From NCBI RefSeq assembly GCF_003946345.1, contig NZ_RHNY01000009.1, forward strand, positions 62,001 through 126,000: a stretch of DNA of 64,000 nt. The letters run 5' to 3'. The notes under the pieces were generated by a model. The model saw only the letters and a list, made by a program, of their open reading frames with translations, made no database searches and was not told where the DNA came from. Both the position numbers and the translations under genes were made by a program. Shown here in pieces: positions 1 to 64,000 of this stretch; the stretch's first letter is position 1, and each line of letters opens with the position of its first letter. The DNA comes from Levilactobacillus tongjiangensis. GTDB taxonomy: Bacteria; Bacillota; Bacilli; Lactobacillales; Lactobacillaceae.

Positions 1-1
1 C

Positions 2-1513
2 GAACAGACAACTCCAGACAAAGTAGCCACACCGGCTAAACACGATACACCACAGCCAACCAACTTAGATGTGGTGCAACCACAGCAGCCAGTTAAGCGA
101 GCGAGAATGGCCACACCAGTTGCCCCCATTGATATTCAGACTGGCGTTTGGGGTACCAGTAAGTGGACACTAAACGATCAGGGCACTATGACGATTTTTG
201 CAGGGACGTTGGGCAGGGCGTTTAATCAGTTTGACAGTACCAACGACAACATCTTTGGCGCCAAGAAGGTGGTCTTTGATGGTACCGCGGGTAAAATTGT
301 TTTGCCGGCTAACGCGAATTCTTTGTTCGCTAGTTTTGAAAAAGTGACCGCCTATGAAGGGCTGGACAACGTTGATACCAGTCAGGTTGCCATGATGAAC
401 AATCTCTTTGCTGAGAATTTGGCGCTGACCAGTATTGATCTCAGTAGCTGGGACTTCAGTCATGTTTCCAACGTCAGTTATATGTTTGCTGGGCAATCAC
501 CAGCCATCTTGGAAGAGATGCAGTTAAAGAGTGTTAAATTAGGTAAGAGCTTCAATGCCGCCATCAATTTGACGGGGATGTTCCAGAACGCTGCGAACTT
601 GACCGATGTAGACTTTGCGAACTGGGATCTGAGTCATGCCACGAATATTCAAATTATGTTAAGTGGAACTGGTTTTAGTACCTTAGATGTCAGTGGTTGG
701 AATGTCGGCCACGTGACATCTACGCGGGATGCCTTCTCCAATATGGCTAATTTGACCGCCATTAACCTGGGCGACTGGCAGACCGGTAAAGTAGGGAACG
801 CAATCGGGATGTTTAGAAATGACCCACTGTTGACGCAACTTGATTTAACCAATGTTGGTGGCCAATACATCACCAATCTATTGGACGGAAATACCGGATT
901 GTCACAGCTCGTACTGGGGCCCAACACCGTACTGACCAATGATTACGGTAACGTGGCGTTACCAGCAGTCCCAGTCAATGACGACTACACGGGACTCTGG
1001 CAATCGGTTGAAACGGGTGCCACTTACACGAGTGATGAGCTGGTTGCGACCTACGACGGGGCCACGATGGCCGGCACCTACGTTTGGCAGAAGACGACGC
1101 CTAAGCCAGTTACGCCAGTTGATCCTGGAACACCGGTAAATCCAGGTACGCCAGATGTTGTGACGCCAGGTCCAACTCCAGAGACGCCAACGACGGACAT
1201 CGTTAACGGTGGAGATGCCGCCACCATTGACGACAGCGCGGCAGATACGGTTGCCCCTAAGAAGACTGTGAAAACTGTGCCAGTGCAGACGGTTAAGACA
1301 TCCGGTCAAGCTGTCAAAGGAACCCGTTCAGCGGTAGTAGCGACCACAATGCCAACTGTAGTGCCAGCCGCTTCCAAGACGCCGGTATCACAGACTACGC
1401 AGCAAGCAACGCTACCTCAAACTGGTGAACAAAAGACTAGTTGGTTAGCTGTCGTAGCGGGTGCCCTCAGCATGAGCTTACTTGGCGCACACTGGTTTAA
1501 ACGACAAGATTAG
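2..1513 (+). CDS. BspA-family leucine-rich-repeat wall protein, 5' end missing
   Basis: The frame is open from base 2, so the true start and signal peptide lie upstream of the window; the GTG at 71 is only the first internal start-like codon. The visible part has a BspA-type (DUF285) repeat region with recurring units such as LTSIDLSSWDFSHVSNVSYMF. A Pro/Thr-rich wall-spanning stretch follows, then the sorting signal LPQTGEQ, a hydrophobic segment and the tail WFKRQD. It should be anchored to peptidoglycan by sortase A. It is a paralogue of the next gene, with a nearly identical C-terminus. BspA-like proteins are often adhesins, but the ligand is unknown. Confidence 0.85.
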   Translation, partial: EQTTPDKVATPAKHDTPQPTNLDVVQPQQPVKRARMATPVAPIDIQTGVWGTSKWTLNDQGTMTIFAGTLGRAFNQFDSTNDNIFGAKKVVFDGTAGKIVLPANANSLFASFEKVTAYEGLDNVDTSQVAMMNNLFAENLALTSIDLSSWDFSHVSNVSYMFAGQSPAILEEMQLKSVKLGKSFNAAINLTGMFQNAANLTDVDFANWDLSHATNIQIMLSGTGFSTLDVSGWNVGHVTSTRDAFSNMANLTAINLGDWQTGKVGNAIGMFRNDPLLTQLDLTNVGGQYITNLLDGNTGLSQLVLGPNTVLTNDYGNVALPAVPVNDDYTGLWQSVETGATYTSDELVATYDGATMAGTYVWQKTTPKPVTPVDPGTPVNPGTPDVVTPGPTPETPTTDIVNGGDAATIDDSAADTVAPKKTVKTVPVQTVKTSGQAVKGTRSAVVATTMPTVVPAASKTPVSQTTQQATLPQTGEQKTSWLAVVAGALSMSLLGAHWFKRQD

Positions 1514-1539
1514 TTAATAAAGGTAATTTGTAAACTCGA

Positions 1540-1573
1540 CAGGCGTTGGAACCGCGTTCCAACGCCTTTTTAA
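1540..1573 (+). terminator. Rho-independent terminator
   Basis: The inverted repeat AGGCGTTGGAA / TTCCAACGCCT is followed by a T run, 27 bases after the stop of the first LRR gene. Confidence 0.85.
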
Positions 1574-1590
1574 TGGGGAATAAGCCACAA

Positions 1591-1606
1591 TGTTTCCCAT
1601 GAAACA
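1591..1606. promoter_or_regulatory. parS-like ParB site (2 mismatches)
   Basis: TGTTTCCCATGAAACA resembles the Bacillus parS consensus TGTTNCACGTGAAACA with two central changes. It lies between the two LRR genes. It is the weakest of the seven parS-like sites in the window. Confidence 0.45.
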
Positions 1607-1746
1607 TTGTTTGCATAAGAAACAAGTTCGACAGCCAGTAAAATCGACGATTAATTGGTGCGCATAGGTAGATTTTTAACCATTTCGCGCTTATACTACG
1701 GTTAGACAGTTTGATCGATGTGTTACAAAGTTGAGGGGGATTAATC

Positions 1747-3897
1747 ATGACTAAAAAGTTGAGGAACACGACAAAGACAAGGTTGACAACCTTAGCAATC
1801 ATGGGGGCTATTGCAGGCGTTGGCACCCAGATGAACACGGCTTATGCTGACACTAATGAAAGCGCAAACAGTTCCGATAATCAGGTCAGCGATTCAGCGG
1901 CCAGCACGGCTAACGACACAACCAAGCAATCAGCAGCACTAACTGGTTCACAATCAAAACTAACTAACGAAGAAGATACGCAGACACCTACGACTAAACC
2001 AACTAGCGCTGCTACTCCAGAACCGGAAACGCCAGCGGCCGATAAGCCAACCACCACACCTACACAACCGGCAGATACAACTGACAAATCGACAACCGAG
2101 CCAGTGGTGCCGGTCACGACGTCGACACCCAAGAAAGTGGTCAGCGAGGAACAGACTACGCCAAAGGTTGCTCAGATTAACCGGGGTACGATGGCTCGAG
2201 CGATGGCTCCAGTCGCACCAGTTGCTCCAGCGGATACTGCAGCGGCAGCCCCAACGATTGTTAAGACGGGGATGTCTGGGACTAGCAAATGGACGATGGA
2301 TAGCAATGGTGTGATGACCTTTTACGCTGGGACGTTAGCCAACATCGGGCGGTATTACAGTGCCACTAAAGTGGTTTTTGACGGTAGTCAGGGGAAAGTT
2401 GTCCTGCCAGCGAACTGTATGATGTTGTTCTGGGACTGGGAAAACGTGACGGCATTTGAGGGGATGGACAACGTCGATGCCAGTCAAGTCAAGAACATGA
2501 CGCAGATGTTCAGCCAGGACTTCGCCTTGAAGAGCTTGGATCTCAGTAGCTGGGACCTGAGTAACGTGACGGATATGACCGAGGCCTTCAGTGGTCGCTA
2601 CTATGATCCAGAAACCGAAACGCACTACAAGATGGGACTAGTTGACCTCAAATTGGGGACAACTACCAGCAATGTGAAGACCATGGATTCGATGCTCTAC
2701 AACGATGATGCTTTAACCACGGTTGATGCGGCTGATTGGGACGTTAGCAGTTTAACCTCAGCCGCTTCACTATTTTATGGGACGGCCATTGCTAACCTGA
2801 ACTTATCTGGCTGGCAGACCAGCAATCTGAAATCGTTGAGTGGGACCTTTGCTAGTATGCCTAACCTGACATCATTTGACGGGAGTAACTGGGATACCAG
2901 CAATGTCACTATCTTCGTTCAGGCCTTTGAGGGTGATCCGTTACTGACAACGGCTAAGGTCAGTGATTGGGACGTTTCTGGCGGCAGTCAGTTCACAAGT
3001 ATGTTCCACAACGATCCGTCGTTGGCTACGCTGGACTTGAGCCAGTGGCATCCCACGATTAACTACATGATTCGGATGTTTGCTGGAGACACAGCTTTAA
3101 CGAAATTAGATCTCTCCGGGTTTAACTTGGCGGCCGTGGACGGTAACCATGTTAATGAGGCCTTGGATGGGACAACTGGGTTACAGGAATTGATTCTAGG
3201 ACCAAATACCAGCCTAGGTGATACGACGAACGGTAATGCGTTCTTACCAGATGTCCCGGTGACGGACGTTTACACGGGCCTCTGGCAAGCAGTTGGAACT
3301 GGAACGGTTGATAAGCCTAAGGGCACCACGTTCACGAGTGCGCAACTCAATACCGCTTACGATGGCAGCACCATGGCGGACACGTACGTTTGGCAAAAAG
3401 TGGCGACCCCAACTGACCCTGACACCAATCCTGGTGGTGGGAGTAATACAGGGACACCGATTGAACCGGAAATACCAACGCCAACACCCGAACCTGATAC
3501 CAATACCAATGAAGGCGATAAAGTTTCTGGCGGTAGTGGGGCTAATTTAGGCAGTACGACGGTTAAAAAACCGACGATTAAAACGCCAGTCAAGCAAACT
3601 AAGACGAATCAGCCAGAAGTTGTGACGACCGGGTCAGCGGCTAAAATTAGCAGCCGGACTGGTGGTCAAGTCGTAACTGTAAATGGTTCATTAGCTGCAA
3701 AGGTGGGTCATGGTACGCAACAGCCAGGTCAGCAGCAACTGGCTGCACAGCCAAAGTCATCATCAACTGCAACGCAACAACAGGCGGCCACGACTTTGCC
3801 ACAAACCAACGAACAAAAATCGAGTTGGGTTGCCGTATTAGCGGGCTTCTTAGGCCTAAGCTTGCTGAGTATTCACTGGTTTAAGCGGCAAGATTAG
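1747..3897 (+). CDS. BspA-family leucine-rich-repeat wall protein (LPQTN)
   Basis: This 716-residue protein starts with a Sec signal peptide ending near NTAYAD (about residue 35). A Ser/Thr/Pro-rich region of about 120 residues follows, then a BspA-type LRR domain (about residues 170-530) with repeated LDLSSWDLSNVTDM-like units. Next come a Pro/Thr spacer and the C-terminal signal LPQTNEQ, a membrane segment and WFKRQD. The motif fits the LPQTxE form described for Lactobacillus plantarum rather than strict LPXTG. The ATG follows GAGGGGG at good spacing. It is a tandem paralogue of the gene before it, so a duplication is likely. A surface adhesin is the best guess; the ligand is unknown. Confidence 0.9.
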   Translation: MTKKLRNTTKTRLTTLAIMGAIAGVGTQMNTAYADTNESANSSDNQVSDSAASTANDTTKQSAALTGSQSKLTNEEDTQTPTTKPTSAATPEPETPAADKPTTTPTQPADTTDKSTTEPVVPVTTSTPKKVVSEEQTTPKVAQINRGTMARAMAPVAPVAPADTAAAAPTIVKTGMSGTSKWTMDSNGVMTFYAGTLANIGRYYSATKVVFDGSQGKVVLPANCMMLFWDWENVTAFEGMDNVDASQVKNMTQMFSQDFALKSLDLSSWDLSNVTDMTEAFSGRYYDPETETHYKMGLVDLKLGTTTSNVKTMDSMLYNDDALTTVDAADWDVSSLTSAASLFYGTAIANLNLSGWQTSNLKSLSGTFASMPNLTSFDGSNWDTSNVTIFVQAFEGDPLLTTAKVSDWDVSGGSQFTSMFHNDPSLATLDLSQWHPTINYMIRMFAGDTALTKLDLSGFNLAAVDGNHVNEALDGTTGLQELILGPNTSLGDTTNGNAFLPDVPVTDVYTGLWQAVGTGTVDKPKGTTFTSAQLNTAYDGSTMADTYVWQKVATPTDPDTNPGGGSNTGTPIEPEIPTPTPEPDTNTNEGDKVSGGSGANLGSTTVKKPTIKTPVKQTKTNQPEVVTTGSAAKISSRTGGQVVTVNGSLAAKVGHGTQQPGQQQLAAQPKSSSTATQQQAATTLPQTNEQKSSWVAVLAGFLGLSLLSIHWFKRQD

Positions 3898-3914
3898 AAA
3901 AAATAGATTTAATA

Positions 3915-3952
3915 GAGCGGCCACCCGGAAATTGGGGTGGTCGTTCTTTTTG
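3915..3952 (+). terminator. Rho-independent terminator
   Basis: GCGGCCACCC pairs with GGGTGGTCGT around a short loop and a T run follows, just after the second LRR gene. Confidence 0.8.
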
Positions 3953-4047
3953 GGTGACCAAGTTACTGGCAGGGAGGCGGGATGTTTTACGATTAAATTT
4001 GTATTTAATATTTTCTTTATTGTAAATGGTTTAACGGATTTACTTTT

Positions 4048-4078
4048 TTGACAGGATTTGCTACTCTGAGAGTAACTT
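4048..4078 (+). promoter_or_regulatory. Probable promoter of the XRE/TPR regulator
   Basis: A consensus -35 TTGACA (4048-4053) is followed after 19 bases by TAACTT (4073-4078). The placement argues against a coding start at the TTG at 4048. Confidence 0.5.
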
Positions 4079-4110
4079 ATTTACGGATGAAAGTGGGGGC
4101 GATGGGCGTC

Positions 4111-4902
4111 ATGGCAGATGACTTATCACAGGCCGGTCAGCTACTGGGTCGCGGTTTGCGAGCGCGACGGTTGGAGCTAGGAATTGCACAAAATGTTTTG
4201 GCGGCAGGTCTGTGTGGCCAGTCGCTGATCAACAAGATTGAACAGGGGCAAGGAATTCCCGATGCCGATTTGTTAACCCAGCTCTGTGAGCGGCTACGGT
4301 TACCCATGAAGCAGACGTTGCGTCAGAACTATCCGATTCGTCGCCAGCCAACGTTTAGTCGCAAGGTCCACAAGTTATACCGGGCTGGCCGCTTCGCCGA
4401 GGTGGTGGCTTATATGGACGCTACCGACCTACTGCCCACACTAACAACGGATGAGGACTTAAAGACTTATTATTACTACTATGGTTGGGCCCTTTACCAG
4501 GCAACTCAGGAGCCGACAGGCGCGTTGCAACACGTTCGGACGGCATTGACGATGATGGTGCCCCAGCGGCCGACTCAGTATCGATCGTTGGAGGTTTTAC
4601 TGATTGCGGTGGAAAATTATTTGTTGGCGGACAGCCAGCCCGGAAACTTTGCGGGGTTTGAGCGTGCGCTAGCCATTATGCGGACGAAGCGGGTCATGGA
4701 TCCTGATGAAAATTTAAATGTCGTTTTCTATCAGTACGCGCAGGTTCTGTTGCAACAGGGGCAGGTCAACCAGGCCGTTCAGACCATTAGTGCGGGCGTT
4801 AACTGGGCGATTTCCCATGACTCGCATTACCTGTTAGCTGACGATTACACCTTGTTAGCGCAGGCTTATCTACAAGCTCATCAAAGCGTGGCCGTTGTGT
4901 AA
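4111..4902 (+). CDS. XRE-family helix-turn-helix regulator with TPR-like C-terminus
   Basis: About 263 residues. An N-terminal HTH_3 domain (LGRGLRARRLELGIAQNVLA..SLINKIEQG) is followed by a helical TPR-like region with repeated Y-rich helices (YYYYYGWALYQ). This layout is typical of RRNPP/Rgg-type regulators, some of which respond to peptides. ATG codons at 4087, 4102 and 4111 are in frame and none has a strong ribosome-binding site; I chose 4111 because the HTH begins just after it. No small pheromone gene is evident beside it. The target is unknown; the adjacent surface-protein genes are plausible by position only. Confidence 0.75.
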   Translation: MADDLSQAGQLLGRGLRARRLELGIAQNVLAAGLCGQSLINKIEQGQGIPDADLLTQLCERLRLPMKQTLRQNYPIRRQPTFSRKVHKLYRAGRFAEVVAYMDATDLLPTLTTDEDLKTYYYYYGWALYQATQEPTGALQHVRTALTMMVPQRPTQYRSLEVLLIAVENYLLADSQPGNFAGFERALAIMRTKRVMDPDENLNVVFYQYAQVLLQQGQVNQAVQTISAGVNWAISHDSHYLLADDYTLLAQAYLQAHQSVAVV

Positions 4903-4964
4903 AGCTAGGACGGGTGTGGACTGATGAGAACATCGCAGCAATTATTAAGTAAAAAGACGATTAC

Positions 4965-4996
4965 AGGTGTCTGGGATGTTCTCGGACGCCTTTTTG
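4965..4996 (+). terminator. Terminator downstream of the regulator
   Basis: AGGTGTC pairs with GACGCCT (one G-U pair) and TTTTT follows. The rest of 4903-5180 shows no gene. Confidence 0.65.
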
Positions 4997-5186
4997 ATAG
5001 TGAGATAGCTAAGCAGACAGTTAAGTAATTTTTCGACGATGTTACCACGGGTGGGGGCTTTGTTGGGCATAGTCTAGGGACGGAGAAAATTAATTGTTGG
5101 AAATTTTCAATTCCTTCAAAAAAACAACATGGACTTTGCGTAGTTAATCTTTGTAACGTCAGCAACACCCATCGGTCGGCCCCGAT

Positions 5187-5215
5187 TTGCTTAACTGTTA
5201 CGTTTATGCTATACT
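5187..5215 (+). promoter_or_regulatory. rpsF operon promoter
   Basis: The -35 TTGCTT (5187-5192), a 17-base spacer and the -10 TATACT (5210-5215) sit upstream of rpsF with a leader of about 85 bases. Confidence 0.75.
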
Positions 5216-5221
5216 ACTAGC

Positions 5222-5300
5222 TTGTGAGTATCTGGCTTACGCTAGTGTCTCTCCTTGCTTCCGCATTGCAGCGGGGGCCTGAAGTCCATAAGGAGGTGTA
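5222..5300 (+). promoter_or_regulatory. Candidate S6:S18 ribosomal-protein leader
   Basis: The leader between promoter and rpsF can fold around CTTCCGC / GCGGGG. It carries a CCG near the stem, as in the autoregulatory S6:S18 leader known upstream of rpsF in many bacteria. The position is right; the fold was judged by eye only. Confidence 0.4.
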
Positions 5301-5306
5301 ACATTC

Positions 5307-5603
5307 ATGGAATCTACTAAATACGAAATCACCTACATCATTCGTCCAGATCTTGACGATGCTGCGAAGACCGCTCTGGTTGAACGCTTCGACAAGGTGC
5401 TGACTGATAACGGTGCAGATATGATCAGTTCAAAAGACTGGTCAAAGCGTCGGTTCGCCTACGAAATTGGCGGCTTTAACGAAGGTATTTACCACATCAA
5501 CCTGATTAACGCTACTGATGACGCAGCATTGAACGAATTCGACCGTTTGGCTAAGATCAACGACAGTATCTTACGTCACATGATCGTTAAGCGCGAAGAC
5601 TAA
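5307..5603 (+). CDS. rpsF: 30S ribosomal protein S6
   Basis: The 98-residue product has the S6 pattern: [13 protein letters not shown] at the N-terminus, a central [25 protein letters not shown] and a basic end HMIVKRED. It binds S18 in the 30S platform. AAGGAGGTG lies at ideal distance before the ATG. It is the first gene of the conserved rpsF-ssb-rpsR operon, probably autoregulated through its leader by the S6:S18 complex. Confidence 0.97.
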
Positions 5604-5643
5604 ATTCAAAACTAACTATATGTAGAGAGGGAGTTATTCAGCA

Positions 5644-6219
5644 ATGATCAACCAAGTAGTACTTACTGGCCGACTGACACGGGATGTTGACTTACGTTAC
5701 ACCCAAAGCGGTGCTGCTGTTGCCACATTCACGCTGGCCGTTGATCGGCGGTTCACCAACCAACAAGGTGAACGGGAAGCTGATTTCGTAAGTTGCGTCA
5801 TCTGGCGTAAATCCGCGGAAAACTTTGCTAACTTCATGCACAAAGGTTCTCTTTGTGGGATTGAAGGACGCATCCAGACCCGGAATTATGAAAATCAACA
5901 AGGCCAACGTGTTTACGTGACCGAAGTTGTCGTTGAGAACTTTTCGTTCTTGGAACCCCGTTCGAGCAATCGTAACGCGGGTGGCAACGCCGGTGGTAAT
6001 TACAATGGTGGTTCCGCGAATAACGCTCCTCAGAATCAGAATCAAAATGCCAATCCGTACACGAGTGGGAATCCGACATCGTCGGCCCCATCCGCGCCTA
6101 CGAACTCGAATCCTAATCCGGTCAATAACAACCAAGGTAACGCTGGGAACAACTCAGCTGATCCGTTTGCGAATTCCGGCGATTCAATTGACATTTCCGA
6201 TGATGATTTACCGTTCTAA
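5644..6219 (+). CDS. ssb: Single-stranded DNA-binding protein
   Basis: This 191-residue SSB starts [20 protein letters not shown] and has an OB fold over about residues 1-105. A long Asn/Gly/Pro/Gln-rich linker follows, then the acidic tip DISDDDLPF that recruits partner proteins such as RecG, PriA and RecO. It lies 40 bases after rpsF and before rpsR, the standard operon order. It coats single-stranded DNA at replication forks and in repair. Confidence 0.97.
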
Positions 6220-6246
6220 TCTCAAATAACGAGGAGGGAAATTTTC

Positions 6247-6486
6247 ATGGCAGGACAACGTCGTGGCGGCCGTCGCCGTCGGAAGGTTGACTTTATTGCA
6301 GCCAACCACATCGAATACATTGATTACAAGGATACTGACTTATTACGTCGGTTCATCTCTGAACGGGGTAAGATCTTACCTCGCCGGGTTACTGGTACTA
6401 GTGCCAAGAACCAACGGAAGTTAACTATCGCTATCAAGCGTTCACGGATCATGGGCTTAATGCCTTTCGTCAGTGAAGAAGGTTAA
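6247..6486 (+). CDS. rpsR: 30S ribosomal protein S18
   Basis: The 79-residue basic protein has the S18 signature [49 protein letters not shown] precedes the ATG. It is the last gene of the operon and is followed by a strong terminator. S18 forms a heterodimer with S6 in the small subunit. Confidence 0.97.
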
Positions 6487-6495
6487 TAAAGAATT

Positions 6496-6531
6496 AGACC
6501 TAACTACAGAAATGTAGGGGGTCTTTTTTTT
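6496..6531 (+). terminator. rpsR terminator
   Basis: A GACC..CTACA / TGTAG..GGTC stem is followed by eight or more T residues. Confidence 0.85.
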
Positions 6532-6641
6532 ACCCATTTTTTGTGATTGTGAATTGATAATCCCTTTGTGTAGCCTGCTTTCAGAACAATTCACAAGTAA
6601 AGAAAACGGAAATTGGCCAAAACTTTCACAAGATATCTTAC

Positions 6642-6670
6642 TTGCACCCTTAACTAAATCGGGGCATACT
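6642..6670 (+). promoter_or_regulatory. Probable gldA promoter
   Basis: The -35 TTGCAC (6642-6647) and -10 CATACT (6665-6670) are 17 bases apart. Transcription from here would give a leader of about 160 bases. Confidence 0.55.
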
Positions 6671-6676
6671 CTGGTC

Positions 6677-6838
6677 ATAAGCTTAATCACAGGCCAGGAT
6701 TAGGTCAGTAAACCATGGGGGAGACGTCCACCCGTAACTACTGGAATCTCACGGTAAGCGCCAGTCATATGGCAAGTTACCTGTTCATTCGTACCTAGTT
6801 GATTAGAATGAAACCTTTCTTAAGGATGGAGGTATTTT
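6677..6838 (+). promoter_or_regulatory. Structured 5' leader of gldA, class unknown
   Basis: The leader contains a GGGGGA..TCCACCC hairpin. It also has two mutually exclusive pairings: ACTGG (about 6740) with CCAGT (about 6763), or GCCA with TGGC inside a GGTAA / TTACC stem (about 6755-6783). I could not match it to a riboswitch class I know. Confidence 0.3.
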
Positions 6839-6840
6839 CA

Positions 6841-7950
6841 ATGATTACGGCATTTGCAAGTCCTTCGACATACGTTCAAGGTGATCAGTTACTACAGCAC
6901 GCGGCGCGGTACATCGCACCATTTGGGGATCATGGGCTCTTGATTGCGGATGATATTGTTTGGCAACTGATTGGTGAACAGTTCTACCAATACTTGACCG
7001 CTGATGGATTGGAAATCGAACATATTTCGTTCAACGGGGAAAGTTCACCGGAAGAAATTGAACGGATTCAGGGTATCGGTGAGCAAAAGGATGCCAAGTT
7101 CGTCATTGCCCTCGGCGGTGGGAAGACCAACGATACGACCAAGGCCGTTGGTGATCGCCTCCACGTTCCAGTGGTCATCGTGCCCACACTGGCTTCGAAT
7201 GATTCACCTTGTACCCGGTTGAGTGTCATTTACTCCGCTAACGGAGAATTTCTGAAATACCAATTCTACGACAAGAACCCAGATCTAGTTCTGGTAGATT
7301 CCTCCGTGATTGCGGGGGCGCCCGTTCGGTTCCTGATTGACGGGATTGCCGACGCGTTATCGACTAACGTGGAAGCTCAGACCGTGGCGCGGGCCCGGGC
7401 GACAACCTTACTCCCATTGCAGACTGACCAGACAGCAGCCGGGATTGCTTTGGCCGAGAAGTGTGAAGAATTACTGTTCAAATACACGGATCAAGCAGTT
7501 GCAGCTGCTCAGGACCACGTGGTGACGCCAGCGTTGTCCCACATCATTGAGGCCAACATCCTACTGAGTGGGGTAGGTGCCGAAAGCTCTGGTTTAGCGG
7601 CCGCACACAGTTTCCAAAACGGTTTGACTGCGCTGTCCGGTGACGTGCATAAGCTTTCACACGGGCAAAAGGTCTCCTTCGGAACATTAGTCAATCTAGT
7701 TCTGGAAGGAGCGACTGACGACCAGTTCCGGCGTTATCTGGAATTTGAGGCGGCATTGGGCCTGCCAACCACCTTGGCTGACCTCCATCTGGAAAATGTG
7801 AGTGACGAAGACCTGCTAAAAGTGGCCACGCTGACCACTCAAAAGGGCGAAACCATTCACAACATGGGGTTCCCTGTCACGCCACGAGACGTCCTGGCAG
7901 CCATTAAGGCAACCGATAGTCTGTCACGGAAGATGCAAGGATTGGCTTAA
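6841..7950 (+). CDS. gldA: Glycerol dehydrogenase (iron-containing ADH family)
   Basis: A 369-residue protein close to the family length (E. coli GldA has 367). It shows the NAD-binding ALGGGKTNDTTKAVGD stretch, VPTLASNDSPCTRLSVIY, and metal ligands in LIDGIADALST and SHGQKVSFGTL. It should oxidise glycerol to dihydroxyacetone with NAD+, or run in reverse. The ATG at 6841 is chosen because GGAGG precedes it by 8 bases; the longer reading from TTG 6799 has no such site. It stands alone with its own promoter and a shared convergent terminator. Confidence 0.92.
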   Translation: MITAFASPSTYVQGDQLLQHAARYIAPFGDHGLLIADDIVWQLIGEQFYQYLTADGLEIEHISFNGESSPEEIERIQGIGEQKDAKFVIALGGGKTNDTTKAVGDRLHVPVVIVPTLASNDSPCTRLSVIYSANGEFLKYQFYDKNPDLVLVDSSVIAGAPVRFLIDGIADALSTNVEAQTVARARATTLLPLQTDQTAAGIALAEKCEELLFKYTDQAVAAAQDHVVTPALSHIIEANILLSGVGAESSGLAAAHSFQNGLTALSGDVHKLSHGQKVSFGTLVNLVLEGATDDQFRRYLEFEAALGLPTTLADLHLENVSDEDLLKVATLTTQKGETIHNMGFPVTPRDVLAAIKATDSLSRKMQGLA

Positions 7951-7968
7951 TTACAGGCAAACATAAAA

Positions 7969-8021
7969 AAAGCAATGCGTCAGCACTGGGGGTCGGATCC
8001 CGTGTGAACGCATTGCTTTTT
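7969..8021. terminator. Bidirectional terminator between gldA and the amidohydrolase
   Basis: The perfect inverted repeat AGCAATGCGT / ACGCATTGCT has A and T runs on either side. It can serve both convergent genes. Confidence 0.85.
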
Positions 8022-8029
8022 AACGAGGT

Positions 8030-9214
8030 TTAGAACTCGCGATGACCGCCAAGGTAGACTTGTTTGTCTGCCTGAACGACATTGGCGGTGTCAGCGAGGG
8101 GGTCCTTCTTAAGGACTTGGAAGTCGGCAAATTTGCCAACTTCGAGGGTGCCGTATTCATCGGCAACCCCCAATAACTTAGGGGAGTTCAACGTCGAGCA
8201 CTGGTAGGCTTCGGCATTGGTCATGCCTAACTTGGTGAGTAAGCCAAATTCCTCGGGCGTCTTATCGAAACCGTTGTAAGGAGTACCGGCGTCGGTCCCA
8301 CAGGTGAATTTGACGCCTAACTTGAAGGCCCGCTTCATGTTGACGTAGGTATCGTCTAAGGCGTCGGCGGCCTTCTTCACTTCCCAGTCAGGGAGATCAC
8401 CGTTGCCAAATTCTGGGATGACCCATTCAGCGATCAACGTTGGCGTGAGGTAGGTGCCCTGTTTGACCATTTGCTTGGCTTCAGATTCGTTGACGTAGAA
8501 ACCGTGCTCGATGGAATCAACACCTGCATCCAAAGCGTTCTGGATACCAGGGTTCCCTTCGGCGTGGGCAGCGACGACGCGACGCTTATGGTGAGCCTCT
8601 TCAACGGCCACGTGCATTTCGGCCACGGATAATTGAGCGTCTTCCATGAAATCGTTCGGTGTCATGACGCCACCAGTGGCCATGACCTTGACACTCTCAG
8701 CACCGTTCTTAAAAGCGGTCCGGACAGCCTTTCGCATCTCATCGGGTGAGTCAACGGCGTGCCCACCAGTTGCGGAATCACCATGGCCACCGGTCATCGA
8801 GAAGGCCTTGCCGGAGGTCAACATCCGAGGAGTGTGTGGGAGCTGACCGGTTTTCTGCAGACGCTTGAGTTTCACGTCAACGTCGTAATCGTTTCCGCAG
8901 CCTCGGACGTAGGTTACACCGGACTTTAAGAGTGCTTGGAGGTTGGTCCAGGCAAAGACGGAGACTTCGGATTCAGAGTTGTGACTGCCGTTCAGTGCTA
9001 AAGGATTGGCTGAGACGTGGGTGTGAACGTTAAAGAACCCTGGCATGACGTACTGACCGCCTAAATCAACCTGTTCATCGGCCTCAGCGGGCGTGCCCTG
9101 CCCGCGGTCGACTAATTTACCCGTTTCAGTGTCGACAGTGAACCAGGCGTCGGCTTCATTCTGATCGGTGGTGCCATCAAATAAGGTGAAGTTAAAGAAA
9201 GTTTTTTTGCTCAT
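8030..9214 (-). CDS. Amidohydrolase-family metal-dependent hydrolase (prolidase-like)
   Basis: The 394-residue protein has the amidohydrolase core: NVHTHVS (first HxH metal pair), VKVMATGGV with the bridging Lys, AAHAEG and IEHGF (His ligands) and CGTDAGTP (catalytic Asp). The C-terminal NPADF-like strand (KFADFQVLKKDPL) fits the imidazolonepropionase/Xaa-Pro dipeptidase subgroup. The substrate cannot be assigned. AGGAGG precedes the ATG. It lies just downstream of a T-box-controlled peptide-binding lipoprotein on the same strand, so peptide or amino-acid-derivative turnover is plausible but only inferred. Confidence 0.85.
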   Translation of the reverse strand: MSKKTFFNFTLFDGTTDQNEADAWFTVDTETGKLVDRGQGTPAEADEQVDLGGQYVMPGFFNVHTHVSANPLALNGSHNSESEVSVFAWTNLQALLKSGVTYVRGCGNDYDVDVKLKRLQKTGQLPHTPRMLTSGKAFSMTGGHGDSATGGHAVDSPDEMRKAVRTAFKNGAESVKVMATGGVMTPNDFMEDAQLSVAEMHVAVEEAHHKRRVVAAHAEGNPGIQNALDAGVDSIEHGFYVNESEAKQMVKQGTYLTPTLIAEWVIPEFGNGDLPDWEVKKAADALDDTYVNMKRAFKLGVKFTCGTDAGTPYNGFDKTPEEFGLLTKLGMTNAEAYQCSTLNSPKLLGVADEYGTLEVGKFADFQVLKKDPLADTANVVQADKQVYLGGHREF

Positions 9215-9313
9215 ATGCGTTTCCTCCTATATATTAAGTAACTCGTTTCGTTAGCATCGTTTGGTTGTTAGTGGAAGTACTGGTGGTTATGATCATGTTG
9301 CTAGTGGAAGTGT

Positions 9314-10918
9314 TTATTTCCAGTAAGCGTATTGGTATTTAGCATCGTGTAGGAGCGTGTAGGTCAGACCGCCCACCTTGCTGGAGACCAACTTAGCTTC
9401 TGAAGGTTGGTAAACGGGGATGTACCCCTTGACTGCCATCAACCGCTTGTCAGCAGCCATCAGACCGTTGTAGCGTGCTAAACCAGTCTTACTGTTGGCG
9501 TCGTTCAGCAATTCGTTGAATTGATCATCGTTCCAGCCGGTGAAGTTCACGGTGTTGGTCTTAGCGGCTAGGCTGAGGTAATCAGAGGCATCTAGCCAAC
9601 TACTGGACCAGCCGGTAAGGTTCAATTCAAAGTTCCCGGCAAAGTCACGGGCAACGTGTTGGGCGTGAGGGATTGAGGTCACATTGACCGTCAAGCCCTT
9701 GAAGTTCTTTTGCATAACGGATTGTAGGTAGGTCCCAACGTGTTTGTCATCGTCGGTATCATCGGTCAGAAGGTTCAACGTGACCTTAGTCTTGCCAGTT
9801 TCCTTGAGGTATTTAGCCCAGTATTCCTTGGCTTTGGTGACGTCTTGAGGTAACAGGTTCCCAACCTGAGCGGCCATATCTTGGCCAGTCTTAGGATTAG
9901 CTTGATCACCACGAGGGACGGCGCTGAGGGCTGGTTTGGAGCCATCCTGAAGCACTTTCTTAGTCAACGTTGACCGGCTCATGACGAGTGAAACAGCTTG
10001 ACGCAGGTTTTCTGAATCCGTTGCTTTCTTCTTACTGTTAACGTAGAGGTATTGTAACCGGCCCAACAGGTGGGTGTGGAGTTGCTTGTCGTTAGCGTTG
10101 GCCCGGACGTACTGGCCACTAACCGTGGTTTCCTGGATCTTACCGCTCTTAAAAAGATTAGAGGCGGTGCTTTCATCTTTGGTAACGGATACAGCGACTT
10201 TCTTGATTTTAACGTTTTGGGCGTTCCAGTAATGGGTGTTCTTCACGTAGGTCCATGAGGAATTACTACCAGTCCAGCCGACCAACTTGTAGGCGCCATT
10301 GCTGACGGTCTTAGCGGCGCTAGTTCCGTACTTTTGTCCGTATTTCTTAACGGCGTCGGTGTTCAGTGGATAGTAACCGGCGACTAAGTCATCGAAGTAG
10401 GGAACAGCCTTGCTTAATTGAAATTGAAGTTTGGTTTTGCTTAAAGCTTTGACCCCTAATTTATCGGGGGTGAGGGTGCCCTTCTGGACGGCATCATAGT
10501 TTTTAAAAGCACTCAGGAGACTAGCATATTGGGCCTTGGTCTTGGGATCGACCCACCGCCGCATGGATGTTACGAAGTCTTGGGCGGTAACTGGCTGGCC
10601 GTTGGACCACTTGGCGTTCTTACGTAATGTGAAAGTGTAGGTCTTGCCGTTGTTGGTGGGTTTTACCATCTTGGTGGCAACTCCGGCGGTTAATTTGCCG
10701 GCTTTGTTATAGGTATAGAGGCCTTCCATTGTTTGGGTGATGACGTTACCACTGTTGGTGTCGGTCGACTTGTTAGGGTCGGCAGTGGCGGGCTCACTGG
10801 CCAGCGTAACATTTAACGTCTTGTTCTTATTGGCCGTGTTACCGGATGCCTGACCACAGGCACTGAGTGTAAAGAGTAATAATAAAGATGCGGGCATTGC
10901 CCAAACTGAATGTTTCAT
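9314..10918 (-). CDS. Oligopeptide ABC transporter substrate-binding lipoprotein (OppA-like)
   Basis: The 534-residue protein starts with a lipoprotein signal (LLLFTLSACGQ, lipobox Cys near residue 22) and has the SBP_bac_5 fold with NAKWSNGQPVTAQDFVTSMRRW and GAYKLVGWTG. The ATG at 10918 is chosen: AGGAGG lies 9 bases upstream, while the TTG at 10927 abuts that site. No permease or ATPase genes are nearby, so it probably works with transporter parts encoded elsewhere. A T-box leader controls it. A parS-like site overlaps its start codon. A paralogue with its own T-box is at 23752-25362. Confidence 0.92.
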   Translation of the reverse strand: MKHSVWAMPASLLLLFTLSACGQASGNTANKNKTLNVTLASEPATADPNKSTDTNSGNVITQTMEGLYTYNKAGKLTAGVATKMVKPTNNGKTYTFTLRKNAKWSNGQPVTAQDFVTSMRRWVDPKTKAQYASLLSAFKNYDAVQKGTLTPDKLGVKALSKTKLQFQLSKAVPYFDDLVAGYYPLNTDAVKKYGQKYGTSAAKTVSNGAYKLVGWTGSNSSWTYVKNTHYWNAQNVKIKKVAVSVTKDESTASNLFKSGKIQETTVSGQYVRANANDKQLHTHLLGRLQYLYVNSKKKATDSENLRQAVSLVMSRSTLTKKVLQDGSKPALSAVPRGDQANPKTGQDMAAQVGNLLPQDVTKAKEYWAKYLKETGKTKVTLNLLTDDTDDDKHVGTYLQSVMQKNFKGLTVNVTSIPHAQHVARDFAGNFELNLTGWSSSWLDASDYLSLAAKTNTVNFTGWNDDQFNELLNDANSKTGLARYNGLMAADKRLMAVKGYIPVYQPSEAKLVSSKVGGLTYTLLHDAKYQYAYWK

Positions 10919-10926
10919 GTGAAACA
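10911..10926. promoter_or_regulatory. parS-like ParB site (1 mismatch)
   Basis: TGTTTCATGTGAAACA differs at one centre base from the Bacillus parS consensus. It spans the start codon and ribosome-binding spacer of the oppA-like gene. Confidence 0.7.
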
Positions 10927-10967
10927 ACCTCCTAGATTCAATTGATTAGAAGTAATTAGCGGGGAAA

Positions 10968-11285
10968 TAAAAAGCACCCCTACAGAAAATGTTTCTCTGT
11001 AAGGGTGCAGTTAGCACGGTACCACCTTATTTTTTGCTACTTAAAAAGTAGCCTTATCTATGAACGGCGGGCTCCTAGAGGACGAGCCTCAAAAGCTAGG
11101 AACTTTTGGGAAACAACCACTCCCGCGATTCACTGCATTGATAACGGATGCTTCCGGTATAAACTTACTTGAATTTCAGCTAACAGCTCCGAAGGGATGT
11201 TCATGCTAAGAATCTTGACCCGCTCTCACTTAACCGGGCTCGCTGACAAGATCGTTTAGCACTACTGGACTTCATCATCACTTTT
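10968..11285 (-). promoter_or_regulatory. T-box riboswitch upstream of the OppA-like gene
   Basis: On the minus strand the leader has the T-box sequence AAGGTGGTACCGTG (complement near 11015-11029). The terminator GCACCC..GGGTGC with a T run follows (10968-11009). Stem I has AGTA opposite GAA in the specifier loop, paired by GTGCTAA / TTAGCAT. By analogy with glyQS leaders the codon one base after GAA reads ATC (Ile, complement of 11196-11198). The base after it is C, not the usual purine, so the specifier is uncertain. Confidence 0.9.
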
Positions 11286-11315
11286 TAATTTTCTAATCAA
11301 TTGTTAATAATTGCT

Positions 11316-11343
11316 AGTTTAGCACCGAAATTTGTTTTGTCAA
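11316..11343 (-). promoter_or_regulatory. Promoter of the T-box/OppA unit
   Basis: On the minus strand TTGACA (complement of 11338-11343) and TAACT-like TAAACT (complement of 11316-11321) are 16 bases apart. Confidence 0.7.
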
Positions 11344-11447
11344 CGGTGAATTTGAAAAAAAAAACGCGGTATTTTCAGTGATGGTTAGTCGAGAGACGAT
11401 GGCGGGTATGGTTGGATGTTGTGGGATAAATGTGATATCAATAGTAA

Positions 11448-11461
11448 TGTAAACGCTAACA
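11448..11461. promoter_or_regulatory. Candidate CcpA cre site
   Basis: TGTAAACGCTAACA fits the consensus TGWAANCGNTNWCA at every position. It lies about 105 bases upstream of the T-box promoter and 135 bases before a tiny plus-strand frame, so its target is unclear. Confidence 0.45.
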
Positions 11462-11595
11462 TGTTGTGGCTGATTTGGTGGATCATTCACCGAAGACGTG
11501 AGGTAGTTTAGGAGTTAGTAAAATTTTATTCTGATGATTGTTGCCAGTATTTTCAGGTTAGCTACCCAGTAAAATCGGTCCAAGGAGGTTGGAAA

Positions 11596-11727
11596 ATGAG
11601 AAAGGCGACAGATGCTGATGGTAAAATAGCGATTATCAAAAACGAGGCTGGTAAAAATGCCGACCTCGTTTTTATGCTCTATAATGTAAGAAATTTTGGT
11701 AGACGATTGGATTTAGTCGTTGCCTGA
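11596..11727 (+). CDS. Tiny frame with strong RBS, possible gene remnant
   Basis: AAGGAGG lies 7 bases before an ATG that opens a 43-codon frame (MRKATDADGKIAII...). A terminator-like hairpin, AACGAGG / CCTCGTT with TTTTT (11641-11676), lies inside the frame. A leader peptide or decayed gene is more likely than a functional protein. No family recognised. Confidence 0.25.
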   Translation: MRKATDADGKIAIIKNEAGKNADLVFMLYNVRNFGRRLDLVVA

Positions 11728-11919
11728 CTCAGGCCAATGACGAGAACTTACCCAGTTGGCAATCTCGACAGCAACCGCTACGCTGATGATTAGGATGATA
11801 ATCGTGAAGACGATGCTGATGCTGTCATTTACTAGGAGGAGACCTGTTAGTCGGCCCAATATCATAAAGAGGGCAAAGCAAGTGATTAGCAAGGTGGGTA
11901 ACCAAATGATTAAACGCAT
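11713..11919 (-). CDS. Small two-helix membrane protein, hypothetical
   Basis: The 68-residue frame has two hydrophobic segments (LPTLLITCFALFMIL and IVFTIIILIISVAVAV) and a short polar tail. The only good ribosome-binding site (GGAGG) lies more than 20 bases upstream of the ATG, so the start or expression is doubtful. No family recognised. Confidence 0.4.
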   Translation of the reverse strand: MRLIIWLPTLLITCFALFMILGRLTGLLLVNDSISIVFTIIILIISVAVAVEIANWVSSRHWPESGND

Positions 11920-12337
11920 GAGTAAGCTAAGGATAAGGATGGCCTCCTGACTGATTGAAAACCAAGCTTAGCATAGGAAAATTGAGGAGACAAGAAGAAT
12001 AACGCTAACATAATTGAATAAATATGGCGTATTGCACGGATAATATTTATACATGTTAATGGATTGTTATTAATCACGGCAAGTCAGATAAAATCAGGAC
12101 GTTTATCAACTAAACAGGTGAGATATCAGACTGAATAGCTTTGTTTCACATGAAACATCAGAGCTTGTTTAAGGAATAGTAAGTGATTTAAGTTGGCATT
12201 TGGTGAGCAACATTAATACAAGCATCAGTGACAGCCGTCATCAGATTGAGAATAACAAATTATTCAAGCCCCTTTACTACCATCTTAATGAAAAGCTTGC
12301 TACACTAAGGATATTCACAGTCAGGAGATGGTTATTT
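11920..12337. other. Intergenic stretch with a parS-like site
   Basis: AT-rich sequence without a supported gene. The only clear element is the parS-like site at 12142-12157. Confidence 0.6.
12142..12157. promoter_or_regulatory. parS-like ParB site (1 mismatch)
   Basis: TGTTTCACATGAAACA differs from the consensus at one centre base. Confidence 0.75.
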
Positions 12338-12802
12338 ATGCAATCCAGAATTATTCCCAGCTTTACCTTTGAAAGTGCCAAGGAGGCCTTGGCCTATTAC
12401 CAAACGGTCTTTGGTGCCACGGATGTCTATCGCTTTAGCCCCCAACCAGAGCAGGCTAAACAGTTTCATCTACCAGCAGATGCCGACCTCGAGAGTCTGA
12501 CGATTCATGCCGGTTTTACAGTCCTGGGCATGAGCTTTCAGTGTGCCGATAGTTTTCGGGGCCCCGTTCAGTCATCTAATCAGGTGGATATGATCTTGGA
12601 TATCAATGGAGATGATGCCGCTAGTGTTCAGGCGGCGGACGCTTTTTACCAACGGTTGGTTGCCTCAGGTGAAGTGACCATTGATATGCCATATGAGGAG
12701 CAGTTCTGGGGTGGTAAGATGGGCCATTTCACTGACAAGTACGGCATTTCTTGGATGCTGCACGTGATGCCTTGGAGCCAAATCAAGGATCCCAACCAAT
12801 AA
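12338..12802 (+). CDS. VOC-family protein (PhnB/glyoxalase-like)
   Basis: The 154-residue protein has the vicinal-oxygen-chelate pattern of PhnB-type proteins: PSFTFESAKEALAYYQTVFGA at the start and EEQFWGGKMGHFTDKYGISWMLHV near the end. Family members include demethylase-like and resistance proteins, but most PhnB-like members have no known reaction. The ATG at 12338 has AGGAG 10 bases before it; a longer upstream reading has no such site. It is convergent with the MerR/TipAS regulator gene and shares a terminator with it. Confidence 0.85.
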   Translation: MQSRIIPSFTFESAKEALAYYQTVFGATDVYRFSPQPEQAKQFHLPADADLESLTIHAGFTVLGMSFQCADSFRGPVQSSNQVDMILDINGDDAASVQAADAFYQRLVASGEVTIDMPYEEQFWGGKMGHFTDKYGISWMLHVMPWSQIKDPNQ

Positions 12803-12838
12803 GCTGTTTTTGATCTGCAATTTTAGAAATTTTATCAA

Positions 12839-12878
12839 AAAACCAGCGACCATGATTTTCTCATGGCCGCTGGTTTCT
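12839..12878. terminator. Bidirectional terminator
   Basis: AACCAGCG.CCATG pairs with CATGG.CGCTGGTT between two convergent genes, flanked by A and T runs. Confidence 0.8.
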
Positions 12879-12916
12879 ATAGTAGATTAAAAATGGCTGG
12901 CGCGTTGTGAGTCGAG

Positions 12917-13678
12917 CTATGCCGTAAACCGATTGATTACGGCCACTAATGTAGCCGCCGCATTAGGTAAGCCGACCCGTTGATTGTAGTAGTCGGCAAA
13001 GCGGGAATCATGCGAGTACATTTGAGCCAAGCCACGGTGAGCAGCAGGGGAGTAGTTGTTCCACGTGAAACATAGCCATTTCCGATGGCACTCGTAGACC
13101 CGCTGGGCGGCTTCGCTCGTGAGGTCACCCGTTGTGGCGACCGTTTTGAGAGCGGCAAATAGCTCGGCCTCAGTGGCCTGCATGTCGTGGTATTCGGGCT
13201 CACTTAGATTAGCAAACCGCTGTTGACTGGTCGTGACGGTTTCTTTTCCATATAGTTGACGCGCTTCCATACCAAAGGTTTGTTCGTTGTCGGCGAGTTG
13301 TGCCTGTTTAAAGGTGGCAAATTTTTCTGAATCAGTCATCTGAGGTCCTCCGTTACGGGCCGCTAGGGTGCGGTCCAGCGTATTCAGCAAGGTCGTGAGG
13401 TGATCGCGTTTCGCGGCTAACTGGGCCCGTTGTGCAGCCAATGCGGCTGTCTGGACGGCGCGGGGCTGGTCGAGCAATTGTTGAATAGTGGTCAGCTCGA
13501 ACCCAAACGTTTGAAAGTAGCGAATCAATTGGAGCCGGTCTACGGCGTCCGCACCGTATTCACGGTAGCCATTATGAACGTTGCGATTAGCGGGTAACAG
13601 TTTGATTTGGTCATAGTAGCGTAAGGTCCGGGTACTGACACCAGCTAAATTGGCTAACTGTTGAATACTGTAGGTCAT
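12917..13678 (-). CDS. MerR-family regulator with TipAS-like ligand domain
   Basis: The 253-residue protein starts YSIQQLANLAGVSTRTLRYYDQIKLLPANRN, a MerR winged helix. A coiled dimerisation helix (about residues 75-120) and a C-terminal TipAS-like drug-binding domain (about 120-250) follow. Such proteins activate drug-efflux or self genes on binding an antibiotic or other hydrophobic ligand. The ATG at 13678 has GGAGG 8 bases upstream. Its own promoter has a 19-base spacer with a dyad, which suggests autoregulation. A perfect parS sits inside the coding sequence. No obvious target gene is adjacent. Confidence 0.88.
   Translation of the reverse strand: MTYSIQQLANLAGVSTRTLRYYDQIKLLPANRNVHNGYREYGADAVDRLQLIRYFQTFGFELTTIQQLLDQPRAVQTAALAAQRAQLAAKRDHLTTLLNTLDRTLAARNGGPQMTDSEKFATFKQAQLADNEQTFGMEARQLYGKETVTTSQQRFANLSEPEYHDMQATEAELFAALKTVATTGDLTSEAAQRVYECHRKWLCFTWNNYSPAAHRGLAQMYSHDSRFADYYNQRVGLPNAAATLVAVINRFTA
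13057..13072. promoter_or_regulatory. parS site, perfect match
   Basis: TGTTCCACGTGAAACA matches TGTTNCACGTGAAACA exactly. It lies inside the MerR/TipAS coding sequence, as several Bacillus parS sites lie inside genes. Confidence 0.85.
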
Positions 13679-13708
13679 GGCGACCACCTCCTGTCTTGCT
13701 TGTAATCT

Positions 13709-13739
13709 ACTATAGTGGTTGACGTAACGTCAAGGTCAA
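13709..13739 (-). promoter_or_regulatory. MerR-type promoter and operator
   Basis: On the minus strand TTGACC and TATAGT are 19 bases apart. The spacer contains the dyad TTGACGT-T-ACGTCAA (13719-13733). The overlong spacer with an internal dyad is the hallmark of MerR-controlled promoters. Confidence 0.75.
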
Positions 13740-13931
13740 CTGGGAATTTTTAATCGTACCTAAACCCTTGCCGTTCCCGTCATGGCGCGGTTTATTGCGC
13801 TGGGTGGGTTTGTCATTACCAGCGAGTGTGATAAAATAAGGTTATTATTTGACACTTTTTGATCCCGTGAGTTTTTGCCCGGTACGGGTGGATCAAAATA
13901 TCTTTTCCAGATGAATCAGATGAGGAGCAAA

Positions 13932-15947
13932 ATGAATAAATTATTTTCACGAGCAAATGTGCCCGAGTTCTTACAGAACCGGCGCTTGCGAGGCATTGCA
14001 ATGATGACTGCCATACTGGCAATTCTCGGCATTGTGCTCTCGTTTCTGCTCAATTGGATTTTTGGGATTGTCGTTTTAGTTCTGGTGGGAATCGCAACGC
14101 TGATAGCATTTAATACGATGGCGGAAATTGGTGCCGATACGACGCAGTACATCTCTGACCTGTCCTTTCGAATTCAACAGGGTGAACAGGAAGCATTGCT
14201 ACGGATGCCACCTGGTGTGATTATTCTCGGGGAAAACGATCAGATTGAATGGGTCAATCCCTACCTGCAACACTACTTTGGTGACCAGGACGTTTTGAAC
14301 CGCACGATTGGGGCGGTTGATACGGATTTGGCAAAGCTGGTGGAAGGCGCGGAACCCCAGACTATGACGACCGTGAAATGGCGGGATAAACGCTTCACAA
14401 TGTACGTTCAACCAGATTTTCATGCGATTTATTTGTATGATATCACCCATTACCAATTGATTCAGGAACAGTACGATAATGAGAAAATTGCGATTGGGCA
14501 GATTTTCTTGGATAACTATGATGAAGTCACACAGTCAATGACCGACCAAGACATTTCCAACCTGAGAAATTATGTCACGAATGAATTGTCGGCGTGGGTC
14601 CAGCAATTTGATATGTACCTCAAACAATTGGATGATGACCACTACTTCATTCTGGCCTATGCTAAATCATTGGCTGGGATTGAAGCGGATAAGTTTAAGA
14701 TTCTGGACACCATTCGGGAGAGTACGTCGAAGCAAAACTTCCCACTGACCTTGAGTATGGGGATTGCGTACGGCGACCCCAACCTGAACAAACTGGCCGA
14801 TCAAGCTCAGAGTAATCTGGATTTGGCCCTCGGTCGGGGTGGGGACCAGGTCGTGGTGAAAGCCGCTGACCAGGAGGCCCGCTACTATGGTGGCAAGACG
14901 AACCCGATGGAGAAACGGACGCGGGTTCGGGCGCGGATGATTTCACAGGCCCTACAAGAATTGATGAATGAATCCGACCAGATTTTTGTTCAAGGGCACA
15001 CCCAACCGGATATGGATTCGTTGGGAGCCTGCCTAGGGATTCGACGGATTGCGAAGATGAATAATAAAAAGGCGTGGATCGTTCTCGACAAAGAGACCGT
15101 CCATTCCGACGTGCAACGGTTGTTGGATAATTTGAAAGAATATCCAGATGTCGATGCCGCCATTATTTCACCAGAGGAAGCTCTAGAGAAAGCGACCGAT
15201 CAGAGTATGTTGCTGATGGTTGACCACTCTAAGTCGTCAATTTCCATTTCGTCTGAACTGTATCATCGCTTGGAGAACCGGGTCATGATTATTGACCATC
15301 ACCGTCGTGGTGAAGAGTTCCCCGAGAATCCGCTGTTGGTCTACATTGAACCGTACGCTAGCTCAACGTGTGAGCTGATTACCGAAATGTTTGAGTATCA
15401 GTCACAAGAGGGTGAACCAATCAATAAGCTGGAAGCCACTGCGATGCTGACGGGGATCTTCGTCGACACCAAACACTTCTCGCTGCGGACTGGGACGCGG
15501 ACGTTTGATGCTGCCAGTTACTTGCGGTCTGCTGGGGCGGACGCGATTCAGATGCAACAGTATATGAAAGAAAACGTCGACAGTTACCTGCAACGTAACC
15601 ATTTGATTGAAATGGTCGAGTTCGTCAACGAAGACATGGCGCTGATTGCAGGCGAGGAGGATCAAACATACGATCCGGTTACAGCTGCTCAGGCTGCCGA
15701 TGACCTCTTAAACATGTCGGGTGTCGATGCGTCGTTTGTCATTACGCGTCGGGCCGATGGTCGGGTCGGTATTTCTGCCCGGTCACTGGGGGAAATCAAC
15801 GTGCAACTGTCCATGGAAGCCATGGGTGGTGGTGGTCACTTGTCGAACGCGGCCACGCAAATCAGCGACAAGACGGTGGCTGAGGTCAAGCAACAGCTGA
15901 TCGATATTTTAAATCATAGCGATGAGCCGGAGGAAACGACGACTTAG
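13932..15947 (+). CDS. gdpP: Cyclic-di-AMP phosphodiesterase GdpP
   Basis: The 671-residue protein has two N-terminal membrane helices (GIAMMTAILAILGIVLSFLL and IFGIVVLVLVGIATLIAF), a PAS-like domain and a degenerate GGDEF domain. The C-terminal DHH/DHHA1 phosphodiesterase has GHTQPDMDSLGA, DHSKSS, IDHHRRGEEF and GGGGHLSNAA. It degrades c-di-AMP and so influences potassium uptake, wall stress and beta-lactam tolerance. The ATG at 13932 is favoured by GAGGAG 7 bases upstream. It is followed by rplI, the standard gdpP-rplI-dnaB order. Confidence 0.95.
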   Translation: MNKLFSRANVPEFLQNRRLRGIAMMTAILAILGIVLSFLLNWIFGIVVLVLVGIATLIAFNTMAEIGADTTQYISDLSFRIQQGEQEALLRMPPGVIILGENDQIEWVNPYLQHYFGDQDVLNRTIGAVDTDLAKLVEGAEPQTMTTVKWRDKRFTMYVQPDFHAIYLYDITHYQLIQEQYDNEKIAIGQIFLDNYDEVTQSMTDQDISNLRNYVTNELSAWVQQFDMYLKQLDDDHYFILAYAKSLAGIEADKFKILDTIRESTSKQNFPLTLSMGIAYGDPNLNKLADQAQSNLDLALGRGGDQVVVKAADQEARYYGGKTNPMEKRTRVRARMISQALQELMNESDQIFVQGHTQPDMDSLGACLGIRRIAKMNNKKAWIVLDKETVHSDVQRLLDNLKEYPDVDAAIISPEEALEKATDQSMLLMVDHSKSSISISSELYHRLENRVMIIDHHRRGEEFPENPLLVYIEPYASSTCELITEMFEYQSQEGEPINKLEATAMLTGIFVDTKHFSLRTGTRTFDAASYLRSAGADAIQMQQYMKENVDSYLQRNHLIEMVEFVNEDMALIAGEEDQTYDPVTAAQAADDLLNMSGVDASFVITRRADGRVGISARSLGEINVQLSMEAMGGGGHLSNAATQISDKTVAEVKQQLIDILNHSDEPEETTT

Positions 15948-16016
15948 TTAATTGCTAAACGCGCCGTCTTAGCGTAGGATTAATATTATAGTTGGAATAA
16001 GTGAGGAGTGAGCGAC

Positions 16017-16475
16017 GTGAAAGTTATTTTTGTCAAGGACGTTCGCGGTAAGGGTAAGCGTGGGGAAATCAAGAATGTTCCCGATGGCTACGCCCAAAAC
16101 TTCCTGATCAAGCGTGGATTGGCTAAGGAAGCTAACCAAGCCACGATGAGTCAGTTGAATGCCGAACGCAAAGCTGAACAACGGCGAGATGCCGAAGAAT
16201 TGGCAGAAGCCAAGGACTTACAAAAGAAGTTGGAAGCCGACAAGACGGTTGTTGAAATCGTGGCTAAGGCGGGGGAAGATGACCGGTTATTCGGGTCCAT
16301 TCCTAGTAAGCAGATTGTTCAGGCGCTGCAAAAGCAATTTGATTTAAAGATCGACAAGCGCAAAGTTGAGCTCCCAGAACCTATCCGGTCCTTGGGCTTC
16401 ACGAACGTGCCAGTCAAGCTGCACAGTTACGTGATCGCTAAGATTCGGGTTCACGTGGTTGCCAAGCAAAAATAA
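16017..16475 (+). CDS. rplI: 50S ribosomal protein L9
   Basis: The 152-residue protein starts [36 protein letters not shown], the L9 N-terminal domain, followed by the long linking helix and the C-terminal lobe. The GTG at 16017 is chosen because L9 proteins start with MKVI and GAGGAG lies 8 bases before it; the GTG at 16008 overlaps that site. It lies between gdpP and dnaB. Confidence 0.95.
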
Positions 16476-16482
16476 ATATTTC

Positions 16483-16513
16483 AAAAGCCGCCCTATACAG
16501 GACGGCTTTTTTC
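16483..16513 (+). terminator. rplI terminator
   Basis: AAGCCG.CC / GG.CGGCTT is followed by a T run. Confidence 0.85.
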
Positions 16514-16634
16514 ATGGAACCAGTAATCGATGGGAGGTAACTTATATTTCCCCCATCCTGGCTTACATGGTAAAATATAAGTTCAGAAGCTCGTTGCGGC
16601 AGACAAAATTGAGTTAAGAGGTAATCAGTTAAGC

Positions 16635-18032
16635 ATGGATAATAACGTTTTAACAGATCACACACCACCACAGAACCTCGATGCCGAGAAGGCCGTCCTC
16701 GGGGCGATCTTTTTGAGTACCGACGCGTTGGTGGATGCCATGGAATACTTGTCCCCGGAAGACTTCTATCGCCGGGAACATCAGATTATCTTTCAGGCCA
16801 TGATCGACCTGAACGATCGTGATGAAGCCATTGATGTGGTGACCATTACCGACCGACTGACGGCCAAAAATGAGCTGGATGACGTCGGTGGTGTGACCTA
16901 CATCGCTGAGTTAGCGGGTTCCGTGCCTACTGCGGCCAACGCGACCTACTACGCTAAAATTGTTCAAGAAAAGGCCATTTTACGGCGGTTGATTCAGACG
17001 GCCACGAACATTGCGACACAGGGTTATCAGCAGGACGAGGATGTTTCGGACCTGTTAGATAACGCCGAACGAGATATCATGAGTGTGGCGGAAACGCGGA
17101 ACCAATCTGGTTTCAAGCCGATCCGTGATGTCTTAAATAACTCATTTGAAGAGATCAATAAACTTTCCGAACAGGGTGACGTGATTACCGGGCTATCTAC
17201 CGGTTACGCCGAGCTGGATAAGATGACGACGGGGTTGCACGACGATGAATTAATGATTCTCGCTGCGCGGCCAGCCGTTGGGAAGACCGCGTTTGCTCTG
17301 AACATTGCGCAAAACGTGGGGACCAAGACGGATAAAACCGTGGCCATCTTTAGTTTGGAAATGAGTGCGGAATCGTTGGTCAACCGGATGCTGTGTGCGG
17401 AAGGTTCCATCGATGCCAACCACTTGCGGACTGGGCAATTGTCCGAAGATGAATGGCAAAACCTGATTGTGGCTATGGGCAGTCTGGCCAAGGCCAACAT
17501 TTATATCGACGATACGGCCGGAAATAAGATTACTGAAATTCGGGCCAAGTGTCGGCGGTTAGCGAAAGAAAAGGGTAACCTGGGGCTAATCGTGATCGAT
17601 TACCTGCAGCTGATTGAAGGAACCAACCACGAAAGTCGGCAACAAGAAGTTTCTGATATTTCACGGCAATTGAAGAAATTAGCCAAGGAATTGCACGTAC
17701 CAGTTATTGCGTTGTCCCAGCTCTCACGGGGAGTGGAACAGCGGCAAGACAAACGCCCAGTTCTATCTGATATTCGTGAATCTGGATCAATCGAACAAGA
17801 TGCCGATATCGTTTCGTTCCTGTACCGTGATGATTATTACGAACGGGAAGGCGACGAAGACGGCGGTGGCGGTGACAACAACAGTGACCCACGTGAAGAG
17901 GGCGACCAAGACGTCGGTGAAGTTGAAGTCATTATCGAAAAGAACCGGTCGGGTCCTCGGGGCACGGTCAAACTACTTTTCGTCAAATCGTTCAACAAAT
18001 TCTCCTCGGTGGCTTATACACCGGAAGGGTAA
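16635..18032 (+). CDS. dnaB: Replicative DNA helicase
   Basis: The 465-residue protein has the N-terminal DnaB domain (PPQNLDAEKAVLGAIFLS) and a RecA-like helicase core with Walker A ARPAVGKTAFA near residue 213, SLEMSAESLVNRML, LGLIVIDYLQLI (Walker B) and the C-terminal LLFVKSFNKFSSVAY. It is the ring helicase that unwinds DNA at the fork. A short Gly/Asp-rich insert (about residues 413-435) precedes the last strand. It is the gene called dnaC in Bacillus. Confidence 0.96.
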   Translation: MDNNVLTDHTPPQNLDAEKAVLGAIFLSTDALVDAMEYLSPEDFYRREHQIIFQAMIDLNDRDEAIDVVTITDRLTAKNELDDVGGVTYIAELAGSVPTAANATYYAKIVQEKAILRRLIQTATNIATQGYQQDEDVSDLLDNAERDIMSVAETRNQSGFKPIRDVLNNSFEEINKLSEQGDVITGLSTGYAELDKMTTGLHDDELMILAARPAVGKTAFALNIAQNVGTKTDKTVAIFSLEMSAESLVNRMLCAEGSIDANHLRTGQLSEDEWQNLIVAMGSLAKANIYIDDTAGNKITEIRAKCRRLAKEKGNLGLIVIDYLQLIEGTNHESRQQEVSDISRQLKKLAKELHVPVIALSQLSRGVEQRQDKRPVLSDIRESGSIEQDADIVSFLYRDDYYEREGDEDGGGGDNNSDPREEGDQDVGEVEVIIEKNRSGPRGTVKLLFVKSFNKFSSVAYTPEG

Positions 18033-18038
18033 GAGTGT

Positions 18039-18142
18039 GGAGCAAGGCGGTTAGGTCCTGAGCATTAACGTCGCCAAGTGCCGGACCGGTGAAACCGGTC
18101 TGGTGCTTGGCGGGGTTAAGCGCAGGGACCTGCCTTGCGGAG
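18039..18142. repeat. Long palindromic intergenic repeat, copy 1
   Basis: About 100 bases fold into one long imperfect hairpin from GTGTGGAGCAAGGC to GCCTTGCGGAGCAC, with the loop near ACCGGTGAAACCGGT. It shares GTTAGGTCCTGAGCATTAACG-like and AAGCGCAGGGACCTGCCT-like segments with the copy at 25366-25484. It lies directly after dnaB. Confidence 0.7.
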
Positions 18143-18188
18143 CACGTTTCAGAGGCCGCCAGGAACGGAACATAAAATGAGTGTATGG

Positions 18189-18234
18189 AAATAAGGCCCC
18201 TGTTCAGCAACGCTGGACAGGGACCTTATTTTTA
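18189..18234 (+). terminator. dnaB terminator
   Basis: AATAAGG.CCTGT.CAGC pairs with GCTG.ACAGG..CCTTATT and TTTTT follows. Confidence 0.85.
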
Positions 18235-18701
18235 CTAAGCGGAGGAGTCTGGCTGACGGCGCACGCTTCAGTCGTCAGAACAAACTAGTCTGAGGTAGAA
18301 TGAATCTGGTGTATAAACCAATGCATAAAGCATTATACGCTGTATAAATTGAAACTAAATAGATGAATTGGGCGAAATATGCCAAAAATAGTGATGCCGC
18401 AAAACCCTTCTCCCCGTAAGGAAATAATGTCTTAAATAGTGGCTATGCGCAAAATTCATAAGAGTGTGCCAGAAAGTTCACACTTTCATCATATTTTCCA
18501 ATTATTATATGAAGCATAGAAGTTAACCAGTAGGTTGCTTCTACCAAAGATTAACAATCTTTTTTCATGTACTCCTCCTCCCCTGGAATAATGAAAAAAT
18601 AGTTAACGTCATTCTTATATAGTGACGTTACCCCTACTCCGATGACCATCGCTTTCCCCGAGCGGTGGTTTTTTATTTGTCACTTATTTATCGCACGATA
18701 G
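18235..18701. other. Gene-poor stretch with several hairpins
   Basis: No supported gene. It contains the inverted repeat TAACGTCA / TGACGTTA (18604-18630) and a terminator-like ACCATCGCT / AGCGGTGGT with T run (18645-18675). On the minus strand GGGGAGGAGG precedes a five-codon frame MKKDC near 18566. It may hold a small RNA or be a decayed locus. Confidence 0.4.
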
Positions 18702-18742
18702 GTAAAAGGCCTGACATGAACGCCTCAGGCCTTTTACTTTTT
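18702..18742. terminator. Strong hairpin terminator
   Basis: GTAAAAGGCCTGA pairs perfectly with TCAGGCCTTTTAC. No nearby plus-strand gene needs it, which supports an unseen transcript in 18240-18700. Confidence 0.7.
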
Positions 18743-18756
18743 CCAAGTTTACCTGT

Positions 18757-18798
18757 AAAGAACGTGTGCCAGGAGGTAGCTGGCACACGTTCTTTTTT
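18757..18798. terminator. Terminator of the GNAT gene
   Basis: AAAGAACGTGTGCCA pairs with TGGCACACGTTCTTT downstream of the minus-strand acetyltransferase gene. Confidence 0.75.
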
Positions 18799-18808
18799 GG
18801 GGGGGAAT

Positions 18809-19291
18809 TTAGCTTTTAACGAGTGGTTTAACGTAGAAGCAATCCATCGTTTGATGTACCGCGGTTTTTAAAGGTTCAGGCACCAATTGGTAGTGCATCT
18901 CTTCATAGAGGTGCATGGCCGGCTTCAACGCGTGGTGTGTTTCTAGATACATTTGTTGGTAACCAGCCTCACGGGCCATGACTTCGACCGTTCGAACCAA
19001 ACGGTAGCCCACGCCTTGTCCCTTAGCGGTATCAGTTAGGTACAGTTTTTGGAGTTCCGCGATGCCTTGATCGGGGAGGTATTCGGCAAAACCACCACCA
19101 CCGAGGATTTCGCCAGCGTCGTTGAGGGCGACAAGGTAGTCGCGCCCAGTTTGCTGGTAGAAGTCGCTGAGGTGTTCGAGGTCGTCAAAGTAGGCGGTCC
19201 CCGGGATGTCTAATCCGTTGGCTTTAAGGTTATCGCGTAGAATTTTAGCTAACGCAGGATTGTCGGTTGGTTGGATAAGTCGAAATTGCAT
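18809..19291 (-). CDS. GNAT-family N-acetyltransferase
   Basis: The 160-residue protein has the GNAT fold. Motif A is LQKLYLTDTAKGQGVGYRLVRTVEVMAREAGY, with the acetyl-CoA-binding GQGVGYRL loop. The end, LYEEMHYQLVPEPL, is typical of small-molecule or protein acetyltransferases. The substrate is unknown. GTGAGG lies about 10 bases before the ATG. It is transcribed alone on the minus strand. Confidence 0.85.
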   Translation of the reverse strand: MQFRLIQPTDNPALAKILRDNLKANGLDIPGTAYFDDLEHLSDFYQQTGRDYLVALNDAGEILGGGGFAEYLPDQGIAELQKLYLTDTAKGQGVGYRLVRTVEVMAREAGYQQMYLETHHALKPAMHLYEEMHYQLVPEPLKTAVHQTMDCFYVKPLVKS

Positions 19292-19430
19292 GGGTGAAGC
19301 CTCACTTTCTCACTGAATTCAACTTTTACTCTAGCATAGTTCGCGGGTGAATAGGGCGTTTAGGCAAAATAAAATGACCGGTTGCGGGTTGCGGGTGACA
19401 ACTGGTCAAAGAGGTTTAGCTGTTTAGTTA

Positions 19431-19446
19431 TGTTTCACATGAAACA
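19431..19446. promoter_or_regulatory. parS-like ParB site (1 mismatch)
   Basis: TGTTTCACATGAAACA is the same variant as at 12142 and 56219. It lies at the 3' edge of the FMN-reductase-like gene. Confidence 0.75.
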
Positions 19447-19447
19447 T

Positions 19448-19981
19448 TTAGGCTTGATGCTGCTGCAAGATATCGCGTAACCGACGTACGCTAGCGGGCA
19501 GCTCCGCCATTTTAGCAACGTCTGAGGGGCCATCTGCCGTAACGGTCGCCGTCCCTTGAAAGTCCATCTGTAACCAGTCACAGGATTCCTGAACTGCCTG
19601 GGTGATACCCGTTGCCTTGGTTTCCGGTTCATCGGCACCCACGACTAGTAGGTAGAGGCGCTTGCCAGAAAAAGAGAAGTCGTTGGTGAAGCTGTCAAAC
19701 CAGCGGTCCATGAAGACCTTGAGTTGCCCGGTCATGCCATACCAGTAGACTGGTGTTCCCAGCACAATGTCGGTTGCTTGGGCAAATTGGGTCATCAGTG
19801 TTTCGTAATCGTCGGTCAGATCCTGTTGCGGGTGGGTCGTATCCCGGTAATCTTGAACAAAGTTGAGTTGGTGGTCGGCCAGATGAATGGTGCGATAAGG
19901 TAGGTTAGTGAGCAGTCGATCGCCGAGAGTAGCTGTGTTACCAGTCTTTCTGGGACTGCCATTGATCAGTAAGATTGTCAT
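19448..19981 (-). CDS. NADPH-dependent FMN reductase / flavodoxin-family oxidoreductase
   Basis: The 177-residue protein starts MTILLINGSPRKTGNTATL, the phosphate-binding loop of the NADPH-dependent FMN reductase family. It has the LGTPVYWYGMTGQLKVFMDRW segment near the flavin. Such proteins reduce quinones, iron or azo compounds using NAD(P)H and FMN; the physiological substrate is unclear. GGAGG precedes the ATG. It is divergent from the SDR gene at 20141. Confidence 0.85.
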   Translation of the reverse strand: MTILLINGSPRKTGNTATLGDRLLTNLPYRTIHLADHQLNFVQDYRDTTHPQQDLTDDYETLMTQFAQATDIVLGTPVYWYGMTGQLKVFMDRWFDSFTNDFSFSGKRLYLLVVGADEPETKATGITQAVQESCDWLQMDFQGTATVTADGPSDVAKMAELPASVRRLRDILQQHQA

Positions 19982-20043
19982 CGTGGTGGTCCTCCTTAGG
20001 AACTAAGTGTAGGGAAAGCTACATAGAAATGCAATTGAAGCGT

Positions 20044-20072
20044 TTGACAAATTGGCTAGGGCCTCGTATAGT
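20044..20072 (+). promoter_or_regulatory. Consensus promoter of the SDR gene
   Basis: TTGACA (20044-20049), a 17-base spacer and TATAGT (20067-20072) sit 70 bases before the SDR start. Confidence 0.8.
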
Positions 20073-20140
20073 GTGCGGGGTTCAGGAAAAGTCCGTTCGG
20101 CATTGTCGAACCCCCATTTAAAATTGGGAGGTTTTGAACC

Positions 20141-20893
20141 ATGAAAACTGTAATTATTACTGGTGCTACGTCTGGGATGGGGCTCAGTGCCGTCAAACTC
20201 TTTAGTCACCGTGGCTGGCGCGTCGTTTTAGCTGATTTAAACGCTGAAAAGGGGACCCAAGTGGTCGCAGACTTACAGCAAGCGGGGTATGCTAACCTCT
20301 TCTTTCAGGCGACGGATGTTAGTCAGGCTGATTCCGTAAATGCCTTAGCCGTGGCTATTCAGGCCAAAGGTTGGACCGTTGACAGTCTGGTGAATAACGC
20401 TGGAATCTTTGTCCCAGGGATGCTCCACCAGGTCAAGGAAGCCGATTGGGACCGTATCATGGCGGTCGACGTCAAATCCATCTATCTGATGAGTGCGGCC
20501 TTTGTTCCCGGTATGATTGAACAGGGACACGGGACGATTGTGAACACGGGTTCCATTTCTGGGTTGCGGGGCGACTATAACATGGCGGCCTATAACGCTG
20601 CCAAGGGAGCCGTTGTCAACCTGGTGCGCGCCATGGCGTTGGACTACGGACAGTACAATATTCGTGTGAACAACGTGGATCCAAGTGCAACCAAGACGCC
20701 GATGTTTATGGCCAACCCACCAGAGGTCGTGGCACAGTTCGAACAGGCAAATCCATTGAAACGGATTGCCCAGCCGGAAGACATTGCGCGGGTCATGTAT
20801 TTCTTGGCTAGTGACGAATCTGACCCAATCAACGGGGAGAACTTGCCAGTATCAGGTGGCTTGGAACAGCATTCTGGCCAACCAGTGCAATAA
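20141..20893 (+). CDS. Short-chain dehydrogenase/reductase (SDR family)
   Basis: The 250-residue classical SDR has the cofactor motif TGATSGMG, the NNAG motif (SLVNNAGIF) and the catalytic Ser (TGSISG) with Y-x-x-x-K in AYNAAKGA. The C-terminal PINGENLPVSGG is typical of 3-oxoacyl-reductase-like SDRs. It catalyses an NAD(P)-dependent alcohol/ketone reaction, substrate unknown. GGGAGG lies upstream of the ATG. It has its own consensus promoter and terminator. Confidence 0.9.
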   Translation: MKTVIITGATSGMGLSAVKLFSHRGWRVVLADLNAEKGTQVVADLQQAGYANLFFQATDVSQADSVNALAVAIQAKGWTVDSLVNNAGIFVPGMLHQVKEADWDRIMAVDVKSIYLMSAAFVPGMIEQGHGTIVNTGSISGLRGDYNMAAYNAAKGAVVNLVRAMALDYGQYNIRVNNVDPSATKTPMFMANPPEVVAQFEQANPLKRIAQPEDIARVMYFLASDESDPINGENLPVSGGLEQHSGQPVQ

Positions 20894-20910
20894 ATTCAAT
20901 GTTATTTTGC

Positions 20911-20943
20911 GGGGCCGGGACGAAATTCCTGGCCCTTTTTTTT
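20911..20943 (+). terminator. Terminator of the SDR gene
   Basis: GGGCCGGGA / TCCTGGCCC is followed by eight T residues. Confidence 0.85.
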
Positions 20944-20974
20944 ATGATAAATGTAGGTGGTCCACTCTTTAAAT

Positions 20975-21691
20975 CTAAATGCGGGGCGCTAAAGCCGCAG
21001 TTAATGCGAGTAACTGCTGCTCACCAGTCTGCAAGTCAGTTGTATTAGCAGTGGCTGGTAAAACGAGACTGACGCTGGCAATCACCTGCCCGCGGTGGTC
21101 GCGCAGGCCGGTAGCGACACAGTCAATTTGATGGGTCTGTTCGCCGCGGTCGTAAGCTACGTTTCGATGCCTGATGCTGGGGAGTTCGGCTCGTAATTGT
21201 CGGGCTAGTGGTGCGGCCAGACTCGCTAAATAGCTGGCTTGAAAGTCGGCTGGGCTGGCGCTAAGCAGCAACTTACCGGTTGCTGTGATGGCCAATGAGT
21301 CGTCTTGGCCGGGCTGAGCTGACACGTGTTGGGGGTGGGGGGCCTCAATTTTGGCTAAGTAGTGTGCGCGTTCAGCTTGGCGGACCGCGACGTGAACGGC
21401 CAGATTCTGATCACGCGCCAGTTGTTGTAGGTCGGGACGGAGTAGCCGAACCAGTTGGGTGGCAGTGAGCGGTTGGTCCCCAACCAATGCAGCCGGGCCC
21501 AGTGAATAGGCGGCGGTCAGCGGATTTTTATAAACGAGACGTTCGGCGACCAGGGTCGCCAGTAGGCCGTAAGTGGTGGCTTTGGGGAGCTGAAGCGCCA
21601 CCTGGAGATCGTGGAGACTCGTTTCTGGTTGAGTGGTCAGTAGTCGACAGATGGCCGCGGCCCGTTGAACGGATTGAATGAGTTTTGTCAT
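20975..21691 (-). CDS. IclR-family transcriptional regulator
   Basis: The 238-residue protein starts MTKLIQSVQRAAAICRLL with an IclR winged helix (SLHDLQVALQLPKATTYGLLATL). A GAF-like effector domain follows, with the family-typical AITATGKLLLSASPADF and VATGLRDHRGQVIASVSLVLPA. AGGAGG precedes the ATG at 21691; the longer upstream reading has no such site. It is divergent from the MFS gene at 21780, the likely target by position. Confidence 0.87.
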   Translation of the reverse strand: MTKLIQSVQRAAAICRLLTTQPETSLHDLQVALQLPKATTYGLLATLVAERLVYKNPLTAAYSLGPAALVGDQPLTATQLVRLLRPDLQQLARDQNLAVHVAVRQAERAHYLAKIEAPHPQHVSAQPGQDDSLAITATGKLLLSASPADFQASYLASLAAPLARQLRAELPSIRHRNVAYDRGEQTHQIDCVATGLRDHRGQVIASVSLVLPATANTTDLQTGEQQLLALTAALAPRI

Positions 21692-21779
21692 GGGATGACC
21701 TCCTAGATGTGGGGTGGTCACGTTCGCCCCACGAGTGCTAGAATAAAGCTTAACATCTTTTGAGAAAAGGAGGGGTTTT

Positions 21780-22956
21780 ATGCAAGAAATCCGTATCCGG
21801 TGGCTCCTACTGGGTGCATTGTTCAGTAGTATCGGCATGAGTTTTATTTGGCCGCTGACCACCATTTATTTACATAATCGGCTGGGAACGTCATTGACCG
21901 AGGTGGGTATCATCTTGCTGTTTTACTCCCTCGCCAATGTCGTGGGTAGTGTATTGGGGGGCCGTTTGTTTGACCGCCTCAATCCTTACCATCTAACCAT
22001 CGCTGGGGTTGTGCATGTCCCTGGTCACGTTTGGCACGCTGGTCGTCACGCATGGCTGGCCAGCTTATCCAATTGCGTTGGTCTTCCTGGGGTTTGCCTC
22101 AGGGTGGACGTTAACGATGGTCAATTCATTGGCCACGACCATTCATAGTCGGGATGGTCGGTACATCTTCAACATGTTGTACTTTGCAGAAAATCTGGGA
22201 ATCGTGCTCGGAACTGCCATGGTGGGTTTTGTCTACACGACCAGCATTACGCTGCTGTTTGGTATCGCCTTTGGCCTGTTCGTGGGCTTTCTCATCGTGG
22301 CCATCGTGTGCTACAAGGTGCCAGCCGTGGTGAACCGCAAAGTGGTGACCAGGGCCAAGACGACCGTCCACATTGCGCTGCCCAACCGGCGGATCATGGC
22401 GACGTTCTTCATCTCGTTGGTCATCATTTGGACGATGTATGAGCAATGGGCCTCGAACCTGTCCGTCTACATGACGGGGATGGGCATTCCCATGAAGGAA
22501 TACAGTCTGTTGTGGACGCTAAATGCCGCGCTGATTGTAGTTTTCCAGGCGGGGCTGAACTGGTTAGCCAACTATGTTAGCAATCTCTACGTGCAGGTTT
22601 ACGCCGGGATCTTCTTCGTGGCGTTGTCGTTCATTACGCTGATTTTTGCCAAGGACTACCTGCACTTCGTCATTGCCATGGTAATCCTGACGATGGGTGA
22701 AGCAACTGCGTTCCCGGCGATTCCAGCGCTCGTTAACGACCTGACACCGACCGTAGTCAAAGGAAAGTATCAGGGGATGGCCAACGCTTGGGCGTCCGTT
22801 GGGAAGGCCTTGGGGCCACTCTTCGGGGGCCTGGTGATCGACCACGCATCCTACACCGTACTCTTCGTGGTGGCAGCTGCGGCTAACCTGATTGTCTTGG
22901 TCTTGACTGGGGTTGTTGTAACGGGAAACCAACGGCGTGTGGAAACTTATCGATAA
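21780..22956 (+). pseudogene. MFS transporter, disrupted by a one-base frameshift
   Basis: Two overlapping frames together make one MFS permease of about 390 residues. The first (from ATG 21780, AAGGAGG upstream) has IRWLLLGALFSSIGMSFIWPLTTIYL and ends out of frame after HLTIAG. The second resumes with CMSLVTFGTLVV and continues to GNQRRVETYR at 22956. Removing one G from the GGGG run at about 22005-22008 restores a single reading frame with IAGLCMSLV at the joint. It may be a true frameshift, phase variation or a sequencing error. The IclR regulator is divergent from it. Confidence 0.8.
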
Positions 22957-23027
22957 GTTTTGGACAACTTAGGTGTATAATGTCGCTAGAGGACTAAAAC
23001 GCACATAGGGAAATCAGGGGAAAGCAC

Positions 23028-23300
23028 ATGAAAAAAAGTATTCGGGGAATCAGCGGTCTGTTGATCGGTCTGGTTTTAGGCGCTTTTCTGTTCATTCAGG
23101 CACCTAAGAGCCAATCAACCGTGACGGACTCAGTGGTCCAACCAACATCTGGTCAAACGGCCGTCCAGCTATCAAATGGCGGCAAAGGTAAAGGTCACGT
23201 TGCCGTTAAGACGCAGACCACGACCAGTCAGGCGGGGAAGACCGTGAGTCGGCAAACGACGACCACCACACAAAATCATCAACATTGGACGCATAAATAA
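23028..23300 (+). CDS. Small secreted or membrane-anchored protein, hypothetical
   Basis: The 90-residue protein has an N-terminal hydrophobic segment (ISGLLIGLVLGAFLFIQA) and a polar, Thr/Gln-rich exported tail (KTQTTTSQAGKTVSRQTTTTTQ). AGGGGAAAG precedes the ATG. No family recognised. A terminator follows. Confidence 0.6.
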   Translation: MKKSIRGISGLLIGLVLGAFLFIQAPKSQSTVTDSVVQPTSGQTAVQLSNGGKGKGHVAVKTQTTTSQAGKTVSRQTTTTTQNHQHWTHK

Positions 23301-23346
23301 AAAAATTATCGCGATTATTTAGGGAATCTTCACGATTATTCATTTT

Positions 23347-23383
23347 GGCCAACCTACGGCGACGTGGGTTGGCTGTTTTTTTA
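23347..23383 (+). terminator. Terminator
   Basis: GGCCAACC / GGTTGGCT with a T run follows the small secreted protein gene. Confidence 0.8.
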
Positions 23384-23430
23384 CCCAAATATCTATAAAA
23401 TATACATAAAAATGAATGTTTATAAAAGCA

Positions 23431-23459
23431 TTGACAGATAAAATGAATGATGATAAATT
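23431..23459 (+). promoter_or_regulatory. Promoter of the second T-box/OppA unit
   Basis: TTGACA (23431-23436) and TAAATT (23454-23459) are 17 bases apart, just before the T-box leader. Confidence 0.6.
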
Positions 23460-23465
23460 TAATAT

Positions 23466-23722
23466 CAATCAAGAAGACGTCAAACAGAAGAGTAGCTCGT
23501 GATGGTTTGTTGAGCGAGTCCGGGAAGATGAAAGCCGGATCAAACCATACGAGTGAAGCGCATCTGGAAGTCGTAACGGTGAATGGAGTAGCCGTTACTG
23601 GTTCGTGTCCACTACCGCACGGAGAGTTCTAAGGAACTCCATGAGAGATAAAACAAGGTGGTACCGCGAGTCGTTCGCCCTTGTTAGCCAGAGGTGGCTG
23701 ACAAGGACGGACGACTTTTTTA
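23466..23722 (+). promoter_or_regulatory. T-box riboswitch upstream of the second OppA-like gene
   Basis: It has the T-box core AAGGTGGTACCGCG (23655-23668) and a terminator ending GGACGACTTTTTT. Stem I has CAGA / TCTG as lower stem, AGTA opposite GAA, and CTCGT..ATGGTTTG paired with CAAACCAT..ACGAG. By analogy with glyQS the specifier after GAA-G is CGC (Arg, 23559-23561), followed by the expected A. The aminoacylation state of that tRNA should control read-through. Confidence 0.92.
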
Positions 23723-23751
23723 GTGATAATTAATGATGAGGGGTAATTAAA

Positions 23752-25362
23752 ATGAAAAAATTAATGGGATTAGGTTTTGGGTTGTTAGCAGTGGCTGCGT
23801 TGGCCGGTTGTGGGTCCACGCAAGCCAAGAGCGATGCAAATAAAGAATTAAACGTGACGATGGTGGGGAACCCGGCGACGGCTAACCCAGCGATTTCGGG
23901 TGACAGCAACAGTTCCAGCATGATTGCCCAAACTGAAGAAGGGCTGTACACGCTGAATGCCAACGGAAAGGTCGTGGCCGGGGTTGCTGAAAAAGTAGTT
24001 AAGCCCACGAAGAATGGCACCGTTTATACGTTTAAGATCAAAAAGAATGCTAAGTGGGCCAACGGTGATGCTGTCACGGCTCAGGACTTCGTTACTTCCA
24101 TTGACTGGCAGGTCAATCCCAAGTCCAAGTCGCAAGTGGCCAACAAACTGAAGTTTTTGAAGAACTACGATGACGTGCAAAACGGCAAGAAGGATCCTTC
24201 GGCCATTGGTGCCAAGGCTTTGGATAAGCAGACATTACAACTGACGCTGTCCAAACCACAGCCTTGGTTGCCAGATATCTTGGCAACGGCCGTTTATCCA
24301 ATCAAGACGAATTTATTTAATAAATATGGTAACAAGTACGGAACTTCCGCAGCTAAGACCATGTCCGAAGGTGCCTACAAGTTAGTCGGTTGGAGTGGGA
24401 GTGCCGATTCATGGACTTACGTGAAGAACGACAACTACTGGAACGCTAAGAACGTGAAAATCAAGAAGGTGGGCGTTCAGGTTGTGAAGGACCCGGGGAC
24501 CTCAGCTAGTTTGTTCAAGTCTGGTAAGGTTCAAGAAACGGTACTGTCAGGTCAATACATCAAGCAAAACGCCAACAATCCAGAATTAAAGACGACGTTG
24601 AACAGCTCCATGCGGTTCCTGGAATTTAACGACAAGAAGACCGTGACGCATAACACGAAGGTTCGGCAAGCATTCTCCTACGTTGTGAACCGGAAGGCTG
24701 TGACGAAGAGCGTGCTGCAAGATGGTTCATCGGCGGCTAAGAGTTTGATTCCTTATGGTGACGGCAATGACCCAACTACTGGTAAGGACTTCTCGCAAGA
24801 CGTGGGTAACCTGTTGAGTTACAACCCCAAGAAAGCGACGCAACTTTGGAACCAAGCAAAGAAGGAGTTGGGCATCAAGAAGGCTAATTTAGAGCTCCTG
24901 ACGGCTGATACGGACGAACAGAAGCACGTGGCCCAATACTTACAACAACAGGCGCAGAAGTACATGCCAGGTCTGACAATCACCATTAAGTCGATGCCTT
25001 TGGCACAGCAGATTGCCAAAGGGGCGGCTGGGAACTTCGATATTGATTTGGACGGCTGGACCACAGACTGGCGGGACCCATCAGACTTCTTACAGATGGC
25101 GGATGGAACCAGTTCAGTTAACTTCACGAAATGGAACAACGCTCACTTCAGTAACATGATGAAAGAAATCGACAACACGGCGAAGTACACCACGCAACAA
25201 CGGTGGGATATGTTAAAGAAGGCGGACACGTACGTCACGGAACAAGCGGGCTTAGTCCCACTGTACCAACAAGCCAAGGCGCACTTAGTATCTAAGACGG
25301 TTGGTGGTTTGAAGTACACCATGATGAGTGACGCACAGTATAAGTATGCTTATTGGAAGTAG
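23752..25362 (+). CDS. Oligopeptide ABC transporter substrate-binding lipoprotein (OppA-like)
   Basis: The 536-residue lipoprotein (signal ending LAALAGCGST, lipobox Cys near residue 20) has the SBP_bac_5 fold with NAKWANGDAVTAQDFVTSIDW and GAYKLVGWSG. It is a clear paralogue of the protein at 9314-10918: shared blocks run over the full length to the common end YAYWK. It is an orphan binding protein without permease or ATPase genes nearby. Control by a T-box implies uptake of peptides that supply a specific amino acid. GAGGGG precedes the ATG. Confidence 0.93.
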   Translation: MKKLMGLGFGLLAVAALAGCGSTQAKSDANKELNVTMVGNPATANPAISGDSNSSSMIAQTEEGLYTLNANGKVVAGVAEKVVKPTKNGTVYTFKIKKNAKWANGDAVTAQDFVTSIDWQVNPKSKSQVANKLKFLKNYDDVQNGKKDPSAIGAKALDKQTLQLTLSKPQPWLPDILATAVYPIKTNLFNKYGNKYGTSAAKTMSEGAYKLVGWSGSADSWTYVKNDNYWNAKNVKIKKVGVQVVKDPGTSASLFKSGKVQETVLSGQYIKQNANNPELKTTLNSSMRFLEFNDKKTVTHNTKVRQAFSYVVNRKAVTKSVLQDGSSAAKSLIPYGDGNDPTTGKDFSQDVGNLLSYNPKKATQLWNQAKKELGIKKANLELLTADTDEQKHVAQYLQQQAQKYMPGLTITIKSMPLAQQIAKGAAGNFDIDLDGWTTDWRDPSDFLQMADGTSSVNFTKWNNAHFSNMMKEIDNTAKYTTQQRWDMLKKADTYVTEQAGLVPLYQQAKAHLVSKTVGGLKYTMMSDAQYKYAYWK

Positions 25363-25365
25363 AGT

Positions 25366-25484
25366 GTGGAAATAGGCGCTTAGATTCTGAGCATTAGCGT
25401 AAAACAAGCTTCAGACTGGATTTATCCAGTTTGGAGCTTGTTTTGTGCTAAGCGCAGGAATCTGCCTAGTTCCACACCCAGCCA
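25366..25484. repeat. Long palindromic intergenic repeat, copy 2
   Basis: From GTGTGGAAATAGGCGCTTAG to its near-complement ending in CCTAGTTCCACAC, the segment folds into one hairpin of about 115 bases. AAACAAGCTTCAGACTGG / CCAGTTTGGAGCTTGTTT forms the top. It is homologous to the copy after dnaB (18039-18142) and also follows a stop codon closely. Confidence 0.75.
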
Positions 25485-25552
25485 AGGGAAGCTAAGTCTG
25501 GAGACAACCCCAATAAAACACGTCATCCAACCGCTCAAGCCCCGACAGCAAC

Positions 25553-25588
25553 CAAAAAAGCTGCCCCAGAACTCGGGACAGCTTTTTC
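25553..25588. terminator. Hairpin terminator
   Basis: AAAAGCTG.CCC / GGG.CAGCTTTTT lies downstream of the second palindromic repeat. Confidence 0.75.
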
Positions 25589-25979
25589 GGGTATCAGAAT
25601 GAGGACCTAAGCATAGCTGGTAATCAGGACGACGTCAACGCTTTTCACAGATAAGCGCTTTTTTGCGCAAGAACGGGCAGTAAAGGCTACGAAAGCTGAC
25701 ATTCTGATTATCAAAATAATAACTAGCAACATGGGTTCGTCACCAAGTTAAGCGGCGATGAACTAGTCATTCAAACTAGCAAAAACAGTTATATAAGCAA
25801 GTTGTCGATAAGCTTTAGTTTTTCCGTACAACTTAGTTCATGGGCATAGTTATTGCGGGGGGACCATGGTATGATATCTGCATGGGGACTCGGGGATGAG
25901 GTCAACCGGAACTGATTATGGGGCGATGGCGGTGGCTAACTGCTGTTAGATCAGGCTTCGGCGATGATGGATCATCGGA
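25589..25979. other. Intergenic stretch before a small membrane protein gene
   Basis: No supported gene. A -10-like TATGAT near 25871 probably belongs to the promoter of the next gene. Short complementary stretches (AAGCGC / GCGC) occur near 25640. Confidence 0.4.
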
Positions 25980-25991
25980 GGAGGTTGTGTG

Positions 25992-26228
25992 ATGGGTTTT
26001 CGGAAGATTCTAAGGGAGCAAGTAACCCAATCGGTTGACTTGTTAGCGATTTATCTGTTCTTTTTATTACCGGTATTTCTGTTTAAGGGAACCGTTGATT
26101 TCATCACGCAAGGCCAGTTGTTCTGGCGAAGTTATGGACTCCTATTTATTGCTAGCGTAGGTGGATTCATCGCGTTATTTGCGTTGATTGACCTGGTAAC
26201 GGCACTGCATCATTGGTACCTGCGCTAA
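25992..26228 (+). CDS. Small membrane protein with two helices, hypothetical
   Basis: The 78-residue protein has two hydrophobic segments (LLAIYLFFLLPVFLF and GLLFIASVGGFIALFALIDLV) with a short charged start. GGAGGAGG lies 7 bases before the ATG at 25992, preferred over the GTG at 25989. No family recognised. A strong terminator follows. Confidence 0.65.
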   Translation: MGFRKILREQVTQSVDLLAIYLFFLLPVFLFKGTVDFITQGQLFWRSYGLLFIASVGGFIALFALIDLVTALHHWYLR

Positions 26229-26240
26229 GTTATACATAGA

Positions 26241-26281
26241 AAAGCGGTCGTCACGGGTTAAACCGTCACGACCGCTTTTCA
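26241..26281. terminator. Terminator
   Basis: AAAGCGGTCGTCACGG pairs with CCGT.ACGACCGCTTTT. Confidence 0.85.
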
Positions 26282-26498
26282 TTTTAAATCAGAACTAAAG
26301 CTTGAAAGATAAATTAGTTGCTTCAATCCAGTATTAGCAAGTATTAATACGCTAAATTGAACGCACTCCGACGGCCAGGGAATCCGGCTCTGATTGTGTT
26401 GCAACATGATTATCGCTGACAAGGGGTCAGTTGAGGCACTGTTAACGGTCTCACTGATAGCAGACAACTTGAAAGCAAACTACTATTTAAGCCGAGAG

Positions 26499-26642
26499 GC
26501 CGCCAGATATGGGCTCAGGCGCGTCGTTCTGCTTAGTCAGGAGGTGTTTTTCCTGCTGGCTTAGCAGAAGGTCAAGCTTGAAGACTCAGCACTTTCGAGG
26601 TTTCAAGTTGTGCCCGCACCGTTCCAGCCCATATCTGGCGGC
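26499..26642. repeat. Cruciform-like structured element, possible ncRNA
   Basis: A perfect 17-base inverted repeat (GCCGCCAGATATGGGCT at 26499-26515, its complement at 26626-26642) closes a 110-base segment. Two inner hairpins are possible: CTGCTTAGTCAGGAGG with its partner, and CTTGAA / TTTCAAG. It lies just downstream of the metalloprotease stop on the minus strand. The rest of 26282-26663 shows no gene. Confidence 0.6.
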
Positions 26643-26663
26643 TGGCAAGGCGAGAAGATAGAC

Positions 26664-27668
26664 TTAGTGGAGCATGTCTTCCGTGTAGATGGTGTGATCA
26701 GACACGTGTTCAAAGAGCTCGTGCCCGTTACTGGTGTGGGTGTCGAGGAACATGCCTTGGCCGTCATTGATAACGTAGTATTTACCAGCGGCACTCTTCC
26801 CCAACATGACCAGCACGTCTTCACCGGGATGCAAGACCTCGCTGTCGGTAACGGCCATCTGTGTAGTTCCCCCCTGGGTGAAGGTGAGGGTGGTTCCAGC
26901 GGCGGCGCCCTTAAACTTGTCTGACACCTTTAACGTTTGGGTCGTATAGTAATTCTTAGGGGTCTGGTGGTGGCCAACACTCTTGGTGATGGTCCCTTCC
27001 ACAATGGTCCCGGCATCGTGAACCAGTCCCTCGACGCCATAAATATTGTTGGAATAGTCCTTAATGTGGTCGACGGAGAGCGATGGTTTGGCAGCGGAAG
27101 CCAGAGCTTTGCGCGTGGCGACGGGGGTGCTGTAGGCCTTCTTAACGCCACGAATATCAACGTTACGTAGCGGTTGGACCCGGTTAGCTGGATTCATCAC
27201 ACTAACGGAGCCCTTGGCGTTATGGCTGAGACCCAGAGCGTGACCCATTTCGTGAATAGCAACGTTAGTCCGTTGTTTCTTATTGTATTTGTACTTTTTC
27301 AGAACGGAGCGGTTCAGATACATGGCTGAACCGGTTTGGTGACCGGCCTTGTCAAAGGACATGCCGTTGTAAGCCATCCCGGTTGCGTTGATCCAGATGC
27401 CGGAAGCCTTGCTGACGGTCGTGGTAAACGTTCGCGACTTTTTATTCTTGGTCGCGGACCACTTGAAGGCCTTGGATTTATTCCAAGCCTTACGAGCGGC
27501 CGTCCAAATAGACCGGTAGTAAGCACTGGTCGATTTGTTATAGTAGGCGGCTTTCTTACTAGCGTAACGGTATTTGCTGATGGGTGTTGGATTCTTAGTG
27601 GCAGCGGCGGCTGGCAGACTAGTCAGCAGGACCAGACAACTGGCGAACAGGACGACGGATTTTCTCAT
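26664..27668 (-). CDS. Secreted matrixin-type zinc metalloprotease
   Basis: The 334-residue protein has a signal peptide (LFASCLVLLTSLPAAAA) and a metzincin zinc site HEMGHALGLSH (third His ligand) followed by the Met-turn SVMNP. That is the matrixin signature HExxHxxGxxH. A C-terminal region of about 130 residues (from ALASAAKPSLSV) has no family I recognise. AGGGG precedes the ATG. It should act outside the cell; its substrate is unknown. Confidence 0.88.
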   Translation of the reverse strand: MRKSVVLFASCLVLLTSLPAAAATKNPTPISKYRYASKKAAYYNKSTSAYYRSIWTAARKAWNKSKAFKWSATKNKKSRTFTTTVSKASGIWINATGMAYNGMSFDKAGHQTGSAMYLNRSVLKKYKYNKKQRTNVAIHEMGHALGLSHNAKGSVSVMNPANRVQPLRNVDIRGVKKAYSTPVATRKALASAAKPSLSVDHIKDYSNNIYGVEGLVHDAGTIVEGTITKSVGHHQTPKNYYTTQTLKVSDKFKGAAAGTTLTFTQGGTTQMAVTDSEVLHPGEDVLVMLGKSAAGKYYVINDGQGMFLDTHTSNGHELFEHVSDHTIYTEDMLH

Positions 27669-27791
27669 AGTGACGGTTCCCCTCTAAGCTGTGGGGATAG
27701 ACTAGTCGATAAAATAATTATCCGAGAAACAGTCCACTCCACTTATTTTTATTAAGCGTAGTCCCTGAGGTGGGAGCTTGTCCAGTCCAAA

Positions 27792-28019
27792 TCAACGCTT
27801 TAGACGCCCATTTTTCTGCTGATGATGGCGCCAAATGGTTTCGACCAACCAGGAGAGGAAGAAGATAATGTTATAGAGGGCAAAGACGATACTAATCTGC
27901 ACCACGTAGCGCGGCCAGAGAAAGTTGAGCAGCCAGACGATGCCGAAGGGTAACTCGAGAAAATCTAAGGTTCTAACCCAGCGTGAATAGGAATCAAGAA
28001 ATTTTGATGTAAATCGCAT
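27792..28019 (-). CDS. Small membrane protein, hypothetical
   Basis: The 75-residue protein has two hydrophobic segments (LPFGIVWLLNFLW and ISIVFALYNIIFFLSWLV) and a basic tail (HHQQKNGRLKR). AGGAGG lies 8 bases upstream of the ATG at 28019; a longer reading from 28115 lacks such a site. No family recognised. Confidence 0.6.
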   Translation of the reverse strand: MRFTSKFLDSYSRWVRTLDFLELPFGIVWLLNFLWPRYVVQISIVFALYNIIFFLSWLVETIWRHHQQKNGRLKR

Positions 28020-28129
28020 GATGGTGCCTCCTTTCAAAGACCAGTATAGACAGTATGAACGACTGAAAACAAATTTGGGAAGACGAAAAAAATCCGCTGA
28101 CCAACTAGTGGTCAACGGATAAGGTTACT

Positions 28130-28774
28130 TTAATGAGAAACTCTAAAGTTGTGGTATAAATGTGGCATGATGTGCTTGTCAGCGGCGGCAATGATGACGC
28201 CGTTAAAGATAATGGAGTATAACGTCCCCACGTTGACGGAGTAAATCTGCCGGGTGGCGATGTAACAAACAGCAATCATGATAATCGGTGGAATGAAGTC
28301 GACCAGCTGTGAAGCCGTGGCCCGCCCACCTAGATACATAAATCGCAGGATGTTCGACGTGTCATCGTTGGGGTGCATGATGAGGTTAGCCCGCTGATAG
28401 ATGGAAATGGAGCTAGCAAAGATGGTGACCCCTACGATGCTGAGGAGCATGCGCCAACCCAAGGAAAGGTCGGGAACCCCCCATTTGCCAAACATGGAAA
28501 CGAACACGTCAATGAAGTAACCGAAACAGGAAATGAAGGCCACCTCACCCACGAACCGGGGGATGTCGATCTGGTGAATCAGAATCTGATTCAAAAGCGC
28601 GCTCAGAACCCCGACGATGAGGAGGATGACCCCTACGTTGCCGTGAATCCAGTAAGCGATGTTAACGGCCGCCGCGGTCCAAATCCCACTCCCAGCGTTG
28701 GCTGAAACACTGAGGGCGTTGCCGAAGGCGTTTAAGACCAGGCCAATCAAGAGGGCGACGACCCGGTAAGACAT
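28130..28774 (-). CDS. YczE/YitT-like integral membrane protein
   Basis: The 214-residue protein has five hydrophobic segments and the YczE-family pattern: ALLIGLVLNAFGNALSVSANAGSGIWTAAAVNIAY near the start, DIPRFVGEVAFISCFGYFIDVF in the middle and GTLYSIIFNGVIIAA near the end. In Bacillus YczE affects antibiotic production, but the mechanism is unknown. No good ribosome-binding site is visible before the ATG, so the start is uncertain. Confidence 0.75.
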   Translation of the reverse strand: MSYRVVALLIGLVLNAFGNALSVSANAGSGIWTAAAVNIAYWIHGNVGVILLIVGVLSALLNQILIHQIDIPRFVGEVAFISCFGYFIDVFVSMFGKWGVPDLSLGWRMLLSIVGVTIFASSISIYQRANLIMHPNDDTSNILRFMYLGGRATASQLVDFIPPIIMIAVCYIATRQIYSVNVGTLYSIIFNGVIIAAADKHIMPHLYHNFRVSH

Positions 28775-28992
28775 GCGATTCTTCTGATGTTGCTGTTGGA
28801 TAACGCATCACCTCTGCAAGTTTCCGTTGCGGGTGTCATCCATATATGTAGGAAGTGTCGGTGAAGCAGGCTTACTGTGGCGGCTTCTGAGGGAGTTCAC
28901 GGTGATAAATCGCTACTGTTCAGTGAAAAAGCAACGTGTGAACTCACTATGAATAAACATGAGGTCAGCGGATATTTATTACCTCAGGGTAC

Positions 28993-29036
28993 AAAAAAAT
29001 CAGCAACCACGAAGTTAGCTTCGTGAAAGCTGATTA
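28993..29036 (-). terminator. Terminator of tRNA-Lys
   Basis: AATCAGC..CCACGAAG pairs with CTTCGTG..GCTGATT; on the minus strand a T run follows. Confidence 0.8.
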
Positions 29037-29044
29037 GTAAGTGA

Positions 29045-29117
29045 TGGGCAGTCAGGGGATCGAACCCTGGACCCACGGATTAAGAGTCCGTTGCTCTGCC
29101 AGCTGAGCTAACTGCCC
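29045..29117 (-). tRNA. tRNA-Lys (anticodon CTT)
   Basis: The 73-base minus-strand sequence folds as a complete tRNA. The acceptor is GGGCAGT / ACTGCCC with discriminator A, and the D arm contains AGCTCAGCTGGCAGAGC. The anticodon loop is CTCTTAA in an ACGGA / TCCGT stem, and the T arm is GGGTTCGATCCC. The anticodon CTT reads AAG (Lys). CCA is not encoded. Confidence 0.95.
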
Positions 29118-29733
29118 ATATCGGTTATGTCGTATGTCTTCCATATCAACGAGAACTATCATATCATGAGGATTAGGGGGGCGCAACCCTTTTTTCGAAA
29201 AAAGTTGATTTTTATTCAAAAAAATTGCAAATTTCATAATGACGAAGGAGCGAAAAATCCCGGTTTACCACGGTTATTTCTGAATCTAAAAAAGATTTCA
29301 GAATTTTGCGTTTTTTTTGAGATTAGGTCAAATATGCGTAACTTTAGGAAAGCTCACCACTAATCAGAGGGCAGTCTTTGTCAAAAAATTTAAAAATCTC
29401 GCAGATTTGCTAAGTAAGGGTCAATTATTGTTGAATTTAGCAGATAGCTCCTTGAAAATAACCGTTCTAAAATTATTTCCCAGTTTGTTTAGTTAATCAG
29501 TCGCGTGGTCAGCTGAGGATGACTGGCCATCTAAATTTGACGAAATAGAAATTAATCTTCGTAAAGAGATTGTCGTGAAAATGTTAAGAAGCCATTGATA
29601 GGCGAGATTGAAACCGCTGTCTTATTAGCCACCGGACAGCTAATAGACTAAACTAGCGTATATGTTCATTAGAAAAGTGTATTTCCCGGGAAATGACACG
29701 TTAAGGGAAGCTTAAATCCTTGATGTGCCTAGG
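29118..29733. other. Long gene-free stretch containing a Noc site
   Basis: AT-rich intergenic region of about 600 bases between tRNA-Lys and walR. No frame with a credible start was found. The clear element is the Noc-type site at 29681-29694. Confidence 0.6.
29681..29694. promoter_or_regulatory. Noc (nucleoid occlusion) binding site, perfect palindrome
   Basis: ATTTCCCGGGAAAT is identical to the Noc-binding consensus defined in Bacillus subtilis. It is the only copy I found in the window. Confidence 0.8.
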
Positions 29734-29762
29734 CTGAAAGAAACTTCATGATGTGTTATAAT
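29734..29762 (+). promoter_or_regulatory. walR operon promoter
   Basis: CTGAAA (29734-29739), a 17-base spacer and a perfect TATAAT (29757-29762) lie about 250 bases before walR. Confidence 0.65.
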
Positions 29763-29769
29763 TCAGTTA

Positions 29770-30000
29770 GCGTTGTTCTCTCGGCACCGGAAATATCTCG
29801 GGCCGTTCAACGTTACTTTTGAAAACATTTTGGGCCATCAGTTGTATGGTGGTCCGTTCTATCCTTGACTTTAAACGATGAACCAAACTGTACATTAAAA
29901 CGTAGTGGCCCCGTTGACGGTGGTAGTGTGACACCCAACGGCCGGCCTGCCGGCAATCCTGTAATTGCCGGATTCATTTGTATTTCCCTTTAAGGAGGAA
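29770..30000 (+). promoter_or_regulatory. Structured leader of the wal operon
   Basis: The long 5' leader carries a GTTG..CAAC hairpin (about 29914-29938) and a perfect CCGGCAAT / ATTGCCGG hairpin (29950-29971) followed by a T-rich stretch before the ribosome-binding site. It may modulate walR expression; no known class matches. Confidence 0.35.
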
Positions 30001-30009
30001 ATTTTTATT

Positions 30010-30726
30010 ATGCCTAAGAAAATTCTCGTTGTTGATGATGAAAAGCCGATTACTGATATTATGAAGTTTAACCTTGAAAAAGAGGGTTATGAAGTGGCCG
30101 TTGCCTACGATGGTGAGGCTGCTATTCAGCAGGTCGAAGAGGATAGCCCTGACTTGGTTATCTTAGATTTAATGTTGCCTAAGGTCGATGGCCTTGGTGT
30201 TGCCCGTGAAATTCGTCGGAAGCACGATATGCCAATCATTATGGTAACTGCTAAGGATTCTGAATTAGATAAGGTCGTTGGTCTGGAAGTTGGGGCTGAT
30301 GACTACGTGACTAAACCATTCTCTAACCGAGAATTGGTTGCTCGGGTGAAAGCTAACCTGCGTCGGCAGGATACTGTCGCTCACGCCCAGCCAGAAGAAC
30401 CAGAAAACCAAGATATTGAGATCGGTGATTTGACCATCCATCCTGAGGCTTATTCCGTTTCTAAGCGCGGTGCCAACATTGATCTGACCCACCGGGAGTT
30501 TGAATTACTCCATTACTTGGCCCAACACATTGGGCAAGTGATGACGCGGGAACACTTGCTACAAACGGTCTGGGGTTACGATTACTTTGGTGATGTCCGG
30601 ACCGTGGACGTTACTGTCCGCCGGCTCAGAGAAAAAATTGAAGATGCACCGAGCCACCCAACTTGGCTGGTAACGCGACGGGGTGTGGGGTACTACCTGC
30701 GCAACCCAGATTCAGACCAAGCTTAA
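30010..30726 (+). CDS. walR: Response regulator WalR
   Basis: This 238-residue OmpR-family regulator has a receiver domain ([15 protein letters not shown], phospho-acceptor Asp53 in LVILDLMLP, Lys in VTKPFSNRE) and a winged-helix DNA-binding domain ([35 protein letters not shown]). It is the essential regulator of cell-wall hydrolase genes in low-GC Gram-positive bacteria. TAAGGAGGA precedes the ATG at 30010. It heads the walRKHI operon. Confidence 0.97.
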
Positions 30727-30770
30727 GCTAGCGGCAACGCTAAATCTCGCATTGAGGAGTATGTGACTTC

Positions 30771-32627
30771 GTGAATAGTAAAATTAAATTTTTCCAGTCG
30801 ATTCACTTTAAAATCGCGCTGGTCTTCGCGCTACTCCTACTTTTAACGCTGGAGATCGTTGGTGCTGTATTTGTGCGCCAGTTGGAGCGGCAGAACTTAA
30901 ATACGTTTAAAGCCCAACAAGTCGTGCAAACTTATATTGGGAATCGGCTCTCAGATGAGCTGACAATGACGAACACCGTCAAGGGAAATAAGCAAATTAA
31001 ATCAACGTTGTCGGAAATCAATAATACCAACAACGCCCAGATTCGGGTCATCGATAACAAAGGGACCATTCGGGGAACCAATGAAGTCGACAACCAAGGG
31101 ATCGTTGGCCAAAAAACGACCGATAACAACATTAAAAACGCCATCTACAATAATCGCGATGTGGTGCGGACGACGTACAATTCACAGAACAATAGTCGGT
31201 ACTACACCACCATTACGCGGCTGATTCGAACCCAGGGAAATAACAGCGAATTAGTCGGGGTTATTTCAATGCGCTCAAGCTTAGACTCGGTCTATCAAAA
31301 TATCAATCAAATCACGTTGATTTACTTCTCAGCCACGTTTGTTGCGATTATTTTGGGCCTGGTCATGGCGATTATTATTTCGCGAGCCATTACCCGACCG
31401 ATTGATGAAATGAAGAAACAAACGCTACGAATCGCCCGTGGGGACTACTCTGGCCACGTCCACGTATATGGAAATGATGAACTAGGGCAATTAGCCAGTG
31501 CCGTCAATAACCTGTCCGTGCGGGTCGAAGAGGCTCAGGAATCCACTGAGTCTGAACGGCGTCGGCTGGACTCGGTGATGTCTCACATGACCGATGGCGT
31601 TATTGCCACCGATCGTCGGGGGAACGTCACGATTATTAACGAAACCGCCGGTAGCCTGCTCGACCAGGAGACGGACGATGCCGTGGGTAAGTCGATTCTG
31701 GACCTGCTCGATATTCGTGATGACTATACGTTGCGGGAACTCTTAGAGGACCCAGATGATTTGGTCTTGGACTTTTCAACGAAGGAACATGACCTGATCT
31801 TGCAAGCCTATTTCTCCCTGATTCAGCGGGAATCTGGCTTTATTTCCGGGTTAGTCTGTGTCCTACACGATGTCACCGAACAACAGAAGATCGATCAGGA
31901 CCGGAAGGAATTCGTTTCCAACGTGTCCCATGAATTACGGACGCCACTGACCAGTGTGCGGGCGTACATCGAATCACTGTCTGAAGGGGCCTGGAAGGAT
32001 CCCGAGGTGGCACCACAGTTCTTGAAGGTCACCCAAGAGGAAACTGATCGGATGATTCGGATGATCAATGACCTCTTAACGCTGTCACGGATGGACTCTG
32101 GAACGCAAAAGCTTGAACTCGAAATGGTTAACTTAAACGAACTCTTTAACTATGTGCTGGATCGCTTTGACATGATGTTGAAGCAAGACGACCAGCCTAA
32201 GAAGACGTACACTATCAAGCGGGACTTCACGAAGCGGGACCTCTGGGTCGAGATTGACACGGACCGGTTCACACAAGTGTTGGATAACTTGATGAATAAC
32301 GCGATTAAATATTCCCCAGACGGTGGTGTCGTAACGGCCCGCTTGCTGGAGACGCATAATAACGTGATTTTAAGCGTTTCTGACCAAGGGTTAGGGATTC
32401 CACGAGCAGATGTTCCACGCATTTTCGACCGGTTCTACCGGGTCGATAAGGCCCGTTCACGGGCCCAAGGTGGGAGTGGGCTCGGACTTGCGATTTCCCG
32501 TGAAGTTGTCCAAATGTTGGGCGGCCGAATCTGGGTCGATAGTCGTGAGGGCCGCGGCTCTACGTTCTACATTTCCTTGCCTTACAAGCCGTACGATGAG
32601 GAGGATCTCTGGGATGAAGATAACTAA
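30771..32627 (+). CDS. walK: Sensor histidine kinase WalK
   Basis: The 618-residue kinase has two membrane helices (about residues 15-35 and 182-205) around an extracellular domain. HAMP and PAS domains follow, then HisKA with His387 in FVSNVSHELRTPL, and HATPase_c with NLMNNAIKYSPDGG, DQGLGIP and GSGLGLAIS. It phosphorylates WalR in response to wall synthesis cues. It starts with GTG after GAGGAG. Its 3' end overlaps walH by 14 bases. Confidence 0.96.
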   Translation: MNSKIKFFQSIHFKIALVFALLLLLTLEIVGAVFVRQLERQNLNTFKAQQVVQTYIGNRLSDELTMTNTVKGNKQIKSTLSEINNTNNAQIRVIDNKGTIRGTNEVDNQGIVGQKTTDNNIKNAIYNNRDVVRTTYNSQNNSRYYTTITRLIRTQGNNSELVGVISMRSSLDSVYQNINQITLIYFSATFVAIILGLVMAIIISRAITRPIDEMKKQTLRIARGDYSGHVHVYGNDELGQLASAVNNLSVRVEEAQESTESERRRLDSVMSHMTDGVIATDRRGNVTIINETAGSLLDQETDDAVGKSILDLLDIRDDYTLRELLEDPDDLVLDFSTKEHDLILQAYFSLIQRESGFISGLVCVLHDVTEQQKIDQDRKEFVSNVSHELRTPLTSVRAYIESLSEGAWKDPEVAPQFLKVTQEETDRMIRMINDLLTLSRMDSGTQKLELEMVNLNELFNYVLDRFDMMLKQDDQPKKTYTIKRDFTKRDLWVEIDTDRFTQVLDNLMNNAIKYSPDGGVVTARLLETHNNVILSVSDQGLGIPRADVPRIFDRFYRVDKARSRAQGGSGLGLAISREVVQMLGGRIWVDSREGRGSTFYISLPYKPYDEEDLWDEDN

Positions 32628-33909
32628 AGCATTCTTACCACTCGGGCTTACCATCGCCGTAGTGATCAGTGTGGCGTTGTCCGCCATGATCTGGACGAAT
32701 CCGGCTCAGTACGAGCGTAACCGCCAGCGTAGCTCTAATACGCCCACGACCGAGTTAAATTCGCGGCCGAAGCAGGACGTTTATTTGCCAACGCAGGTGG
32801 TGTACACCAATGGTAGCGGCAATCAGGAACTGTTGAATAACCGGAAAGTTAATTTGACCACGGAGATTCGCGAGGCCCTGTCCAAATGGGACTTAGGGCG
32901 AATTCGCCGAGTCGATGTTAAGTCCCAAGCCGTTTATATGAAGTTTTTGACGACTAAGAGCAGCATTCTCTTGTCCTACGGGGCGCCGGTCAACGTTAAA
33001 CTGTTCAACACGGTGTTTAACAGTAACTTAGGGCGGTCCGCTACCCAATTTTCGCGGATCATGGTGCCACTGGACAATTCCAAGCACATCTACCTATTAG
33101 ACGATAAGGATCAGGAAGTCTACCAGGTGACCGTGAAGAAGGGGAACAACAAGCAGCTGAACAAGATTCTGAAGGAAAATCTCTTTCGAATCGACATTAA
33201 GATGCAGTGGCTCAACGGCTCGGCGGTACCGTACGTCATGAACAACGTGACCGTGCAATCCTACAGCTACTTGGTCAACCAACAGTCGACGGATTACTTT
33301 ACCACACGCCTCCTGAATAAGGGGGAGTCGACCAACGTTTCGGCCAAGAAAAACAAAGATAACACCATCTATAGCGATGGGGCGTCACAACAGCTGACCG
33401 TCTACCATAAGAAGGGGACGGCCCTGTATGAAGACTACAGCGCGTTGCAAGCGTCGCTGAGCTTTAGTCAGGCGCTGAATGCCAGCTATAGTGCTGTGAA
33501 GGCCGTGGGGATTCCAATGGAAAACCTGCGGTACTACGGGTACAACCACACGAACTCAACGGTCACGTACCGGAGTTTCGTTGAAGGGTTCCCCATTTTT
33601 AATCAGAGTAATTACGGGGCAGCACGGATTCAGATGCTGTCACAGGGTGTGCGGCGGTACTATTTCTCGCTGTACAGCTTGCAGGTCCCCGTACCAACCG
33701 ACAAGAAGTCCGTTTCGCTGCCTAGCACGCAGAGTGTGATTGACCAGCTAACGGCCGCCGGGTATAGTAAAAAGAAGATTACGACCGTGCAACTTGGGTA
33801 TCAGTGGCTGGCTTCGTCCTCATCAGATAAGGTCGTCAACCTGACGCCTACCTGGTACGTTTTCTACGACGGTAGCTGGAAGACGTATTCACAGATGTTG
33901 AAACAGTAA
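32614..33909 (+). CDS. walH: WalK-regulating membrane protein WalH (YycH)
   Basis: The 431-residue protein has one N-terminal membrane helix (AFLPLGLTIAVVISVALSAMIW) and an extracellular YycH domain. The ATG at 32614 overlaps the end of walK and has GAGGAGG upstream; a longer reading from 32410 merely shadows walK. Together with WalI it modulates WalK activity at the membrane (negative in Bacillus, positive in staphylococci). Confidence 0.93.
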   Translation: MKITKAFLPLGLTIAVVISVALSAMIWTNPAQYERNRQRSSNTPTTELNSRPKQDVYLPTQVVYTNGSGNQELLNNRKVNLTTEIREALSKWDLGRIRRVDVKSQAVYMKFLTTKSSILLSYGAPVNVKLFNTVFNSNLGRSATQFSRIMVPLDNSKHIYLLDDKDQEVYQVTVKKGNNKQLNKILKENLFRIDIKMQWLNGSAVPYVMNNVTVQSYSYLVNQQSTDYFTTRLLNKGESTNVSAKKNKDNTIYSDGASQQLTVYHKKGTALYEDYSALQASLSFSQALNASYSAVKAVGIPMENLRYYGYNHTNSTVTYRSFVEGFPIFNQSNYGAARIQMLSQGVRRYYFSLYSLQVPVPTDKKSVSLPSTQSVIDQLTAAGYSKKKITTVQLGYQWLASSSSDKVVNLTPTWYVFYDGSWKTYSQMLKQ

Positions 33910-33935
33910 GTCGCTAAAAAGGAGGGTGGTTTGGC

Positions 33936-34793
33936 ATGGATTTCCGCCGCATCGAATGGTTATTCCTAGTCGCGTTCATTGTCATTGATATTTTCTTGTT
34001 CGTTGCCTTTCAACGAGATACATCCGGGCAAACGGAGACGGCCTCGACACGTTCGGCGGATAGCGATGCCACCATCGTCAAAGAAATGCGGTCCGACGAT
34101 ATCACCTTTAAGACGCCGTCGAAGGCCAGTAGCGAAGGCTACTACATTTCAACCAGTAACGACAGCAGTGTTAAAAATATGCTGACGACGCTGAGTGATC
34201 AAACGGTCCTGTACCACGATGACGGCACGGTTGCGTCGACGTTTAAGACGCCCATTACGGGTGTTGATACCAAGCATCCGGATAAGACGCTGGATACCGT
34301 GGTCAATAACGGGGCCATGATTTTGAACGGGACAAATTACTTCTATAACAAGCAGTTGTCCAGTCAAAACACCGTGGTCTACACGCAACACGTGGCGGAC
34401 GGGCAGATTTACTCGCGGTATGGTGAAATTCGCTTTAGCCTGACCAACGATGGCACGGTGACCGGCTACACGCAGGGTTACCTGTCAGACGTATCGACCT
34501 TACGTGAAAAGACGGAAACCATTTCCGAGCGGAAGGCGCTGATCTGGTTGTATCAGTACAATCAGATTTCGAATAACACCAAGATCGTGTGGACCAAGCT
34601 GGCGTACACCCGTTACTTCACTTTGAAGAACAGCAGCGTGTACATTCCGACCTGGGTCATTGCGGTCAAGGCCAACAGCGGGAACAACGCCGGGGTCTTA
34701 CAGCTGAAACACGTCAACGCGTTCACGGGAGCCATCTTGACCAACGACAGTAACGTGAAGACGGTCAGTGGGACCACGTCAACGAGTGATTAA
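33936..34793 (+). CDS. walI: WalK-regulating membrane protein WalI (YycI)
   Basis: The 285-residue protein begins MDFRRIEWLFLVAFIVIDIFLFVAFQ, the characteristic YycI N-terminal helix. An extracellular YycI domain follows, ending with the conserved FTGAIL segment. AAGGAGGG precedes the ATG. It closes the operon and partners WalH. Confidence 0.93.
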   Translation: MDFRRIEWLFLVAFIVIDIFLFVAFQRDTSGQTETASTRSADSDATIVKEMRSDDITFKTPSKASSEGYYISTSNDSSVKNMLTTLSDQTVLYHDDGTVASTFKTPITGVDTKHPDKTLDTVVNNGAMILNGTNYFYNKQLSSQNTVVYTQHVADGQIYSRYGEIRFSLTNDGTVTGYTQGYLSDVSTLREKTETISERKALIWLYQYNQISNNTKIVWTKLAYTRYFTLKNSSVYIPTWVIAVKANSGNNAGVLQLKHVNAFTGAILTNDSNVKTVSGTTSTSD

Positions 34794-34808
34794 ACGCATG
34801 ATGAATCG

Positions 34809-34837
34809 GGGGGCGGCCAGCTGGTTGCCCTTTTTTA
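34809..34837 (+). terminator. Terminator after walI
   Basis: GGGCGGCCAG / CTGGTTGCCC is followed by TTTTTT. Confidence 0.8.
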
Positions 34838-34914
34838 CTTGGTAGCGGACGGCGTTAGTTACAAAGCCGGCCAGATGCGGTATGATAACGGTATTGAATT
34901 TAAGGAGAGGTCGA

Positions 34915-35739
34915 ATGGACTTGCGGACAGAAACAACAGCAGATAACTTACGCATCAGTATTCTTTCCAGTGGGAGCACGGGTAACGTAGCCTACGTGGA
35001 GAGCCCTAACGAGAAGATTATGATTGACGCGGGACTGAGTGGTAAGAAAATTGAAAAATTAATGGGCGACATTGACCGCAACATGAGCGATGTCAACGCC
35101 CTCCTGGTAACGCATGAACATTCCGATCACCGCCAGGCCGTGGGTATTTTGGCGCGGCGGTATGAACAACTGAACGTGTACGCCAACCAGGGGACTTGGG
35201 ATGCCATGTCTTCCAAGATTGGTGAGGTCGATTTGGCTCAGAAGCATATGTTTGCGCCAGATACGGTTCAGACGTTTGGGGACATCGACGTGGAGAGCTT
35301 CTCCGTGTCCCACGATGCCGCTGAACCTCAATTCTACGCCATCCACTACCACGGCAAGACCTTCGTCATCCTGACCGATACCGGCTACGTCTCCGAGCAC
35401 GTGGAGGGCGTTATCAAGGACGCCGACGCCTATCTGTTGGAGTGTAACCACGACGTAGAGATGCTGCGGATGGGTGAGTACTCGTGGCCACTGAAGCAAC
35501 GGATCTTGGGTGACAAGGGGCACCTCTCTAATGAGGAAGGTGCCGACGCTCTGATGGACGTACTGGGTAACCGGACCAAGAAGATTTATCTGGGCCACCG
35601 GAGTCTGCACAATAACATGCAGTCGCTGTGTCACTTGACGGTCGCCTCCATGATGGAGAACCGCGACTTCGGTGTGGGTCACGACTTCCAGTTGATCGAT
35701 ACCAACCCCGAGGAAGCCACGCCCTTAGTCGCTTTATAG
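34915..35739 (+). CDS. walJ: MBL-fold hydrolase WalJ (YycJ/VicX)
   Basis: The 274-residue metallo-beta-lactamase-fold protein has ILSSGSTGNVAYVES near the start and the metal motif THEHSDHRQAVG. Further conserved stretches are DTGYVSEHVEG, LLECNHDVEML, GHLSNEEGA and YLGHRSLHNN. It is the usual companion of the wal operon and is linked to cell division and DNA replication coordination. The ATG at 34915 has AAGGAGAGG upstream. A weak promoter (TTACAA-16-TATGAT) lies just before it. Confidence 0.93.
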   Translation: MDLRTETTADNLRISILSSGSTGNVAYVESPNEKIMIDAGLSGKKIEKLMGDIDRNMSDVNALLVTHEHSDHRQAVGILARRYEQLNVYANQGTWDAMSSKIGEVDLAQKHMFAPDTVQTFGDIDVESFSVSHDAAEPQFYAIHYHGKTFVILTDTGYVSEHVEGVIKDADAYLLECNHDVEMLRMGEYSWPLKQRILGDKGHLSNEEGADALMDVLGNRTKKIYLGHRSLHNNMQSLCHLTVASMMENRDFGVGHDFQLIDTNPEEATPLVAL

Positions 35740-35886
35740 GTTAAGAAAGCGTAAATTTTAGGACTTGTGCATGAAATTATCAAAAAAAATTCACACTCAC
35801 TCGCTATGATTAAGTTTATAAAATAAGCGGTTGAAGGTATTTTTCAACTGACGGATAAGGGAGGGTTCGCGCGTTAGCGCAATGTG

Positions 35887-37239
35887 ATGGATAACAACAA
35901 TAATCAAAATAATGATAACAACCAAACAACTGATAATAACCAAGCAACTCCAACGCCTACTCCAGAACCACGGAAGAAGCGGGGCGGACTGACCTTGACC
36001 AAGGTCGCCGTGACCGCACTGGTGGCCGGGCTACTCGGTGGGGGTGCCGCATACGGTGGCATCACCTACATCAACAACAGTGGCCTCAACGATACGGCGG
36101 TACCTGCCGGAAGCAATAAGAGTGGGAACGCGTCGACCTCTAACGTGACGGTCAACGTGTCCAGCCAATCCACCAAGGCCTTTAACAAGGTCAAGGGGGC
36201 GATGGTCTCTGTTATTAATTTACAAAAACAAAGCAGTAGTAACAGCACGTTGGGTCAATTATTTGGTGAAGACTCTTCGGGCTCATCGACCAGTAAGGCG
36301 GCCCTGCAGGAAGCTTCCGAAGGTTCCGGGGTCGTTTACAAGAAGAGTGGGAACTCGGCGTACATCGTGACCAACAATCACGTGGTGTCCGGGTCATCGG
36401 CGCTGCGGGTCGTCACCAGCTCAGGTAAGCAGCTGCAAGCGAAATTAGTGGGGAAGGATTCCGTGACCGACCTGGCCGTCTTAAAGGTCAACGGTGCGGA
36501 CTTGAAGACCATTGCGTCGTTTGGTGACTCTGACAAGGTGAAGGTCGGCGAAACGGCCTTGGCCATTGGGTCGCCACTGGGTAGCCAGTACGCAACGTCT
36601 CTGACGGAAGGGATCATCTCCGCCAAGAAGCGGACGATTGAGACCACCAACTCTAATGGAGCTCAGACGGGGAACGCCACGGTTATTCAAACCGATGCGG
36701 CGATTAACCCGGGGAACTCCGGTGGGGCGCTGATCAACGTTGGCGGCCAAGTCGTCGGGATCACGTCTTCTAAGATTGCCAGCGATGCTGAGGGGACTAG
36801 CGTTGAGGGGATGGGCTTTGCCATTCCATCTAACGAAGTGGTCAACATCATCAATCAGTTGGTCAAGCGAGGCAAGGTCGTTCGCCCAGCGTTAGGGATC
36901 ACCTACGTGGACCTGGCGAACGTTTCCAGCTCACAACAGAAGTCAATCTTGAAGTTGCCATCTAACGTAGATAGCGGTGTGGTTGTGATGAGCGCCACGG
37001 CAGGGTCACCAGCTAAGAAGGCTGGACTGACCAAGTACGACGTCATTACCGCCATGGGTGGTCACGAAATTTCGAACCAGTCCACGTTGCGGGACATTCT
37101 GTACAAGTACAAGTTGAACGATACCGTTTCGATGACGTACTACCACAACGGTAAGAAGCAGACCACCAAGGTCAAGTTGACTGAGACCTCTTCACAATTG
37201 AAGACCACGTCCGGGACAACGACGAATTCCGAAAGCTAA
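35887..37239 (+). CDS. htrA: Serine protease HtrA (trypsin-like with PDZ domain)
   Basis: The 450-residue protein has an Asn-rich cytoplasmic start, one membrane helix (LTKVAVTALVAGLLGGGAAYGG) and a trypsin-like protease domain. The triad is His in VTNNHVVSG, Asp in VTDLAVLKV and Ser in NPGNSGGALIN. One PDZ domain ends the protein. It degrades misfolded exported proteins at the cell surface. The start is ATG 35887 (or GTG 35884). The GGGAGGG site lies 18-22 bases upstream, with a GCGC-GTTA-GCGC hairpin in between. Confidence 0.95.
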   Translation: MDNNNNQNNDNNQTTDNNQATPTPTPEPRKKRGGLTLTKVAVTALVAGLLGGGAAYGGITYINNSGLNDTAVPAGSNKSGNASTSNVTVNVSSQSTKAFNKVKGAMVSVINLQKQSSSNSTLGQLFGEDSSGSSTSKAALQEASEGSGVVYKKSGNSAYIVTNNHVVSGSSALRVVTSSGKQLQAKLVGKDSVTDLAVLKVNGADLKTIASFGDSDKVKVGETALAIGSPLGSQYATSLTEGIISAKKRTIETTNSNGAQTGNATVIQTDAAINPGNSGGALINVGGQVVGITSSKIASDAEGTSVEGMGFAIPSNEVVNIINQLVKRGKVVRPALGITYVDLANVSSSQQKSILKLPSNVDSGVVVMSATAGSPAKKAGLTKYDVITAMGGHEISNQSTLRDILYKYKLNDTVSMTYYHNGKKQTTKVKLTETSSQLKTTSGTTTNSES

Positions 37240-37261
37240 CCGAATAATCTGTGAAAAATGA

Positions 37262-37297
37262 AAAACGGCAGTCGGATTTTCCGACTGTCGTTTTTGT
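37262..37297 (+). terminator. htrA terminator
   Basis: ACGGCAGTCGG / CCGACTGTCGT is followed by TTTTT. Confidence 0.85.
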
Positions 37298-37438
37298 GTA
37301 TGATAAACTGTTTAGTGAAAAGCCGAAGTTTATGGTCGGCCTAAGGCGGATGAAAACGTCCCCGCCGGTTCGGTAACCGAACGAAAAATTTATGAGGGGC
37401 CTGGGTAATTCAGGGCCGAAAATAATTGAATTTGTATC

Positions 37439-37725
37439 TGTGGATAACTTGGGGGATAATCAGAGGGCCGACCCGGTGCAAAAGTTATCCACAGGCACGG
37501 TGGATAACTGTGGATAGAAAAAGTTGTTCGCCATTTTAGGTGCCCGAAACCCTTATGCAATGCGGTTTGTAAGCGGGACCCCCGAACGTCCGTTTCGGTG
37601 GACAACGGTGGATAACTAATTTGAGATTGACTTTTTAACAAAAAATACATGTGGTGGGTGGTCCGACTACTCACCCCAATATCTAGGAAACCAGATTGTC
37701 CACCTGTGGATAACTTTGTGGACAA
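37439..37725. promoter_or_regulatory. DnaA-box cluster upstream of rlmH
   Basis: Three perfect DnaA boxes (TTATCCACA or complement) lie at 37439-37447, 37485-37493 and 37705-37713. Near-matches (one or two changes) lie at 37499-37507, 37509-37517, 37597-37605, 37607-37615 and 37717-37725. The whole intergenic region is packed with them. In Bacillus one of the known DnaA-box clusters outside oriC lies at yydA, which is rlmH. Confidence 0.85.
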
Positions 37726-37746
37726 CCTGTGTACAGGAGGCTAATT

Positions 37747-38226
37747 ATGAACATCAAGTTTGTGGTTGTGGGTAAATTGAAGGAAAAGTACTTCAAACAG
37801 GGCATCGCGGAGTACGCCAAAAGACTGTCGCGGTTCTGTAAATTTTCAATCGTCGAGGTCCCAGATGAAAAGGCACCAGAGAATTTGTCGCAGGCGGAGA
37901 TGGATCAGGTGATGGCGGCAGAAGGCGAACGAATCTTGAGTAAGATCAAGGACCGTGAATACGTCTACGCATTGGCCATCTTAGGCAAGGAACGCTCGTC
38001 GGAGGAGTTTGCCAAGGAACTGAAGGACTTGACCACGTATGGCCACTCAGACATCACGTTCGTCATCGGGGGCTCACTGGGACTGACGCCGGCCGTTCTG
38101 AAGCGCGCAGACGCTCAGATTTCGTTTGGCCGGTTCACGCTGCCTCATCAGTTGATGCGGTTGGTGTTGACGGAGCAGGTTTATCGGGCGTTTATGATTA
38201 ATGAAGGATCACCGTATCATAAGTGA
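37747..38226 (+). CDS. rlmH: 23S rRNA (pseudouridine-1915-N3) methyltransferase RlmH
   Basis: The 159-residue SPOUT methyltransferase has [20 protein letters not shown] near the start, the SAM-binding knot [18 protein letters not shown], and the conserved end [32 protein letters not shown] precedes the ATG at 37747; the upstream GTG is not favoured. Its last codons (Tyr-His-Lys-stop) are TATCATAAGTGA, the attachment site of the island that follows, as in staphylococcal orfX. The gene itself is intact. Confidence 0.96.
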
Positions 38227-38228
38227 TG
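38215..38228. repeat. Attachment site, left copy (in rlmH)
   Basis: TATCATAAGTGATG overlaps the rlmH stop codon. It is identical to the right copy at 44650-44663. Confidence 0.75.
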
Positions 38229-38260
38229 TGGGTTTTCTTGGGATTAATCACTGAGTGGGT

Positions 38261-38308
38261 CATTCCGTCATAACCCGTATCATAAGTGATACAGGTTATG
38301 GCGGAATG
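38261..38308. repeat. Inverted repeat around the second att copy
   Basis: CATTCCGTCATAACC pairs with GGTTATGGCGGAATG, and the core TATCATAAGTGATA (38278-38291) is itself nearly palindromic. It could be a recombinase or excision-related site, or a terminator lacking a T run. Confidence 0.65.
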
Positions 38309-38349
38309 AGTGTAGTCATATGTGGAATCTGGATAATGAAAGGGTGCCT

Positions 38350-41300
38350 ATGAATTTAACAAGATATAACTCAGAAGATATTATTGATAGTTTCATCTCT
38401 GATATTGTTGATGCACGTCGTGAGGAGTCACTAATTTGTGTTGTGGGTGCTGGGGTTTCGATATCCCAGGGATATCCTGATTGGAATCATTATGTTCAAG
38501 AACTAATTAACTACTGGACTTCTAACTTAAGAAATTTGGTTAAAAATTCTGAAACTTTAGCAACTAAGGTGGAGCGCACAGATATTTTGTTTCTTGAAAG
38601 TTTAAGTGATTCGTCGCAATCGAATAAACGTAAAGTTGATCTTGTAAACTTTATGGTGAAGAAATATTGTAATACAGGTAATTCAGAAACGAGCGAAACA
38701 ATGTATCAGAACTATTATTTAGAATGCGAGCGGTTTATTTTTTCTGAATCTGAACCATTATTTCACGAAAACACTATTTTAAATGAGTTGGTCAAACTAA
38801 ATGCAGCGTTTTTGACGACTAATTATGATGAGGAAATTGAAAATGCTTATCATTCCATTTTGGGTGGAAATCCTCAAGTTTTTCCAGACGCTTTTTCCAT
38901 TGAGGGAAGTCTTACGTCTAATATGGTGATTCACTTGCACGGATTGCCGTCTATAAATTGGTCTAGAGTAATTAGTTCTTCTAAATCATATACAGATTTA
39001 TATTTGAAACCAAATGATGTACATTCGAAAGTTAGAGATCTTTTTTCTGGAAAAAAGAAACCAGTAATTATTTATGTTGGTTGTAGTATGGAAGAGGATG
39101 AGGTCTTAACATTGCTTGAATGTAAGGGGCTAAATATCCAGCACTATGCATTAATGAAATACGATGACAGTAGTCACATGCCTCAAGAAAATGAAACTCG
39201 TAATTCAATTATTCAAAGTTATTACAATCAAGAACAAAGTGTTCAGCTTATTTGGTATGGAAACCGTTTCTCGGATTTAACAAAGTTTTCAGCTAAGTTG
39301 GCAGAATCAGTTCATGATTTAGAAATGTCTTTTTTACCAAATCCAGACAAATTAGAAGAAATACTTTTGTCAAGTTCAAGTCAAACAGATTTCCTAAATG
39401 CCCTTAATGGGGCCCTTCGTACGAAAACTTATTATGTCGTGGATTCCATTTTTAAAAAGTATTCGAATCTCTCTAATGAAGTAGAAATTAAAAATATTGA
39501 ATGTACTTCTGAGAGTCTGCTTTTTAAAGAACATATAGCTACAAGTTCTACGCTATTTATTGAGTATTGGCGGTGCATTGCTCGGGTGTTTGGGTCTCTT
39601 AGTTCGGAATTTAAAGAAAAGATTATATCGGAGATAGAGCAGATAAGGGAATGGAGTACAGAAACTGAAAAGGTGATTTTTGACATTGTTCTTCAATATG
39701 TCAATCAAAATCCAAATACAAAAGTTGATCAATTAAATAGAATACTGAGTCAATTTTTAAACGCAGAGTATTTTGATATTGAAGTAGCAGATCAAGATAT
39801 TCGGTGTTTGTGGTTTTCTCATCAAATTGATCATTCACAGTCAATTTTTGTAGCTACCATGTGGTCAGATAAGATGTTCTTTAGTTTCAATCAGAAGACG
39901 CTTCCTTATCTTGAAGCGTCTCTGAGCAATCTGCAAAATAAGACAGAGTATTTAAGCATGTCTTCACTTCTGGAAAATACGATAGTGAAAAATTTGAATC
40001 AGTTAATACAATCTGGAAAATTGACTTATGAGCGAAAACAAATCTTTCCGGATTCTTTCTATAAAAATGTCTTAATCCAAAGGATCTTAATACATCTTGA
40101 TTTAGAACGTGGTTTAGATATTGGTGTTTTAGAGTGTTTACGGAAAAATTTAGATATTAATAGCGGATGCTTAGGATCAAATGCAGTTGAATTTTCTGAA
40201 AAATATAACATTCCAATTAGTGATCGATTTCGTTATATTGATGATGAGAGTGAAATTTCAATGATGAATCCAGTTCAGGAACAGGCGTTTTTTAAAGTAC
40301 AGCCTATAGAAAACATACAACAAGTTGACGAATTGATACAAAAATTGAAAGAAACGCCCCCTGAGAAAAGTATAAGTCTTGGGGATAGTTTTGTGGATAT
40401 AGGTGTTGAAGGTCAGTGTAATCAACTTGAATCAGTGTTAAACACCAAAAAACAATGGGAAAGTTTTAAGATAGAGAATTTGGATTTTATTGAAAAATTA
40501 ATCAGTAATATAGATCTTTTCAAAAAATATATTTCAGTAATTGTGAAGATGTTAAACTTCGCTTTGAAAAATGGATATGATACTGAGAAAATCTCTGATT
40601 TTTTCTTACGTCAATTGCAGAAGACAAGCTTGCCGGCGTTTACAGTTCTTAATGAGAAGTTATTTTCAAAGATGATTCAACGAGCTAAAGATGATAAAGA
40701 AGCAACCATTTATCGATTTCTATTTCGCGAGGTTGATCCAACAACTTTAATAAGACCAGACAACACAGAATTTGTAGATCTTACTACTTTTATTAATACC
40801 GAGAGTGGAATTTATTATTCCTTGATCAAGAAAATTGAAACTGATTTTCAAACTGTAATTTCTGGAACTAATAAAGAACGGTTTTTGGAAAGAATTATGC
40901 AACAAAATATGAACTATAGGTGTTATTTAAAAGGTATGTTTGTGGTAATATTTGAGGAGGATCCAGAGGTTGTATCTTACTCCGGTTTTGTAGGATTTTC
41001 CCATAATTATCATCTTAGTCTTAATAAAAAGTGGACAGATAAATTTAAAAACGTAGTTGAAGGCTTGTTAAGCTCTCAAATAGACGACAATCGGGTTATA
41101 AATAATATAGCATTGACTACGCTCGTTTCAATTAGACCAGAAGAGTATCAAAACTCAGAACATAGTCATGATGTTACTAATATTAAATCTGCAGTGTTTC
41201 GACAATTGCTAGATTTCTTTATTAAAAGAGATGATGCAGATAGATATAATACTTCGAAATGGCTTCAATGGTTCATTGGAAATTACCAAGGATCAGTGAA

Positions 41301-41679
41301 TGTAACTATTTCTCATTTATTAAGAGAAATAAATGATGTATCAATTAAGCGGGGAAATCAATTATTAAATATCATTGAAAGGGCAATTACTTCAAGCGAT
41401 GATAAATTAAACAACTACGTCTTTTCCTGTGAAATATATTTTGATAAATTAGACCATGAACACATAGGTTTAATTGGAAGTTATTTGAAGATAGCTTTGG
41501 CTAAGAATTTATTACCAATAAATGAAGTTACACTTGGTCAAATGACAAATATTTTGAAAAAACTTTCAAGTGAAGGGTTAAGGGAGTCTGTTTTTGCTGT
41601 ATTGGATGAAGCTGAGCAAGTTTTGCCGCCAGAAAATTTAGCTAGGTTGAGGGACGATTTCGATTACAGCAATAAATAA
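38350..41679 (+). CDS. SIR2-domain protein, probable defence-associated sirtuin (DSR-like)
   Basis: The 1,109-residue protein starts with a SIR2 domain (about residues 20-320): CVVGAGVS (NAD-binding, about 33-37), FLTTNYDEE with Asn158, VIHLHGLPS with His197 and IIYVGCSMEEDE. About 780 mostly helical residues follow. I see no Walker A, SLOG or TIR motif there. This layout resembles DSR-type single-gene anti-phage proteins, which deplete NAD+ on sensing a phage protein. The role is inferred from domains and island context. The ATG at 38350 is preceded by AAAGGGTG; the ATG at 38320 is an in-frame alternative. The gene is much more AT-rich than its chromosomal neighbours. Confidence 0.85.
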   Translation: MNLTRYNSEDIIDSFISDIVDARREESLICVVGAGVSISQGYPDWNHYVQELINYWTSNLRNLVKNSETLATKVERTDILFLESLSDSSQSNKRKVDLVNFMVKKYCNTGNSETSETMYQNYYLECERFIFSESEPLFHENTILNELVKLNAAFLTTNYDEEIENAYHSILGGNPQVFPDAFSIEGSLTSNMVIHLHGLPSINWSRVISSSKSYTDLYLKPNDVHSKVRDLFSGKKKPVIIYVGCSMEEDEVLTLLECKGLNIQHYALMKYDDSSHMPQENETRNSIIQSYYNQEQSVQLIWYGNRFSDLTKFSAKLAESVHDLEMSFLPNPDKLEEILLSSSSQTDFLNALNGALRTKTYYVVDSIFKKYSNLSNEVEIKNIECTSESLLFKEHIATSSTLFIEYWRCIARVFGSLSSEFKEKIISEIEQIREWSTETEKVIFDIVLQYVNQNPNTKVDQLNRILSQFLNAEYFDIEVADQDIRCLWFSHQIDHSQSIFVATMWSDKMFFSFNQKTLPYLEASLSNLQNKTEYLSMSSLLENTIVKNLNQLIQSGKLTYERKQIFPDSFYKNVLIQRILIHLDLERGLDIGVLECLRKNLDINSGCLGSNAVEFSEKYNIPISDRFRYIDDESEISMMNPVQEQAFFKVQPIENIQQVDELIQKLKETPPEKSISLGDSFVDIGVEGQCNQLESVLNTKKQWESFKIENLDFIEKLISNIDLFKKYISVIVKMLNFALKNGYDTEKISDFFLRQLQKTSLPAFTVLNEKLFSKMIQRAKDDKEATIYRFLFREVDPTTLIRPDNTEFVDLTTFINTESGIYYSLIKKIETDFQTVISGTNKERFLERIMQQNMNYRCYLKGMFVVIFEEDPEVVSYSGFVGFSHNYHLSLNKKWTDKFKNVVEGLLSSQIDDNRVINNIALTTLVSIRPEEYQNSEHSHDVTNIKSAVFRQLLDFFIKRDDADRYNTSKWLQWFIGNYQGSVNVTISHLLREINDVSIKRGNQLLNIIERAITSSDDKLNNYVFSCEIYFDKLDHEHIGLIGSYLKIALAKNLLPINEVTLGQMTNILKKLSSEGLRESVFAVLDEAEQVLPPENLARLRDDFDYSNK

Positions 41680-41888
41680 CCGTTACTTTTTTACAATGTA
41701 ACGAATTGTTAAACCAGGCGCAACAGTATTATTAAATAGACCTCCTTCAGGGATACAGTAAACTAGAACCTTTCCAGTGGCTTAGCTGCCATTGGCAGCT
41801 CTTAATAATGCCTTTAGGCCATGTTGAGCGCGCTAAAGCGTGCTAAAGCGTGCTTAACAATTATGCGGGCGGGATAATAAATCGGTAC

Positions 41889-41963
41889 TAAAAAATCCCC
41901 CCATAAGAATTAGAATGTAGGTGTTGAGGCCGACATTCTAATTCTTATGGGGGGATTTTTTAA
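41889..41963. terminator. Very strong bidirectional hairpin after the SIR2 gene
   Basis: A perfect 29-base inverted repeat (41890-41918 and 41933-41961), reading AAAAAATCCCCCCATAAG outward, has a 14-base loop and A/T-rich ends. Confidence 0.8.
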
Positions 41964-41969
41964 ATTTTA

Positions 41970-42717
41970 TCGTCTATCTGCGGCTTCTAGATTTTTATTT
42001 TTAGGGAAGTATTCTCGTTTGTTCCTTGTTGTTGAGGCGTATATGGATCTGGCCATTAGACATTAACAATAAGTTCTTCACGGATTTTTGTTAAGCTTAA
42101 AAATTCTGCTCCATGGTCTGGAGTAAATGAGAGAACAAATTCTTTAGGAACTTGAACAAACCTTGTTGTGAGGGCTGCGTTCATTGATTACTCAACTGCA
42201 GCCACTAGGACAGATTCTCCAACTTTCTCAAGGATGGTAAATTCAGATTGTGATTTTTAATGTATTGATAGATTGTATTGTCATTAACAGTCACAGTCAC
42301 TTTGCCGTCTAATTTTAGGCGCTGAGAGATCTGCTTTGGGGGCTAGTGATGTTCACAAAACTTGAGCACATACTTCTGGGAATTGTTCTGGAAGTCTTGG
42401 TTTATGACTGTATTGTCTCCTGAATCGATGAAATTTTTGGGCCTTGGGAGGGGGAACGATATTTCGGTATCAGCAAATCTCTCTAGATATAGTGATAGTG
42501 AACGACGTAGCTGTAAAGCTACACCTCGGATAGATAGACCTCTTACCAATAATTTTAGAACATTTTTTCGTTCTTTTATAGTAAGACGGTGATAACTTAC
42601 AGATAGCACTCCGTTACTTTTCTTGGTTGTTAAGTAGGTATAACCTCGCCATGGCTTTTTATTCATTTTAGTGTTGTACTTTAATCGTAAATTCGTCTTA
42701 TGAGAAAAGCCCTGCAA
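41970..42717 (-). pseudogene. Decayed IS30-family transposase
   Basis: Minus-strand fragments match the IS30 transposase order. An N-terminal helix-turn-helix reads YHRLTIKERKNVLKLLVRG, then PKQISQRLKLDG and NTIYQYIK, then a DDE-like TPDHGAEF. The last piece is PYTPQQQGTNENTS, interrupted by stops on both sides. The fragments lie in different frames and the middle is shortened (750 against about 1,000 bases). It marks past IS activity in the island. Confidence 0.7.
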
Positions 42718-42757
42718 TTGTTAAGCTTATCCGTTTAACAATTGTAGGGCTTTTTAA
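42703..42757. terminator. Bidirectional terminator
   Basis: AAAGCCCTGCAATTGTTAA pairs with TTAACAATTGTAGGGCTTT (one mismatch), flanked by A/T runs. It lies downstream of the exonuclease-BRCT gene on the minus strand. Confidence 0.8.
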
Positions 42758-42825
42758 TTTTATGAACATTTATTCGCATTATCAATAAATATACAAAAAG
42801 ATACTTTGTGTTACTTACTAGTAAT

Positions 42826-44106
42826 CTATAATAAAGCAGTACATTTATAACTAGCTAGTAATTTTTCGAATCCACGGCCATCAGTTTTATAAATATCAAC
42901 CCCGTTTTTTTGTAATTCTTGAAATTTTAGTTCTTTGCTACTGTGTTCTCCATCCGTCAAGTTTGCAGAAACTTGTATACCCTGAATAAAGTAATTAACG
43001 TTTTTGCTTAGAGATCCAGTAACTATACCACCATGTTTTTTAACAATATATTCCATCTGTTTTCGATTGTAGGATCCATCTTCAATACTTCCAGTAAATA
43101 TAAACCGCAGCCCGTCGAAGATTGGAGAATCATCGTCATATTCAAAGACTTCTGAACTAGAATATTTCGAACTAGATATTTTTTTTGAAGGTACCACTTG
43201 TTTGAAATTTGAGATGAGTTTTCCAACGAGAACAGTAGCTCTAGCATCAGCAAGTGAATTATGTGCTAATGATTTAACACCGAGCATTCTTTTTACCGTT
43301 GTAAGGGTGTTATTTATACCCCCATGGTTGTATCTACGCACAACATACAGTAAATCAATAATGTCATTATCAAAAAAGTTAATTCCGCGAGATGAAAGAA
43401 AGGGGATATCAAAACGTTTAATATTCCAACCTACTATGGGCAGTTTACCGACGAATTTAGTAAATTCAGACTTGACCTGTTCTAGTGTAGGAGCATTTGC
43501 TAGGTCTGCTTCAGTGATGTTAGTTAAGCTTTTAATGAAAGTACTTATATTATTACTACCGTGGACATAGGTATCGAAATAATTCACTTCGATACCGTTT
43601 AGAACATGGGTTGCTGATAACTGAATAATGTTGTCGCTTGATTCAAGACCGGTTGTTTCAATATCTAGAGAAATAAAATCGTTTGGTAGAATACCATTAT
43701 CTGGAATATTGAATCCTGAACCGATGGATAGAGCATTTGAAATATCTTTTTGTGAGAGCAAGCGTCTACCAGAATTGAATATACCTGTATTATCTATATG
43801 TTCTTGTACAATCCAATTATATGAATCAAGTAGGTTTTGTCCTTTTTCAGTAAGATTGTAGCGGTCGTCAGAGGTTTCAAGGTATCCAAATTTTTCAAAT
43901 ATTTTCCTTTGCCAAGGAATATCGATTGCATAAATTTGTTTGAAATATTTTGGAATGTAGGCTGTGGTTCTATATTTTGCACTCCACCAAAGCGCCACGA
44001 TTTCACCGGAGGTTAATTGGTCTAGGTTAAATTGGCTCTTTTTTTTAGAATCGACAAGTGTTACAGTTCGATCAAAGTCGTCTTTATAAGTTTTTGCAAC
44101 AATCAT
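42826..44106 (-). CDS. DEDDh 3'-5' exonuclease with C-terminal BRCT domain
   Basis: The 426-residue protein has three parts. Residues 1-140 are an unassigned, partly helical region that may be a winged helix. Residues 140-300 are a DnaQ-like exonuclease with Exo I FISLDIETTGL (Asp148, Glu150), Exo II GWNIKRFDIPFL (Asp233) and Exo III AHNSLADARAT (His282, Asp287), so the catalytic set is complete. Residues 328-400 are a BRCT domain (LRFIFTGSIEDG..HGGIVTGSLSKNVNYFIQG). The ATG at 44106 follows AGAGG at 9 bases. It starts 4 bases after the upstream small gene. DNA or RNA turnover in defence or element maintenance is likely; the exact role is unknown. Confidence 0.85.
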   Translation of the reverse strand: MIVAKTYKDDFDRTVTLVDSKKKSQFNLDQLTSGEIVALWWSAKYRTTAYIPKYFKQIYAIDIPWQRKIFEKFGYLETSDDRYNLTEKGQNLLDSYNWIVQEHIDNTGIFNSGRRLLSQKDISNALSIGSGFNIPDNGILPNDFISLDIETTGLESSDNIIQLSATHVLNGIEVNYFDTYVHGSNNISTFIKSLTNITEADLANAPTLEQVKSEFTKFVGKLPIVGWNIKRFDIPFLSSRGINFFDNDIIDLLYVVRRYNHGGINNTLTTVKRMLGVKSLAHNSLADARATVLVGKLISNFKQVVPSKKISSSKYSSSEVFEYDDDSPIFDGLRFIFTGSIEDGSYNRKQMEYIVKKHGGIVTGSLSKNVNYFIQGIQVSANLTDGEHSSKELKFQELQKNGVDIYKTDGRGFEKLLASYKCTALL

Positions 44107-44110
44107 ATAA

Positions 44111-44482
44111 TTAATCCTCTTCAATTTTATTGTTGTTGTACCGAGTTAGACTTACTTTTTTACCACTAAACGGGTCGAATCTTGGCATTACAGACCATCT
44201 TGCAAATGGCAATGACTCATCATATCCTAGACTATTTCTTAGATTGTCAAGATTTATGTATGCTATGTCCTGTCCGCGTTTTTTTTGAATTTCTTGTCGT
44301 TTAAAGAATGCCTTGTTCTTTTTTTCAAGTGCGTTCTTATCTTTGTAACAAACTAAATCAATTACTGGAGAGGGACTTTGCAGTTTTACGACGTGCGCAT
44401 TGAGCTCATTAATACGTTTTTCCATGTCTTCGGGAATACTTGTATCTTTGAAATAAATGTTTTTGCCACTATGACGCCACAT
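44111..44482 (-). CDS. Unknown 123-residue protein, first gene of the exonuclease unit
   Basis: A charged protein (GKNIYFKDTSIPEDMEKRINELNAHVVKLQ near the start, basic middle KKNKAFFKRQEIQKKRG). No family recognised. The first 85 residues could be a divergent BRCT-like fold, since spacing of GKNIYF, NAHVVK and a later helix is suggestive; this is speculation. AAGGGGAG precedes the ATG. The 4-base gap to the exonuclease gene implies co-expression and probably a functional partnership. Confidence 0.7.
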   Translation of the reverse strand: MWRHSGKNIYFKDTSIPEDMEKRINELNAHVVKLQSPSPVIDLVCYKDKNALEKKNKAFFKRQEIQKKRGQDIAYINLDNLRNSLGYDESLPFARWSVMPRFDPFSGKKVSLTRYNNNKIEED

Positions 44483-44534
44483 TTGTAATCGCTCCCCTTG
44501 TATTCTTTTAATTTAATGATACGTTGTGCTAGGT

Positions 44535-44563
44535 ATGATAGCAATGAAATTATTCCTTTGTGA
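44535..44563 (-). promoter_or_regulatory. Probable promoter of the exonuclease unit
   Basis: On the minus strand TCACAA and TATCAT are 17 bases apart. A second -35-like TTGACA lies further upstream (complement of 44615-44620). Confidence 0.5.
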
Positions 44564-44649
44564 TTCTTAAGATTATTTAAAGCAAGATTGCCGTATCTGT
44601 TATGACAGTCTGTATGTCAAATGTTAACTAGGCATGCTATAGATTCTCA

Positions 44650-44724
44650 TATCATAAGTGATGCTTTTTTGGGGGGGCTAATCGCTGAATGGGTAGTTAC
44701 GGAATTCATAACCATAAGTAATAC
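44650..44724. repeat. Attachment site, right copy, with extended direct repeat
   Basis: TATCATAAGTGATG (44650-44663) is followed by a stretch similar to that after rlmH: TAATCGCTGAATGGGT here against TAATCACTGAGTGGGT there. It ends in a degenerate CCATAAGTAATAC. Confidence 0.75.
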
Positions 44725-44735
44725 AAAAATACGAC

Positions 44736-44775
44736 AAACAAGCAGGCCTCGAAATCGTCGAGGCCTGCTTGTTTA
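44736..44775. terminator. Terminator of the MerR gene
   Basis: AAACAAGCAGGCCTCGA pairs with TCGAGGCCTGCTTGTTT downstream of the minus-strand MerR gene. Confidence 0.85.
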
Positions 44776-44781
44776 GGTCGC

Positions 44782-45162
44782 TCATATCACCGCACTGTCT
44801 CCAGCCAAATATCGCTCAAGCTTATGATCAATCACTTTCAGCTGTTCCTGCTTATCAGCAATCGCAGTGAGGACTTGTTTACGCTGTTCGCGCATTAATT
44901 CAATTCGTTGCGGTAAGCTGCTAGCGCCTTCACGTACTAAGGCGGTGTAGTGTTGTAATTCAACGATCGACATGCCAGCTTCTCGCAAGTAATGTAAATT
45001 AGTTATCCAGTGTAGGTCTTCATCATTAAAGACCCGTTGATTATTTTTATTCCGTTTTTCTGGTGGTAATAAATCACATTCTAAGTAATATCTGACTGTT
45101 CGAATAGTAACATTAGCGGCTTTCGCAAACTCACCGATTCGCATCAATTTATTATTTTCCAT
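44782..45162 (-). CDS. MerR-family transcriptional regulator
   Basis: The 126-residue protein has a MerR winged helix (LMRIGEFAKAANVTIRTVRYYLECDLLPPEKRN) and a coiled-coil dimerisation helix. There is no large ligand domain and no conserved metal-binding Cys set. GGGAGG precedes the ATG at 45162. It is divergent from an SDR gene, whose promoter has the 19-base spacer typical of MerR control, so it probably regulates that gene, as in many MerR-SDR pairs of lactobacilli. Confidence 0.87.
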   Translation of the reverse strand: MENNKLMRIGEFAKAANVTIRTVRYYLECDLLPPEKRNKNNQRVFNDEDLHWITNLHYLREAGMSIVELQHYTALVREGASSLPQRIELMREQRKQVLTAIADKQEQLKVIDHKLERYLAGDSAVI

Positions 45163-45168
45163 TTTGGC

Positions 45169-45199
45169 TTGACCTCCCGTTACGTTAGGCTGATATAGT
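45169..45199 (+). promoter_or_regulatory. MerR-type promoter of the SDR gene
   Basis: TTGACC (45169-45174) and TATAGT (45194-45199) are 19 bases apart, with a partial dyad CCGTTACGTTAGG in the spacer. Confidence 0.65.
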
Positions 45200-45226
45200 A
45201 AATCCATCATAACAGAAAAGGAAGCT

Positions 45227-45943
45227 ATGGATATGACTATCAATACATTAATTACTGGTGCTGATCGCGGGATGGGTTACGAATTAGCCCTAGAACTTGG
45301 TTTGAAAGGCCAGTCTATCTATGTTGGTTCTAGGAATTTAGCTCGTGGACAGGCCGCTGTTGCCCGGCTCGAGGCCGCTGGTGTGCAAGCTCAGGCGGTA
45401 CAATTAGACGTGACCGATCATGAGTCGATTGCTGCCGCGAAAACGAGTATTCCTAATTTAGATATTCTAATCAATAATGCTGGGATTGCCGTTGATCATG
45501 AGACTAAGCCGTCAGAGCTGTCACTAGACGCAATTCGGCAAGATTTTAACGTGAATTATTTTGGCTTGATCGACGTTACGCAGGTCTTCTTACCACTTTT
45601 AAAGGCAGCGCCGGCTGGCCGGATTCTCAATATCTCTAGTGCAGTGGGGTCATTGACTCTAGCCAGCGATGCCAGTACCAGTATTCACAAACTGCAAGCA
45701 TCTGGCTATCAGGCTTCTAAGTCAGCGGTCAATATGTTCACCGTCAAACTCGCAGCCGAACTTGAGGGAACGCCTGTCACGGTAAACGCCGTCAATCCTG
45801 GTTGGGTAGATACCAGTTTTGGTGGTGGCGGCGGTAATCGGACCGTGCAAGTGGGTGTCGCGCGGACTGTGGAATTGGCCACTTCTGATGCGTTAACTGA
45901 TTCTGGCACTTTTTCAGATATTGATGGTATCGTTCCTTGGTAA
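45227..45943 (+). CDS. Short-chain dehydrogenase/reductase (SDR family)
   Basis: The 238-residue SDR has the cofactor motif TGADRGMG, the NNAG motif (ILINNAGIA) and the catalytic NISSAVG with Y-x-x-x-K in GYQASKSAVN. It resembles NADPH-dependent carbonyl-reductase-like SDRs, substrate unknown. AAAGGA precedes the ATG. It is divergently paired with the MerR gene and probably induced through it. Confidence 0.9.
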   Translation: MDMTINTLITGADRGMGYELALELGLKGQSIYVGSRNLARGQAAVARLEAAGVQAQAVQLDVTDHESIAAAKTSIPNLDILINNAGIAVDHETKPSELSLDAIRQDFNVNYFGLIDVTQVFLPLLKAAPAGRILNISSAVGSLTLASDASTSIHKLQASGYQASKSAVNMFTVKLAAELEGTPVTVNAVNPGWVDTSFGGGGGNRTVQVGVARTVELATSDALTDSGTFSDIDGIVPW

Positions 45944-46398
45944 CCTGCTTAAATTAAGTACGACAAACTCAAAAGGCAAAGTCATCTCTAGAAGGAAAAA
46001 AATCACTGTTTCAGACAAGGTAGTTTAACAACGTCAAACCAAAATTGAAGTGAATTATCTGTACTTCAAATATATATATTGTTACTACGAAGGCTTAGTG
46101 TATTACGTACTAAGCCTATTTTATATATTAGGAAGATGTTGAGTTTGATTGTCATGAGTAATCTTTTTCAATTAATTTTCACGGAATCCATAACAAAGTT
46201 GCAGAGAGGCTCGTAAACATTCAAATACCAACGTTTATCCGCGTTGTTAGAATATAACAAGTGAACAAACAGGGCTCATCTACACGTCCTCCAACAAGAT
46301 CACAGTCAAAAATTATTTATGTATTCCGACTGTTAACCCAGTGCTATAATTATGATGTAATTGATGAATTAAACTATAGTCAATTGGAGGAATACATA
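45944..46398. other. Intergenic stretch with a terminator-like hairpin
   Basis: No supported gene in about 450 bases. The inverted repeat AGGCTTAGT / ACTAAGCCT (46091-46117) followed by TATTTTAT may end the SDR transcript. Confidence 0.5.
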
Positions 46399-46878
46399 AT
46401 GAAAGTTAAATATTTGGTGGCAGCGGCTGCCTTAAGCTTGGGCCTTGCCGGAGCTGTGACAACCTTTGATCAACCGGTCAATGCCGCGGCGAAGTCAAAG
46501 CGAATTACGACCTATAAGACGATGCCCAAGGCTCTGCGAGGGACCTGGCAGGAGAAGAGCTACTCTAAGTACAAGAAGGGTATCAAGGTTAGATGGAGTT
46601 ACACCTTCAAGAAACACTCTTATTCCATGAGAATGGACTTTAAGGGTGGCCATAAGAAGTCTAAGACCATCCGTTTTTCTAAGAAGGAAATTGGTGGCAT
46701 GAACTATGACCACCACTATAAAGTGTATAACGTCTTTCCTGGCGGGTCATCAATTCCTAAGAGCAAGCTACCCTATGCCGGTTACATGACGTTTACTGCT
46801 GGTCGCCACAATGGTAAAAAGGCATTGGGACTGCATGGCATTGCCGACGATAAGATTACGTATTTCTACCGTAAATAA
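46399..46878 (+). CDS. Small secreted basic protein, hypothetical
   Basis: The 159-residue protein has a signal peptide (LVAAAALSLGLAGAVTTFDQPVNAAAK). A Lys/Tyr/His-rich exported part begins MPKALRGTWQEKSYSKY, a pattern common in lactobacillar secreted proteins of unknown function. TTGGAGG precedes the ATG at 46399; a longer reading from 46261 has no such site. A weaker relative in style is at 57793-58227. Extracellular role unknown. Confidence 0.75.
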   Translation: MKVKYLVAAAALSLGLAGAVTTFDQPVNAAAKSKRITTYKTMPKALRGTWQEKSYSKYKKGIKVRWSYTFKKHSYSMRMDFKGGHKKSKTIRFSKKEIGGMNYDHHYKVYNVFPGGSSIPKSKLPYAGYMTFTAGRHNGKKALGLHGIADDKITYFYRK

Positions 46879-46932
46879 CCAATCCCAGCTAGTCTAGCTA
46901 CATCAGTAAGTCTAGAACAATCTAAATACTCA

Positions 46933-46966
46933 CAGGAGGTCGTCCAGCAACGTTGGGCGACCTCTT
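46933..46966 (+). terminator. Terminator after the secreted protein gene
   Basis: GGAGGTCG.CCA pairs with TGG.CGACCTC and a short T run follows. Confidence 0.65.
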
Positions 46967-47355
46967 TGCTGTCTCTATGCATTATCCAGCGTCTGCATAC
47001 CAGCTTTCACCTAAGTTATCCACGCAACTATCCCGTACAAACGAATTGAGAAATAAAATAAATCGATAGCGAAATCACCCGCTAGCCCCTCCAAGCTCAA
47101 AACAGCCGATTCCTGCCCCTCCCTACAACCCCTATCCTGCCGCCAACCCCCCTTACTCGATAGAAACAACGCCACCCACAACTGTTCAATATATTTAGAA
47201 GTTGACATAATCGTTTTAATATATAACACAACAACCTTGTTAATATTATTATAAAATACATATGGTGTTCATAAGTTATTCACATTTTGTTGGTATTCTG
47301 AAATCACTCGAAAAAAGACAGAACGAAACCCACAGGGGATATGGAGGATTACCGC
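46967..47355. other. Intergenic region upstream of the pilus operon
   Basis: No gene seen. A C-rich tract is followed by an AT-rich region with TTGACA at 47202-47207 and TATAAA-like sequence near 47248, the probable pilus promoter region. One DnaA-like box (TTATCCACG) occurs near 47017. Confidence 0.45.
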
Positions 47356-50025
47356 ATGAAAAAACTGTTACGAATTATTGCGATACTGGGATGTTTCCTT
47401 GGCTTGGCTTCACTGTTACGTATTCAGGCGCAAAAGCGAGAAAACATTATTAAGATGGCGGCCCTCCAAGACCAGGCGGGCCAAGTTGTTGAAAAGGTCA
47501 GCAGTCACGACCCTCAAGAGTTACAGATGGCGTTGACCATCAAGCTACCCACTGGGGAGACGATGATGACGTTAGCCGACCAGGACAACGTCAAGCTTAA
47601 GACCGGGGAAATCGTTGACCTACAGCCCAACGAAGACATCACAGCGCGAGTAGACCAACAAAACCAACTCATTATCCAAAATGACCAAGGCCGCGTCAAG
47701 AAGGTGAAGCTGGTCGTACCAGTCGAAGTGACGAACCCACTACTAGTGGCTAAACTACAACTCGACTTACACGTTGCCGACTCAAAAGAAACTTACACGC
47801 TTCCTGAAATCGCGGTTACAGCTGAAAAAACTAAAGAAGCTGCCGAAGAAAAGGCCGAGGAATCAACGGAAGACTTCGTTAAAGAACCAGCGGAAGACGC
47901 GACTCAAGAGTCAGTTACGAAAGCACCTGAGAAATCTACGAAGAAGACAACTAAAGAAACACCTAAAGAAGTCACACCAGCATCAGACACGACTAACGAC
48001 ACCAAGACGACTGACAAGCAACCATCAAATTCACCAAAAGAGGGGAGCCAACAATCACCAAAAACAACGACCACCAGTGAGCAACCGGCAACTACTAAGG
48101 ACGACACTGACGACAAGGTGGCTAAGACGGCTACCACTACTAAATCCAAAATGGCCGCGGCACCGACAGATGCACTATCTGGCACAAATATCGACGTTCA
48201 CCGGGCGCAAATCCAGGTGGACAGCTGGTCAGACAGCCTAATTGTGGCTGGTTCACTACCTGCTAAAGACAATGTGAACGTGTTGGAGAAAGAATTGGGC
48301 GTCAACGGTATCATCTCAGGTGGGTACTACGGTGGAACCAACTTTGATAACTTCGAAAAACACTACCACTCATCCTACATGCGAAAGGGCGACGGCACGG
48401 GGACCGGAGATGGTGAAAAGGCCTACGCCGTAGCGGTTGACGGCCAGCCAACTAGTAATAAAGCAGACGACATTCTCGTTTATTACCAAAACGTCGGGGC
48501 CTACACGGATTCAACGACGGCCGACAACCCAACTGAACCAATGGGGGCCATCGTTAAGATTTCCAACATTGAGTACCACGACAAGATTAGCGGTGAACCC
48601 AAAGATGGCAAGGCCTTCATTGATTTTTCCAACAACTTCTACTCCGGAATGGTCTACAACGGGATTGAAACTCTCGATATCGACGTGACGTTTACTACTT
48701 CTGACTGGAAGCAAGCGCTCGTTTTCCCGCCACTTGATGGTAACGGGGATGCTCGCAGCTACTTCACGTTTGGGTCACTGAACGGGAATGAAGATGGTGC
48801 GCACGAATGGGCTGGTAGTCGATTGAACTTACCAGGAAAGTTAGCGCCTAACGCGACCATAGCCGAGCATCCAAATGGTTGGTACGAAGGTACTGGTATG
48901 GGGGTCGTTGATAAAGAGAAGTATGAAGCGGACAGAAAAGAAGGCGAGCGACCAGCCGACTGGGGAGACTACCTCGGTTCCAGTGACTACGAACGGGGCG
49001 CCGTTTCCTTCCCACTGGTTGGACGTGACCAACTATTTAAGTTAAGAAGTGAATCAGGCTTTACTTGGCAGTCCTTCTCTAGTGGGTACATCATGCCACT
49101 AGAGCAACCAGCACCACAAAAGACCGTTCACCGGGACGACGAGCTAGGACTAGACAAGAACAACTTAGACGGCGTGACGATTGACCGGGACAACGACAGC
49201 CAAGACGACCTGGTCTACACGGTTTACCAAAAGACCTACAGTATTCCTAACGAATCAATTGCGAAACCGAATGAGATCATCTTTCGGGATAAATTGCCAG
49301 CTGGTTTAACGGTTAAGGCAGGTGGCTTCCGACTATTCAACACAGATGGCAAAGAAATGACGCCGTTGACTGGGAATCTCGAGATTACCCCTGAAGGTAA
49401 GATCACATACAAGTTCTCTGAAAAAGAAATTGAAGAGTTGAAATTTGACGGTGGCCACTTCGCCGTTCAAATCACAGCGAAGATCGATGACGACTTTGTC
49501 GGGACCCTTAAGAATCGAGCCAGCATCGAATTCAATTCCGGTGACGACCACAGATGGCGGAAACGCACGAACAAAGTGGTGACCCATTTCATCCGGGGCA
49601 GTTACGAGTTCCAGAAGGTTGATGGCACCACGGGCAAGTCCCTTGCCGGCTCCACGTTTATCATTCAAAACGCGGATGGTCAGTACCTGACCTTTGACGT
49701 CAACAATCGTCAGACCGGACTGGTCGCACTGAAATCACGGGCGACCCGACTGCAGGGCGACAGCGACGGCAACTTTAAGGTCGCTGGCCTCGCGAAAGGC
49801 ACGTACAAGTTAATTGAAACCAAGGCACCCGATGGCCACGTAGTCGGAAAGCCAACTGAATTCACCATTTCTGGTAAGGCTCAGACCACACCAACGCAAA
49901 TTGAAAACGACCCCTACAGTCTTCCCGTAACCGGGGGACAAGGAATCTTCTGGTTCATTGTCGTTGGGCTCATACTCACCCTATCGTCTCTCGCCATTTG
50001 GCGCACTTACCCTAGAGGAGGATAA
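47356..50025 (+). CDS. Large LPXTG pilus-tip or ancillary pilin-like protein
   Basis: The 889-residue protein has an N-terminal signal/membrane segment (LLRIIAILGCFLGLASLL). A Lys/Glu/Thr-rich stalk-like region (about residues 155-275), a large adhesin-like part (about 280-590) and isopeptide-type Ig-like domains follow. One of the last is a CnaB/SpaA-like domain with an E-box-like LIETKAPDGHVV. It ends LPVTGGQGIFW, a helix and RTYPRGG. It is the first gene of a pilus operon and probably forms the tip. GGAGG precedes the ATG at 47356. Confidence 0.85.
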   Translation: MKKLLRIIAILGCFLGLASLLRIQAQKRENIIKMAALQDQAGQVVEKVSSHDPQELQMALTIKLPTGETMMTLADQDNVKLKTGEIVDLQPNEDITARVDQQNQLIIQNDQGRVKKVKLVVPVEVTNPLLVAKLQLDLHVADSKETYTLPEIAVTAEKTKEAAEEKAEESTEDFVKEPAEDATQESVTKAPEKSTKKTTKETPKEVTPASDTTNDTKTTDKQPSNSPKEGSQQSPKTTTTSEQPATTKDDTDDKVAKTATTTKSKMAAAPTDALSGTNIDVHRAQIQVDSWSDSLIVAGSLPAKDNVNVLEKELGVNGIISGGYYGGTNFDNFEKHYHSSYMRKGDGTGTGDGEKAYAVAVDGQPTSNKADDILVYYQNVGAYTDSTTADNPTEPMGAIVKISNIEYHDKISGEPKDGKAFIDFSNNFYSGMVYNGIETLDIDVTFTTSDWKQALVFPPLDGNGDARSYFTFGSLNGNEDGAHEWAGSRLNLPGKLAPNATIAEHPNGWYEGTGMGVVDKEKYEADRKEGERPADWGDYLGSSDYERGAVSFPLVGRDQLFKLRSESGFTWQSFSSGYIMPLEQPAPQKTVHRDDELGLDKNNLDGVTIDRDNDSQDDLVYTVYQKTYSIPNESIAKPNEIIFRDKLPAGLTVKAGGFRLFNTDGKEMTPLTGNLEITPEGKITYKFSEKEIEELKFDGGHFAVQITAKIDDDFVGTLKNRASIEFNSGDDHRWRKRTNKVVTHFIRGSYEFQKVDGTTGKSLAGSTFIIQNADGQYLTFDVNNRQTGLVALKSRATRLQGDSDGNFKVAGLAKGTYKLIETKAPDGHVVGKPTEFTISGKAQTTPTQIENDPYSLPVTGGQGIFWFIVVGLILTLSSLAIWRTYPRGG

Positions 50026-50028
50026 CCC

Positions 50029-51480
50029 ATGAAATTCACTAAAATTAGACAGCTGGTGCTTGCGACCTTCGCCGTTTGTGGCTTGGCGCTAGGCGGTCGG
50101 GCAGTTGCCCACGCCAGCACGCAAGCGCCAAGCACGGTCACAATGGAACTGCACAAACTGGACAACAACTCGGAGGATCAAACGACAGAAACGATTAAGA
50201 ACACTGGGGATGAAGTTTCCCTGCCAACCGGCGTGACGCCTTACGACGCTGGTAAGTACGGTGAGGTCACCTATAGCGTTTATGACCTGACCGACGTGAT
50301 GAAAGAGCGGGGTATCACCAGTGGCGAAGCAACCAGCGAAGCCTTTGAAACTGCCCGGACCCAACTACTGGCAGACATTACGGCTAACCAGACTGATCCA
50401 GCGGCCTTATTAGCCGCCCAAGAGGCCTTCGTGAAGGCCAACGGGTTAACCAGCATTGCTGACAAAACGTTGAAAGGCCAGTCTAGTTCCCTAACTTTTC
50501 CTGGCATCCGCAACAGCGGCTTCTACCTGATCATGGAAACGGTCGCCCCGACGCAGCATTTGACGAAGCTGTCGGCGCCCCTGATCATTGGTTTACCGTT
50601 GAGTGATAAGGCGACCATTCACCTGTACCCTAAGAACCTGATTGCCCGGGACGTCGACCCTGAGATTCACAAGGTGGGGCGTAATCCTCAAGATCCAACC
50701 AGTGAGACGTACCTGCCATTACGCAAGGTAGAATTCACCCTGGCACAGAAGAATGGCGAAGGTGAAGTGCGGACTCTGAAGACCGACAAAAACGGGGACA
50801 TCGCATTTGGTGGCCTGGAAGTCGGGACCGAGTACGTGTTAACGGAGTCTGCCAACAAGCGCTACCCGTGGTATCAGCAAACGGATACCAAGAAGCACAA
50901 ACTTTCATTGACCTTTACGGTCGATAAGGAAGGCAACATCGAAGCACTCAAAACGCTACCGAATGCAGACCACTTTGGTATCCAGGGCACGCGAATTGGA
51001 ATCAAAAACGACCTGATTCTTGGGGGTGCTGAATTCAAGAAGGTGGACGCGCAGACCGAAAAAGGCCTGGCTGGAGCGAAGTTTAAGGTCCAAAAGATTA
51101 GTCCCAAGGGTAAAACTTACTGGGCCGTCTTCCAAGGTAAGACTTTCGTGAAATGGGTGACGAGTAAGGCCACCGCGACTGAGTTAACGTCCGCAGAAGA
51201 TGGCACGTTTGACTTCACCGGTGTCCCTTACGTGTATGACCAACGGCATGGCAAGGTCACCTACAACTTAGTTGAAACGCAAGCCCCAGCAGGCTACGCG
51301 TTGTTGAAGGAAGCGACACCATTTGAAATTAATGAAGAAACAAACATCCAGACGATCAAAAACGAAAGTTACGCCTTGCCAACCACTGGGGGGATGGGCA
51401 TCTGGCTATTCCTCCTCATCGGGAGTCTTCTGATGGGTGGCGCCGGTTACCTCTACTACCGGCAACGGAAGGCGGCCTAA
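50029..51480 (+). CDS. SpaA-type major pilin (LPTTG)
   Basis: The 483-residue pilin has a signal peptide and a pilin motif YPKN with Lys202, the likely nucleophile for polymerisation. CnaB-type domains follow, with the E-box glutamate near residue 416 in YNLVETQAPAGY. It ends LPTTGGMGIWL, a membrane helix and YYRQRKAA. The class C sortase encoded next should polymerise it. Its start follows the tip-gene stop by 3 bases with GGAGG inside the preceding gene's end. Confidence 0.92.
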   Translation: MKFTKIRQLVLATFAVCGLALGGRAVAHASTQAPSTVTMELHKLDNNSEDQTTETIKNTGDEVSLPTGVTPYDAGKYGEVTYSVYDLTDVMKERGITSGEATSEAFETARTQLLADITANQTDPAALLAAQEAFVKANGLTSIADKTLKGQSSSLTFPGIRNSGFYLIMETVAPTQHLTKLSAPLIIGLPLSDKATIHLYPKNLIARDVDPEIHKVGRNPQDPTSETYLPLRKVEFTLAQKNGEGEVRTLKTDKNGDIAFGGLEVGTEYVLTESANKRYPWYQQTDTKKHKLSLTFTVDKEGNIEALKTLPNADHFGIQGTRIGIKNDLILGGAEFKKVDAQTEKGLAGAKFKVQKISPKGKTYWAVFQGKTFVKWVTSKATATELTSAEDGTFDFTGVPYVYDQRHGKVTYNLVETQAPAGYALLKEATPFEINEETNIQTIKNESYALPTTGGMGIWLFLLIGSLLMGGAGYLYYRQRKAA

Positions 51481-51522
51481 CTGGTAAGCCACTTAGACAA
51501 TTAGAGAAGGGAGGACCCCCAC

Positions 51523-52305
51523 ATGCGTAAATGGCTAGTGATTCTGCTATGTTGTTTCGGCTTAGGCCTGATTGCCTACCCAGCCGCCAGTAACTTGGTG
51601 ATTGGTTGGCGTCAGCAGGGGGTCCTGGTGGCGTATAAGAACCAGTTGCGGTCGGCGAGTACTAGACAACGAAAAGCGCTCCAGCGGTCCTTACAACGGC
51701 AGGCAAGGGATACTCGGACCACCCTCTATAACCCGTTCAAACAGGAAAATGACCGGTTCATGGGGACGCCCCCCCTAGCGTTAGTGGCGATTCCTACCAT
51801 CAACGTGGAATTACCGGTGTTTGCTGGGACCAGCGACCCCGTTTTACAGAAATACGCAGGATTGGTTCACGGGACGGACGTGCCGCAGGGCAAACGTAAC
51901 CAGCACAGTCTGATTACGGCTCACCGGGGGTCACCCAACGCGACCCTGTTCACGGACCTACCGCGGTTACAGCGGGGCGACCATTTCTACCTGAAGAATG
52001 CCTACGGGTTGATGACCTATCGGGTGACGAACATTCGGACCGTGAAAGCGGCCACGCGTCAGCCAATCCTGCGGGACACGACCAAAAATCAGGTGACGCT
52101 GATGACCTGTACGCCGTATATGATCAACACCCACCGGCTCTTGGTGACGGGACAGCGAATTCCGAACGAAACTAAGACGATTCCGCAAGGGAAGATGGTG
52201 TGGGACTGGTACAAGATTATCCTGCTGGTCATCGGGGCACTCCTGCTGATCGGTGGCACGTGGGCCGGTTACCGGCGATTCAGACAAGCAAGGGAGGGTA
52301 ACTAA
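51523..52305 (+). CDS. srtC: Class C (pilin) sortase
   Basis: The 260-residue sortase has an N-terminal helix, catalytic His134 in LITAHRGSP, Cys196 in TLMTCTPYMINTHRLLVTG and Arg205. A second C-terminal helix (IILLVIGALLLIGGTWAGY) follows. The TCTPYxxNxxRLLV motif and the C-terminal membrane anchor define class C, which cross-links pilins. GGGAGG precedes the ATG. It ends directly before the second sortase gene. Confidence 0.93.
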   Translation: MRKWLVILLCCFGLGLIAYPAASNLVIGWRQQGVLVAYKNQLRSASTRQRKALQRSLQRQARDTRTTLYNPFKQENDRFMGTPPLALVAIPTINVELPVFAGTSDPVLQKYAGLVHGTDVPQGKRNQHSLITAHRGSPNATLFTDLPRLQRGDHFYLKNAYGLMTYRVTNIRTVKAATRQPILRDTTKNQVTLMTCTPYMINTHRLLVTGQRIPNETKTIPQGKMVWDWYKIILLVIGALLLIGGTWAGYRRFRQAREGN

Positions 52306-53013
52306 ATGACGAAACGTAAACGACGCTTTAAAAAAGGTTCCCTCTGGTTGCTGGTGATGTTTCTCGTCGGGAGTGGACTGGTCCTACTCGGGTTGACGCA
52401 AAATTCCTCGGTAACCCGGATGGGTGATACGGCTAAACGGGAGATGACGGTTGAGAGTGTTCGGCGGGCCAAGCAATCGGCCCAGAAAAAAACGGATCAG
52501 GGTAGGACGGCCCCGTTTGATTACGCCAAGACCTCGCAGCTGACACCGCTCACGGTTGGTGGGTATCGCCTCCGTGAGTTGACCGGGAATAGTGGTTACG
52601 ATGGTGCGGTGGGCCAGCTGAGAGTCCCAACGGTGGGATTGGACTTACCGATCGGCATTGGTGTCAGTAATAGCGTGCTGGTGCGGGGGGCGGGAACGCT
52701 GAAGGCAGACCAACGGATGGGCCAGGGTAATTACGCATTGGCCGGGCATTACATGGCGGCTAAGCGGCTCCTGTTTTCCCCACTAAAGGGCGTGCAACGC
52801 GGAGATAACGTCTATCTGACGGACAAGCAACAGGTGTACCATTACCAAGTCTCACGGGTCCGGGTGGTGGATCGCCACCAGGTCAACGTCATTGACGACG
52901 TACCCGGCAAGAAATTGGTGACACTGGTAACTTGTGCCTCCGCCAAGCGCGGCGAACCTAAGCGGTTGGTGGTGCAGGGAGAACTGGTGTCGGTCCGGCG
53001 GGTTCGGGCTTGA
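52306..53013 (+). CDS. Second sortase, class A-like
   Basis: The 235-residue protein has a single N-terminal helix and the sortase triad His148 (LAGHYM), Cys210 (TLVTCASAKRG) and Arg220 (PKRLVVQG). It lacks the C-terminal helix and TCTPY motif of class C, so it fits class A. It starts right after srtC with GGGAGGG inside that gene's 3' end. It may attach the finished pilus to the wall, since the pilins carry LPVTG and LPTTG rather than LPQTxE. Confidence 0.85.
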   Translation: MTKRKRRFKKGSLWLLVMFLVGSGLVLLGLTQNSSVTRMGDTAKREMTVESVRRAKQSAQKKTDQGRTAPFDYAKTSQLTPLTVGGYRLRELTGNSGYDGAVGQLRVPTVGLDLPIGIGVSNSVLVRGAGTLKADQRMGQGNYALAGHYMAAKRLLFSPLKGVQRGDNVYLTDKQQVYHYQVSRVRVVDRHQVNVIDDVPGKKLVTLVTCASAKRGEPKRLVVQGELVSVRRVRA

Positions 53014-53039
53014 GTCAGGATGAATAGTTTAAGGTAAAC

Positions 53040-53070
53040 GAAGCGAGCAGATACTGTGTTCGCTTTTTTT
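53040..53070 (+). terminator. Pilus operon terminator
   Basis: AAGCGA / TCGCTT with a long T run follows the second sortase gene. Confidence 0.65.
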
Positions 53071-53195
53071 ATTGCAGATAGCGTGACTGTGTTTAAATCA
53101 ATAAGCGCTGTTGGTTGACTGTCCCGCAACGTCATAGTTTATGATTACCTACAACAGTTCGATTACTGAAGTCTGAAGGTAGGGTGGCGTCGTAC

Positions 53196-54515
53196 ATGAA
53201 ACAGGAATCACTTTTCTCAAATCAACCAGAGAACACGCCGTTGGCCAGTCGGGTTCGGCCCCAAGACCTGGACCAATTCGTTGGCCAGCAACATCTACTG
53301 GGTCCTGGCAAGATTTTGCGAGAAATTATTGAAAATGACCAAGTTTCGTCCATGGTTTTCTGGGGACCGCCGGGTGTTGGGAAGACCACGCTGGCTGAAA
53401 TTATTGCCCGTAAAACGCAATCTAGTTTTTTGAGCTTTAGTGCCGTGGATAGCAGTATCAGTAAAATCAAGAAAATTATGAAGCAAGCTGAATTGGACCG
53501 GGAAATTGGGCAACGAACAATCGTCTTTGTGGACGAAATCCACCGGTTTAACAAGGCTCAGCAGGATGCGTTTCTGCCCTACGTTGAGCGGGGAAGCATC
53601 ATTTTAATTGGGGCAACGACGGAAAATCCTTCGTTTGAAATCAACTCAGCCTTGTTGTCACGCTGTAAGGTATTTGTCCTGAAAGCCTTGCAACAGGCTG
53701 ACATTATCACGCTGGTCGAGAATGCTCTGCAAAATTCTAACGGTTACGGGAAACAGAGTATTAAGATTGGCGACGATGAAATTCAAGCGATTGCTAACTT
53801 TGCCGACGGGGATGCCAGAATGGCATTAAATACGCTAGAAATGGCGATTCTCAATGGTGAGAAGGTTGATGGGGCCACGACGGTGACCATGGATAATCTC
53901 AGCCAGTTAATTACTAAAAAGTTTGTGTTGTATGACAAGAATGGTGAGGAACACTACAACATTATTTCTGCGCTGCATAAATCCATGCGTAATAGTGACA
54001 CCGATGCGGCTATTTACTGGCTGTCGCGAATGTTAGAGGGTGGCGAGGACCCGTTGTATATTGCGCGGCGGCTGGTTCGGTTTGCGAGTGAGGACGTTGG
54101 CTTAGCCGATACGAACGCCCTCAACGTGGCAATCAACGTCTTTCAGGCTTGCCAGTTTCTGGGGATGCCGGAGTGTGATATTCACCTGGTTGAGGCCGTG
54201 ACCTACCTGTCGCTGGCGCCCAAGTCTAATGCCATTTATAAGGCCAGACTCGCGGCGGCTAAGGACGTGAAGCAGACGGTGAATGATCCGGTGCCGCTAC
54301 AGATTCGGAACGCACCGACTAAGCTGATGAAAGATTTAGGGTACGGCAAGGACTATGAATTAGCCCACTATGCCAAAGATAAGCTGACGACGATGAAAAC
54401 TATGCCGCCTTCCTTAGAAGGACATGAGTATTATTTGCCGACGACCGAGGGCCATGAACGGCGGTTCAAGGAGCGATTGGCGCAGATTAAGGCTTGGCAT
54501 GAACAGAATGGCTAA
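53196..54515 (+). CDS. rarA: Replication-associated recombination protein RarA (MgsA)
   Basis: The 439-residue AAA+ protein has LASRVRPQDLDQFVGQQHLLGPG, Walker A FWGPPGVGKTT (about residues 57-64), Walker B TIVFVDEIHRFNKAQQDAF and sensor IGATTENPSFEINSALLSR. The C-terminal tetramerisation region has YLSLAPKSNAIY. It acts at stalled replication forks. The ATG at 53196 has AGGGTGG upstream; a GTG at 53184 is an alternative. Confidence 0.94.
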   Translation: MKQESLFSNQPENTPLASRVRPQDLDQFVGQQHLLGPGKILREIIENDQVSSMVFWGPPGVGKTTLAEIIARKTQSSFLSFSAVDSSISKIKKIMKQAELDREIGQRTIVFVDEIHRFNKAQQDAFLPYVERGSIILIGATTENPSFEINSALLSRCKVFVLKALQQADIITLVENALQNSNGYGKQSIKIGDDEIQAIANFADGDARMALNTLEMAILNGEKVDGATTVTMDNLSQLITKKFVLYDKNGEEHYNIISALHKSMRNSDTDAAIYWLSRMLEGGEDPLYIARRLVRFASEDVGLADTNALNVAINVFQACQFLGMPECDIHLVEAVTYLSLAPKSNAIYKARLAAAKDVKQTVNDPVPLQIRNAPTKLMKDLGYGKDYELAHYAKDKLTTMKTMPPSLEGHEYYLPTTEGHERRFKERLAQIKAWHEQNG

Positions 54516-54516
54516 C

Positions 54517-54555
54517 AAAAACGGGTATCCTCAATGAGGACACCCGTTTTTGTTA
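54517..54555. terminator. Bidirectional terminator
   Basis: AAAAACGGGT.TCCTCA / AGGA.ACCCGTTTTT lies between convergent genes. Confidence 0.85.
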
Positions 54556-54605
54556 GGTTTCAGGATGATTAAGATGTAACGACGTACTGATCTTTGAGTT
54601 TCAGC

Positions 54606-55034
54606 TTAAACCAATGTTTTCTTCTGACCAAAGTCCATGTCCATTGGCCGGATGAAGGACCAGGTTGAGTGAACGACCTTCCAGTCAGTGCCTTCGCGTT
54701 CGTAAACCTCAATGCAGTTGTAGTGCATTTCGTTCAGTGAAGTCTTGGCAAATAGTTGGTAGGTTAGAACTGCCATGTCACCTTTGATTTGAACGCGGGG
54801 GTCTTCGAAGTCGTAGGTATCGGCGAATAGTTTGCCCTCAACGTTAGCGAGAACGAATTCTTTGATTTCGGCGTAGGTGTCGACCCGGTGCGGTTTATAG
54901 CTGTCAAAGTGGGAAAAGTTCTTTTGAGACCAGATGGTTAAGTAGCCCGAAGTGTCGCCCTTGAACCATTTGTCTAGGGCGCCCTTTTCAAGTGCAATAA
55001 TTTTGGTGGTTAAGTCGGTATTTTCGTTAGTCAT
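54606..55034 (-). CDS. NTF2-like / SnoaL-like fold protein
   Basis: The 142-residue protein has the NTF2-like layout: an N-terminal helix (IIALEKGALDKWFKGD), YLTIWSQKNFSHFDS, and a final strand pair with WKVVHSTWSFIRP. DUF4440-type members of this fold bind small molecules, and most have no known reaction. GGAGAA precedes the ATG. It is transcribed alone. Confidence 0.8.
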   Translation of the reverse strand: MTNENTDLTTKIIALEKGALDKWFKGDTSGYLTIWSQKNFSHFDSYKPHRVDTYAEIKEFVLANVEGKLFADTYDFEDPRVQIKGDMAVLTYQLFAKTSLNEMHYNCIEVYEREGTDWKVVHSTWSFIRPMDMDFGQKKTLV

Positions 55035-55253
55035 GGTTTTTCTCCTGTCTCTAAGTTAAGTAGCAGGGCCAGCTTTCCATAGGCATGTCGCAGAGAACGG
55101 AGGAGCCAAGCTCGTGTATTAACCATGAGCTTAAACTATGCCGTAACGTTACAGTCAAGCGTGATTCTCTGAAATTAGTGATATGCTAAATTCAAGTGTT
55201 ATTTACACGATTTGTGATAATAAAGAATGGCTAGACATTATGGAGGGATACTT

Positions 55254-56195
55254 ATGAACTATCATGAAATTATGAATGGCTTACAGTGGGCAGCAGTTGC
55301 TGATGCACTTGGTGTCCCAGCTGAGATGCAAGAGCGTGGAACATACCCTGTTATCACGGAGATGCAACCCAGTTCTTTTTGGGAACAGCCAGCTGGCAGT
55401 TGGTCGGATGATACGTCGATGACATTGTGTTTGCTAGAAAATATAGTTGCTGAAGGTGACTACACTGATATGATGCAACGTCTAGAAAGATATATGAGAT
55501 TTGGTACAGATACACCGCGTGGGGAATTGTTTGACGTGGGTCGAACGTGTGCTCATGCAGTACGTAACTACGTGATTAATGGCATTACCCCCCTGATGTG
55601 TGGGGATGCTTCACCAGAGGCAAATGGCAATGGTGCTTTAATGAGAATTGCGCCATTGGCCATAGTCTTACAGCATGAAACAAATCAGAATCGCCGTTTT
55701 GAGCTTATTCGTGATTACACGGTTCTAACGCATCGTCATGCGCGGTCAGTGGTTGCGAGTTTTATCTTCCTGGAATTATTACACAGTATTCTAAATGGTA
55801 TGAGCTTGGGGGAAGCAATACCGATAGTTCAGATATCATTGGCTAAATTCTTTAAAGATACGGAATATGCAGAGGAATTACAGTACTATCAAATGATGTT
55901 TGACCCTGATTTTAGTCATTTTCCGGTTGAAGCTATTAAGACCTCCGGTTATGTTGTTGATACTTTGATGGCGGCCGTTTGGTTAGCTTTAAATCAACCA
56001 GCACCTAAAGACGCAATTTTAAAGGCAGTTAATCTTGGTGGTGACACAGATACCATTGCGACCGTGGTAGCCTCTTTAGTGGCGGCGGGACAGCCGACAG
56101 TATCCGTTGATGCTACCTGGTGGGGACAACTCCTAAATACTGAGCTTTTGGAGCAGAGGTTTACGGCATTTGCAACTAAGTACGCTGAAACATAA
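55254..56195 (+). CDS. ADP-ribosylglycohydrolase-family protein
   Basis: The 313-residue protein has the ADP-ribosyl-glycohydrolase (DraG/ARH) fold. The N-terminal metal site is in GSWSDDTSMTLCL, ANGNGALMRIAPLA lies in the middle, and the C-terminal metal site is NLGGDTDTIATVVASL. Such enzymes remove ADP-ribose from proteins or other acceptors. GGAGGG lies 9 bases before the ATG at 55254. No ADP-ribosyltransferase gene is nearby. It is more AT-rich than most neighbours, a weak hint of acquisition. Confidence 0.87.
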   Translation: MNYHEIMNGLQWAAVADALGVPAEMQERGTYPVITEMQPSSFWEQPAGSWSDDTSMTLCLLENIVAEGDYTDMMQRLERYMRFGTDTPRGELFDVGRTCAHAVRNYVINGITPLMCGDASPEANGNGALMRIAPLAIVLQHETNQNRRFELIRDYTVLTHRHARSVVASFIFLELLHSILNGMSLGEAIPIVQISLAKFFKDTEYAEELQYYQMMFDPDFSHFPVEAIKTSGYVVDTLMAAVWLALNQPAPKDAILKAVNLGGDTDTIATVVASLVAAGQPTVSVDATWWGQLLNTELLEQRFTAFATKYAET

Positions 56196-56218
56196 AAAGA
56201 TGAATCAAAGAGTGCCAC

Positions 56219-56234
56219 TGTTTCACATGAAACA
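56219..56234. promoter_or_regulatory. parS-like ParB site (1 mismatch)
   Basis: TGTTTCACATGAAACA lies 23 bases after the ADP-ribosylglycohydrolase stop codon. Confidence 0.75.
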
Positions 56235-56256
56235 TTATCGTTAGTAGCGTACTAAA

Positions 56257-56310
56257 AAGGCGATTCACCAAGTTACCCTGGAATGGGGTATTAGGTGAGT
56301 CGCCTTCGTT
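56257..56310. terminator. Bidirectional terminator
   Basis: AAGGCGA.TCACC / GGTGA.TCGCCTT with an inner TACCC / GGGTA stem lies between convergent genes. Confidence 0.8.
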
Positions 56311-56324
56311 TAGGTTAGATGTAA

Positions 56325-57494
56325 TTATTTGCCAGTTTCGGACAATTCAAGTAGCCGTTGCCGTAAAGCATCGTCGTAGGCTGTCAGGTACAGACCGTAT
56401 TTTCCCCGCTTCATTAAGACGTTCAGGACGTTAGCGATAAACGTTTTGTATTCGTCACGGCTAAATTGAATGTCCTTCCGTTTCTTAAAGATTTCCTTGT
56501 GGGAGTACTTTTCGGGAATGATGGTCATTGTATCCGTCTTAGGGTCGTAGCCAAATGACGGTCCAATGATCATGCCCACGTAGTTGAGGTCAAAACCTTG
56601 TAGGGTGTAGATGGTACCGACCTGGGTGATGGAGCCTTCACGCTTGGCCCAGTGGGTCCGTTGTGGGTCCCATTCGTCCCAAGGTAGGTTGAACGTATCC
56701 ATCTCAACGTTGTGGCGGCCATCAATGCGAGGGAACCCAGAGGTGGCTACGACCCGACTCATGCCAAATTCCTTGTTGCGTTTCTTAATGTTTTCGAACA
56801 ATTCGCCGGCAGTATCAAACATTTTGAATTCGAAGTCGCTGTTGTCGGGGAAAGGTTTCAATGGCTTTTCAGCGGACAAGTCATCCATCCAAGCCACCTG
56901 TTCGTCGCTGGCAACCATCCGGTATTGGAAGTTCATGTTGAACAGCTTATGTGGGTGGGAGCCGATGGTCTTGTAGAGCAGGTCTTTGTCCCAATACATC
57001 TTGGACTGGAAGACTTGTTCAAAGTCGTACACGACGACCACGACCTTAGCCAAGTTCATGAGGTCGGTCAATTGGTTTTGACCGCGGTAGTGGGCGTAAG
57101 GTTCTGATTTGGAGTAGAGCAAATGGGCTTCATCGACGAAAATAATGTCGTATTTTTTGTGGTTCTTTTGGGCGTAGTTGATCAGAGCAGTGGGCCGCCG
57201 AATGGACTTTACCTTCATGTTTGGAATGGATTCAGCGAGGTCTTGATAGGCTTTGTACAGCTCGGGATGGTTGACCACCAGTGAGGTTTGGTAGCGGCTA
57301 TCGGTCATGTACTGACGAACGAGTTCCATGAGGACCACGGACTTCCCAGTTCCAGCAGCGCCTTCAATAATAGCTACGGAAGATTGGTTGCCGTTCAGCC
57401 CTTGCTTAATGTAGTCGTTGATATTGGTGATAACAGTCTTCTGGTCGTCTGACAGGTCATCGACGAAGAACTGTGCCTTTAAAATTTTATTCAT
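56325..57494 (-). CDS. DUF2075 (schlafen group 3-like) P-loop helicase/ATPase
   Basis: The 389-residue protein has Walker A IEGAAGTGKSVVLM, Walker B YDIIFVDEAHLLYS, a motif III-like VVVVYDFEQVFQ, and YTLQGFDLNYVGMIIGP near the C-terminus. That is the DUF2075 pattern of superfamily 1-like helicases. Relatives occur alone or fused to nucleases in defence and stress settings. Here it stands alone on the minus strand with no partner. GGGAG lies upstream of the ATG. Function unknown. Confidence 0.85.
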   Translation of the reverse strand: MNKILKAQFFVDDLSDDQKTVITNINDYIKQGLNGNQSSVAIIEGAAGTGKSVVLMELVRQYMTDSRYQTSLVVNHPELYKAYQDLAESIPNMKVKSIRRPTALINYAQKNHKKYDIIFVDEAHLLYSKSEPYAHYRGQNQLTDLMNLAKVVVVVYDFEQVFQSKMYWDKDLLYKTIGSHPHKLFNMNFQYRMVASDEQVAWMDDLSAEKPLKPFPDNSDFEFKMFDTAGELFENIKKRNKEFGMSRVVATSGFPRIDGRHNVEMDTFNLPWDEWDPQRTHWAKREGSITQVGTIYTLQGFDLNYVGMIIGPSFGYDPKTDTMTIIPEKYSHKEIFKKRKDIQFSRDEYKTFIANVLNVLMKRGKYGLYLTAYDDALRQRLLELSETGK

Positions 57495-57641
57495 TCTGAA
57501 ACTCCCTTATGCCTTAGTTGATTTGCGTACGTAAATGAAGCTAGATTTCTCTGTGAAAATTGCTATTACTAGTATAGCAGTTATGGGGTGGAAGACTGTA
57601 GAATTTTGAAAGGGTGGGAGAGGTTTATAAATTTCAGCTGC

Positions 57642-57657
57642 TGTTTCATGTGGAACA
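57642..57657. promoter_or_regulatory. parS-like ParB site (1 mismatch, minus strand)
   Basis: The complement TGTTCCACATGAAACA fits the consensus with one centre change (the fifth base is free). Confidence 0.65.
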
Positions 57658-57792
57658 AGCAGAAGTAGCCAGTTAGTGGAAAATATAAAGCTGTCCTATA
57701 AAATAAGATATTGTTATTCAAAATAGGCACGAATATAATTAATCCCATGAATCATGGTACCTAATGACGTTAGTTTCTCAGGAGGAATAGGA

Positions 57793-58227
57793 ATGCGTAA
57801 ATTAATTCGTATCGCAGTGGTTGGCCTGATAGTTTTGCTGATTGGCGGGATTTACTTTGCCACGGGGACCACGGCTGACGCGACTAAATGGCACAAAGGT
57901 GTGCCTAGGGTTGTCCGTAATCGGACTTATATGATCAGTCATGTTACGGACAAAAACTTGATGGCTTACGTGGGTTACACGTTCACTAACAAATCGTTGT
58001 TTGCCGGTCATACCATGGATGGCGGTCATCTCGTCAAGCATCTAAAGTATAAAATGGTTGGTAAGCAGATTTATTCAATCAAAGGGAGCGTTTCAGGCGA
58101 CAAAGAACGGCTAAAGCTCAAGGTTACCAACAAAAATAAGCTGATAGTCAAGGACCTCGACAATGGTGGGTTCAAAGGCTACGCTCCGTACAAGTATTCT
58201 GGTAAGACATGGCCGCGGGTTCATTAA
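57793..58227 (+). CDS. Small exported basic protein, hypothetical
   Basis: The 144-residue protein has an N-terminal hydrophobic segment (IAVVGLIVLLIGGIYFATG) that may be a signal anchor. The exported part is rich in Lys, Tyr and Gly and starts VPRVVRNRTYM. GGAGGAA lies 8 bases before the ATG at 57793; a longer reading from 57754 is not favoured. No family recognised. It resembles the protein at 46399-46878 in style only. Confidence 0.7.
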   Translation: MRKLIRIAVVGLIVLLIGGIYFATGTTADATKWHKGVPRVVRNRTYMISHVTDKNLMAYVGYTFTNKSLFAGHTMDGGHLVKHLKYKMVGKQIYSIKGSVSGDKERLKLKVTNKNKLIVKDLDNGGFKGYAPYKYSGKTWPRVH

Positions 58228-58267
58228 GCGCCATTAGCGATATAGTCAGTTAATTGAGTTGCACAAG

Positions 58268-58310
58268 CAAAAGAACCTGTCACCGATTTGGTGGACGGGT
58301 TCTTTTCTTT
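58268..58310 (+). terminator. Terminator
   Basis: AAAAGAACC..GTC pairs with GAC.GGGTTCTTTT. The rest of 58228-58579 shows no supported gene, only AT-rich upstream sequence for the next gene. Confidence 0.85.
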
Positions 58311-58579
58311 TGCTCGTACAACAATTAGATATTATCAAAAATAAAATAGCTCAAAGACACTGATTTAACAACAGTGGTGGACCGAATTTATTGGACTGAA
58401 TGATTGCTTCACATGAGGATTTACAATAAAAGTAAATTAGCTTTATTATTGGTTGTGATATATACTAATTGTAACAGAGTGTTTATAATTTACGCATATA
58501 AGCACCTGGTTAAGATGACTATTACTTATTTATTTTTATTTGGACACCCTAAGCAAACCCTGAAAGGGGAGGAAATATC

Positions 58580-60652
58580 GTGTTGAATCGGATGAATACG
58601 AAGTGTCATTATAAAATGTATAAAAAAGGGAAGCACTGGTTATTTGCCAGTGTTATTGCAACTTCACTGGCGTTTGGTGTAGTTGATGTGACCGCCAATG
58701 CCGATACGGCGGCAGATGAGTCTACTCCAGTGGCAACTGAAACTGGGGAACCACAGTCCCAGCTTCAGGAGAAGCAGGTCAGTTTAACACCAACGCCAGC
58801 TAGACCAGCTGATGATGAGTCGGATACGTCAGAACCGGAGCCCACCACGGCCGAGCTAGCTACTCAGACGCCTGCTTCAGTTGGGGAAATTAAGGACAGC
58901 AAACCAGCTAAACCGGAAAATAGTGAGAAAAAGGCAATACAATCGCCGGCTACTGTGGAAATTCCTAAACCTACCGCTAGAGCAGCCAAGGCCACGCTAC
59001 CAACGGCCCAAACGACTGCGCCGACTACGGCAGTAAAGGTTATGGCGGCACCAGTGGTCAAAGTGTCTATCGATGACTGGTTACCCAACAAGACGTTGCA
59101 GATAACTGTGCTGAATGCGTTGAATGATTTGGGGATTAGTCGTATCTGGGCCACACCTGAGGATATCACTCAGGAAGACATGGCGTTGCTGAAACGCTTG
59201 GATGTGGCCGGGAGTTCTAACTCTGGTTCTAAGGATACTTACATTGATGGCACCACGGAGTTTTCGTTGAAAGGATTGGAGTATGCAGTTAATATCACCC
59301 GGCTGAGTTTGAAATCCAACCTGAACGCGTCGGGCCAGTACTTTGGTGACGTGACTGATATCTCAGCGTTGGCATACATGAAGAATCTGACGGATTTGGA
59401 TGTAGCTGGTAACCGGATCACGGATATCAGTCCGCTGTTGGGCTTAACGAACTTAAGGAATGTGGATATTCAATACAACAGCATTCTGGATTTATCTGGC
59501 TTTCATGGTATGAACCTGACGTCGTTGAAGACCTGGTTCCAGTACGTAGTGTTGCCAGTTGTGCGGGTTGACCGGACGACTAAATCAGGCACACTGACGG
59601 CAGCATTTATCGATGAGGATAACTACCATTGGAAGCTTTCTACGGCAACTAAATGGTGGGTAGCGACTGATTCGAAGGTTCCTGGCACGACTTATGGTTT
59701 GGGGTATTCTCGGGGTGGCGACCGGGTATTTAATGCGGACGGTACCATTACATTTAATAATATGCCGGAGCAAGAACCCGGTGTGACGACGTATCCTTTA
59801 AAGAATATTCACGTGCAGCAGTATAAGTATTTCATGATCGGTATCGTCAACGAAAATGGGACCAACCGACTTGCGATGTTCCAGCCCTATGTGTTGGCTG
59901 ACAAGGCTGGCGCGGTCACCGTTTCTTACCAGGATAAGGCGGGAAATAAGTTGGCGGATGACGTGGTTTTGGATGCGAAATTAGTTGGCGACAGTTACAC
60001 AACGACGGCCAAAGATATTGCGGGCTATACGCTGACCGCCCAGCCGGAGAACGCTACGGGAACGTATGCGGCGAAGGATATTTCCGTTGTGTATGTGTAT
60101 GATAAGACGCCGGTGGGCCCACCAATCAATCCGCCAATCGTGACGCCTAATGAAACGATTAGGGTGACGGTACACTATCAAACGAGTAATGGACTGACGG
60201 TGGTAGATGACGACGTCTTGACTGGGAAGGCGGGCGAAAGCTACACAACAACGCCAGCAGTCGTCGCGGGTTACGAGCTGATTGCGACGCCGGCAAATGC
60301 GAGTGGCGTGTTCGGTGATCAAGATAGCGAGGTAACCTACGTCTACGCGAAGGTTGGCGGAGATGGCGACTTGGTTGATCCTGGAACGGATCCGGATAAA
60401 CCGGATATTGACCAGTCAACTGGAGAGAAGCCAGACAAGGGCGTCACGGGTGGCGATGCTGCAACGATTAGTAAGACCTCAACTGCGAAAGCTAAAGGAA
60501 ATGCGGTGGTAAACTTGGCGGCAACTAAGTCAGTGGCGGCCAAGGAAACTTTGCCACAGACGGATGAGAAAACAGTCTCACCGTTGTGGGGATTGGCTGT
60601 ATTGGGGTCATTGCTGGGGTTAGCGGTGATTGGACGTAAGCGGAAGAGATAA
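58580..60652 (+). CDS. KxYKxGKxW-signal LRR/MucBP wall protein (LPQTDE)
   Basis: The 690-residue protein starts with the signal motif KMYKKGKHW and a cleavage region near ANADT. A Pro/Thr/Glu-rich stretch (to about residue 150) and an internalin-like LRR domain (about 215-330, for example ISALAYMKNLTDLDVAGNRI) follow. Two MucBP repeats come next (VTVSYQDKAGNKL and VTVHYQTSNGLTV), then LPQTDEKT, a helix and RKRKR. The KxYKxGKxW motif is often linked to accessory secretion and glycosylation. The GTG at 58580 follows GGGGAGG at 7 bases. Mucin or surface adhesion is likely. Confidence 0.9.
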   Translation: MLNRMNTKCHYKMYKKGKHWLFASVIATSLAFGVVDVTANADTAADESTPVATETGEPQSQLQEKQVSLTPTPARPADDESDTSEPEPTTAELATQTPASVGEIKDSKPAKPENSEKKAIQSPATVEIPKPTARAAKATLPTAQTTAPTTAVKVMAAPVVKVSIDDWLPNKTLQITVLNALNDLGISRIWATPEDITQEDMALLKRLDVAGSSNSGSKDTYIDGTTEFSLKGLEYAVNITRLSLKSNLNASGQYFGDVTDISALAYMKNLTDLDVAGNRITDISPLLGLTNLRNVDIQYNSILDLSGFHGMNLTSLKTWFQYVVLPVVRVDRTTKSGTLTAAFIDEDNYHWKLSTATKWWVATDSKVPGTTYGLGYSRGGDRVFNADGTITFNNMPEQEPGVTTYPLKNIHVQQYKYFMIGIVNENGTNRLAMFQPYVLADKAGAVTVSYQDKAGNKLADDVVLDAKLVGDSYTTTAKDIAGYTLTAQPENATGTYAAKDISVVYVYDKTPVGPPINPPIVTPNETIRVTVHYQTSNGLTVVDDDVLTGKAGESYTTTPAVVAGYELIATPANASGVFGDQDSEVTYVYAKVGGDGDLVDPGTDPDKPDIDQSTGEKPDKGVTGGDAATISKTSTAKAKGNAVVNLAATKSVAAKETLPQTDEKTVSPLWGLAVLGSLLGLAVIGRKRKR

Positions 60653-60664
60653 TTTAGAATTTTT

Positions 60665-60703
60665 TGGGGGAATCGGTCGAGGGCCGGTTCCCGTTTTTTT
60701 TCT
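60665..60703 (+). terminator. Terminator
   Basis: GGGAATCGG / CCGGTTCCC with a long T run follows the wall protein gene. Confidence 0.85.
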
Positions 60704-60934
60704 AGGATTAAGTGGAGCTATGAAGCAGAAACTGTTGAAAAGTACCGTGAAGGGGTTAATTAGAAGATGTTTGCAATGTAGCTTTGGGTTATAAATTTAG
60801 CGTGAAATTTAGTTTATGGGTGGATATTAAATATATTGTTAACTAGATGCTTCTCAGGTATGCTTGAGAAGCAAACTAAAGGAATTTAGGTGCCTGGGAA
60901 ATTTTGAATGCTGTTAAATCAACGTTTGTTTAGT
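60704..60934 (+). other. AT-rich stretch, probable CRISPR leader
   Basis: No gene seen. It precedes the best-conserved CRISPR repeat, so it is the likely leader end of the small array. Confidence 0.4.
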
Positions 60935-61084
60935 GTATTCCCCACGGATGTGGGGGTGATCCCGACTCGTCAAGACCGCCAAGTTGTTGATTTTGGTATT
61001 CCCCACGGGTGTGGGGGTGATCCCAGCTGGTCAAGAATTTAGATTGTGTTTTCACAGTGTTCCTCAGAGATATGGAGGTGATTC
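60935..61084 (+). CRISPR. Orphan mini-array with type I-E-like repeats
   Basis: Repeat 1 (60935-60962) and repeat 2 (60996-61023) are 28 bases, GTATTCCCCACG..TGTGGGGGTGATCC, differing at one base. Repeat 3 (61057-61084) is decayed (GTGTTCCTCAGAG..ATGGAGGTGATTC). Both spacers are exactly 33 bases. The repeat type matches lactobacillar type I-E systems. No cas genes lie in the window. A further very degenerate copy may lie at 61193-61220. Spacer targets are unknown. Confidence 0.85.
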
Positions 61085-61088
61085 TGAT

Positions 61089-61193
61089 ATGAAATTTGAT
61101 GGTTATGAAGGCGATGGATGTGGTTGTACCAGCATTATTATTTCGGGTTTAGTATTATGGTTCCTACTTAAGTGCCTACTGTCATTGCTATAG
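61089..61193 (+). CDS. 34-residue membrane peptide at the end of the CRISPR array
   Basis: The frame MKFDGYEGDGCGC.. then has one hydrophobic helix (IIISGLVLWFLLKCLLSLL). A near-perfect Shine-Dalgarno, GGAGGTGA, lies inside the decayed third CRISPR repeat, 6 bases before the ATG. The acidic, Gly/Cys-rich start and single helix resemble small toxin-like or signalling peptides. No family recognised. Confidence 0.45.
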   Translation: MKFDGYEGDGCGCTSIIISGLVLWFLLKCLLSLL

Positions 61194-61220
61194 CATTCTC
61201 CATGAATGTAGGGGCAAAAT

Positions 61221-61500
61221 AAAGCGGTAAAAATGAAAATATGGTTTATGAACATGCTTTCATTTTGATTTTTGACATATTTTTCAAAAGCATTGCGACC
61301 TAATCTTTGACTAGTACTGGAACTATTACATAAATTACCAGTGCATGTATATAGCGACGCATCAAGTATCTACTAGTAGCTGTGTTTCAAAAGAAAAAGT
61401 AATAATTAATCGTTATGAATTATTTCATTGATTTACTACATTGACGTAGCGGTACTCAATTTGTTTTTTTTGTAAACTTAATACAAGGGGAGGTTGGGTA
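61221..61500. other. AT-rich intergenic stretch
   Basis: No supported gene; TTGACG near 61442 might be part of a promoter for the tiny frame at 61501. Confidence 0.4.
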
Positions 61501-61593
61501 ATGGAGCTATCTAAACAAGCCAGACCAGTACCCCCCTCATCGTATTTCCCCACAGCAGTAAGTCAAAAATATCCAACTCACCAAAAAGAGTAG
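61501..61593 (+). CDS. Possible 30-residue peptide
   Basis: AGGGGAGG lies about 8 bases before an ATG that opens MELSKQARPVPPSSYF..; the stop falls inside the following terminator hairpin. No family recognised; it may be a gene remnant. Confidence 0.25.
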   Translation: MELSKQARPVPPSSYFPTAVSQKYPTHQKE

Positions 61594-61626
61594 CCAGGCA
61601 AGCACAACTGCCTAGCTACTCTTTAC
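61583..61626. terminator. Terminator of the membrane protein gene
   Basis: AAAGAGTAGC..GGCA pairs with TGCC.AGCTACTCTTT downstream of the minus-strand gene. Confidence 0.8.
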
Positions 61627-61642
61627 GAATAGACAACTAAAT

Positions 61643-62125
61643 TTACCCATTCAGCTGATGTCGTCTATGCCCGTGCCGGAACCCCAACATAACGGGTAGA
61701 ATCAGCAAGATAATTGGCGCAAAGGTGAATTCTACCAACGCTCGTAACAGCCTGGGCAACAGATGATCCTCGCTTCCAGAGAAATCTTGAATGGGGGTCA
61801 TTGGTAAACCGGCGGCATAGGTCTTAGCCTTAGGCGCTACTGCCTTAGGCTGATCCGTTGGGTGATTTGCATTGGTGCGGCGAACAAGAAGGTGATTGAA
61901 CAACACGTGAACCCATGGAAAAGCCAAGTAGCAGATTACTAGATACCATGATTCTGCGTTCCAGGTGAAGACGAACCGTCCCACCGTGAACTGACAATTC
62001 AATAAAATCAAAATGACTAAGATTGGTAACGCCTTGGCATACAGTGCTAAATAACGGGCTGTTCGGGCAGCCAGCAGGTCCCTTAACGGCTTATCGGATA
62101 CTTGGTGTAAGCTTTTCATCCCCAT
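61643..62125 (-). CDS. Membrane protein with three hydrophobic segments, hypothetical
   Basis: The 160-residue protein has hydrophobic segments YAKALPILVILILLNCQF, WYLVICYLAFPWVHVLF and FTFAPIILLILPVMLGF. A polar loop between the second and third and a His-rich tail (GHRRHQLNG) complete it. No family recognised. ATG codons at 62125 and 62119 are both possible and no strong ribosome-binding site decides between them. Confidence 0.6.
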   Translation of the reverse strand: MGMKSLHQVSDKPLRDLLAARTARYLALYAKALPILVILILLNCQFTVGRFVFTWNAESWYLVICYLAFPWVHVLFNHLLVRRTNANHPTDQPKAVAPKAKTYAAGLPMTPIQDFSGSEDHLLPRLLRALVEFTFAPIILLILPVMLGFRHGHRRHQLNG

Positions 62126-62640
62126 CGTTTTCTTTCAACGAGATTTGTGTTCAGTATAGGTCGTTCAACCACTGACAGCGCACATTTCAAGCTGGACAGC
62201 ACGTGTTTGTTCCGTGTTTATGCCAACAACGACCTAGCTGTTTGTCCAATTGATGTTTAATCGAATCAATGTTTACCGTTAAAACAGATGCAACAGTTAG
62301 TCATGATCTGTAGATGAGAATTTTCATTTAGTCTTAATCCATGACGTGTCTACCCGGAAACAAGGGGCAATTACGCGGGCTGGGTTATCCGCCACCTGGT
62401 CGTTGTGTTAAAACCGCGATTTATCAGCGTTTTAACAATGATTTCTGATGAAAATGTAACCACCATGAACCAGACGACACCAAAACCTTCTTGAGGTATC
62501 CACGTTTGCAGAATTGTGCAATACTAAAATGAAGATGAAAACGATTTTACCTAGCTCTAATTTTAATGAAGAAATCCCGGTACATTACTATTTTAGCCTA
62601 CTATTTCACCCGCGAATATGCTATAGTAACAGTAAATAAT
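62126..62640. other. Intergenic stretch without a visible gene
   Basis: About 500 bases with no credible coding frame. A GTTAAAAC / GTTTTAAC inverted repeat lies at 62407-62436. An extended -10 TGCTATAGT (62619-62627) probably starts transcription of the next gene. Confidence 0.45.
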
Positions 62641-62668
62641 TAAAGAAAAAGTATATGGGGTGAGCTAA

Positions 62669-64000
62669 ATGAACCGAGCTTTGAAGCAAATCACAGTGTC
62701 AGGATTAACCTTGTTACTACTAGGAGGCATCGTTAGTCCAAGCGCTGCTCGTGCAGATACGACTGATTTGCCTGCTGTGGCTAAGACCGCCACTGCTGCG
62801 GAGACGACTGGGGACACTGATGTACAGGTTAGTGGGTTGGAGATGCCTTATACGGCCCTTCAGGATCAGACCGGGAAACAGACTAAAATTTACAGTTATC
62901 CCAAATTACCAAGTGTCGTAACAGCTACGCAACTGTCAGATGCAGATTATGTCACGTGGTTCAAGGACCAGTATCCTTCCAACGAGACGTTGAAAAACTT
63001 GGCGACTGTCGGTGGCTCTGCTGTGAAGGAGTTGTCTGGTAAATATGATCTGAGTGTGCCGTTCATTGATTTTATGGTAAAATCCGCGGGTGGTGCTCTG
63101 ACGGTTCAAAGCGTTGAAGCACAGGCGGGTGGTCAGATGGCCGCGTTCGCTTGGATAATTGGTGATGGAACTAAATTTAATAAACACGAGTTGACCCAAG
63201 CTGACATTAAGTCTGATTTTGAAAAGAACGTTCAGCCATTTCTCGAAAAGTCCCCTGAATTGGCGAGGATGTTGGCCGAATATCAACGAGACATTAACTT
63301 AGACTCAGAAAGTTTTGAGGCGCAGTTTAGTCCGATGGTCGACCAGACTGCTGAAATGCTGTTTGGTAAGGACTATCCGGAAGATCAATTAGCTAACCTG
63401 GATAGTCGAGCGTCATATGATGCGACCATTGCGGCCTACAGACAGCCACTTAGTCACTTTGTAAAGAAGCAAGCCGATGGTACTTACGTGCTAGATCCAG
63501 CCTTGTCAGGTATTTCTGGTGTGAGCGTTTTTGCTGAGGCACCGGAGACACATACCACTGAGCCGACACCGACGCCTGAAACGAGCCAACCAGTGACGGT
63601 GCATTACGTTGACGCACAGGGCAATCAGATTGCCAAAGACAAGACGTTAACTGGTAAGTTGGGTGCGACGTATCAAACGGCCGCCCTCGACATTGCTGGT
63701 TATCAGTTGAACCAGACGCCAGCGAATGCCACTGGCAAGTTCACCAGCTCTAAGCAGTCGGTCACTTACACTTACGATGCCGTGGTACAATCTGGTTCAG
63801 CTGGCGCAACGATTGCGCCCAAGGGAACTGTGATTTATGCCACTCAGAAGATTGGTTTGTACAAGCAAGCCACCTTTACGAAGAAAGCTCGCAAGCAGTG
63901 GTACCATAAGAAGTCACGGATGAATCGGCCGATGTTTGTGGTTACGGGTTACGCCAAATCGAAGAACGGCGTGAAACGCTACCAGGTCAGAGACGTCAAC
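62669..64000 (+). CDS. Secreted MucBP and DUF5776-like protein, 3' end missing
   Basis: The frame is open from ATG 62669 (GGGGTGAG upstream) to the window end, 444 codons. A signal peptide (GLTLLLLGGIVSPSAARADT) and a unique region of about 270 residues come first. A MucBP repeat follows (VTVHYVDAQGNQIAKD to VTYTYD). The start of a DUF5776-like repeat is then visible (VIYATQKIGLYKQATF..WYHKKSRMNRPMFVVTGYA). DUF5776 repeats are common at the C-termini of lactobacillar surface proteins and may bind the wall. Function unknown; the end of the protein lies beyond the window. Confidence 0.85.
   Translation, partial: MNRALKQITVSGLTLLLLGGIVSPSAARADTTDLPAVAKTATAAETTGDTDVQVSGLEMPYTALQDQTGKQTKIYSYPKLPSVVTATQLSDADYVTWFKDQYPSNETLKNLATVGGSAVKELSGKYDLSVPFIDFMVKSAGGALTVQSVEAQAGGQMAAFAWIIGDGTKFNKHELTQADIKSDFEKNVQPFLEKSPELARMLAEYQRDINLDSESFEAQFSPMVDQTAEMLFGKDYPEDQLANLDSRASYDATIAAYRQPLSHFVKKQADGTYVLDPALSGISGVSVFAEAPETHTTEPTPTPETSQPVTVHYVDAQGNQIAKDKTLTGKLGATYQTAALDIAGYQLNQTPANATGKFTSSKQSVTYTYDAVVQSGSAGATIAPKGTVIYATQKIGLYKQATFTKKARKQWYHKKSRMNRPMFVVTGYAKSKNGVKRYQVRDVN

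Follow-up and report, generated by a model that had tools for sequence, protein, structure and literature searches.

The window examined here, a 64-kb stretch of the Levilactobacillus tongjiangensis chromosome, contains a block of 6.4 kb between the 3' end of rlmH and a gene for a MerR-family regulator. The features of the block and its immediate surroundings are as follows.

37747-38226, + strand: rlmH (23S rRNA methyltransferase; Pfam SPOUT_MTase, 1e-57), its final codons form the left att core
38215-38228, + strand: left att core TATCATAAGTGATG (core scan)
38260-38309: near-perfect palindrome with the second left core in its middle and arms of 16 bp (fold -33.6 kcal/mol)
38278-38291, + strand: second left core TATCATAAGTGATA, one mismatch, 63 bp further on (core scan)
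38350-41679, + strand: SIR2-domain protein of 1109 aa when counted from its probable start (Pfam SIR2_2, 1.2e-10)
41889-41962: long hairpin with a T run, likely terminator after the SIR2 gene (fold -51.5 kcal/mol)
42343-42717, - strand: decayed transposase fragment (Pfam HTH_38, 3.1e-5, below the cut-off)
42826-44106, - strand: DEDDh exonuclease-BRCT protein (Pfam RNase_T, 5.2e-20; BRCT, 2.1e-5)
44111-44482, - strand: 123-aa partner of the exonuclease; the pair co-occurs in three other genomes
44650-44663, + strand: right att core TATCATAAGTGATG; homology to loci L034, L043, L049, and L052 starts at 44648-44650
44711-44724, + strand: decayed second right core ACCATAAGTAATAC (aligned with congener doublets)
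44736-44774: terminator-like hairpin, chromosomal and outside the cassette (also in L034, L043, L049, and L052)
44782-45243, - strand: gene for a MerR-family regulator, with which the conserved right flank opens (Pfam MerR_1, 1.1e-16)

The core scan of the window confirms an earlier reading made from the sequence alone (the sequence-only reading), in which exact repeats were placed at both ends of an AT-rich block, the left one within the last codons of rlmH. The left core comprises the codons Y-H-K-stop of rlmH plus TG, and the block has a GC content of 33.9%, compared with 49.5% and 49.0% in the 10 kb flanking it on the left and right. Approximately 60 bp 3' of both cores are also alike, making the repeat longer than first described, and the extended repeat ends in the decayed second core at 44724. 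Only the two exact copies and the second left core match with fewer than three mismatches; the remaining six matches in the window have three mismatches each and are at about chance level (a mean of 4.8 matches in all is expected with up to three mismatches). Core doublets with a spacing of 57-63 bp (up to two mismatches) occur in 7 of 36 loci. None of the alignments of the left flank to congener loci extends beyond 38293, and the right-flank DNA on the MerR side is present in 12 of 35 congener loci. No Rfam matches were found in 37500-45500.

The rlmH locus across Levilactobacillus

Of 36 loci, 17 have a second copy of the core (zero or one mismatch) more than 500 bp downstream, corresponding to 17 of the 34 rlmH-bearing genomes of the genus, the window included. 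In a control of 20 shuffles of the 36 loci, such a copy was found in no locus 18 times and in one locus twice. No second core was found in the other 17 genomes, a count to be read with the fact that seven loci offer at most 5.2 kb in which to look. Across 35 genomes, the pattern TATCAYAARTGATGCG has 33 matches, of which 30 fall at the rlmH locus, one at a second rlmH remnant, and two elsewhere; the reversed pattern has none. The two matches away from rlmH (G012, contig C23; G030, at 2.41 Mb) have one common context, which was taken for coding sequence.

The junctions are shared among relatives, while the DNA between them differs. The four loci whose alignment to the window starts at the right core (4 of 35, 86-91% identity) have a window-like right flank from the repeat on, but other cargo, and L031 and L032, whose flanks are the closest to those of the window (88-94% identical), also carry different genes. 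BLASTP (1e-8, 50% cover) against the ORFs of the remaining 35 loci gave no counterpart for any of the three cargo proteins of the window. Congener cargo beside rlmH includes genes for Avs2, SIR2-HerA, type IIG restriction, and kinases. PADLOC matches (E up to 1e-12) were obtained for 12 of 16 scanned cargo ORFs and for none of ten long ORFs from the rest of the window (best 4.4e-8); the former share is not an unbiased rate, because the 16 ORFs were picked by hand, mostly as the largest near rlmH. Only five of the ten genomes with PADLOC-positive cargo have a second core (L031, L040, L049, L051, and L052). Four cores are present in L. acidifarinae (L064), and three loci (L035, L053, and L054) have a single core plus spacer with no second copy in ~19 kb and a different right flank. 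Outside the genus, a 55% identical SIR2 protein occupies the corresponding place at rlmH in Lentilactobacillus laojiaonis, where no second core (none with fewer than four mismatches) follows the SIR2 gene.

The genes for CcrA, CcrB, and the Cch helicase lie between the repeats in two congeners. These proteins match NCBIfam families (CcrB of L034, 8e-161; CcrA of L034, 8.6e-47; Cch of L036, 2.8e-56) with scores below the family cut-offs (160/700, 536/900, and 191/700 bits for CcrA, CcrB, and Cch, respectively), and the Cch of L036 also matches PDB entry 5dgk (6.4e-46). Across 397 Lactobacillaceae genomes there are seven CcrB matches, all within ~12 kb of rlmH. Within the genus sample, only L. 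huananensis has an apparently whole Ccr pair, since in L. brevis CD0817 CcrB is disrupted close to its end. G007 has a degenerate, stop-containing remnant resembling CcrB on a contig other than that of rlmH. No ccr recombinase gene was found in the window block, and searches of the window's genome for Ccr matched only short resolvase-type ORFs.

The sequence-only reading regarded the block as an anti-phage island in an integration hotspot. The hotspot is supported by congeners with other cargo between the same repeats and by CcrA and CcrB at rlmH, whereas no relative offers a clean empty site, with the rlmH core leading directly into the MerR flank; L035, L053, and L054, with their single core and spacer, come closest to one.

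Conserved flanks would also allow the cargo to be swapped by homologous recombination (through competence or transduction), with the cores as passive leftovers of old SCC elements. Consistent with such exchange, Ccr is missing from 18 of the 20 segments bounded by cores in the genus (these 18 being 1.6-7.3 kb long), and just 2 of 35 genomes have a Ccr pair, which in one case includes the broken CcrB. Additional fragments of the rlmH 3' end occur in some neighbours, as recombination could leave, and the right junction of L052 consists of such a fragment. However, flank homology in the four relatives breaks at most two bases from the core, and cassettes with and without Ccr alike have a conserved 36-bp arm on the left side of their downstream core; when each is scored without its own locus, 18 of 19 arms rank among the highest 0.01% of the positions sampled in the window. 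The profile of 19 arms includes L061_3413, which has a two-mismatch core, and omits the left doublet copies, L032_1688, L032_2045, L048_1962, L058_1327, L064_17280, L034_14195, and L052, the last because its arm is rlmH coding sequence. The 36 bp to the left of 44650 in the window itself score poorly (3361 of 127928 positions are equal or better). On balance, homologous exchange appears somewhat unlikely. The repeats, the foreign base composition, the shared junctions with differing cargo, the CcrA, CcrB, and Cch of congeners, and the SIR2 protein of L. laojiaonis allow the block to be interpreted with good confidence as a 6.4-kb recombinase-less SCC-type cassette, and the rlmH 3' end as an integration hotspot throughout the genus.

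Cargo of the block

The cargo named in the sequence-only reading, a SIR2 protein and a nuclease-BRCT pair, is confirmed: Pfam recovers the SIR2, exonuclease, and BRCT domains with the E-values listed above, and a 123-aa protein is encoded next to the exonuclease-BRCT protein. The SIR2 ORF is open from 38320, and the start at 38350 was judged from the alignment with L. laojiaonis. Its SIR2 motifs are intact (GAGVS at 43, TTNYD at 166, HLHG at 205), and the core residues of all three are invariant across six aligned homologues. Like DSR1 and the Thoeris protein ThsA, the protein combines an N-terminal SIR2 domain bearing Asn and His motifs with a long C-terminal part; its C-terminal 800 residues match no family in Pfam, PADLOC, or NCBIfam. 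In PADLOC it has a weak match to ThsA (3.8e-8), and its L. laojiaonis homologue has no match at all; Dsr1 is matched by neither of these two and, over the SIR2 region, by three of four distant homologues. A PDB search with the single sequence gave no match, and a six-sequence profile gave five, all within the SIR2 region, the best being 7uxt (listed as USG protein, 1.5e-7); KomC was another (1.1e-5). An AlphaFold model built from a two-sequence alignment was not used in fold searches because of its poor quality (mean pLDDT 41, pTM 0.28). Scanning viral contigs with the SIR2 alignment yielded 65 pattern matches and no relatives, and a plasmid search returned one SIR2 family protein of Enterococcus casseliflavus at 23%.

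The exonuclease ORF is open from 44124, with a likely ATG start at 44106 judged by comparison with L204. Its 123-aa partner has no match in Pfam, PADLOC, NCBIfam, or PHROGs. In L204 the pair adjoins BrxA, BrxB, and BrxC, and in L206 it is adjoined by a contig end; the one neighbour scanned in L205 had no PADLOC match. No brx genes are present in the window block. Between the SIR2 gene and the exonuclease pair lies the transposase remnant, which was absent from the sequence-only account; it is presumably IS30-like, judging from its motif, and the region has a 31% match to 309-aa ORFs of L058 and L063.

The cargo is probably anti-phage. SIR2 proteins of the DSR and Thoeris systems deplete NAD+ in abortive infection, and the SIR2 protein of the window would sense infection through its long C-terminal part and then deplete NAD+ in the same manner, with the exonuclease-BRCT protein and its 123-aa partner as a putative second, nuclease-based defence module. 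A role of both in DNA repair or housekeeping would fit the resemblance of the exonuclease to polymerase III epsilon-like and PolC exonuclease domains. Such a role is nevertheless unlikely, given that both are AT-rich and sporadic (7 and 19 of 397 genomes, respectively, at the chosen thresholds and counting the window's own genome) and that homologues elsewhere adjoin defence-type genes, namely the BREX genes of L204 for the exonuclease pair and, for two distant homologues of the SIR2 protein, a defence-type ATPase and an ORF resembling type IIG.

Origin and relation to known elements

It is very unlikely that the block was brought by another rlmH-using integrase, a tyrosine recombinase or one of a different type on an ICE or IME, that has since been lost. 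In streptococci, other mobile elements also use rlmH, which speaks for such an origin, and no recombinase is left in the block to tell. Against it stands the presence of Ccr at rlmH in the family (7 of 7 matches), which carries little weight, as the recombinase searches covered Ccr alone. That the repeats arose by duplication of a terminator or regulatory sequence at the rlmH end, with the block a chance insertion via the IS30-like element, is hardly credible, despite the transposase remnant and the strong palindrome centred on the second left core, because the fragment lies mid-block rather than at the ends and, in many species, copies of the core flank unrelated cargo at both junctions.

For the SCC-type cassette favoured here, insertion would have been carried out by a Ccr-type large serine recombinase from an earlier or visiting SCC-like element, through recombination between TATCATAA cores; since the core itself supplies the codons for Y-H-K-stop, the C-terminus of RlmH would stay intact after insertion. 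The copy in the window is probably stranded and no longer mobile. With the staphylococcal cassette chromosome (SCC) it has in common the site at the rlmH 3' end with the core in the last codons, direct repeats containing TATCATAA on both sides, and variable cargo, and the Ccr large serine recombinases and Cch helicase of SCC are matched in complete Levilactobacillus relatives. Unlike SCC, the window element has neither cch nor ccrAB or ccrC, is 6.4 kb long, resides in Levilactobacillus, and has a degenerate right arm instead of a conserved element-side terminal arm. It is better called a recombinase-less SCC-type cassette than an SCC element.

Related elements have been published. Passages of PMC6222049 describe Enterococcus cassette chromosomes (ECCs) with ccrAB beside rlmH, att repeats of ~50 bp containing TATCATAA, inverted repeats at attR, and variable genes, all of which resemble the rlmH elements considered here; in contrast to the Ccr-less segments of this genus, the ECCs described there carry ccrAB and measure 21-78 kb. 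Passages of PMC10061031, which also mentions composite and pseudo-SCC forms, place the Pol-SSB islands of Bacillota after rlmH, with a second copy of its last ~12 bp and genes of genetic conflict such as restriction-modification. The window element is similar in position, repeated rlmH end, and conflict-type genes, but its cargo has no match to an A-family polymerase. A word search of the main text of PMC10061031 gave no mention of lactobacilli, and no paper on rlmH cassettes in Lactobacillaceae appeared among the matches listed from the open-licence PMC literature. The cassette thus extends a known kind to Lactobacillaceae, since the islands in those passages are from enterococci and other Bacillota.

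A broader proposal is offered tentatively, as plausible rather than probable: small (~2-7 kb) rlmH cassettes, often with one defence system each, would have a common core and conserved right arm, be stackable in tandem, as the four cores of L. acidifarinae would illustrate, and be moved in trans by the CcrAB of SCC-like elements that visit occasionally. In integrons, gene cassettes are moved by the integron integrase, and trans-moved rlmH cassettes in Levilactobacillus would be much alike. The mobility of recombinase-less cassettes by Ccr becomes testable. The landing site and machinery known from methicillin resistance in MRSA are extended to lactobacilli, where the freight often looks anti-phage. 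The window offers two candidate defence modules, the DSR-like SIR2 protein and the exonuclease-BRCT pair, and the end of rlmH is a place to seek new defence genes in Lactobacillaceae.

The AT-rich block and its cargo
The core sequence TATCATAAGTGATG occurs in two exact copies in the window, at 38215 and 44650, and the copy at 38215 consists of the last RlmH codons (Y-H-K), the stop codon and TG. Apart from a one-mismatch copy at 38278, no further position in the 64-kb window has fewer than three mismatches to this core. The GC content between the repeats is 33.9%, compared with 49.5% and 49.0% in the 10 kb on either side, in agreement with the sequence-only reading, which had described an AT-rich block between repeats whose left copy is the end of rlmH. 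The repeat extends beyond the core: at both ends, a spacer of ~60 bp is followed by a second, more decayed core, and the second left core is held within a strong 50-bp palindrome (38260-38309). The best named match of the window's RlmH protein is that of Levilactobacillus yonginensis (100% identity), and the remaining close matches are mostly from Levilactobacillus species.

The block contains a transposase remnant and the genes of a SIR2-domain protein, 1109 aa long if counted from its likely start, of a DEDDh exonuclease-BRCT protein and of the latter's 123-aa partner, so that the SIR2 protein and the nuclease-BRCT pair proposed earlier as cargo are both encoded here. The SIR2 motifs GAGVS, TTNYD and HLHG are intact. 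Against the PADLOC models, the SIR2 protein matches ThsA (3.8e-8) and the exonuclease a generic DEDDh model (4.1e-25), while the 123-aa protein has no match. Because of the SIR2 motifs and the company of neighbouring genes, the SIR2 protein is predicted to act in defence through NAD+ depletion.

Homologues of the SIR2 protein (E<=1e-10) are present in 7 of 397 Lactobacillaceae genomes, its own included. The sole close one (55% identity over the full length) is from Lentilactobacillus laojiaonis, where the co-oriented gene begins ~60 bp downstream of rlmH; a search for a second core 3' of this gene found none, and its product has no PADLOC match. The other five have no RlmH match within the fetched stretches of 17-19 kb; the four of these that were scanned share 20-23% identity over the alignment, and in three of the four the SIR2 region matches PADLOC Dsr1. 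Three other genomes encode the exonuclease together with its 123-aa partner. In one (locus L205) the pair is in the opposite order, with the exonuclease as two ORFs, and in another (genome G185, locus L204, 2938-9847) it directly precedes BrxA (8e-29, C-terminal half only), BrxB (4.5e-65) and BrxC (E 0). Given this arrangement, the pair is possibly an unrecognised BREX-linked module.

The rlmH site across the genus
RlmH is present in 34 of 35 genus genomes, the exception being a genome that is 72% complete. For 33 relatives, the rlmH gene was compared with as much as 19 kb of the DNA that follows it, which gave 35 loci (two genomes contributed two each) and, with the window, 36. At 17 of the 36 loci (17 of 34 genomes), a second core (<=1 mismatch) is found over 500 bp downstream, a lower bound because seven loci offer 5.2 kb or less of downstream DNA; of 20 dinucleotide shuffles, 18 gave no such locus and two gave a single one. 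One locus (L059) has no core at rlmH, at up to two mismatches, and no downstream copy. The stricter pattern TATCAYAARTGATGCG, to which the cores of the window do not conform, has 33 matches in the 35 genomes: 30 at the rlmH locus, one at a second rlmH remnant (G009) and two elsewhere. The reversed pattern, used as a control, has none. Cores also stand in series, array-like, with different genes between them in L. acidifarinae (L064; 928, 5380, 10807 and 18148) and at locus L063 (983, 1044, 3160 and 7579). Five genomes (G012, G013, G016, G020, G009) have additional rlmH 3' fragments, either farther downstream than the complete gene or elsewhere, and one such fragment forms the right junction in L. 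parabrevis. In genome G005 (L065, 544-1019), rlmH spans two overlapping frames, possibly through a frameshift or an assembly error.

Homology to the right flank starts at 44648-44650 in L. lanxiensis (L049), L. tangyuanensis (L043), L. parabrevis (L052) and L. huananensis (L034), at 86-91% identity over 1.3 kb, and only at 44690-44781 at eight more loci; on the left, no alignment to relatives' loci runs beyond 38293. No ORF of the other 35 loci corresponds to any of the three cargo proteins (BLASTP 1e-8, 50% cover). Shared junctions with differing cargo, the comparison proposed from the sequence alone, are found. The most similar flanks are those of L. yonginensis (L031) and genome G032 (L032), yet their cargo differs: the former has a kinase-type gene at the site, the latter two ORFs (158 and 257 aa). 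Genes beside rlmH in other genomes encode Avs2 (L. fujinensis), SIR2-HerA (HBUAS51381), HerA with a 311-aa neighbour that clusters with the HBUAS51381 SIR2 (L. lanxiensis), type IIG restriction enzymes (L. cerevisiae, L. humaensis and, in part, L. lindianensis), an OLD/AriA-like ATPase (G007), an AAA_13 and Schlafen-domain pair (L. parabrevis) and a DUF2326 protein (L. koreensis). Segments without a defence match carry AraC-type and Rrf2-type regulators (L048, L043) or a transposase (L042). At E<=1e-12, PADLOC models match 12 of 16 congener cargo ORFs (9/10 and 3/6 in two batches), which were hand-picked mostly by size and closeness to rlmH, and none of ten long ORFs from the rest of the window (best 4.4e-8). 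Five of the ten genomes with PADLOC matches have the second core (L031, L040, L049, L051, L052). The same small ORFs (~80, 98, 100 and 136 aa; clusters c7, c21 and c4) recur near the att site, shortly 3' of rlmH, at five loci (L034, L036, L038, L047, L050), with and without ccr.

Recombinases and the probable nature of the block
The gene order Cch-CcrA-CcrB is found between two cores in L. huananensis 151-2B (L034) and L. brevis CD0817 (L036). The L. huananensis proteins match the NCBIfam models SCCmet_CcrB (8e-161) and SCCmet_CcrA (8.6e-47), and the L. brevis helicase matches SCCmet_Cch1 (2.8e-56) and PDB 5dgk (6.4e-46); all three are under the NCBIfam cut-offs and are therefore distant relatives. 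In L. brevis, the CcrB reading frame is disrupted close to the end, and the final part is in a different frame that includes a stop. A third genome (G018) has a CcrB remnant in its rlmH region, and G007 has a degenerate one on a contig other than that of rlmH. Across the family, CcrB (E<=1e-60) was detected in 7 of 397 genomes, each time within ~12 kb downstream of rlmH and in six of the seven with a Cch match. No CcrB match was obtained in the genome of the window, where the CcrA search returned only short resolvase-type ORFs.

Within the genus, 18 of 20 core-bounded segments lack ccr (1.6-7.3 kb, median 3.7 kb). The 36-bp arm to the left of the downstream core is conserved alike in cassettes with and without ccr, and 18 of 19 arms, scored with their own locus left out, rank within the top 0.01% of the window positions sampled. 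The right arm of the window itself departs from this profile, its score being equalled or exceeded at 3361 of 127928 positions, which is read as decay of the arm.

The block is most simply explained as a cassette that lacks a recombinase, a type termed pseudo-SCC in staphylococci (PMC10061031). A Ccr-type recombinase from elsewhere would have inserted it at rlmH; integration at this core spares RlmH, whose final three residues and stop are encoded by the core itself. The cassette is now probably fixed. In Enterococcus faecium, ccrAB islands with TATCATAA att sites have been described at rlmH (PMC6222049). Islands at rlmH with genetic-conflict genes are described from several Bacillota (PMC10061031), and no publication on the Lactobacillaceae case was found among the matches listed in the open-licence literature. 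What may prove to be new is the abundance of small cassettes that lack ccr and frequently carry defence genes.
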